Below are positions 1 to 36,159 of a DNA stretch of 36,159 nucleotides, in pieces. The stretch's first letter is position 1, and each line of letters opens with the position of its first letter. A program made the translations under genes and the position numbers. The notes under the pieces were generated by a model. The model was not told where the DNA came from. It did no database searches and saw only the letters and a program-made list of their open reading frames with translations. This DNA is from Methanobacteriota archaeon (GTDB taxonomy: Archaea > Thermoplasmatota > Poseidoniia > Poseidoniales > Poseidoniaceae), in NCBI GenBank assembly GCA_018666575.1, contig JABIYX010000147.1, positions 1 through 36,159 of the forward strand. The letters are read 5' to 3'.

Positions 1-564
1 CCTATCGCAGTCGTAGTATCCGGATTGTATGCCATCGAATGCAAGCGTAATTGACGTTACATTAGCCACATTTGTTCCTGGAACGTCCCATGTGTAGACG
101 CAAGCTCCAGCTTCTCCATTTACGATCCATTCTGAATCATATGAGGCATCGTTCGAACATTCGCTCTCGTTGAAAGCTTGTACGACTTGATTCGGAATTA
201 CACGAAGAATCGCTCGGTGGATAATGGGGGTTGTCGCTTCTCCATTCTTCTTGTAGATGACGACATCGCCTTCCATTCCATGCGACTCATAGCCATAGTT
301 ACGATGCGATGCATCAGTAGCCTCTGCAAACGTCACCAGTGAGTCTATCGATGCATCATGGACGAGAACTAAATCACCTGCATCAATGCTTCCAACTTCT
401 CCATTTTCATCATGAATCATGCTCGATGATTCGACCACAACCAAAGGGGGCATTGAGCCTGTGTGAGCGTAGAGTGCGAAGATGAGAATGACAATCATGC
501 CGCCAGCAAGCAAAACCTCTCGGATGAGAAGTTGTACTGAACTGGTCTCTTCCAAACGTTCCAC
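1..564 (-). CDS. Type I (S26) signal peptidase, archaeal Sec11-like; truncated at the window edge
   Basis: Manual minus-frame reading from a GTG at 564 stays open to position 1: VERLEETSSVQLLIREVLLAGGMIVILIFALYAHTGSMPPLVVVESSSMIHDENGEVGSIDAGDLVLVHDAS...EGDVVIYKKNGEATTPIIHRAILRVI... It has an N-terminal TM, an ESSSM catalytic Ser box, GDLV/GDVVIY boxes and an IIHR box. Not in the supplied ORF track. Confidence 0.85.
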   Translation of the reverse strand, partial: MERLEETSSVQLLIREVLLAGGMIVILIFALYAHTGSMPPLVVVESSSMIHDENGEVGSIDAGDLVLVHDASIDSLVTFAEATDASHRNYGYESHGMEGDVVIYKKNGEATTPIIHRAILRVIPNQVVQAFNESECSNDASYDSEWIVNGEAGACVYTWDVPGTNVANVTSITLAFDGIQSGYYDCDR

Positions 565-569
565 CTGTC

Positions 570-953
570 TCAGCGTCGCAGGCCTCGTTCTTGAAGGAAT
601 GCGTTCCAACGTTGTTCATGGCCTGCTCCGAGCACTGAGGCAGAGCGGTCTCCATCAGAGCGTCGTCGCTTCAATTCTGCCGTACTTTGGATTTCATACA
701 GTTCGTCGAGCGTACTTGCATGACCCTTGAAAACAAGGAATTCCGGAGTGATGACAATCAGGGCTAGAGCAGATAGGACAACAATGCCGATTGCTAAGCC
801 AGTGTATTCTGAATAGGGATCGACTTCTTGAAAGAATAACAGTTGACTCATGCCCGCCAAGAAGAGAACAGTTAGCGAACCAAATATCGTTGCCAAAATC
901 AAGTATTGTCGCCCATGTTGAGCCGCCCACCATCGTGAAAATAATCCAGCCAT
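570..953 (-). CDS. Small 2-TM membrane protein of unknown function
   Basis: ORF ...MAGLFSRWWAAQHGRQYLILATIFGSLTVLFLAGMSQLLFF...YTGLAIGIVVLSALALIVITPEFLVFKGHASTLDELYEI. ATG at 953 preferred over the upstream 1169 start, which would overlap the divergent gene at 1081. Its stop lies 5 nt before the signal peptidase GTG. Confidence 0.65.
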   Translation of the reverse strand: MAGLFSRWWAAQHGRQYLILATIFGSLTVLFLAGMSQLLFFQEVDPYSEYTGLAIGIVVLSALALIVITPEFLVFKGHASTLDELYEIQSTAELKRRRSDGDRSASVLGAGHEQRWNAFLQERGLRR

Positions 954-1080
954 TGTCTCTCCTCTTGTCGGGCTATGCATAGAAGGATTCATGACCATTG
1001 CGGAGGATTGTTTAGGTGACCTGTCGCCGATGTGTTGATATGGTACGTTGGGATAGTTTGCGATAAGGGATGTCTGCACT

Positions 1081-4000
1081 ATGCGAAAAGCGCTATTTTT
1101 AACTCTCCTCTTCACCCTCTCTGTAATGGCTCCGTTGGCTTCTTCAGCAACGACTGAGACCCAATTCAAAGGTGGCTTAACGTCCTATGAGCACACGTTC
1201 AATGGCCAAGGAAACGGTTCTGCTGGAGTGATCACATTCCCATACGGGGCAGAGGTCACATCTGCTCAATTCAACTTCCTCGGTGAGGCGAGTACCACCA
1301 CCTGGACGAACATGACCAACAACAAGGACTTCGGAAGCGCCGGAAGTGGAACTTGGTCGGGTGGACCAAACGGCTTCCCATACGGAACTCGTACCAACCT
1401 TGAAACGGCTAATGACGAAATTGGATTGAAAGGAAACCCCACCAACAACGCTATCTCATTCAAAAATTCAAATGACCTTTCGAGCACAAGTTCTGCCATA
1501 CTCAATTCAACGGGGCAATTCGTTGCACTTGGCGACCAAGGATACAACAGCATCTCAAAGCAGTTCACCGATCTCTCAGTCTCATCTTCCGCAGCTTGGG
1601 ATTACAGAGGAATCGTCGTCAAAGTCGACGATGAAGTCCACTCAACTCGATATACCAGTACCTCGATGTATACTGCTCCAACAATTCAACGATTCAACTC
1701 TACAACAGGGGCATATCTTGGCACTGCAAGTATCTCAACATCGAATTGTATCTCTCAGGTCTCGAGTTACTGGTACGACGCTGCCGTTGACTCAAATGGA
1801 AACATCTGGACTGTATCCTACTCCTATTACTACTTGACAAAGTGGACATTGAACTCAGCAAAGACCCAATGGTCGTGCTCCAGTTACACAAATTACAACT
1901 ACCCAACATATCTTACTGGAGTTGACTTTGATGAAGATACTGGAAAACTCTTCGTCAGTTATTACGACTCTTCAACATACCCAACCTACAACAGATATCT
2001 TATGGAAGTAAATCCATCTAATCCATCCTCAATCAGTTCCACATGGTCACTGGGAACTGCTACTGATTACATGTACAAAACAACTTCAACGGCAGGAAAT
2101 CAGAACTCTGGTCTCGTTGTTGATCTACCTCGTATTATTGTCAATGAGTACAATCAACAAGGTTCACGGCATCACCACTTCACCATGAATGGATTTAATC
2201 TGGACAAAATGGGTGTTCAAGAAATGCCAAACGGTGGCCACTATGGAATTTCACAAGATGATGAGAGTGGCCAAATTTTGTTCGCTTGTTACTACACATC
2301 GTACTGCGGTAGCGTTGCTCGAAAAATCCACATGTGGGGCGACGGGGCTGTCTTTGACGAGAGAACACCCTCGACAACCAGCACAACAATTATTGGAAAA
2401 ACTACAACCTCCAGTCAAACCGTTGACGAAATTAAGTTGCAGAGTGCAATCGGCTACATCCCCACAGGGACTTCAATCGACATCGATGTATCGAATGATG
2501 ACGGCGTAACATGGAAGTCCCTATTGGTCGGTGACAGTAAGAGGTTCTCTGCTGCTGGAAATAAAATCACCTGGAGAGCAACGCTTAACGGAACCTCAAC
2601 GGCCACTCCAATCCTTGATCAGGTTACGGTTCAATACACGACAAATTACTTCACGAGCGGAAATTTCTATGTACGTTCAAACTACAACAACCCGTTCCCG
2701 ACTTATGTTGCTGCAACCATACATTACAACGCCACAGTTCCATCTGGTACGTCGATGAGTGTGCAACTTGGTGGCAGTACCTCAAGTCTCTGCAGTAGTG
2801 GATTGACAACGTTTGGACAATCGGGACTTACCAAATCCTTCACCACCCCAAGCTATGGGTACCTTTGTCTCAAGGTTTCTTTCTCAACCTCGAACTCAGC
2901 AAACACGCCAATCCTTGAAGACATACAGATTGCTCTACACAGCAACGCCCCAACCCGTCCAGGATTTGAAATTCAAGCACCGTATCCAATACCTGCTGGA
3001 TTTAATCCACCATTGAATCCAACTGTTGGTTGGAGCGAAAACGGAGTATTGGTTGGTACGAAAACAATCAATGCAGCAGGACCGACCAATCTTATCGTAA
3101 AGGCGTTCAACGATCGTATCCCTGACACTGGGCAAGGGTTTGTTGATATCCCAATCGATTTGACTTCTGAAAGCAGTGGTATTCTAAGCTTAACTTCATT
3201 CAGCGTGACCTACACCATGCAAACAGTCAATCTTGAAATCAACATCCCCGAAGGAGAAATTCTCCACGAACGTAGTGAGCCCTATGAAGTCATTACTCGC
3301 CACATCGTTGGTGAAAGTGCGACTGCTATTCGCGAGGCTACTCTCACTTTGATGACGACTTCCTCGGCTGCAAATCCAACATTGTTCTGGCAGAACGGAG
3401 ACATCTTCCCTTCACCTAATGATCCTGAAGGATATGTCGTCATGGACGGAAACTCATACTCCACGCTAAACAACAGCATTCTTGAGATTCACTGGTTGTT
3501 TAGAATCACAAGTGAATTCCCAGACCAAAACAGTGTTCGATTCAAGACAGGCTGTCTTGATGATAGTGGGTCTGCAGGTTTCTCACCTCTGGACCTCATT
3601 AGCGATGAAGGGCTCGTAGTCAACCGCACCTTTGGACTTGGATGGATGAAAGTCCGAGACAATGAAGGAGATCTCGTCCGAGATGATGTCCCAAATAATG
3701 CCTGGGTCTCTGCAGGAGAAACGCTCTACTTCCAAGGGGCTATGTGGTTCATGGACTCTGATGATGCTCCTTTAGACAGCGCCTTTGACGTTCGAGTCTC
3801 CCGCAATGGATGGGTCGAATCAACCGCTCGAGATACGACGAATAACAACGGATCTTTCTTCATCAGTGTCGTCACACCTGAGATTGACGTTCCAGATGGA
3901 CTGAACTATCAAGTTCAGACCTACAACGAGCGAAATCCTACCCACGTGATGGCGCCAAACTCAGATTGGTCAAGAACATTCAAGGTCGATGCAACACCAC

Positions 4001-6177
4001 CTGAGCGTGTACAATTGTATCCAACGGATGGTTCATACGAAGCTGGAGTCAACCAACAAGAGGTCAGCGTCTTGGTGCGAGATGCAGTAGGTGTTCCAAT
4101 GGAACTGACACTCAAATACTGGGTTGAGGCAGATCACGACGTCAACAGAAACGGTATTGCAGATGATGGAGAATACGCCAGCAAGCAAGTCACAAACATG
4201 AGCGAGAGCAACAATAAGTGGTTCATCACATCAATTGATCACTCAAGAAACCCGAACATGGGCCGTGTATCCTATTACTGGGAAGGTGGCGACCAAGCAG
4301 GCAATCCAATTTATTATACACAATCCGATTCCGAAGGCGTAGTTTACGAACTCCAATCTGGGCCAGGATTCAATTTTGATGATGCAACATTCCAGACTCG
4401 CAAGGATTCCGCAGCTATCTTTACTGGCCTTGAATGGGTTGGGCACAGCGATGACGAAGCAGTATATGCAGGTCTTGAACAATCCATTACAGTCGGATTT
4501 ATTGACGCAAACACGGCAATTGATTTCGAACATATCTCACTTGTCTTCGACTTTGAAGGACCAAACCCTAGCAGAGATGCACAACGAATTTCTTACTCTG
4601 GATTGAACGATACCTTCTGGAGTGAAAGCAAATACATTCATCTCAGCCAAAGCAGTATGATGTACGAAACTACCAATGAATCAGGACTTCCTTGGATTAT
4701 TGTAACCTTTGAATTTACCTTTGCATGGGATTGGCCAGATGAAGAAATGGGTGATCTGGCTCTTGTTTTCAAAGAACGTGGATCTCCTGAAGATGACATG
4801 CTTTTGATTCTGGAACATACATTCAGAGTTGAGAATGATTTCACACTCTCTCCTACAGATTATACAGTTGAGGATGTAAGCGAACCAAGAACAGGCCAAG
4901 TGGCTGATGGAACCCGTGTTCGCAAGGACGACCGATTGGCGTTTAGTGGACGGGTTGTATACGAAGGAAGTAACGTCCCAGCACCTCGAAACGTTGGTAT
5001 TTTGGTTGAAGTCTTTGATGGTGAAAAGTTGTGGAGCGATGGTTCTCTTACCGAGGATGGAGAATACTTGATCGAAGTACCACTTGATTCCGCTAAGACA
5101 TTGCAATCATCACCAACACGTACATGTTTGATTTCAATAGCCAACATTCCTGGCCGAGGTGAAGATATGACTGGAACATTGGTTTCAACGACCCTACGTG
5201 TTGTTGTTGACGATGCAGCACCTCGAGTTGTTCGAAGAATGGCTCCATTGAATGTCATTGATGTTTCTTCAACCAACGACCTTTCTTCCATCTACGTGGA
5301 ATTCCAAGGCTCTGAAGATGCGGATTTGACCGGTTCCGAACAAATGATACATTGGGTTATGAGAGATCAAACTCGAACGGTTACAATCGGCGCTGGTTCT
5401 GCAGTCCTTGGAATGCAACAAGTTGATCAAGTTGTTTACTGGACTGGCGAAGTTGACATTACTGATGGTGGGACAATTACTCCACAAGCAGGAGATTTCG
5501 TTGGATTTTACATGACAGGATGGGATGCTGCAGGAAACCAGTTCCCACTTGTGTCGAACTCAGAAGCAAGCCCAATTCCCGAACTTGCCTTTGATGATAC
5601 AGACTTCGAGCGACAATGGGTCCGACTTGGAGCCGTTGGTCCTGAATTGAGAGTAAAGTCAATCCAAGTGTCAGATGATCACGTCTCTCCTGGTTCTTCC
5701 GTGGAGATTACAGGAACTGTTGTGAACAACGGCGGAGCAACAGATTCACAATTCAAGGTTGCATTCTTTGCAGGCGACGATACAACCCCGTTCGATGTCA
5801 AGACCATTATCGGAATTGGCGAGGGTGAATCAATCCCTATCACTGTTGACTGGGAAGTTGAAGATGTTGATAGAGTACGAGTTGAAGTCGATTACGGAAA
5901 CATCTTGGTTGAAGTAAATGACAACGACAATACTGCGGAACACGACATCAACATCGCCTATGGAGAATATCTTGGCTGGCTTGACTCACCACGTGAGCAA
6001 CCTCTTGCTTGGATTTTCGCTATGTCTACCATCTTGATTCTGATTGTTGTTGCAACAGTTGCCTCTCGAACTGCAGTTGATCTCGGAGACGGTGCATTCG
6101 CTGATGAAGAAGAAGACTGGGAAGATGACGATGACGAGTACGATGATGACGATGAGTACGACGATGACGAGGACTGA
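1081..6177 (+). CDS. Very large secreted, C-terminally membrane-anchored surface protein (beta-propeller-like and Ig/CARDB-like regions, acidic cytoplasmic tail)
   Basis: 1698-aa ORF. N-terminal signal peptide MRKALFLTLLFTLSVMAPLASSA; CARDB-like segment VSPGSSVEITGTVVNNGGATDSQFKVAFFAGD...VEVDYGNILVEVNDNDN near the C-terminus; C-terminal TM PLAWIFAMSTILILIVVATVA followed by DEEEDWEDDDDEYDDDDEYDDDED. Confidence 0.9.
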   Translation: MRKALFLTLLFTLSVMAPLASSATTETQFKGGLTSYEHTFNGQGNGSAGVITFPYGAEVTSAQFNFLGEASTTTWTNMTNNKDFGSAGSGTWSGGPNGFPYGTRTNLETANDEIGLKGNPTNNAISFKNSNDLSSTSSAILNSTGQFVALGDQGYNSISKQFTDLSVSSSAAWDYRGIVVKVDDEVHSTRYTSTSMYTAPTIQRFNSTTGAYLGTASISTSNCISQVSSYWYDAAVDSNGNIWTVSYSYYYLTKWTLNSAKTQWSCSSYTNYNYPTYLTGVDFDEDTGKLFVSYYDSSTYPTYNRYLMEVNPSNPSSISSTWSLGTATDYMYKTTSTAGNQNSGLVVDLPRIIVNEYNQQGSRHHHFTMNGFNLDKMGVQEMPNGGHYGISQDDESGQILFACYYTSYCGSVARKIHMWGDGAVFDERTPSTTSTTIIGKTTTSSQTVDEIKLQSAIGYIPTGTSIDIDVSNDDGVTWKSLLVGDSKRFSAAGNKITWRATLNGTSTATPILDQVTVQYTTNYFTSGNFYVRSNYNNPFPTYVAATIHYNATVPSGTSMSVQLGGSTSSLCSSGLTTFGQSGLTKSFTTPSYGYLCLKVSFSTSNSANTPILEDIQIALHSNAPTRPGFEIQAPYPIPAGFNPPLNPTVGWSENGVLVGTKTINAAGPTNLIVKAFNDRIPDTGQGFVDIPIDLTSESSGILSLTSFSVTYTMQTVNLEINIPEGEILHERSEPYEVITRHIVGESATAIREATLTLMTTSSAANPTLFWQNGDIFPSPNDPEGYVVMDGNSYSTLNNSILEIHWLFRITSEFPDQNSVRFKTGCLDDSGSAGFSPLDLISDEGLVVNRTFGLGWMKVRDNEGDLVRDDVPNNAWVSAGETLYFQGAMWFMDSDDAPLDSAFDVRVSRNGWVESTARDTTNNNGSFFISVVTPEIDVPDGLNYQVQTYNERNPTHVMAPNSDWSRTFKVDATPPERVQLYPTDGSYEAGVNQQEVSVLVRDAVGVPMELTLKYWVEADHDVNRNGIADDGEYASKQVTNMSESNNKWFITSIDHSRNPNMGRVSYYWEGGDQAGNPIYYTQSDSEGVVYELQSGPGFNFDDATFQTRKDSAAIFTGLEWVGHSDDEAVYAGLEQSITVGFIDANTAIDFEHISLVFDFEGPNPSRDAQRISYSGLNDTFWSESKYIHLSQSSMMYETTNESGLPWIIVTFEFTFAWDWPDEEMGDLALVFKERGSPEDDMLLILEHTFRVENDFTLSPTDYTVEDVSEPRTGQVADGTRVRKDDRLAFSGRVVYEGSNVPAPRNVGILVEVFDGEKLWSDGSLTEDGEYLIEVPLDSAKTLQSSPTRTCLISIANIPGRGEDMTGTLVSTTLRVVVDDAAPRVVRRMAPLNVIDVSSTNDLSSIYVEFQGSEDADLTGSEQMIHWVMRDQTRTVTIGAGSAVLGMQQVDQVVYWTGEVDITDGGTITPQAGDFVGFYMTGWDAAGNQFPLVSNSEASPIPELAFDDTDFERQWVRLGAVGPELRVKSIQVSDDHVSPGSSVEITGTVVNNGGATDSQFKVAFFAGDDTTPFDVKTIIGIGEGESIPITVDWEVEDVDRVRVEVDYGNILVEVNDNDNTAEHDINIAYGEYLGWLDSPREQPLAWIFAMSTILILIVVATVASRTAVDLGDGAFADEEEDWEDDDDEYDDDDEYDDDED

Positions 6178-6247
6178 AGTTCTCTAACGAACTACAAATC
6201 CTCAAGAAGGAAGCCCAATCACCACTCTCTACGGGGAGGGGGAGAGT

Positions 6248-9200
6248 ATGTCAAATGTATTTTCCCAATTGCACCCACAATTGCAATCGTTCATAGCAGA
6301 GCGAGGTTGGAATCCGACCCCTATTCAGGAGGCAGCTTTGCCTGAACTCTCTGCAGGAAACGACCGCCTCCTCATCGCTCCAACAGGATCTGGAAAAACA
6401 CTCGCAGCCGTATTACCACTTCTTCATCGATGCAAAGTAGAGGAATGGGATCCACTTGCTATTCTTTACATCACGCCCCTTCGAGCCCTCAATCGAGACG
6501 TCGACCGCCGCCTTGCTGAATTAAGTGAAGCTCTCGAGTTACGATTCGCACTTCGACATGGCGATACAACCACGAGTGAACGGGCCCGACAAGTTAGGAA
6601 ACCTCCACATCTCTTGGTTACAACACCTGAAACCTTCCAATTAATGTTCACTGGACATCGATTACGTGGCCTTCTTAGTAGTGTAAAAGCAGTGATTATT
6701 GACGAAGTTCACGATTTGGCTGGTGGCGAACGTGGATGGCAATTACGCCTTGGTCTTGAGCGATTGGAAGCATTGAGTGGACAACGCCTTCAGCGAATTG
6801 GTCTCTCAGCGACTGTTGGCAATCCAAAACAAGTTGCAGAGTGGATGGCTTCTGAATCATGTATTCCAATTAATGCCCCTGCAGAGCGTTCTACAGTCCT
6901 CTCAGTTGAAACTGCACCTCCATTGCCTGAGGATGAGGTGGGAGCGATAGAAATGCGTCTATCACCTAGAGCACACGCTACGTTTCGACTTCTTGCAGAA
7001 CTTGTTGGGAAAGACCCACCCTGCCTCGTGTTTGTAAACAGTCGGAATGCAGCCGAAACAGTTGCACAGCGTTTGCAAACAATGGCTCCACAACTCAATA
7101 TTGGTGTTCACCATGGAAGTTTGGCTGCAGAAACACGGCAAGAAATGGAAGAGAATATTCGAAACGGTTCACTTCATGCCCTTATCTGCACTTCAAGTCT
7201 TGAACTTGGAATCGATGTTGGTTCGATTCAAAAAATCGTTCAACTAGAAAGCCCTCGTTCTGTAGACAGAATGCTTCAGCGTGTTGGTCGTGCTGATCAC
7301 CGGATCGGTGGAATTGGTCGCGGCCACCTTCTAGCTTGGGAAACTGATGGTATTGCAGAAGCAGCAGTTGTCGCTCATCGCTCCCACATGGGCTACATTG
7401 AGGATGTTGAGTGGAGAAAGCGTCCATACAGTATTGCTGCGAACCAAATCATGCTCATGGCTCATAGTTTCAAGGTTGTTCCAATTGATGAAGTTCATGA
7501 AACATTTTCTAATGCTGAGCAATTCGAAAACTGGGAACGAAAAGATACTGAGACGATGCTTGCAGTTCTGTCCGACCGTTGGCTCCTTCGATATGCCATT
7601 GATGTAAACGAACGACCGTGGTACCGATGGCCAAAAAGCCTCTATCTTGAAGCAAAGGGATTGGTTCCTGAGGAAGAGAATTGGCCTGATGAGTTACCTC
7701 GATACGATGTTCCAGATGAAGAAATTCCATCGGAGTATAAATCTCGAAAACTACCGATACCGAAGCGTTTCAAGAATGGATGGTTTTCTTCTGCTGGTCG
7801 AACACGCAAGTGGGTGGAAAGCCATCTTTCGATGATACCTGACAAGCAATCATACCGGGTACGAGATGTTGTAACACGTCGAACGATTGGAAATGTAGAC
7901 GAATCCTTTGTGCTTGAACTCAATGGGAGTGGAGAGGAAGAAGATGGACGTATACGTCAGTTCGTTATGGCTGGAAGAACATGGACAATTGTTGATGCTG
8001 ATCCAGAACAAAGCGAAGTTCTCGTCGCTCCTGTCTCAATGCAAGGTGAAGCGCCAACGTGGGTTGGTGAACTCCCGCCAGTTCCTGCTGCAGTAGCTCG
8101 AAACATTGGTCGACTTCGCCGTCTTATTGCAGAAGATTTCAATCTGCTAGAACCCAGAGGGTCTGACCAGATTGACCCAGCAGGTGTTCTGACTCACGAT
8201 GGAAAGCCATTGGCTGATTATCCACTCGATGGAGAAGCACTTGGCCTTCTTGCAGATACAATCACTCGGCATATCGACGCAACTGAAGCATTACCGGATG
8301 ATCAAACCATTACAATCGAGCGTCGTTCTGAAGCACTTGTCATCAACATCTGTCAAGGGACGTTAATCAATGAGACAATTGGACATCTCCTGCTTGCAAT
8401 GGCCTCAACCAAAACAGGACGTTGGGGAGGCTTAATGGTTGAACCAACACGAATTCATCTCTCAGGTTCGGATTTAGAACCTCACGATGTTGTTGATTGG
8501 CTCAATGAACTCCCAGCCGACGGAATCGAAGGACTCCTTGCAGTTACGCTTCCAAATTCACGACAAGTTCGATGGCGATTTGCACAAGTGGCCAAGACCT
8601 TTGGAATCTTACGTCATGGCGTAGATCCACGTAAAATCAATCTTGGCGCGCTTGTACGAAAGTATCGAGGAACCATCGTTGTCGATGAAGTTCTCAGTAA
8701 ACTCTACTTCGAACGCATGGACATTCAAGGTGCGAAAGATGTCCTACAAGGAATACAATCTGGACTACTCGACATTGTCGTTACGCCAACAGGACCACTA
8801 GGTGTATCTGATCGAAGCCAACGAGACCTTCTCCTTCCGAATTGGGACAACGAAGCAGTTCGAGCACGATTGCGACTTCGATTGATGAATGAACGAGCCG
8901 TACTTTGTTGTTTAAAATGTCAAGCAATACGTCGATTCAGAGTTGAACGCTATCCTGACCTCAAAGACCCAGGAAATTGTATAGTTTGCAAAGGACAAAT
9001 GCTTGTCTGTGCTCGAGAAGGTCTTGAGAAGATGCTCGAAGGATGGGTTGTTTCTGAAGAAGAAAGCGATCGTAATCGTATGATTCGAAACGCTTCATTG
9101 CTCAAAACACATGGATTTCCCGCCATTGTTTGTTTGATGGCAAGAGGTGTTGGGGAAGCGACTGCTCAACGTATTCTTCGAAAGGTTCACAGCAACAACA

Positions 9201-9271
9201 TGGATAGTTTACTGCAATCAATACATCATGCAGAAATTGAATACGCCAGAACTCGACGTTTCTGGGGTTGA
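6248..9271 (+). CDS. lhr: Lhr-type superfamily 2 ATP-dependent helicase
   Basis: 1007-aa ORF with Walker A APTGSGKT, DEVH box, SATVG, GVHHGSL, TSSLELGIDVG and QRVGRADHR motifs; C-terminal CLKC...CIVC zinc ribbon and GVGEATAQRIL HhH-like motif. Purine-rich RBS (ggggaggggga) upstream. Confidence 0.92.
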   Translation: MSNVFSQLHPQLQSFIAERGWNPTPIQEAALPELSAGNDRLLIAPTGSGKTLAAVLPLLHRCKVEEWDPLAILYITPLRALNRDVDRRLAELSEALELRFALRHGDTTTSERARQVRKPPHLLVTTPETFQLMFTGHRLRGLLSSVKAVIIDEVHDLAGGERGWQLRLGLERLEALSGQRLQRIGLSATVGNPKQVAEWMASESCIPINAPAERSTVLSVETAPPLPEDEVGAIEMRLSPRAHATFRLLAELVGKDPPCLVFVNSRNAAETVAQRLQTMAPQLNIGVHHGSLAAETRQEMEENIRNGSLHALICTSSLELGIDVGSIQKIVQLESPRSVDRMLQRVGRADHRIGGIGRGHLLAWETDGIAEAAVVAHRSHMGYIEDVEWRKRPYSIAANQIMLMAHSFKVVPIDEVHETFSNAEQFENWERKDTETMLAVLSDRWLLRYAIDVNERPWYRWPKSLYLEAKGLVPEEENWPDELPRYDVPDEEIPSEYKSRKLPIPKRFKNGWFSSAGRTRKWVESHLSMIPDKQSYRVRDVVTRRTIGNVDESFVLELNGSGEEEDGRIRQFVMAGRTWTIVDADPEQSEVLVAPVSMQGEAPTWVGELPPVPAAVARNIGRLRRLIAEDFNLLEPRGSDQIDPAGVLTHDGKPLADYPLDGEALGLLADTITRHIDATEALPDDQTITIERRSEALVINICQGTLINETIGHLLLAMASTKTGRWGGLMVEPTRIHLSGSDLEPHDVVDWLNELPADGIEGLLAVTLPNSRQVRWRFAQVAKTFGILRHGVDPRKINLGALVRKYRGTIVVDEVLSKLYFERMDIQGAKDVLQGIQSGLLDIVVTPTGPLGVSDRSQRDLLLPNWDNEAVRARLRLRLMNERAVLCCLKCQAIRRFRVERYPDLKDPGNCIVCKGQMLVCAREGLEKMLEGWVVSEEESDRNRMIRNASLLKTHGFPAIVCLMARGVGEATAQRILRKVHSNNMDSLLQSIHHAEIEYARTRRFWG

Positions 9272-9718
9272 TTACTCCAGATTGACATTACGAAGTTTAA
9301 GACCTGCTTCTTTCATCATACCAGTCGATCGAGTGAAATCCTCAACCCATCGCTCTGGTATGTCAGTTCCACCAGCGTAAACAACTTCGATGATACCTGC
9401 TTGAATCAATGAACGAGCGCATCGCGTACATGGAGGCCATGTGACATAGGCCGTGCAATCTTTCAGAGAAACTCCAATTCGAGCAGCATGCATAATCGCA
9501 TTTTCTTCTGCATGACAGATAAGTGGATATTTTTCTTCTCGGTTAGCCAGTCGCTCAATCGAATCATCAATACCTCTTGGGAAGCCATTGAATCCTGTCG
9601 AACGGATTTCTCGGTCCGAGCCAACGACAACACAACCAACTTTTGTTGAAGGGTCTTTACTCCAAGAACTGATGTGGTGTGCAAGTTCAATAAATCGAAG
9701 GTCCCACTTTTCGCTCAT
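9272..9718 (-). CDS. dCMP (deoxycytidylate) deaminase family protein
   Basis: 148 aa with HAEENAI and PPCTRCA zinc-deaminase motifs, and STKVGCVVVGSDREIRSTGFNGFPRG typical of dCMP deaminases. Confidence 0.9.
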   Translation of the reverse strand: MSEKWDLRFIELAHHISSWSKDPSTKVGCVVVGSDREIRSTGFNGFPRGIDDSIERLANREEKYPLICHAEENAIMHAARIGVSLKDCTAYVTWPPCTRCARSLIQAGIIEVVYAGGTDIPERWVEDFTRSTGMMKEAGLKLRNVNLE

Positions 9719-9744
9719 GTTGACTCATACGGGGCTCGTTCATC

Positions 9745-11043
9745 CTACCTTTGAGTGTTTGGTGAGAATAATTCGAGATGTTTTGACCCATATAGGTCAA
9801 ATGTCTCAAACAACTCTCCTATGAGGTATAGGGAGCCAATTGCGAGGGTGTATTGAGGTCGCAATTGTTCAAGAATTGGTTTTACATCTTGTGGTGTTGG
9901 CGCTCGAAGAACAGCTTCTGTAGATGACCAATCAAGATGTATTAATTCTGAAAGAGGCACTCCGGGATAGCGTCCTGTTTGAGGCACTGTGAGCAAAATA
10001 TTCGCTGGCGGATTTTTCTTGCAAAGGTCAATCAACGGTTGAACAAATTCTTCTAAATCATTCTGTGGAGTGCAACCGAAGACCAAACACCATTCCATTT
10101 TTGAAGCCACACGCTCAGTAATGGACGGTAAAACTCGATTTAATCCACTCGGATTATGAGCAGCATCTACGAAAAGAGATCCTCCCCATGACATAGGCTC
10201 GATGTGTTGCATCCGACCAGGCCAGTTGAGTGATTGCATGGACTCATCTATCGAATCCATCTTGTAATTGAGGTGGGCCAAGGCCACTTTTACCAACATC
10301 AATGCTTCTTCTTTCATTGAGGATTTGGAATCGATTGTGATCCATTCTAGATTTGCAGGAGAAGGACTCTCTCCTAGAGGCTCTTGTCCAGCATTATGTG
10401 CTTCGTTTTCGACTGCAGAACGAGCTTCAGTATCATCAATATCTCGAACAAACATTGGTTTTCGAGGTCGAGCAATGGCTGCTTTTTCAGCAGCGATTTC
10501 AGCCAATGTGTCTCCAAGAATTTCTCTATGCTCGAGTTGAATCGATGTGAGGAGGCAAAGGTCAGCGGGTAAGATTCGTGTTGCATCAAAGCGCCCGCCA
10601 AGTCCTGTTTCGACGATGAAAACATCAGGATTGACATCGCGAGCACACAAGCACGAAGCAAGAAATGTAATCTCAAAGAAGGTTAATTCAATACCTAAAT
10701 CGAGTTCAGTTTGCTGAATTAGGGAAAGATAGATCTCGAACTGTTGTTCTGAGATGGGTCGGCCATCAATTCGAATTCGTTCCTCAAGACGAACAAGATG
10801 TGGTGAAGTGAACATGACCGTAGTTTGATCTAATCGATTCAGATGTGTAGCCATTAAAGCACACGCAGTTCCCTTTCCGTTACTCCCTGCAACGTGAATA
10901 ATTGTTGATTCATAGGATTGAATAAGAGAATTGTGAGCCACATTGACGCGTTCCAGTCCAAGCTTCATACCACGGCTTTTGGTCAGGTCAAGCCACTGTC
11001 GGATACTGGACATTCGCTCCCCCAGATTCTTCGTGTAGGACAC
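9745..11043 (-). CDS. folC: Folylpolyglutamate synthase / dihydrofolate synthase (Mur ligase family)
   Basis: 432 aa; HVAGSNGKGTACALM P-loop, FTSPHLVRLEERIRIDGRPIS, ETGLGGRFDATRI, DAAHNPSGL: the FolC signature series. Confidence 0.92.
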   Translation of the reverse strand: MSYTKNLGERMSSIRQWLDLTKSRGMKLGLERVNVAHNSLIQSYESTIIHVAGSNGKGTACALMATHLNRLDQTTVMFTSPHLVRLEERIRIDGRPISEQQFEIYLSLIQQTELDLGIELTFFEITFLASCLCARDVNPDVFIVETGLGGRFDATRILPADLCLLTSIQLEHREILGDTLAEIAAEKAAIARPRKPMFVRDIDDTEARSAVENEAHNAGQEPLGESPSPANLEWITIDSKSSMKEEALMLVKVALAHLNYKMDSIDESMQSLNWPGRMQHIEPMSWGGSLFVDAAHNPSGLNRVLPSITERVASKMEWCLVFGCTPQNDLEEFVQPLIDLCKKNPPANILLTVPQTGRYPGVPLSELIHLDWSSTEAVLRAPTPQDVKPILEQLRPQYTLAIGSLYLIGELFETFDLYGSKHLELFSPNTQR

Positions 11044-11122
11044 TCATGATAGGTGTGGCGATAGACGATTCTTGCTATGGTTACGTCGATGTGCTCAAAT
11101 GTGTTCCTCTTCTGGCAGGAGC

Positions 11123-13249
11123 ATGAGCGACATGAACGGAGACTTCCGCCGCCAACTTCCATCTATGATTGGAATGGCCTCGATGTTCTTGGTTACCATC
11201 TTCCTTGCAATGTTTATCCGCCCTTGGTACGACAGGGCTGGATTGCAAGCGTTCGGTGCAGAGGGGGCGTCTCAGTTACGCTATATCGGACTTGAATTGT
11301 TGATGATTTTTATCTTTACAGCAGCAATTCTCGCGCTCGCTCGCTACAAGAAGGAATGGGTCATCAAATACGGGATTATGGGTATTCTCTTCATTGCTCT
11401 CATGTACGCAAGCGTACCATTGGCTCATCAAATCATGGTCGACGACACCGTCACAGCGTTCGAATATGAATCAACAGATGTTACTGAGGCCGAATATTTG
11501 ACTGAAATTGGCATGAATCAATACATTGATTCAATTCGAACCAACGAAAGTGGGATTATCAACAACACGATTCGGTTGAATCAACTCGGGATGGATGAAC
11601 CTGTTTGGACATCTGTGATTCCTCACGGAACTGAAAGTTATGAATTCACTAAACTCGTTGTTGCAACCGGTCCAGATACGATTACAATAAACAATGGAGC
11701 ATTGATTCATACTCTATCACTCACTGATGGAACGCTTCTCTCAACATACGAATGTTTTGAGTACGATTTAGAGGGCAATATCCTTCCTATCGTCCAATTT
11801 GGTTGCATACTTGCAGTCGAAACAAGCGATTCAGTTTACATTGTTGATGGTGGAGAGAAACTCCACCGTTTTGCCACATTTGATGAAACACCTAATGTCA
11901 TGACATTACAGGCTATTTGGCAACTTCCAAGCGAGATGAAAGTCGTTGATGATCTCATTGAAGCCGAACTCCTCGACGACACTCATCTTCTCATTGTTAG
12001 CAAGGAAATGGCTGGAGTTGTTGAACTAGAAAAGACCGTTAGTCAAATTGGAGACGTTGGTTCAGGCTTCCAACAAACTGCAAAGGTTCTCATCAACGCT
12101 ACCTCAAGTGCAAACTTCTCAGCAGCTGATGTCGGTTACTCAAATGTCGCCGATGTACCGATGAGTGAAGCGGATAATGGCAACCAACTGATTGTCCTCG
12201 GAACTGAAGACGGAGACATCATGTCTTGGAATTATCAACCGGGTGAAGAGGAACTTGTTGTCGAAGAAAGCAAAGTTTCAATCAACAATTTCGCCGATCA
12301 AATCCGAGACGTCAGATTGACAGATATTGACAATTCAGGTTATACTGAATTGTTGATCACAACAGAAGATGAAGCACGACTCTTGTACGGATCGAGTATG
12401 GTTCAGAGATTGATTGTCGATGTAGCGGAAGGAGAAAACGTTGCAGTCGCCTTTGGCGATACCTCAGAAGATGTAGAAGATGATACAACACATCTTCATG
12501 CCACTGTCATCGGTGAGAATTATTCCACAACCTCAGGGGTTGTTGAGTCCTCGATGTTCCTAAGTGGAGGAATTGTCTTTGAGGACGTTCCAACATTGAT
12601 TGGATTGCTTGTCAGCATTATATTGATGATTCTACTTTATGTTCACAGCGAATGGTACGTGGTCAACACAGTTGGAATCCTTGTCGGTTCAGGTGTCATT
12701 GTTATGCTTGGTGTTTCCTTTGTTCCAACATTGATTATGGTGTTCATGGTTGCCGCAGCGATATACGATGCATGGGCTGTGTACAAATCGAAGCATATGC
12801 TCGACCTTGCTGATACGATGATTAATCTCAATCTTCCAATTCTCCTGGTTGCGCCACAAGGCTCAGATTATTCCTTTAGAGCTGAACGTGCTCCCCCCTC
12901 AACCGTCATATCTGCGCCTTCAACAGATGATCCAGTATCTCCGCAACCTCGTGAGCGAGTTATCAAAAAGAACAACGATGCAATGCTGATGGGCCTGGGT
13001 GATGTGATCTTCCCAGGTATGCTGGTTCTTTCTGTCCTCCAATACATCGGTGGAGATGATGGGTGGATTATGGCCATCACCACACTGATTGGCAGTCTTA
13101 TTGGTTATTCCATCCTCATGTGGTATGTTGGCCAAGGTAAGGCACAAGCAGGCCTTCCTCTTCTCAATGGTGGAGCCATTCTGGGCTACATTGTCGGTGG
13201 GATAATGACCATTGGAATGGCAATGTTCCAATTCAATATCAGTTTGTAG
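11123..13249 (+). CDS. Multi-pass membrane protein with an extracytoplasmic PQQ/FG-GAP-like beta-propeller region
   Basis: ORF 11072..13249; internal ATG MSDMNGDFRRQLPSM at 11123 preferred. N-terminal TM cluster, central repeat-like region with VRLTDIDNSGYTELLITTEDEARLL (FG-GAP/Ca-loop-like), C-terminal TM helices. Confidence 0.75.
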   Translation: MSDMNGDFRRQLPSMIGMASMFLVTIFLAMFIRPWYDRAGLQAFGAEGASQLRYIGLELLMIFIFTAAILALARYKKEWVIKYGIMGILFIALMYASVPLAHQIMVDDTVTAFEYESTDVTEAEYLTEIGMNQYIDSIRTNESGIINNTIRLNQLGMDEPVWTSVIPHGTESYEFTKLVVATGPDTITINNGALIHTLSLTDGTLLSTYECFEYDLEGNILPIVQFGCILAVETSDSVYIVDGGEKLHRFATFDETPNVMTLQAIWQLPSEMKVVDDLIEAELLDDTHLLIVSKEMAGVVELEKTVSQIGDVGSGFQQTAKVLINATSSANFSAADVGYSNVADVPMSEADNGNQLIVLGTEDGDIMSWNYQPGEEELVVEESKVSINNFADQIRDVRLTDIDNSGYTELLITTEDEARLLYGSSMVQRLIVDVAEGENVAVAFGDTSEDVEDDTTHLHATVIGENYSTTSGVVESSMFLSGGIVFEDVPTLIGLLVSIILMILLYVHSEWYVVNTVGILVGSGVIVMLGVSFVPTLIMVFMVAAAIYDAWAVYKSKHMLDLADTMINLNLPILLVAPQGSDYSFRAERAPPSTVISAPSTDDPVSPQPRERVIKKNNDAMLMGLGDVIFPGMLVLSVLQYIGGDDGWIMAITTLIGSLIGYSILMWYVGQGKAQAGLPLLNGGAILGYIVGGIMTIGMAMFQFNISL

Positions 13250-13256
13250 GTGATGA

Positions 13257-14549
13257 ATGATGCTTGATATCCATTTATTCAGAGATGAGCCAGACAAAAT
13301 CCGTGCAGATTTTGATCGACGAAGCCTTCCTCATGACCCAATTAACAGTGTCATTGAATTAGATGCGAAATGGAAAGACTTGCTTCACAAAACTTCAGAT
13401 TTAAGACGTCAAAAGAACGAGGCAGCTCGTGGAATTGGAGCGGCAAAAAAATCTGGAGATGAAGCAGAAGCACAACGTATTCTTGCCGAAGTGGCAGATT
13501 TAGGTTCACGGATTTCTGAGATGGAAGTTCAGACTACAGCAGTTCTTGAAGAGCGAGACGCCATTCGAATGCGAATTCCTAATCTCCTTCATCCAGAAGT
13601 GCCATCTGGTGCTGATGAATCTGGGAACACAAAGCATTCTTTGCATGGCCAAAAACCAACCTTCACCTTTGAACCAAAAACTCACAATGAACTGATTGAA
13701 GAGAACAAGTGGGTTGATCTCGAACGTGCTGCTAAGATTACAGGAAGCCGATTCTTCTTCCTAAAGGGAGACCTTGCACGTATGGAAATGGCTCTACAAG
13801 CCTTCTCTGTTGATTTTATTCAACAACGTGGCTTTACTTTCGTTCAACCACCGGTTATGATGAATCGTGCTGCTTACGAAGGTGTAACTGACCTTTCTGA
13901 CTTTGAGACAGTAATGTATGGCATTGAACCAGATGGCTACTACATGATTGCAACTGCTGAGCACCCACTTACTGCTATGTTCATGGGAGAGACGATTCCA
14001 GAAGATCAACTCCCTATCAAGATGGTCGGTGTTTCCTCATGCTTCCGTCGAGAAGTAGGAGCTCATGGTCAATCGGACAGAGGCATCTGGAGAGTCCATC
14101 AATTCACAAAGATTGAACAAATCATTCTTACAACTCCTGAAACATCATGGGAACTTCATGAAGAATTATTGCAAAACTGTGTCGACCTTTGGGATGCACT
14201 CGGGCTTCATTATGAGGTCGTCAACATCTGTACTGGAGACATGGGGACAGTTGCTGCACGCAAGTATGATCTTGAAGCATGGCTGCCTGGTGCAAAAGCA
14301 TTCAAGGAAATTGTTTCTTGTTCGAACTGTACGGATTACCAATCCAATCGCCTTGATATTCGATATGGAACGCCTGGGCACCCAAACCAACCGATGGTAC
14401 ATACCTTGAATTCAACAGCAGTAGCGACTTCTAGGGCTCTTGTAGCCATCATCGAACAGAACCAACTCGAAGATGGTCGTGTCCGTGTACCAGAAGCACT
14501 TCAGCCGTATATGCAAGGCCAAGACGTCCTAGAACCGTGCAACTGGTAG
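13257..14549 (+). CDS. serS: Serine--tRNA ligase
   Basis: 430 aa; MLDIHLFRDEPDKIRADFDRR N-terminus, coiled arm, class II motifs (GVSSCFRREVGAHGQSDRGIWRVHQFTKIEQ; HTLNSTAVATSRALVAIIE). Upstream GGTGAT RBS. Confidence 0.96.
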   Translation: MMLDIHLFRDEPDKIRADFDRRSLPHDPINSVIELDAKWKDLLHKTSDLRRQKNEAARGIGAAKKSGDEAEAQRILAEVADLGSRISEMEVQTTAVLEERDAIRMRIPNLLHPEVPSGADESGNTKHSLHGQKPTFTFEPKTHNELIEENKWVDLERAAKITGSRFFFLKGDLARMEMALQAFSVDFIQQRGFTFVQPPVMMNRAAYEGVTDLSDFETVMYGIEPDGYYMIATAEHPLTAMFMGETIPEDQLPIKMVGVSSCFRREVGAHGQSDRGIWRVHQFTKIEQIILTTPETSWELHEELLQNCVDLWDALGLHYEVVNICTGDMGTVAARKYDLEAWLPGAKAFKEIVSCSNCTDYQSNRLDIRYGTPGHPNQPMVHTLNSTAVATSRALVAIIEQNQLEDGRVRVPEALQPYMQGQDVLEPCNW

Positions 14550-14570
14550 TTTTAATAACTATTAATAAAT
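14550..14570 (+). promoter_or_regulatory. Candidate archaeal TATA-box region for the 14593 gene
   Basis: AT-only stretch ttttaataactattaataaata between the serS stop and the 14593 start. Confidence 0.4.
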
Positions 14571-14592
14571 ACTCAATTCGGAGCGGATTGAG

Positions 14593-15450
14593 ATGATGTA
14601 TTTTGGATACGGGTCAAACTTAGACTGGAACGACTGGAAAGGATTTTGTGAAAGAAACGGAAGAAGGCCTGATGGCCTTACGGAGATTGAACCTGCATGG
14701 GTGCTTGGTCATAACCTGAAATTTCACTATCATTCTTCAGGGCGAAAAGGTGGTGCTGCAGACGTAGTGCCTCTGAATAATTACCATGCTACACCAGGTG
14801 CTCTGTTCGAACTTGATGAGGATACTTGGCAAACGATGAACATCAAAGAAGGTACCAAAGGGGGTTACTACAAGCCCAAGGAAGTCCTTGTTGTAAGGCA
14901 GAGTGGTGAACTATGCACAGCTTTGACCTACGTTGTTTGTGAAGATAAAATCAAACCTCATTACACGAAACCAAGCGCTGAGTATGAGCAACTAATCAGA
15001 CAAGGACTTCTCAGTCGAAGTCTTCCAGACTCTGGTTTGGATCATTCAATGGATGGCAATTGGGGGCTCCCAGTCATCGAACATTTGTTTGTGTATGGTA
15101 CGCTGATGAACGGTGAGGTTCGAAATGGAGAGATTTCACCGTACATAGAATCAACAACAGAGGGTACAACGAAAGGAGTTCTGTATGATTTAGAATATTA
15201 TCCTGGGATGAAGGCAGGTGAAGGCCTTGTTCACGGAGAATTAGTCAAAATGAATGATGTTGAATCCTGTTTGAGGGATATGGATTCTATTGAAGGGTTC
15301 TACGGATATGAGAGCAAGAATTCTCTGTATGAACGAACGATTGTTCCTATTCAAACAAACGAAGGAATGCATTGGGCCTGGACATACCTGTATGCAATGG
15401 AAGTTGATGAGAATTCCAGAATCGAATCTGGTCGCTGGAGACTTCGTTAA
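14593..15450 (+). CDS. Tandem two-domain gamma-glutamylcyclotransferase (GGCT/AIG2)-like protein
   Basis: 285 aa. N-terminal MMYFGYGSNL...MNIKEGTKGGYYKPKEVLV and C-terminal HLFVYGTLMNGEVRNG...GVLYDL..YPGMKAGEGLVHGELV...MDSIEGFYGYE...Y each resemble a GGCT-fold domain with the Y-G-[ST]-[NL] loop and conserved Glu. Confidence 0.85.
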   Translation: MMYFGYGSNLDWNDWKGFCERNGRRPDGLTEIEPAWVLGHNLKFHYHSSGRKGGAADVVPLNNYHATPGALFELDEDTWQTMNIKEGTKGGYYKPKEVLVVRQSGELCTALTYVVCEDKIKPHYTKPSAEYEQLIRQGLLSRSLPDSGLDHSMDGNWGLPVIEHLFVYGTLMNGEVRNGEISPYIESTTEGTTKGVLYDLEYYPGMKAGEGLVHGELVKMNDVESCLRDMDSIEGFYGYESKNSLYERTIVPIQTNEGMHWAWTYLYAMEVDENSRIESGRWRLR

Positions 15451-15533
15451 TTCTTCATATCACTGCCAAAATTTATTTCTAAAACACCAGTTTATAGGTG
15501 AAGATAAAAAAAAAGGAGATTAAGGTGAAATAA

Positions 15534-15704
15534 ATGAAAGGAAAAATATCACGAATTGGATTTGTAGCAAGTATGTTGTCAGTAGTAGGATCTCTCTATG
15601 TCTACTTTGTAACCGGAGATGAAAACTTAGGCATATTTGTCGGTCTATGGGCTCCAACATTGATTCTAGCAACAAAAGAAATCGAAGAAATGATTGAAAA
15701 CTAA
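15534..15704 (+). CDS. 56-aa small 2-TM protein (below the ORF-track cutoff)
   Basis: ATG at 15534 reads MKGKISRIGFVASMLSVVGSLYVYFVTGDENLGIFVGLWAPTLILATKEIEEMIEN* with stop TAA 15702-15704. AAAAGGAGAT and AAGGTG purine-rich RBS just upstream. Confidence 0.7.
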   Translation: MKGKISRIGFVASMLSVVGSLYVYFVTGDENLGIFVGLWAPTLILATKEIEEMIEN

Positions 15705-15765
15705 TGTTCTCCACTTTTGGACTGATCGAACAGTACGACTCTCAACTCCCCCAAGGCGATTGGTG

Positions 15766-16542
15766 ATGGGGAACATAATGCCAGAAAACAAGAAAAAGTA
15801 CGGTACTATTGAGGTTTTCAATCTCTCTGAATGGGGCCGTCCTATTGCACGTGTTGCTGCAAAGTTTCTTGAAAAGAAGCCAATTTCGGTCATCCAAGTC
15901 ACAAATATACATTTTCTTCTCTCTCTGTTTTGTGCTTGGTTGATCTTAGAAGGCTACTTGTTGGAAAGCTGTCTCTTGCTTGTCGTTAAAGGCGTCATCG
16001 ACGCAGTTGATGGTGAACTTGCACGTATCCGAGAGAGGCCTTCACATGTGGGCAGATATTGGGATACTGTCGCTGATACAATCGGACTCATTGCAGTAAT
16101 GTGCGCCTTCGGGGTTGTCTTAGACTGGAAAATAGGTTTAACATCGATCATTATTCTTGCTACGTTGCTTCAATATTCACTATTCAATCATTTTTCAATA
16201 CTGATGCGAATGCTCGGTTCTGGAGATTCGACAAGTCGAATCGATGAGCGTATTCGCCCTGTTGCTCAACCTTGGGAGAGCCAAACGGCAGTGAATATCT
16301 TTCACACGATATATGTTGTATTTTTCAGCTGGCAAGATAGCCTCGTCTCCAAGTTATCTGGAAAAGGTTCGGCAAAATTACGATTTGAATTAACCGTATC
16401 ATCTTCGCTAGGCTATGGAATGCAATCCATACTCATCTTTTTACTCGCACTCACTCAGAATCTGAGTTACTTACCTCACTTGGTTTTGGGCGTGAATGGC
16501 TTCTTAGTAGCCCTCGTTCTTCTTAGAAGCCGATTCAGATGA
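15766..16542 (+). CDS. CDP-alcohol phosphatidyltransferase family membrane protein
   Basis: ORF 15694..16542; start at ATG 15766 or 15778 preferred to avoid overlap with the 56-aa ORF. Signature DAVDGELARIRERPSHVGRYWDTVAD matches D-x2-DG-x2-AR-x8-G-x3-D-x3-D; multiple TM segments. Confidence 0.88.
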   Translation: MGNIMPENKKKYGTIEVFNLSEWGRPIARVAAKFLEKKPISVIQVTNIHFLLSLFCAWLILEGYLLESCLLLVVKGVIDAVDGELARIRERPSHVGRYWDTVADTIGLIAVMCAFGVVLDWKIGLTSIIILATLLQYSLFNHFSILMRMLGSGDSTSRIDERIRPVAQPWESQTAVNIFHTIYVVFFSWQDSLVSKLSGKGSAKLRFELTVSSSLGYGMQSILIFLLALTQNLSYLPHLVLGVNGFLVALVLLRSRFR

Positions 16543-16589
16543 AACGTATAAAAGGGGCCACTTCGTTATCATTCGAGAAGAAGGGTAAA

Positions 16590-16979
16590 TTAGAATGCGT
16601 CTACGTAAAGATAGAAAGTGATTGCACTAATGATTGGTGATGATAACGCACCTAGCGCTAATTGATATCTTTGCGTTCGTAATCCAATTAATCCAAGGAT
16701 TATTGTGGTTGAGATATTTGAGATAATGCCTACGATCAAATAAATCAAAACTTCCAATCCTTGAGGTTCAAAAATGAATAGCATGATTGGTACTCCTGGA
16801 AAAATAGTCAAAGATGGAATAAGTAAACCGATCCATAAATCAAACCATCTAGTGGTGTGGGACTGAGGCACATTTCCCCATGAGAACTGCTGTTCACAGT
16901 AAGGGCAATCGAATAGTCCAGCGGAGCCAGCGTCTAATTCAATATCCTTCTCACAATGAGGGCATTGGATTATGGCCAT
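16590..16979 (-). CDS. Zinc-ribbon membrane protein of unknown function
   Basis: 129 aa; MAIIQCPHCEKDIELDAGSAGLFDCPYCEQQF (CxxC...CxxC) followed by several hydrophobic helices. Confidence 0.75.
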   Translation of the reverse strand: MAIIQCPHCEKDIELDAGSAGLFDCPYCEQQFSWGNVPQSHTTRWFDLWIGLLIPSLTIFPGVPIMLFIFEPQGLEVLIYLIVGIISNISTTIILGLIGLRTQRYQLALGALSSPIISAITFYLYVDAF

Positions 16980-17061
16980 GTTCGGCCTACATATTCCTGA
17001 TGAATAACATTTGAGTTAGATGTGTTGATTGGCCTCGTGCAACAAAGAATCCTTCATCGGA

Positions 17062-17319
17062 TTATATCTTACCCAAAACCATTGAGGCTTGACTTGCATT
17101 GGGCTTTGTTTTTGCAACGATGTTAATTTGCTTGTTGCTGATCTGAGATCTGTATAGAAGGAATCCTAGTGTCCCACAAACCAATGGTGCAAACAGTAAC
17201 GGCATGAGCGCTGTTAACTGCGTTGCTGCAATGATTGTAAGGCCCAAGAAGCCTAGAATGCAACCGACTGTGTTAGCGGTTGAAAACTCTCTTTTTACGT
17301 CTGATAGTGTTCTGTCCAT
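17062..17319 (-). CDS. Small 2-TM hypothetical protein
   Basis: 85 aa; MDRTLSDVKREFSTANTVGCILGFLGLTIIAATQLTALMPLLFAPLVCGTLGFLLY...; fills the gap between two minus-strand genes. Confidence 0.55.
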   Translation of the reverse strand: MDRTLSDVKREFSTANTVGCILGFLGLTIIAATQLTALMPLLFAPLVCGTLGFLLYRSQISNKQINIVAKTKPNASQASMVLGKI

Positions 17320-17400
17320 GCGCTATACATCATCCAAGCGAGTATATGACGCTATGTTTTTGCGGGTGCCAAAAGTGGTTTTTTTTGAAACGAAATAGTA

Positions 17401-18168
17401 TCAGTATCTGACCTTCTTTCGAGTGATTGTTCTCCAAATTCGCTGCAATGGGTCGTAGTAACGGTCAACGACTCGTTCTTTGAGCTGAATAATAGCATCA
17501 TCAGTGATTTGAATTCCGGCAGGGCAAACCTCTGTACAACATCGTGTGATGTTACAGTATTCGATTCCGAACTCCTTTTTGATTTCTGGAATACGGTCTT
17601 CTGTATCGAGAGGGTGCATTTCGTACTGTGCAAGTCGAACGAGGTTTCTTGGTCCAGCAAAGTCATCAAACATCTCGTGATCCCTTAGAACGTGGCATGT
17701 GTTGACACATAGGAAACACTCGATGCATTCACGAAAATGCTGTACTCGGTCTGCTTCCATTTGGTTAAATTCCCAGTTCATTTCTTCAGGACCATTGATC
17801 GGTGCAATCTTCTGAGCAATATCGTAGTTCCATTGAACATCTGTGACAAGGTCCTTGATGTGTGGAAATGCTTTCATTGGGCGGATTTCGATTGGTTGTC
17901 CTTTAGGTGTCTCTGCGACGACATCGCTCATACGAGTCATGCACATTAAACGAGGACGTCCGTTGATTTCGGCAGAACATGAGCCGCACTTTCCTGCTTT
18001 ACAGTTCCATCGAACTGCCATATCAGGTTCCTTTTCGTGCTGAATACGGTGCATACAATCCAGAACGACCATTCCTTCATCAAGCGTAATTTCGTAATCT
18101 TGTAACGTTGTTTCTCCGTCTTCACCACGAGCTACTTTGAATGCCTGCTTCTTTCCTTTCAATGACAT
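17401..18168 (-). CDS. sdhB: Succinate dehydrogenase / fumarate reductase iron-sulfur subunit
   Basis: CKAGKCGSCSAEINGRPRLMC ([2Fe-2S]), CIECFLCVNTCHV and CCTEVCPAGI (cluster-binding Cys). ATG 18168 overlaps the sdhA TGA as TGATG. Confidence 0.94.
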   Translation of the reverse strand: MSLKGKKQAFKVARGEDGETTLQDYEITLDEGMVVLDCMHRIQHEKEPDMAVRWNCKAGKCGSCSAEINGRPRLMCMTRMSDVVAETPKGQPIEIRPMKAFPHIKDLVTDVQWNYDIAQKIAPINGPEEMNWEFNQMEADRVQHFRECIECFLCVNTCHVLRDHEMFDDFAGPRNLVRLAQYEMHPLDTEDRIPEIKKEFGIEYCNITRCCTEVCPAGIQITDDAIIQLKERVVDRYYDPLQRIWRTITRKKVRY

Positions 18169-20024
18169 CACTTGCCACCTCCTGCTTGTTCTTCAGCCCG
18201 TTCTGCAATCATGGTCTTTACTTCCTTGATTGCGTCTTTGAGATCATCTCTCATCTCTTCCACGGGTTCTTGTCGAATCTTTACCTCGCCTTCTTCCATC
18301 CAGATGATGTTCAGAGTCTTACCCCAGTATTCATCTTCTGGTGTTGGCATATCTTCTCGAGTGTGTCCTCCTCTGCTTTCCTCACGAGTGAGTGCAGCAA
18401 GAGCACATGCAATGGAAACGTCAGCCATATTGATCAAGTCGAGGGCCTGATGCCATCCGGAGTTGTAGCGCCGAGATGTTCCTGGGAAGGAAGCGAGAGC
18501 TCGCTTCTTGAAGTCATTAAGTTCAACAAGTGCTTCTTCGAGTTCATCCTTTGTACGAATGATTCCGACTTTGTTTTGCATCATTTCTCGCATTTCGTCA
18601 TAAATGACTCCAGGGTTTTCTCCCCCTTCCTTGTTAAGCGGTTGAATCATTTCTTCAATCGCTGTTTGAACTTGTGCATCGTCAATGGATGGTTGAGCCA
18701 GGTCTTTGGAACGCTTCGAAGCGAATTCACCAGCACGCTTTCCGAATGTAATCAAATCGGACAATGAGTTTCCACCAAGTCGATTAGCGCCGTGCAGTCC
18801 ACTTGCAGCTTCCCCACAAGCGTACAAACCAGGGACAGTTGATTCCTGAGTTTCAGCATTGACGAGGATTCCTCCCATGACGTAGTGTGCTGTTGGGCCA
18901 ACTTCCATCTTGTCTTTGGTAATATCAACACCAGCCAATTCCATGAATTGGTGATACATTGAAGGCAATTTCTTCTTGATTGCTTCTGGGCCACGGTGTG
19001 AAATATCGAGGTAGGCCCCTCCATGTTCAGATCCTCTTCCGGCACCAACTTCAGCCTTGATTGCCTTAGCAACAACGTCTCGAGTCAAGAGTTCAGGAGG
19101 TCGACGAACGGTTGCTAACTTTCCACTAACAACTTCTTCAACCCATTTATCAGATTCTTCGATGGTTTCGGCGTGATCACCCTTGAACATTTCAGGGACG
19201 TAATCGAACATGAAACGCTCCCCCTCACTGTTTGTAAGGCGTCCACCTTCACCACGAACACCTTCTGTAACAAGGATTCCACGTACAGACGGGGGCCATA
19301 CCATTCCAGTCGGGTGGAATTGAATGAATTCCATATCACGGAGTTCTGCACCTGCCCACATAGCAAGAGCATGACCGTCCCCAGTGTACTCCCATGAACC
19401 AGAACAAACGCTCCAGCATCGAGTGATTCCACCTGTGGCGAGAATGACAGACTTTGCTGAGAAAGCATGGAATTCGCCATCTACACGGGTGTAAGCAACA
19501 CATCCAGTAACACGGTCTCCTTCCTTGAGAAGATGGCGAACGGTGTATTCCATGAAGATATCAATACCTTCGTGAATCCCACGTTCTTGCAATGTACGAA
19601 TGATTTCGAGTCCAGTTGAATCTCCAACGTGAGCGAGTCTCGGGAATGTATGTCCACCAAAGTTTCGTTGATTGATGAGTTGCTTTGGTGTACGATCAAA
19701 GACTGCACCCCACTGTTCGAGTTCACGTACTCTGTCTGGAGCTTCCTTTGCGTGGTATTCAGCCATGCGCCAGTCAGCAAGCCACTTGCTTCCCTTCATC
19801 GTATCGTGGAAGTGAACCTTCCATCCATCACGAGGGTCAGCGTTTTGCAAAGCAGCAGCACAGCCCCCTTCGGCCATGACAGTGTGGGCTTTTCCAAGAA
19901 GAGATTTTGTGATAATTGCGGTCTTAGCACCGCTCCGTGCTGCTTCAATTGCAGCGCGTAGACCTGCTCCTCCAGCACCGATAACAACAACATCGTATTC
20001 GTGTTTCAAGTATTCTTCAGTCAT
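18168..20024 (-). CDS. sdhA: Succinate dehydrogenase / fumarate reductase flavoprotein subunit
   Basis: 618 aa; [21 protein letters not shown]-binding, [17 protein letters not shown] (FAD-His region), [29 protein letters not shown] active site, [23 protein letters not shown]. Confidence 0.96.
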
Positions 20025-20028
20025 TTAA

Positions 20029-20847
20029 TCACCCCAATATTACAAAGGCCATGTCATTGATGTGCCCTTCAGCCACCGCAAGCGTCCACAAGTCGCCCAA
20101 GAATACGAATCCAAGACTGGTCCAAAACCAAAAGCCGTGAGATCTGTTGAATACGCTAATTCTTTTGAAGAGTTTACCACGGAATGCAGAGATTCCGCTG
20201 ACCCAGCGGTCAAGGCTACCACCTGCAAGATGGCGAAGTGCGTGACAGGATGTGACGTACATTGTTAGCAAAAATGCTTCAGTAGCCATAATGAATGTAC
20301 CAAACGAGAATCCCCACCCTTCTTCGAAATGTAGAGTATGGGTTACATCCCACCACTTGATGGCGATGATGATGATTGCTGCGTAGAGGAAATATCTGTG
20401 AAGGTTGTTGAAAATAAACAAGCGCTTCTCTCCTCCGTAACCTATTTTCTTATTGATGTCAGGTTCGTCAACCCAGCAAGCAGTTGGACTTTGGAAGAAC
20501 GTTCTGTAGTAGACACGGCGCATGTAGTAGCAAGTCCCTCGGAAACCAAATGGAATCCATAGGACAAGAATAGCCGCATTGACCCATCCTGGATGATCCC
20601 ACTCATTGAGGCCAAAAAGTTCCCATTCCAGAATATTTGGAGAGAAGATAGGTGACATCACTTTCGAACCTTCAAGATCGTAAGAAATACTGTCAGGGAA
20701 GATGACGAGTCTCCATGCAGTGTAGATGAGAGCTGCAGTTAATGCGATGCCCATTGCAAGTGGTTGTCTCCACCATTTGTCTATTCTATCTGTACGTCCC
20801 AAGCCGTTGATAACGGGAAGTTTGATGCCTTCGCCCATGAAGTTCAC
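20029..20847 (-). CDS. Single large membrane subunit of succinate dehydrogenase / fumarate reductase
   Basis: 272 aa (GTG 20847 or ATG 20838); about five TM segments; conserved His in NNLHRYFLYAA, WDVTHTLHF and SCHALRHLAGGSLDRW; 4 nt upstream of sdhA in the same operon. Confidence 0.85.
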   Translation of the reverse strand: MNFMGEGIKLPVINGLGRTDRIDKWWRQPLAMGIALTAALIYTAWRLVIFPDSISYDLEGSKVMSPIFSPNILEWELFGLNEWDHPGWVNAAILVLWIPFGFRGTCYYMRRVYYRTFFQSPTACWVDEPDINKKIGYGGEKRLFIFNNLHRYFLYAAIIIIAIKWWDVTHTLHFEEGWGFSFGTFIMATEAFLLTMYVTSCHALRHLAGGSLDRWVSGISAFRGKLFKRISVFNRSHGFWFWTSLGFVFLGDLWTLAVAEGHINDMAFVILG

Positions 20848-20851
20848 GTCC

Positions 20852-20866
20852 TCCCAGTAACTGGGA
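20852..20866 (-). repeat. Perfect 7-bp-arm inverted repeat overlapping the RBS of the sdh operon
   Basis: TCCCAGT-A-ACTGGGA at 20852-20866; the minus strand reads TCCCAGTTACTGGGAGGACGTGAACTTCATG, so the palindrome contains part of the GGGAGG Shine-Dalgarno-like sequence. Confidence 0.6.
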
Positions 20867-20953
20867 ATGCTTTATCCAAGGACTCGGGGTCTTTGAGGTT
20901 GGCCCTTTAGCCTCATGTTATTTATGCAACAAAATGAGGGCATAATCTAACGA

Positions 20954-22582
20954 TTAGACCAATTCGTTCCAGTTGACTTGAGCTTCAACCATTTCGACTT
21001 CTTCAACATCCATTTGCGCCAATTGAAGTTTTCCAGAGAGTTCATCGTTGACAGCGTGCCAGTAGGAGTAGGCTTCAATAACCCAAATACCAGATTCACG
21101 TGTACCATTTCCAGAGCCTTTGACTCCACCGAATGGAAGGTGAGCCTCAGCACCGGTTGTTGAATTGTTAATTCCAGTCATACCTGCCTTGATTCCAGTC
21201 TTGAATCGATATGCTTCCAATCGGTCGTTTGTGTAGATTGCAGAAGAGAGTCCGTACGGGCTTGCGTTGGCAAGGTGCAGAGCGTGATCGAAATCGTTTG
21301 CTTTACAAATAGTGACTGCTGGGCCAAAGACCTCTTCGTGGAAACACTTCATGTCTTCAGTGACTTCTGTAAAGACGTGAGGCCACATGAATACGCCATC
21401 TTCAGCAGTTCCTAGGAAGTTTGTTGGCTTGTTGTCGCTGGTAATTCGGCCTTTACCAAATATTTGTTTTGCACCAGATTCAAGACACATTTCGACACCG
21501 GCAAGGAAGTCCTTTGCATACTTTTCAGAGAGCATTGGGCCGTAAAGAACACCATCATGAGCAAGTGAATCTCCAATCTTTGTTTCTTCGACTTTTGCCA
21601 TGAATTTGGCCATGAATTCATCGTAGACATCTTTGTGGACAATGAGATTTCCAAGGGATGTACAACGTTGTCCTGCAGTTCCAAATGCTCCCCAATAAGC
21701 GCCTTCTACAGCGTTGTCAAGGTTTGAACTTGGCATAACTACGAGAGGGTTCTTTCCTCCAAGTTCAAGAGAACATGAGACGAGGTTTCGTCCGCAAACT
21801 TCACCGATCATCTTGCCAACTTCTGTTGAGCCAGTAAAGGAGATTTTGTTGACACGACCTTCGTCAACTGCGTCAACCAAGTATTGTCCTGCTCCGCTTC
21901 CTTTTCCATGAACCAGATTGATGACTCCATCAGGGAGTCCAGATTCGTGCATAATTCGAGCAAGAGCAAACGAGAGTAAAGGAGCATCCTGTGGACTCTT
22001 CCAAACACAGGTGTTTCCACACATAATGGCTGGAATCATCTTCCAGAACGGAACAGCAGCTGGGAAGTTGCAAGCATTGATAATTCCACAGACACCGAGG
22101 GGTCGCCGGTAGGTGAACAGTTCCTTGTCTGGCAGTTCAGAGTTGACTGTTTGACCGTAAAGTCTTCTCCCTTCAGATTGGAAGAAAAGGCATGTATCGA
22201 TTGCTTCTTGGACAGATCCCGCAGATTCTTTCAGTGTCTTTCCGATTTCTCTGGTTTCCAATGCAACAATTGCATCCTTGTGTTCCATGAGGAGTCTTCC
22301 CATGTTTCCGATGATTTGACCTCGAGTAGGGGCTGGAGTTGCAGCCCATGATGGGAATGCAGCGTGAGCAGCATCGAGAGCAGCATGGACATCGTCTTTA
22401 GTTGAAAGAGGGAAAGTTCCAAGCTTGTCATCAAGGATTGCAGGGTTAATCGATTCAAAGGTCGAACCATCACTTGCTTCGGTTAATTGACCGTTGATGA
22501 TATTGAACCCTTTAACAGCGGGGCGGTTGTTTGGATTGTTTGCTTCAAGGTAGGTGAGACCTGCTTCGAGTACGTGGACCAT
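20954..22582 (-). CDS. NAD(P)-dependent aldehyde dehydrogenase family protein
   Basis: ORF 20954..22636; ATG MVHVLEAGLTYLE at 22582 preferred. NACNFPAAVPFWK, ISFTGSTEVGK, SLELGGKNPLVV (Glu), GTAGQRCTS (Cys), EEVFGPAV, LPFGGVKGSGNGTRESG. Confidence 0.93.
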   Translation of the reverse strand: MVHVLEAGLTYLEANNPNNRPAVKGFNIINGQLTEASDGSTFESINPAILDDKLGTFPLSTKDDVHAALDAAHAAFPSWAATPAPTRGQIIGNMGRLLMEHKDAIVALETREIGKTLKESAGSVQEAIDTCLFFQSEGRRLYGQTVNSELPDKELFTYRRPLGVCGIINACNFPAAVPFWKMIPAIMCGNTCVWKSPQDAPLLSFALARIMHESGLPDGVINLVHGKGSGAGQYLVDAVDEGRVNKISFTGSTEVGKMIGEVCGRNLVSCSLELGGKNPLVVMPSSNLDNAVEGAYWGAFGTAGQRCTSLGNLIVHKDVYDEFMAKFMAKVEETKIGDSLAHDGVLYGPMLSEKYAKDFLAGVEMCLESGAKQIFGKGRITSDNKPTNFLGTAEDGVFMWPHVFTEVTEDMKCFHEEVFGPAVTICKANDFDHALHLANASPYGLSSAIYTNDRLEAYRFKTGIKAGMTGINNSTTGAEAHLPFGGVKGSGNGTRESGIWVIEAYSYWHAVNDELSGKLQLAQMDVEEVEMVEAQVNWNELV

Positions 22583-22691
22583 GACCGTCCGAGTTCTATT
22601 CCCTCCATGAAGTCTACGATTGATTTCCATGCACATAAAAAGGGGATTTCTTCATCTAACTGTTTTAGTACCCTGAGGATTTAGACAACCC

Positions 22692-24917
22692 ATGAGCGGC
22701 GATGATGACGGAGTTTCGTTAAGGGTAGCAAAGGCAATTCCATCCGATGTAGGACACGGAAGAGCACGAATTTCGGGAGACCATGGTCTTGACCTCAAGC
22801 CTGGTGACATCGTTGAAATCCGTGGCGAAAAGCGCTCAACAGCTGCTATCTACTGGCGAAGTCGTCCAGAAGATGCAAAAATGGACATTGTCCGAATAGA
22901 CGGAATCATCAGAAAGAATGCTGGTGTAAGTTTAGGCGATCGAGTCGATGTCATCAAAGCCGAGGCAAAGGAATGTACGAAACTTACACTTTCCCCAGTA
23001 ATGGCAAACAAGCAGAAGGTGAAGTTCGGCCCTGGTATCGAAGGCTTTGCTCGCAGAGGCCTTTCTAAGCGTCCAGTTATGGCCGGTGATAGAATCTTCA
23101 TTCCAGGCATGACATTGTTTGCTGAAGCATTGCCATTTGCAGTTGTTCAAACCACTCCAAAAGGAATCGTGAAAGTCACCAGCGATACCGATATCATCAT
23201 CAAAGACGAAGCGATTGACGATGAAGACGTCGGACAATCTGAAGGAATCACCTACGAGGACGTTGGTGGAATTGGCCAACAATTGCAGAAAGTTCGCGAA
23301 ATGATTGAACTTCCTCTGAAGCATCCTGAATTGTTCCGAAGACTCGGAATTGACCCTCCAAAAGGAGTTCTTCTTCACGGTCCACCTGGGACTGGTAAAA
23401 CGATGATTGCAAAGGCTGTTGCTACTGAAGTAAACGCTCACTTTAAGTCGATTAATGGTCCTGAAATCATCTCCAAGTATTACGGTGAATCAGAGAAACA
23501 ACTCAGAGAAATCTTTGACGAAGCAAGTGAAAACTCGCCTGCGATTATATTCATCGACGAAATCGATTCAATTTGTCCTAAGCGTGAAGATGTCAGCGGA
23601 GAAGTAGAACGACGTGTCGTCGCTCAAATGCTCACCCTAATGGACGGAATGCAAGGCCGTGACAATGTCGTTGTCATCGGCGCAACCAACCGCAGAGACG
23701 CACTTGACCCGGCTCTGCGACGTCCGGGCCGATTCGACCGAGAAATTGAGATTGGTGTCCCAGACCGCGATGGGCGACAAGAAATCATGGATGTCCACAC
23801 ACGACAAATGCCGATTGCTGATGATTTTGAAATCAATTGGGTTCTTGACAACACATACGGGTTTGTTGGAGCGGATCTTGCTGCTCTCGTCCGAGAATCC
23901 GCAATGAAAGCGCTACGACGTTATCTTCCAGAAATTGACTTGGAAGAAGAAACCATTCCTCCAGAAGTCCTTGAAAAGATGGAAGTTCGAATGGATGATT
24001 TCAGATATGCAATCAAAGACATTGAGCCATCAGCCCTTCGTGAGATTTACGTCGAAATCCCTAAAATTGAATGGGATGAAGTAGGTGGCCTTGAAGAGGT
24101 CAAAGAACGCTTGAAAGAATCCGTCGAATGGCCACTCACAAAGCCTGAAATCTTTGAGCATTTCAACATCAAACCTCCTCGAGGAATTGTTTTGTTCGGT
24201 GCGCCTGGTACCGGGAAGACGCTTCTTGCCAAGGCTATCGCCAACGAAGCTCAAGCAAATTTCATTTCGATAAAAGGTCCAGAAATGATTTCCAAGTGGG
24301 TTGGAGAATCTGAGCGAGGAATCCGTGAAATCTTCAAGAAGGCCAAGCAATCTTCTCCTTCAATCATCTTCCTTGATGAATTCGAGTCCATTGCGAGTAT
24401 GAGAAGTTCATCCAACGGTGAAGGCAGCGATGTCGGGAACAGAGTTGTTAACCAACTCCTCGCCAGTATGGACGGTGTTGAATCACTTGATGGCGTCATC
24501 ATAGTTGCCGCCACCAACAGACCTGAGATGATTGATCCAGCACTTCTGCGAAGTGGACGATTCGAGCGTGTTCTTCACGTACCGCCTCCAGACGCTGGGG
24601 CTCGTGAAGCAATCTTTGAGATACACTCTCAAGGAATGCCACTGTCAAAATTCTCTCTCAAAGATATTCTTTCCAGTATGGAAGGATTCACTGGTGCAGA
24701 TATTGAAGCAGTATGCCGAGAAGCAGCCCTTATTGCAATGCGAGAGGGTAAGAAAAAGGTCTCTAAGAAGCACTTCGATGAAGCAGTTACTCGTGTCCGT
24801 CCTACTGTAACTCCTGAGATGCTCGAGTACTATCAAAAGATGGAAACTCGTTTGACATCAGGACTTTCCAACATCAAGCGAACCCGTGATTACGGCTTCG
24901 GTATGGAAACAATGTGA
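22692..24917 (+). CDS. cdc48: CDC48/VCP-type AAA+ ATPase
   Basis: 741 aa; CDC48 N-domain ([19 protein letters not shown]...GDIVEIRG) and two AAA modules (GPPGTGKT / [18 protein letters not shown] / [10 protein letters not shown]) with paired Arg fingers. Confidence 0.97.
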
Positions 24918-24970
24918 GCAAGGAAACGGTCAAGTCCTACCTGCTCTGTCGGTAATACAAGGCGAAGCAT

Positions 24971-25213
24971 ATGGAATCTAGTTTCGGTCAAGAAATGCTT
25001 GGACGTATCGTCCAAGATCGAAAAGGCAAGGAAGTTGGAACCCTTGTTGATTTTGTGATAGACATTTCCAATGGAGAGATTTCAGACCTTGTCATAGCCT
25101 TTGGAAATAATCTCGACATCAGTCGTGTTTCCTATCCTTCCAAGGAAGGAAATGTGTACATTCCTTCAACTGATGTGTCATCATTTGGGCAAGTTATTTT
25201 GCTGAAAATTTGA
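24971..25213 (+). CDS. Stand-alone PRC-barrel domain protein
   Basis: 80 aa; EMLGRIVQDRKGKEVGTLVDFVIDISNGEISDLVIAFG...YIPSTDVSSFGQVILLKI matches the PRC-barrel beta pattern. Confidence 0.85.
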   Translation: MESSFGQEMLGRIVQDRKGKEVGTLVDFVIDISNGEISDLVIAFGNNLDISRVSYPSKEGNVYIPSTDVSSFGQVILLKI

Positions 25214-25301
25214 TGATGCATGTATGAGCATTTTAGCAACACGTTTGGACAACCTTCTAAACCGATGCGAGCCCGTCTTTGTCTGAACGGTGTTCTAGCA
25301 G

Positions 25302-26930
25302 GTGAGTGAAATGGCGGCGGAACGGACAAGAAATCTGAAGCGAATTGGTCTTCAGGTTGCTTTTTGGGCAGTTCTTGGTATCCTTTTGCTTACAATTCTT
25401 CAGAACTTTATCAATATCAGTCAGTCGAATCAACTGTCTGCGTATGACGACGATTGGGATGATATGTCTGCTTTCCGAGAGGACATTAACGATATGGGCA
25501 TTGAAACACGATCTCTCGTAAGCAGTCCTCTGTTGTTAGCTGACATTGAAGATCCTCGAAACACAACGTTCGTCGTTGCAGGAGTTGAACGCGATACGCT
25601 CTCCTTCCCACAATTCGATGAAGATGGATTCATTACGATTGCAACAGAAGATGGTTATTCACCTTCAGAAGTCGATGCAATTGTAGAATTCGTTGACAAT
25701 GGCGGAACTGTAATCGTTTTGGAAGACTTTGGATACGCTGGAAGTATTGGTGAAGCCTACGGAGTACGCTATTCTGGCTATCAGTTGTACGACAGTAATT
25801 ACGTTGCAGAACTTGACTACAATTACATCTGGATGTGTATGCAAGAAAGCCCTTGTGGAATGAACGGAACAACACTTGATGAGACCACAATTGACGAACA
25901 TGAGCGTTGGTCTGATGTCACAGGTCCACATCCGTGCACTGAACTTGATGGTCAGTCCATGACTCTGGCTGATGCCGGGGTTTGCTCACATCACTGGGTC
26001 AAGAGTTCAGGAGAACTCGGCCGAATCGAATACAATGCCACTTACACCATGCTCCTCAACAACGTGACTGGACTTGAAATCGTACCCGGTGTAAAGGGTG
26101 CTCTCAATGACGTAAACGTTCGAGCCGTTACCAGCAATCAAGCAACTGTCGATGTCAATGGTGATGGAGACCTGTGGATTGGTAACGAACAAACGAGTGA
26201 AACACCTGACCTTTCGGGCCAATTTAATCTCTCAATCGAAGCATGTGCTTCGTCGAGTTGTGATCCAGATGAAGGCGGTAGAGTGTTCTTCATTGCAGAT
26301 GGCAGTGCACTGATTAACGCGATTTATGACTACGAAGGGTTCAACAATGGAGAGTACGGTAAAACACCGCAAAAAACCGTCCCTGCTAACGATAATAGAA
26401 AGTGGGCGCTCGATGTCATTTCTGAATCCTTAATGAGTACAAAAGACGGTGAAACAGGAGAACCTGCTGAGAATGCAATGGTCATCTTTGACGAAAGCCG
26501 CCACCCACAGAACGCTCTCTTGGCTGATTCCTACAATACTGTTTACTTCCTACTCGTCTACTTTACAGGAGAAGGGCTTGCAATGCTTGCTCTGTTCGTT
26601 GTTCTCTTCATCACATTTGAGGGTGTACTTCTCAAAAAGCGAGACCCAGAACCATGGCGCCACATCTTTAGCATCATTTACTACGGATTTGGAGATGCAA
26701 ACAGATACACGTACTATGCGAAAACGGAGAAAATACGGCAGGTATTCCTTTCCAAGGTTCGAAATCAGAATGGATTGACAAGAGATGAATTCCATGCCAT
26801 GCCCGCTAAGGAATTGGTTGGTCTAATCGAAGACCCAGTCCTTGCTAAATTTGCAATTGAACCTGGAAAGTATTCATTGGAACAATCCGTTGCACTTGTG
26901 AAGCGAATCAAAGCTTGGGGGCGTAGGTGA
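25302..26930 (+). CDS. DUF4350-like membrane-anchored protein
   Basis: 542 aa (GTG 25302 or ATG 25311); N-terminal TM, GFITIATEDGYSPSEVDAIVEFVDNGGTVIVLEDFGYAGSIGEAYGVRYSG, C-terminal TM and cytoplasmic tail. Gene order before DUF58 fits. Confidence 0.75.
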   Translation: MSEMAAERTRNLKRIGLQVAFWAVLGILLLTILQNFINISQSNQLSAYDDDWDDMSAFREDINDMGIETRSLVSSPLLLADIEDPRNTTFVVAGVERDTLSFPQFDEDGFITIATEDGYSPSEVDAIVEFVDNGGTVIVLEDFGYAGSIGEAYGVRYSGYQLYDSNYVAELDYNYIWMCMQESPCGMNGTTLDETTIDEHERWSDVTGPHPCTELDGQSMTLADAGVCSHHWVKSSGELGRIEYNATYTMLLNNVTGLEIVPGVKGALNDVNVRAVTSNQATVDVNGDGDLWIGNEQTSETPDLSGQFNLSIEACASSSCDPDEGGRVFFIADGSALINAIYDYEGFNNGEYGKTPQKTVPANDNRKWALDVISESLMSTKDGETGEPAENAMVIFDESRHPQNALLADSYNTVYFLLVYFTGEGLAMLALFVVLFITFEGVLLKKRDPEPWRHIFSIIYYGFGDANRYTYYAKTEKIRQVFLSKVRNQNGLTRDEFHAMPAKELVGLIEDPVLAKFAIEPGKYSLEQSVALVKRIKAWGRR

Positions 26931-28189
26931 GTACTATGTGGACGCGTAAGGCAGCGTTCACCTTTACCGGTGGTATCGCACTTATTCTGATCGGTATGAT
27001 GATTACCAACAATCAGATGATGATTCTTGGTTTGGCTTTAATCACATTCATTGTGGTTAACTCCTGGGTATCTGGCCACGGTGATATCGAAGTACAGCGC
27101 ACACTTTCCGCTGATAACTTGTACAAAGGCGATGACCTGTATGTTGAACTTCTTGTCACCAACCGAAGCAACCGACGTACCCAACTCCTCGATGTGTACG
27201 ACAACATTCCGCATGAAATGAAACTTCGAAGTGGTCTTAATCAGATGCGCCTCAACCTAAAACCTGGCGAAAGTGCCCGCATACGCTACGTATTGCGCTG
27301 TCCACTTCGTGGACATTACTCAATTGGACCTGTTTCCCTTCGTGTTCGAAACACATTCAACCTCGGCGTAGAAGATATGTATGTCGATCACCATTCAGAC
27401 ATTGTCATCTTTCCTCAAATCAAAGAAGTTGAGGAAGCCTTCTTGCGTTCTCGTACACCCAAGATGTACACTGGAGCAACAACTCTGAGAACCCCTGGGC
27501 AAGGTTCAGAATTCTATTCTTTGAGAGAATACGTTCCTGGTGACCCATTCAAGAACATCAACTGGAAAGCATTTGCACGAACAGGCGATTTGATGGTTAA
27601 TGAAAAGTGCCGTGATGCTGTTACTGATCTGTACATTCTTCTCGATTCGAGAGATGTTTCACGAATTGGAACTGTGCTGAAGAATCCACTTGAAATGGGA
27701 ACAGTGAGTGCAGCTAGCCTTGCAGCATTTTTCCTAAAGCGACGTGACAGCGTTGCATTAAGCATCTACGGAGATGGCTTGTCCTATCTTCCTCCAGACA
27801 CAGGAGACAAGCAGTATTTCAAAATCCTCAGTTCTCTTGCTGGAGTGAAACCTGAAGGGAGTATGCCATTGCAAGCTGTCACGAATTCATTAAGTGGAAG
27901 ATTCAGTCGAGGCAGCCCCGTTTTCATTATCTCATCATGTGAAGGTGACGGTACAGTCCCTGCTGCTGTACGAGACCTTGTTGGAAGAGGACACGAAGTC
28001 ACAGTATTGTCTCCATCGAGTATTGATTTCGAGCGTCTCGTTTCTCGTATTCCACGTATGTCCTATGAAGTTCTCAAACTTGAGCGTCAAAATCGTTTGA
28101 CAACCCTTGCGGGTTCAGGTGCACAAGTTATCGATTGGATGCCAGACATGGATTTGTCTCAGGCTATTATGCAAGTGAGGGGATTCTAG
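26927..28189 (+). CDS. DUF58 domain protein
   Basis: 420 aa; two N-terminal TMs and GSEFYSLREYVPGDPFKNINWKAFARTGDLMVNEK, the DUF58 hallmark. GTG 26927 overlaps the preceding stop; ATG 26936 is also possible. Confidence 0.93.
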   Translation: MSTMWTRKAAFTFTGGIALILIGMMITNNQMMILGLALITFIVVNSWVSGHGDIEVQRTLSADNLYKGDDLYVELLVTNRSNRRTQLLDVYDNIPHEMKLRSGLNQMRLNLKPGESARIRYVLRCPLRGHYSIGPVSLRVRNTFNLGVEDMYVDHHSDIVIFPQIKEVEEAFLRSRTPKMYTGATTLRTPGQGSEFYSLREYVPGDPFKNINWKAFARTGDLMVNEKCRDAVTDLYILLDSRDVSRIGTVLKNPLEMGTVSAASLAAFFLKRRDSVALSIYGDGLSYLPPDTGDKQYFKILSSLAGVKPEGSMPLQAVTNSLSGRFSRGSPVFIISSCEGDGTVPAAVRDLVGRGHEVTVLSPSSIDFERLVSRIPRMSYEVLKLERQNRLTTLAGSGAQVIDWMPDMDLSQAIMQVRGF

Positions 28190-29392
28190 ATGGCAGGTGA
28201 AGTTGATCCTCAGAGCGACGTCTCCCTTCTTGGTGGTCGTCCACGTACACTCCATCTCAAGATGCTGAGGAAGCAATGGCAAATTATCACATTACAAGTC
28301 GTAGCAACAATTGCTCTCGTCTGGATGTATCTCGAGGTTGTTTCAACCTACGTCGTCAACAGTATTGACCACACCATGGTCTTCGAGACGCTTGAATCGC
28401 TTGTCGGCGAAGTCCCAATTGGAGACTGGATTACTGGTGAAGGAAGGCAAGGTCTTGCACGATTCTATGTTCCAATAATCCTGGGACTTCTTCTCGGTGG
28501 TTCTATGGCACTAATGGCATTCCAATCGCCAAAACTACAACAAAGGATCAAACTTGGATTCATCATACTTCTCATGGTCTCTTTGGTTGGTCGACTTCTC
28601 TTGACCTGGGTTCCGTCGATGATTTTCTCACTCGACTTCAGGGCTCCTTCAGAAGGTGAATTGAAGACATTAGAATGGCCCTTGCTGATGATTTTGTCAC
28701 TCGTTATCCTTTTCGTATATCTCTTACCAGTCATTATGGGTACACGTGGAATTTGGGGCTTGTCAAGACGTTCAATTGGTTGGGCGATTGGATTTACACT
28801 CCTCTTCCTCGGTATACACGCAATCCTTACGTTCCCACTCATCAAGACACAGTTAGGTGATTGGGGGGCTAATCTGAAGACACTTGAAACACAAGTAAGC
28901 GATCCCACAATCGGCATATTTGGATTTGATTTAGTGACGCCTGAACAACTCTCACTGATTCTTATCGCTGTATTGATTATGGTATTCCAAGAGTCTGGTT
29001 TCGGCGTTATTCGATATCTCGAATATGCATACAGACTTCCTGAATCATGCAAGAGAGACCCTGAATATGTTAAGCAAATGGACAATGTTCTCAACGGACA
29101 CCTACGACACACAGCAGGATTCCTCTCCATCACTGGTTTAGTTACGATGATTGCTCTTGGATTCCACAGTGTCCTTCTCGAGATTGTGAGTTCTTCAACA
29201 GGAAGCCAATGGGCTGCTCAAGTTTCAGAATCCATCGAATTGACGCTAACTTATGGCTTAGTCATATCCGCGCTTCTTTTCTTGAGTATAATCGCACTAT
29301 TGCGCTTTTTCATCCCATGGCAGAGAGTTTGGGGTTTAATTGAAACCCTAGGGAACAAGACCCAGGCCCCAGTCGAAGAAAAGAAAATATGA
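28190..29392 (+). CDS. Polytopic (about 7 TM) membrane protein in the DUF4350-DUF58 operon
   Basis: 400 aa with repeated hydrophobic helices; starts immediately after the DUF58 stop. Confidence 0.8.
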   Translation: MAGEVDPQSDVSLLGGRPRTLHLKMLRKQWQIITLQVVATIALVWMYLEVVSTYVVNSIDHTMVFETLESLVGEVPIGDWITGEGRQGLARFYVPIILGLLLGGSMALMAFQSPKLQQRIKLGFIILLMVSLVGRLLLTWVPSMIFSLDFRAPSEGELKTLEWPLLMILSLVILFVYLLPVIMGTRGIWGLSRRSIGWAIGFTLLFLGIHAILTFPLIKTQLGDWGANLKTLETQVSDPTIGIFGFDLVTPEQLSLILIAVLIMVFQESGFGVIRYLEYAYRLPESCKRDPEYVKQMDNVLNGHLRHTAGFLSITGLVTMIALGFHSVLLEIVSSSTGSQWAAQVSESIELTLTYGLVISALLFLSIIALLRFFIPWQRVWGLIETLGNKTQAPVEEKKI

Positions 29393-29629
29393 TCATGCAT
29401 TTGCTCGAAGCATTTGGATTATTCTTCCACTCACTTCAGTCATAATCAGTAAGAATATGGCTAAAACAACGGATGCAGTCCATTGAAGCCAGGTTGAATC
29501 AATCTGATTCCACATGTATTGATTCAAGAAAACGAATCCTATGATTGCAAGAATGAAGATGCTTCTATCTAGCCAAATAGGATATGTTGAGCCAACTTTT
29601 TCGTTTCTTCCAAGAAATGTTTCAGTCAT
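29393..29629 (-). CDS. Small 2-TM protein, third gene of the Roadblock/coiled-coil operon
   Basis: 78 aa MTETFLGRNEKVGSTYPIWLDRSIFILAIIGFVFLNQYMWNQIDSTWLQWTASVVLAIFLLIMTEVSGRIIQ; RBS GAGGTGAT overlaps the stop of the upstream gene. Confidence 0.75.
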   Translation of the reverse strand: MTETFLGRNEKVGSTYPIWLDRSIFILAIIGFVFLNQYMWNQIDSTWLQWTASVVLAIFLLIMTEVSGRIIQMLRANA

Positions 29630-29638
29630 ATCATCACC

Positions 29639-32600
29639 TCAAAAATCTAACTCTGAGAGTTGATGTTCCAATGCAGCAAGATGTGGATCAACCTTTACTT
29701 CTGGTGTCCTCACTCCACGAATATTCCGTTCAGCATCGAGGCGTGCTAACTCAGCTTCAAGGTCTACTCGGTCCTCTTCAATCGGACGTCGAGTTTCAGA
29801 AACTTGTCTTTCCTCAACGGCAGGCCTTTCTACATCAACTGGCGCAGGCATCTCTTCCCATCCATTTTCAGTGACAATTTCTGGTGCAGGCTCAGCATCG
29901 AGTGACACACTTTCATCAACAATGAGTGTTGGCTGAATGTGTTGAATCATCTCATCCATGACAGGAGTTCTCTGACCTACAGGTATTGCTGTTCGTTCAA
30001 ACGGAAGATATCCATCTCGTTGGAAATCCCACATAGAGCCTCTTGGTACTCCCTTTGTTAATCCTGATGCGTCAATTTGTGTGAGGAGTTCTTCCAAAAC
30101 ACCTGCAGTCTGTTCAAGGGCAATTGCTTCGCCAGCATCCCTTTGGTCGGCCTCTAAGTAAATGTCATCTAGGGCAATACGAATCAATCGTCGTGTTTCG
30201 ACGGCAACGCTTGGCAGTGCTTCAGGACGCATACAGTTCATGCGTAGAGCATCAATCTCTTCTGGAGGTGCTCCGAGTTGACCTAATTGGTCGAGAACAT
30301 TTCGCATCCGTCTCAACATAGTAATCGAACGATCATAATCCTCGAGAATACCTTCCAAATCTAAGATGAGATGGCCTACAGTTTCACCAAGTTGATTTTC
30401 CAAACGTTGTTGAACTGACCATCGAGCAAGCCCACGCACTGCTCCTGCTGTCTGAGGAACTTGCCGTTCAAGTAGGGTCATCACTTCACTGCTGAGCAGA
30501 TTTCGTGGAGTTGCAGCAATATGATCAACTGTAGATTGAACAATTTGTAACGCTCGTTCTACTGCACGATCGAGAAGTATGACTGAGTATCCAAGAGTTC
30601 GTGCTTGTTCTAAACGTTCGATGACTGGACCGAGTCCTCTGAACGTTGAATCATCGTTGAGCAATGCTTGAGCGAGCGGTTCTTCTGAGAGTCGTGCTCT
30701 CAATCGTTCTGCTTCAGCAATGTCTGAAACAGCTTCTTCATGAGCATCTGTTAGTGCTTCTGCTCGGCTAATGAGGCCAGACAATTCAGTCTCTGCATTA
30801 CCTCGTCGAGCACCGAGGTTACCTAATTCGGTCAAGATGTCCCGTCGTTCAGTCATTAATTCACGCATTTCAGAATGGAGTTGCATACGTCGTGCTTCAT
30901 CCTCAGCAAGGCGGTGACGCTCTTCTTCTGCTCTTCGTCGACTTGCAATTGTCTCTGCTTCGATTTGGTCAAGTTTGGCCTGTGCAGCACGAACCTTTTC
31001 TTCAGAAACATTCGATTTGCTTTGGGCACTCGATTGACGTTCTCGCATCGAAGATATTTGTTCTTCAAGGGCTCGTAGTCTTCGTTCCTCTGTATCGATT
31101 TGATCACGAACAGATGACAACTTCTGTGCATTTGATTCAAGTTCAGCACGAGTAGAGGCTTCACTTGAGGAGAGCTCTTCCAACTCATTTCGAAGTGCTT
31201 CACTGCTTGTTGCATTTCCAAGTGCCTTGGCGAGTTCACCAGCACGTTCACTCAGTTGATGCTCAAGCTCACTCACACGTCGTAGTAATCGGTCTGCACG
31301 TTCTTCCGCTTGTTCCATTCGAGTTCTTGATTCAGAGACAGTGACTTGAACTCGATTGAGTTCATCGTTTTTTGACTGAATGGTTAATGATTGATCCCCA
31401 GAAGATTCTTTGATCTCTCCCAAGCGAATGAGAGCCTCAGTTCTCTGTTTCTCAGAATCCTGTAATTGCGTTGTTAATCCAGCATTCGTCCGCAAAAGGG
31501 AGTCTGAACGAAGTTCTGCTTCCTCAAGTCGTCGTCTTAATCCGGCATCAACACCTGCTACAGGAGATGCAGCCGGTAAGCCCTTACTCGAATCCGCTCC
31601 ATCGATTCGAATTGAGACCTTACTTCGATGCTGGCGAACAAGGTCAAGTCCGATTTCAAATCCATACATTGTCATGAGTCGATGCATCATGGTTTCCTTT
31701 CGCTTTTCAGATCGAGTTCGGACGGATGATAAAGCCTCAACAAAACTCTCCAGTGAGAAGGATTCAACATCGCCTGTTGAAGATGAAACCGTTGTTCCTG
31801 AAGCAAGGCGATGGAGTTTCACAATACGCTTACTTTCCGTTAATCCCATCATGGCCTCATCAAAGGATTGTCCATTTGCCGCCATTGCTACTGGAATTCC
31901 CTTAACCAATGCAAGTGATACTGCTTTGTTACTTGCGCCTGCTTTGAGATGTCCAGTCACTTGTTCTTCCAAAGCGGCACTGAGCATAGACATGACTGCA
32001 TCTGAGCCACCTTTTCCTTCTCTGAGGATGAATCCATCAGGGAGGGTGGCTGCTCCTTCAGCATAGGTGCCGATTTCCCCATCGAGTTGAGCGGTAAGAT
32101 CAGTCAAAAGGCGAGCATGATTCGTGTCGAGCTCAGTCCATATTGCAATAACAATGGTACTACTCGAAGCAAGCAATACTGACGCATCACCCATCTTCAG
32201 CGTAGCATATCCTTGTTCAGTTCCACCTAATTGTGATTGATGTGATGCCATCGAATCAGCGAGTGATGAGATACTCGAGGCCAGTTCCTCAGATTTGCCT
32301 GGGAGTGTTCCTGCACTATCGATAAGAATTCCTTGATCTGCTGCAAGTGCTCCTTGGACGTGATCGTATCCTTCAAGTGTGGAAAGAACGGCAGAAATGT
32401 TTCGGGCGAAGAGCCGGTCTGTGAGTGATGATCCTGCAGAAAGACCTTGGGCATCTGCTTGAAATTCAAAGGCTTCAGGAATGAGTGTCGCCAACGACCC
32501 AAGGCCTCTGAGTGAACAAGCGTAACCCACGAGTCTGTGCGTACCTTCTTCAGCAGCTTCCAAAGCCTTTCGTGCATCGCCTCCTCCAAGGAGTTTCGTA

Positions 32601-32779
32601 GCACTGTCGCCTTCACAAAGCCAACCAACAATCCTGCCCGCTCGAACAAGTCGATGGCCATAGGGTGTTTTTCTTCTGCCGACCCATGTGGTAATATATC
32701 CGTTTTCAAACGGTTGAATTGTACCTGGAGATACGTTTAATTCTTCATCTATTTGCTCGCTGTGTGGTAAATCAAACAT
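29639..32779 (-). CDS. Large Roadblock/LC7-like plus long coiled-coil protein
   Basis: ORF 29639..32842; ATG MFDLPHSEQIDEELN at 32779 preferred (RBS AGGTGAT upstream; TGATG overlap with the upstream stop). Region DHVQGALAADQGILIDSAGTLPGKSEELASSISSLADSMASHQSQLGGTEQGYATLKMGDASVLLASSSTIVIAIWTELDTNHARLLTDLTAQLD fits the Robl/MglB pattern, followed by about 350 aa of Glu/Arg/Ser heptad-like coiled coil and a helical C-terminal region. Confidence 0.85.
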   Translation of the reverse strand: MFDLPHSEQIDEELNVSPGTIQPFENGYITTWVGRRKTPYGHRLVRAGRIVGWLCEGDSATKLLGGGDARKALEAAEEGTHRLVGYACSLRGLGSLATLIPEAFEFQADAQGLSAGSSLTDRLFARNISAVLSTLEGYDHVQGALAADQGILIDSAGTLPGKSEELASSISSLADSMASHQSQLGGTEQGYATLKMGDASVLLASSSTIVIAIWTELDTNHARLLTDLTAQLDGEIGTYAEGAATLPDGFILREGKGGSDAVMSMLSAALEEQVTGHLKAGASNKAVSLALVKGIPVAMAANGQSFDEAMMGLTESKRIVKLHRLASGTTVSSSTGDVESFSLESFVEALSSVRTRSEKRKETMMHRLMTMYGFEIGLDLVRQHRSKVSIRIDGADSSKGLPAASPVAGVDAGLRRRLEEAELRSDSLLRTNAGLTTQLQDSEKQRTEALIRLGEIKESSGDQSLTIQSKNDELNRVQVTVSESRTRMEQAEERADRLLRRVSELEHQLSERAGELAKALGNATSSEALRNELEELSSSEASTRAELESNAQKLSSVRDQIDTEERRLRALEEQISSMRERQSSAQSKSNVSEEKVRAAQAKLDQIEAETIASRRRAEEERHRLAEDEARRMQLHSEMRELMTERRDILTELGNLGARRGNAETELSGLISRAEALTDAHEEAVSDIAEAERLRARLSEEPLAQALLNDDSTFRGLGPVIERLEQARTLGYSVILLDRAVERALQIVQSTVDHIAATPRNLLSSEVMTLLERQVPQTAGAVRGLARWSVQQRLENQLGETVGHLILDLEGILEDYDRSITMLRRMRNVLDQLGQLGAPPEEIDALRMNCMRPEALPSVAVETRRLIRIALDDIYLEADQRDAGEAIALEQTAGVLEELLTQIDASGLTKGVPRGSMWDFQRDGYLPFERTAIPVGQRTPVMDEMIQHIQPTLIVDESVSLDAEPAPEIVTENGWEEMPAPVDVERPAVEERQVSETRRPIEEDRVDLEAELARLDAERNIRGVRTPEVKVDPHLAALEHQLSELDF

Positions 32780-33120
32780 CAAATCACCTGTGTTTTTGTT
32801 GCATTTATGCGCTGTCGTTGACGTGTAAGTTGGTAACGCCACATACCTTTCGAACCGTTTTTGCCAGAAATAGCAGCAAATACCCCTGCATCAATCTGGT
32901 CAATGACGGTAAGTCGTCGTGATTCAATCCATACTTCGTGCAGTTCACCAATTCCTAAGGAAGAAGCGACTGAGGCGCATTTAGACCATTCAACACGCTG
33001 CTCTTTCAGAGATTCTGGCCAACGTTTTGTCGTGGAATGTTCATTTCCGAACTGATCGAAAAGCCGAACATGACGTGCGTCTTTGATTTCACAAAGACCA
33101 GAAAAAACACTGTTCAGCAT
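32779..33120 (-). CDS. Small Roadblock/LC7-like protein
   Basis: 113 aa MLNSVFSGLCEIKDARHVRLFDQFGNEHS...EWSKCASVASSLGIGELHEVWIESRRLTVIDQIDAGVFAAISGKNGSKGMWRYQLTRQRQR; predicted alpha-beta-beta-alpha-beta-beta-alpha order compatible with Robl/LC7; coupled by TGATG to the next gene. Confidence 0.65.
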   Translation of the reverse strand: MLNSVFSGLCEIKDARHVRLFDQFGNEHSTTKRWPESLKEQRVEWSKCASVASSLGIGELHEVWIESRRLTVIDQIDAGVFAAISGKNGSKGMWRYQLTRQRQRINATKTQVI

Positions 33121-33175
33121 GGTTGCTCAAACCTCTTGACAACAGCGTACCATTCAAGAACTTTCCCGAAACTCT

Positions 33176-33190
33176 TCCCCCGTAGGGGGA
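33176..33190. repeat. Short inverted repeat TCCCCC-GTA-GGGGGA
   Basis: Perfect 6-bp arms, 3-nt spacer, in the divergent intergenic region 33121-33376. Confidence 0.6.
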
Positions 33191-33292
33191 TTTGTCGACC
33201 TGTTTGAAAATTCCAACTGTATTTTGAGATTCGTGAAGGCGCGGATAACCAAATGACCATGATTTACCGCGCTTCATGGAAGGAAATTTTCC

Positions 33293-33343
33293 CAATTAAT
33301 ATTAAAAATTGCAATTGAATTTTAAAATTTTCAATTGAATTTT
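33293..33343. repeat. Phased AT-rich direct repeats (CAATTGAATTTT x2 at 20-bp spacing, plus a degenerate copy)
   Basis: CAATTGAATTTT at 33312-33323 and 33332-33343; degenerate CAATTAATATTA at 33293-33304. Located upstream of the Ncs6-like gene. Confidence 0.75.
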
Positions 33344-33376
33344 TTATTCCATCACCACATCCATCGGAGGCGTTTA

Positions 33377-34396
33377 ATGGTGGAATTGAGACGAATTACC
33401 ATGGCGGAACCCACGCAGGCACTTTTCCAGGCTCCAGCCTGTGATGTCTGTGGAAAGGATGCTGTTGTGGAGCAGGCCTACTCTGGGCGTGTATTGTGCG
33501 GGTCTCATCTTGAACAATCTATTCGCAAAAAGGTTGGAAGAGAATTGCGTAAGCAACTTGTTCTCGACAAATCAAAAGATACGACCATATTCGTTGCCAT
33601 ATCAGGCGGTAAGGACTCTGCTGTGTTGCTTACAATGCTTGTTGATCTTGTCGGCAAGCGACGTGACGTTCGAATTGTAGCAGGCTGTGTTGATGAAGGA
33701 ATCGAAGGATATCGCCCCCCATCGATGCAATGTGCAATCGATCTTTGTAGGGATCTAGGTGTTGAATTCATCACCACTTCATACGAATCTCTTGAATTCC
33801 ATCAAATGGATGAAGTCGTTCGCCGCTTGCCAATGGTTTCTGAGAAAAGTGCAGGGGCTTCGACAATGCCTTGTTCATACTGCGGTGTGTTTCGAAGACA
33901 AGGCATTAACGCACTTGCAGAACAAGTGAATGCTGATGTTATGGCTCTAGGGCATAATCTCGATGATATGGCTCAAACAGTCTTGATGAATATGGCCAAT
34001 GGAGACATTGACAGAACGCTCCGTCTTGCCCCTCACACAGATTCTCCAGTCGATGGATTGCCTCCAAGAATTGTTCCACTACGCTGGATTCCAGAGCAAG
34101 AAATCCATCTGCTTGCAATGCATAAACAACTTCCAATGCATCATGAGGAGTGCCCATACGCTCAGGGAGCCCTTCGATGGAGGTACAGAGATCTCGTTGC
34201 ACAAATGGAACAGGATGTTCCTGGAACAAGACATAGCCTTGTCCGAATGGCAGACAACATCAAGATGGTTGCAAAGCAAGAACCTGCTCAAGCTCGTGCC
34301 CAACCAATGAAGTGTGAACGCTGCGGTTCTCCTACATCAGGGGCAACATGCAAAGCATGCGATATGCGAGACTTACTCGACCTAGATTTAGAGTAA
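33377..34396 (+). CDS. Ncs6/TtuA/TtcA-family tRNA 2-thiolation ATP-pyrophosphatase
   Basis: ORF 33335..34396; ATG 33377 after GGAGG preferred. N-terminal CDVCG...C..H zinc motif, SGGKDS PP-loop, MPCSYCGVFRRQGINALA, GHNLDDMAQTVLMNMANGD, C-terminal CERCGSPTSGATCKAC. Confidence 0.93.
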   Translation: MVELRRITMAEPTQALFQAPACDVCGKDAVVEQAYSGRVLCGSHLEQSIRKKVGRELRKQLVLDKSKDTTIFVAISGGKDSAVLLTMLVDLVGKRRDVRIVAGCVDEGIEGYRPPSMQCAIDLCRDLGVEFITTSYESLEFHQMDEVVRRLPMVSEKSAGASTMPCSYCGVFRRQGINALAEQVNADVMALGHNLDDMAQTVLMNMANGDIDRTLRLAPHTDSPVDGLPPRIVPLRWIPEQEIHLLAMHKQLPMHHEECPYAQGALRWRYRDLVAQMEQDVPGTRHSLVRMADNIKMVAKQEPAQARAQPMKCERCGSPTSGATCKACDMRDLLDLDLE

Positions 34397-34864
34397 GTTG
34401 TGAATCAATTCATCCAAGTCTTGTGGTCGTTGGCAATAGTGGCAACGAAGCGTAAGAGGATCTGTGTTTGTGACTCGCAGTCGATGTGGAAGTGGTTCCC
34501 GTAGATTTTGCGTGATGCAGTTTGAGAATGTGCATTGAACAACATTTCGTACTTCTTTACCGAGATTAACTTCAAGTTTCTCAGCTACAGTATATGCCCG
34601 AATAATCGCAATACTGGAATCAGGAGCAACCAGAGCAAGGCGATCCAATTCAGTTTGTGTTAATTCACGGTCTTCAACTTTGACAATATCCTTTGAACCC
34701 ATCTTCTTCGATGGTACGTTCATGACTAAGGACACAGGGACTGAAGTGTCTCGAGCGATGTTGAGGAGTTCGAGAACTTTTAACGATTGACCAGAAGGGA
34801 TGTGATCAATAACGGTTCCATTACGGATTGCAGTAACTCTTCTCATGTTATGTTCATCAGCCAT
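34388..34864 (-). CDS. pyrI: Aspartate carbamoyltransferase regulatory chain
   Basis: RRVTAIRNGTVIDHIPSGQSLKVLELL; C-terminal zinc motif CTFSNC...CHYC. ATG 34864 overlaps the pyrB TGA (TGATG). Confidence 0.95.
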   Translation of the reverse strand: MADEHNMRRVTAIRNGTVIDHIPSGQSLKVLELLNIARDTSVPVSLVMNVPSKKMGSKDIVKVEDRELTQTELDRLALVAPDSSIAIIRAYTVAEKLEVNLGKEVRNVVQCTFSNCITQNLREPLPHRLRVTNTDPLTLRCHYCQRPQDLDELIHNLL

Positions 34865-35808
34865 CAAGCCTCACCTCCGTGAATTTCAGCAGGTACTTCG
34901 ATGTTCAACAATCGGCAAAGAAGGGCCATTCGAGCGACAACGCCGTTGAAGGCTTGTTCAAAGTATCGTGCATGTCGGGTTGAATCAACGCTTGGATGAA
35001 TCTCATCGACACGTGGGAGTGGATGCATGATGATCATCTCAGCCTTCACATTGGCAACATCCCGTGCGTGAAGTTTGTATGCGCCTGCAACCTTGATGTA
35101 TTCATCTTCATCTGCAAAGCGTTCCTTCTGAATACGTGTCATGTAGACGACGTCTGCATCGTTAATGTTGCCAAGTAAGTCTTCAGTTTCAGTAACATCA
35201 GCACCATGCTCTCGCAAGTCTTCGATAATCTCAGTAGGCATACGTAGAAGTTCAGGTGATGCGAGAATAAGTTTGCAACCAAATCGAACCAATGCATGAG
35301 AGAGGCTGTGGACAGTACGCCCATATCGCAAGTCTCCTGCGAGGATAACAGATAATCCCTCAAGCGTGTCATGTGATTGCAAGATTGTAAACAGATCGAG
35401 CATGGTTTGTGTTGGATGATGTCCAGCACCATCTCCGCCGTTTAGGATTGGTACGCGAGCAGCATCCTGGGCGTAACGGGCAGCACCTTGTCGAGGATGG
35501 CGCATTGCGATGATGTCTGTGTAGCCATCGACCATCTGAATGGTGTCAAACAGTGTTTCACCCTTGACTACAGACGAGGTTTTCACATCTCCAAGGTTGA
35601 CAACGTCGCCACCCAAACGCTTCATTGCGGTCTCGAATGACATTCGCGTACGGGTACTTGGCTCGAAGAAAAGGTTCCCCAGAATCTTGCCTTCAAGGAG
35701 TGGGAGATAGGTCTCCCCTCGTGCTACTGGAAGCAAGCGTGAAGCATCATCGAGGATGCTGAGAATGTCTTCATTGGTTAAATCGTCCATCGTGATGAGC
35801 CCTTTCAT
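34864..35808 (-). CDS. pyrB: Aspartate carbamoyltransferase catalytic chain
   Basis: ORF 34864..35874; ATG MKGLITMDDLTNEDILSILD at 35808 preferred. FFEPSTRTRMSFETAMKRLGGDVVNL, MRHPRQGAARYA, NGGDGAGHHPTQTMLDLFTI, HPLPRVDEI. Confidence 0.96.
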   Translation of the reverse strand: MKGLITMDDLTNEDILSILDDASRLLPVARGETYLPLLEGKILGNLFFEPSTRTRMSFETAMKRLGGDVVNLGDVKTSSVVKGETLFDTIQMVDGYTDIIAMRHPRQGAARYAQDAARVPILNGGDGAGHHPTQTMLDLFTILQSHDTLEGLSVILAGDLRYGRTVHSLSHALVRFGCKLILASPELLRMPTEIIEDLREHGADVTETEDLLGNINDADVVYMTRIQKERFADEDEYIKVAGAYKLHARDVANVKAEMIIMHPLPRVDEIHPSVDSTRHARYFEQAFNGVVARMALLCRLLNIEVPAEIHGGEA

Positions 35809-35916
35809 TTCAAGTCCCCTTCTATCCCAACCATCCAAGCATACCCATGAACATTGTTGCAGATTTGGATGCAAACCGTCGGTGGTTTCATGACGAAAAC
35901 ATATCTCCGTTGAATT

Positions 35917-36159
35917 ATGCTCTGGGGAGATGTAGAGGATGCCATCAAGGCTGAACGTCTCCTTCGCATCCAGCGAATCGAGCGCCTGAGTACGATTTGT
36001 GCCTTAATGTGCCTTACCGGAGCGGTATGGTTGGCTTGGCCTACGCTGAAGGATGCTTTTTCTGGAGATGCAAAACTTCTCTCGGGATTGGGTATGCCAA
36101 TACTTGTCATTCTCTGGGGCATCATTCTTCAAGATTTAATCCTCGATGATCCCAAGGCA
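35917..36159 (+). CDS. Membrane protein of unknown function, truncated at the window end
   Basis: Manual reading from ATG 35917: MLWGDVEDAIKAERLLRIQRIERLSTICALMCLTGAVWLAWPTLKDAFSGDAKLLSGLGMPILVILWGIILQDLILDDPKA, open to the end; two TM segments. Not in the ORF track. Confidence 0.65.
   Translation, partial: MLWGDVEDAIKAERLLRIQRIERLSTICALMCLTGAVWLAWPTLKDAFSGDAKLLSGLGMPILVILWGIILQDLILDDPKA

Follow-up and report, generated by a model that had tools for sequence, protein, structure and literature searches.

A probable two-protein Roadblock unit with a coiled-coil rod of constant length in Poseidoniales archaea

As a rule, Roadblock domains are interpreted as partners of small GTPases, and discussions of how eukaryotic membrane traffic originated have drawn on how abundant they are in archaea. 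In the MglB/RomY/MglC polarity module of Myxococcus and Thermus, small Roadblock proteins are dimeric or work with a second small protein, and MglB acts on the GTPase MglA. MglA is also present in 200 of the 238 prokaryote genomes that have MglB homologues (PMC4316618), and Roadblock genes without an MglA partner thus have precedent. Archaeal and Asgard Roadblock proteins (7f8m, 7yh1, 9jue) are single-domain proteins from genomes rich in small GTPases, and for one of them a function as a scaffold has been suggested (PMC10933270). In Ragulator, LAMTOR2/3 and LAMTOR4/5 are Roadblock heterodimers acting as a scaffold, which are held by LAMTOR1 and serve the Rag GTPases. The Streptomyces conservon contains the Roadblock protein CvnB5 (3leq) together with genes for a histidine kinase and the Ras-like CvnD. 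Golgins and other spacer-type coiled coils are rods of divergent sequence and constant length (PMC5082667).

Here we describe three genes, A, B and C (Table 1), in a window of 36,159 nt, the whole stretch of DNA that was analyzed, from a Poseidoniales archaeon (Marine Group II; assembly of 1.87 Mb in 202 contigs, 89% complete). A and B have the same fold as 7f8m, 7yh1 and 9jue, which were the best sequence matches of the A profile, whereas B, unlike these proteins, is not a single-domain protein. MglB was among the best Foldseek matches of both A and B, and the Ragulator pairs were structural matches of both as well. However, MglB has neither a 271-residue rod nor a C-terminal domain, while B has both, and no MglA or Arf-like gene was found for A/B, which places A/B outside the MglA-MglB module insofar as a Ras-like partner defines that module. 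Two different Roadblock chains are encoded in one operon, as a Ragulator-like heterodimer would need, although no counterpart of LAMTOR1 or of the Rag GTPases is shown for A/B. CvnB5 was the best PDB sequence match of the Roadblock domain of B, but the histidine kinase and CvnD genes of the conservon are both absent from the A/B operon. Golgins are eukaryotic and not homologous to B, and the likeness is one of design only. A literature search, with subscription papers and preprints outside its scope, found no paper on a Roadblock system in Poseidoniales, and the A/B architecture, which combines a rod with a C-terminal domain and is confined to this order, appears new to us.

The locus and its distribution

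Table 1. Positions of the genes, junctions, protein domains and flanking genes in the window
Feature	Position	Strand	Description
Gene A	32779..33120	minus	113 aa; stand-alone Roadblock/LC7-fold protein
Gene B	29639..32779	minus	1046 aa, ATG start 32779; domain order alpha/beta, Roadblock, alpha/beta, linker, coiled-coil rod, conserved helical domain, variable tail
N-terminal alpha/beta domain of B, residues 1-115	32435..32779	minus	no family match
Roadblock domain of B, residues 128-233	32081..32398	minus	by profile, AF2 and Foldseek
Second alpha/beta domain of B, residues 249-387	31619..32035	minus	PATAN-like topology by eye only
Coiled-coil rod of B, residues 412-690	30710..31546	minus	no indels between homologues
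Conserved helical C-terminal domain of B, residues 691-930	29990..30709	minus	lowest column entropy
Tail of B, residues 931-1046	29642..29989	minus	variable, acidic
Gene C	29393..29629	minus	78 aa, two-TM protein
TGATG stop/start overlap coupling A and B	32777..32781	minus	
RBS of C, GAGGTGAT	29633..29640	minus	overlaps B stop
Convergent neighbour	28190..29392	plus	400-aa multi-TM protein; adjoins C in the loci examined
Divergent neighbour	33335..34396	plus	NcsA/TtuA-type tRNA thiolation enzyme (Pfam and NCBIfam); flank marker by synteny

The original prediction placed three coupled minus-strand genes at this locus, and both the genes and their junctions were found as described. The final base of the A stop codon TGA is the first base of the B start codon, and the RBS of C (GAGGTGAT) has two bases, GA, in common with the B stop codon. 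A longer B frame could begin at GTG 32842, yet the MF.LP motif at the ATG start is kept among homologues. In relatives, the gap from the A stop to the B start was -1 in 35 copies and +2 to +14 in 57, and the spacing from B to C was 8-11 nt at most A/B-positive loci. The conserved neighbourhood consists of PyrB-PyrI, NcsA/TtuA on the opposite strand, A-B-C, and the multi-TM protein followed by DUF58 and DUF4350, again on the opposite strand. Order and flanks were conserved across Poseidoniales, in line with the predicted synteny, and the A-B-C order recurred in nearly all Poseidoniaceae and in part of Thalassarchaeaceae. Because the order recurs in relatives, the arrangement is not due to chance.

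The N-terminus of B was present in 119 of 195 Poseidoniales genomes, including nearly all Poseidoniaceae. Four Poseidoniaceae genomes gave no B match; two of them hold pieces of B, and the other two also lacked the neighbouring multi-TM gene, indicating that the locus is missing from these two assemblies. Within Thalassarchaeaceae, B was confined to four genera (g14, g16, g18 and g21), and the 392 genomes of the phylum outside Poseidoniales gave only coiled-coil matches to B. A adjoined B at every locus for which the contig extended far enough, and overall both A and C lay beside B in nearly every locus. A clade of Thalassarchaeaceae had neither gene: at 14 loci from six genera, no A and no B lay between NcsA/TtuA and the multi-TM gene, profiles of A and of the conserved half of B gave no real match in 32 genomes of the clade, and PF03259 found no convincing Roadblock there. 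In a tree of the multi-TM neighbour, which was found in 192 of the 195 genomes, a single branch with 100/100 support separated the A/B-negative loci from all others, so that one change explains the absence. Loss of A/B is likelier than gain given the GTDB families, the tree itself being unrooted. Since the joint absence amounts to one evolutionary event, it is strong evidence for a link between A and B only in combination with their adjacency. Taken together, the two genes very probably form one unit.

The third gene behaved differently. The C profile, which was built with some members from A/B-negative genomes, found C in 187 of the 195 Poseidoniales genomes, among them nearly all of those that are A/B-negative, and C was recognizable in the same interval at most of the 14 A/B-negative loci. 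Retention at the same locus without A and B means that C has an A/B-independent role and is not an obligate A/B member. Hence, of the three-gene system in the original prediction, A and B stood as a unit, while the two-TM protein as a necessary partner did not. The earlier view of a single complex of A, B and C that is held at the membrane by C, in the manner of LAMTOR1 in Ragulator, is in agreement with the small size of C, its two TM segments (judged by eye) and its place directly 3' of B. Its persistence in the A/B-negative clade argues against this view, as does its poor conservation (30% mean column identity, versus 70% for the C-terminal domain of B), and we consider the anchored complex unlikely. 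The function of C is probably more ancient and common to the whole order, and it may involve the adjacent multi-TM protein.

The Roadblock folds of A and B

A had been called Roadblock-like by eye, and this was confirmed. A profile of 43 homologues gave 12 PDB matches, all of which were Roadblock proteins; the best was 7f8m_A (3.7e-9), and the others included 7yh1_D (1.1e-7), MglC (8.5e-6), CvnB5 and MglB. PF03259 matched 20 of the 43 homologues (best 2.5e-7), and the A of the source genome, searched singly, had no Pfam match above the cut-off. The AF2 model (pLDDT 89.8) contained the elements H2-10, E17-22, E27-30, H38-55, E62-66, E70-77, E80-86 and H91-112, which is the order of the Roadblock fold (helix-2 strands-helix-3 strands-helix). 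With this model, the top 50 Foldseek matches were all of the Roadblock family (MglB, Asgard Roadblock, Ragulator and dynein-associated proteins), with TM scores of ~0.7-0.8. A is a member of the Roadblock superfamily.

The same approaches identified the fold in B, as had also been predicted. A profile of 50 B N-termini matched three PDB entries (3leq, 7f8f and 7yh1), all Roadblock and all at residues ~127-233, with 3leq_A (CvnB5) as the best match at 4.6e-4. PF03259 matched 8 of the 50 homologues (best 2.1e-4), and the B of the source genome scored 13.4 bits, below the Pfam cut-off. In the AF2 model of residues 1-405 (pLDDT 81.2), the Roadblock segment was again helix-2 strands-helix-3 strands-helix, and the top 50 Foldseek matches of the head were all Roadblock proteins of the kinds found with A. 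Residues 128-233 of B are a member of the Roadblock superfamily. While A and B from the source genome itself lay below the Pfam cut-off, the homologue profiles settled the assignment, and a Roadblock fold was thus predicted in both proteins of a syntenic locus. The A and B profiles were only weakly similar to each other (hhalign probability 25%), and the two are therefore not close paralogues.

B has one clear Roadblock domain, flanked by two alpha/beta domains. The N-terminal one (strands 26-33, 41-46 and 49-56, helix 66-76 and strand 81-87 in the AF2 model) had no Pfam or NCBIfam match, and the second one (helix-3 strands-helix-strand) had no Pfam match in the 50 homologues. A PATAN/DUF4388 identity was considered for both domains and rejected, as no Pfam match was obtained in the 50 homologues and the likeness is one of topology by eye. 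An origin of the two domains by internal duplication was also rejected, since hhalign found nothing.

The rod and the C-terminal domain of B

The predicted long coiled coil of B was borne out. Residues 420-690 were exactly 271 aa long and free of proline in each of the 87 copies that had both anchors, and the hydrophobic heptad periodicity peaked at 3.5. Among 34 non-redundant B sequences, no gap event fell in residues 410-690, compared with 28 in residues 1-359, 10 in the linker, 3 in residues 691-930 and 49 in the tail. The sequence of the rod was nevertheless divergent, with a mean identity of 42% and a minimum of 28%, which is similar to the mean of 37% for residues 1-359. The length of coiled coils generally varies 3.6-fold less than that of other regions (PMC5082667); after this scaling ~6 gap events were expected in the rod and 0 were observed (P ~0.002 by a crude Poisson estimate that disregards shared ancestry), and therefore the constancy remains unusual even for a coiled coil. 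The rod would measure ~40 nm if it is one continuous coiled coil, and an antiparallel or folded-back arrangement could halve its reach.

The NCBIfam SMC and Rad50 models and the PADLOC JetC models matched the rod with E values of about 1e-8 to 1e-5, which raised the alternative that B acts on chromosomes or in DNA repair as an SMC/Rad50-like protein and that its Roadblock head is incidental. However, these matches covered the coiled coil only (~415-705) and lay far below the family cut-offs, no ATPase head was matched in B, and Foldseek with the B head returned Roadblock proteins only, leaving this alternative scarcely credible. A reading of the locus as a defence system was rejected too, the PADLOC matches being limited to the coiled coil through JetC/MukB-like models.

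Residues 691-930 were the most conserved part of B, with the lowest column entropy and 70% mean column identity. This domain had no Pfam or PDB family match, and no homologue was found outside Poseidoniales in the 392 other genomes of the phylum that were searched. A FliS-like match was weak (E 0.006) and was taken as chance between helical bundles. The tail ranged from 96 to 156 aa among homologues at 29% mean identity, and this acidic segment is probably disordered.

The GTPase question and a putative scaffold

The original prediction noted that no GTPase gene lies in the window, which was correct and extends to the genome level. No Ras-like GTPase (PF00071) scored over the cut-off in the source genome, and no Arf-like GTPase (PF00025) did so in 24 genomes drawn from the two families, the closed genome G002 among them, while control genomes with known GTPases gave matches in the same PF00025 run. 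An MglA/Ras-like partner elsewhere in the genome, for which the original prediction had proposed a search, was not found. A divergent GTPase may lie beyond the reach of Pfam models.

A/B could instead be a GAP/GEF-like platform for an NTPase that is neither Ras- nor Arf-like (e.g., KaiC-like, AAA+ or tubulin-family), with the Roadblock head brought close to this enzyme by the rod. In the statement quoted in PMC4316618, Koonin and Aravind (2000) predicted that the Roadblock superfamily regulates NTPases generally, and Roadblock proteins act in this way in MglB/RomY (PMC9481161). A KaiC-like gene was also present near a second Roadblock gene at two loci (L146 and L148). Nevertheless, no NTPase was conserved inside the A/B operon, whose flanks are NcsA/TtuA, PyrB/PyrI and multi-TM/DUF58, and no Arf-like GTPase was found in the 24 genomes, so we regard the NTPase platform as rather doubtful.

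A role in polarity had also been proposed, and A/B might position or regulate the archaellum or a different type IV pilus, much as bacterial pili depend on MglA/MglB for this. Archaeal T4P loci frequently contain genes for Roadblock proteins (arCOG02603; PMC4858521), and nearly all Poseidoniaceae had both A/B and archaellins. Archaeal flagella have been reported in all Poseidoniaceae and half of the Thalassarchaeaceae genera (Rinke et al., PMC6461757), and our archaellin scan (PF01917, 195 genomes) agreed with this pattern. In Thalassarchaeaceae, however, g14 and g18 had both, whereas g16 and g21 had A/B without archaellin and g13 and g20 had archaellin without A/B. A/B is also distant from the archaellum genes. 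Since the presence of A/B does not track archaellins, a tight link was rejected, and an archaellum or pilus function is very unlikely.

We propose that A and B would form one cytoplasmic unit working as a scaffold or tether, rather than as the GAP or GEF of a Ras-like switch. The Roadblock domain of A would pair with that of B to form the head, either as a heterodimer or by docking of A dimers on the B head. The rod of ~271 residues would act as a rigid spacer of set length (~40 nm), and the C-terminal helical domain would bind the main, conserved partner. The unit might then keep cargo or a patch of membrane at a defined distance from this partner. We see the chances of the whole scaffold reading, with its A:B head, set-length rod and partner-bound C-terminal domain, as evenly balanced. 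The frequent homodimerization of Roadblock domains speaks against this reading, as does the weak similarity of A to B. More tentatively, A/B is possibly a GTPase-free tether, in which a Roadblock heterodimer on a ~40-nm rod is coupled to a conserved domain binding a cellular landmark, and Roadblock scaffolding would have arisen or persisted in archaea independently of Ras-like switches. If true, this would provide a clean case of Roadblock proteins as pure scaffold in a large group of surface-ocean archaea, for which the natural absence of A/B in one clade offers a ready comparison.

Second Roadblock gene family

A Roadblock gene family (109-136 aa), distinct from A, the 113-aa stand-alone Roadblock protein, and B, the 1046-aa Roadblock/coiled-coil protein, was observed in other Poseidoniales genomes, and none was detected in the window's own genome. 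These genes were clustered with coiled-coil genes (one of them DUF7121), a GNAT acetyltransferase and PurP. In one record, the Roadblock gene adjoins a gene whose 726-aa product has a poly(A) polymerase core of the Cid1/mitochondrial type (PF22600, 4e-32; PAP_assoc, 6e-7), which is unusual in archaea. Two genomes were seen to have a KaiC-like ATPase gene close to their second-family Roadblock gene.

Features in the window and in other genome records (L-numbers)
Feature	Coordinates	Remark
Second-family Roadblock gene	L147:4876-5271	
Second-family Roadblock gene	L145:4954-5313	
Second-family Roadblock gene	L146:4788-5138	
Second-family Roadblock gene	L149:4954-5283	
726-aa protein	L147:2213-4390	
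KaiC-like ATPase gene	L146:7352-8044	by eye
KaiC-like ATPase gene	L148:5376-6128	by eye
DUF4350 - DUF58 - multi-TM operon	window:25302-29392	convergent with A-B-C
725-aa protein	window:11072-13249	C-terminal presenilin/signal-peptide-peptidase domain, PF06550 1.4e-44

Convergent operon and state of the locus

The multi-TM protein of the operon facing A, B and C (C being the 78-aa two-TM protein) has no Pfam family and was found in 192 of the 195 genomes of the order Poseidoniales. At locus L084 (G002:C1:1852802-1855974) of the closed, one-contig genome G002, B was split between two frames, as was the multi-TM neighbour, reflecting either sequencing error or genuine decay. The entire Poseidoniales locus was also present on contig L040, whose label reads 'uncultured Rhodobiaceae bacterium', and this record looks mis-binned.
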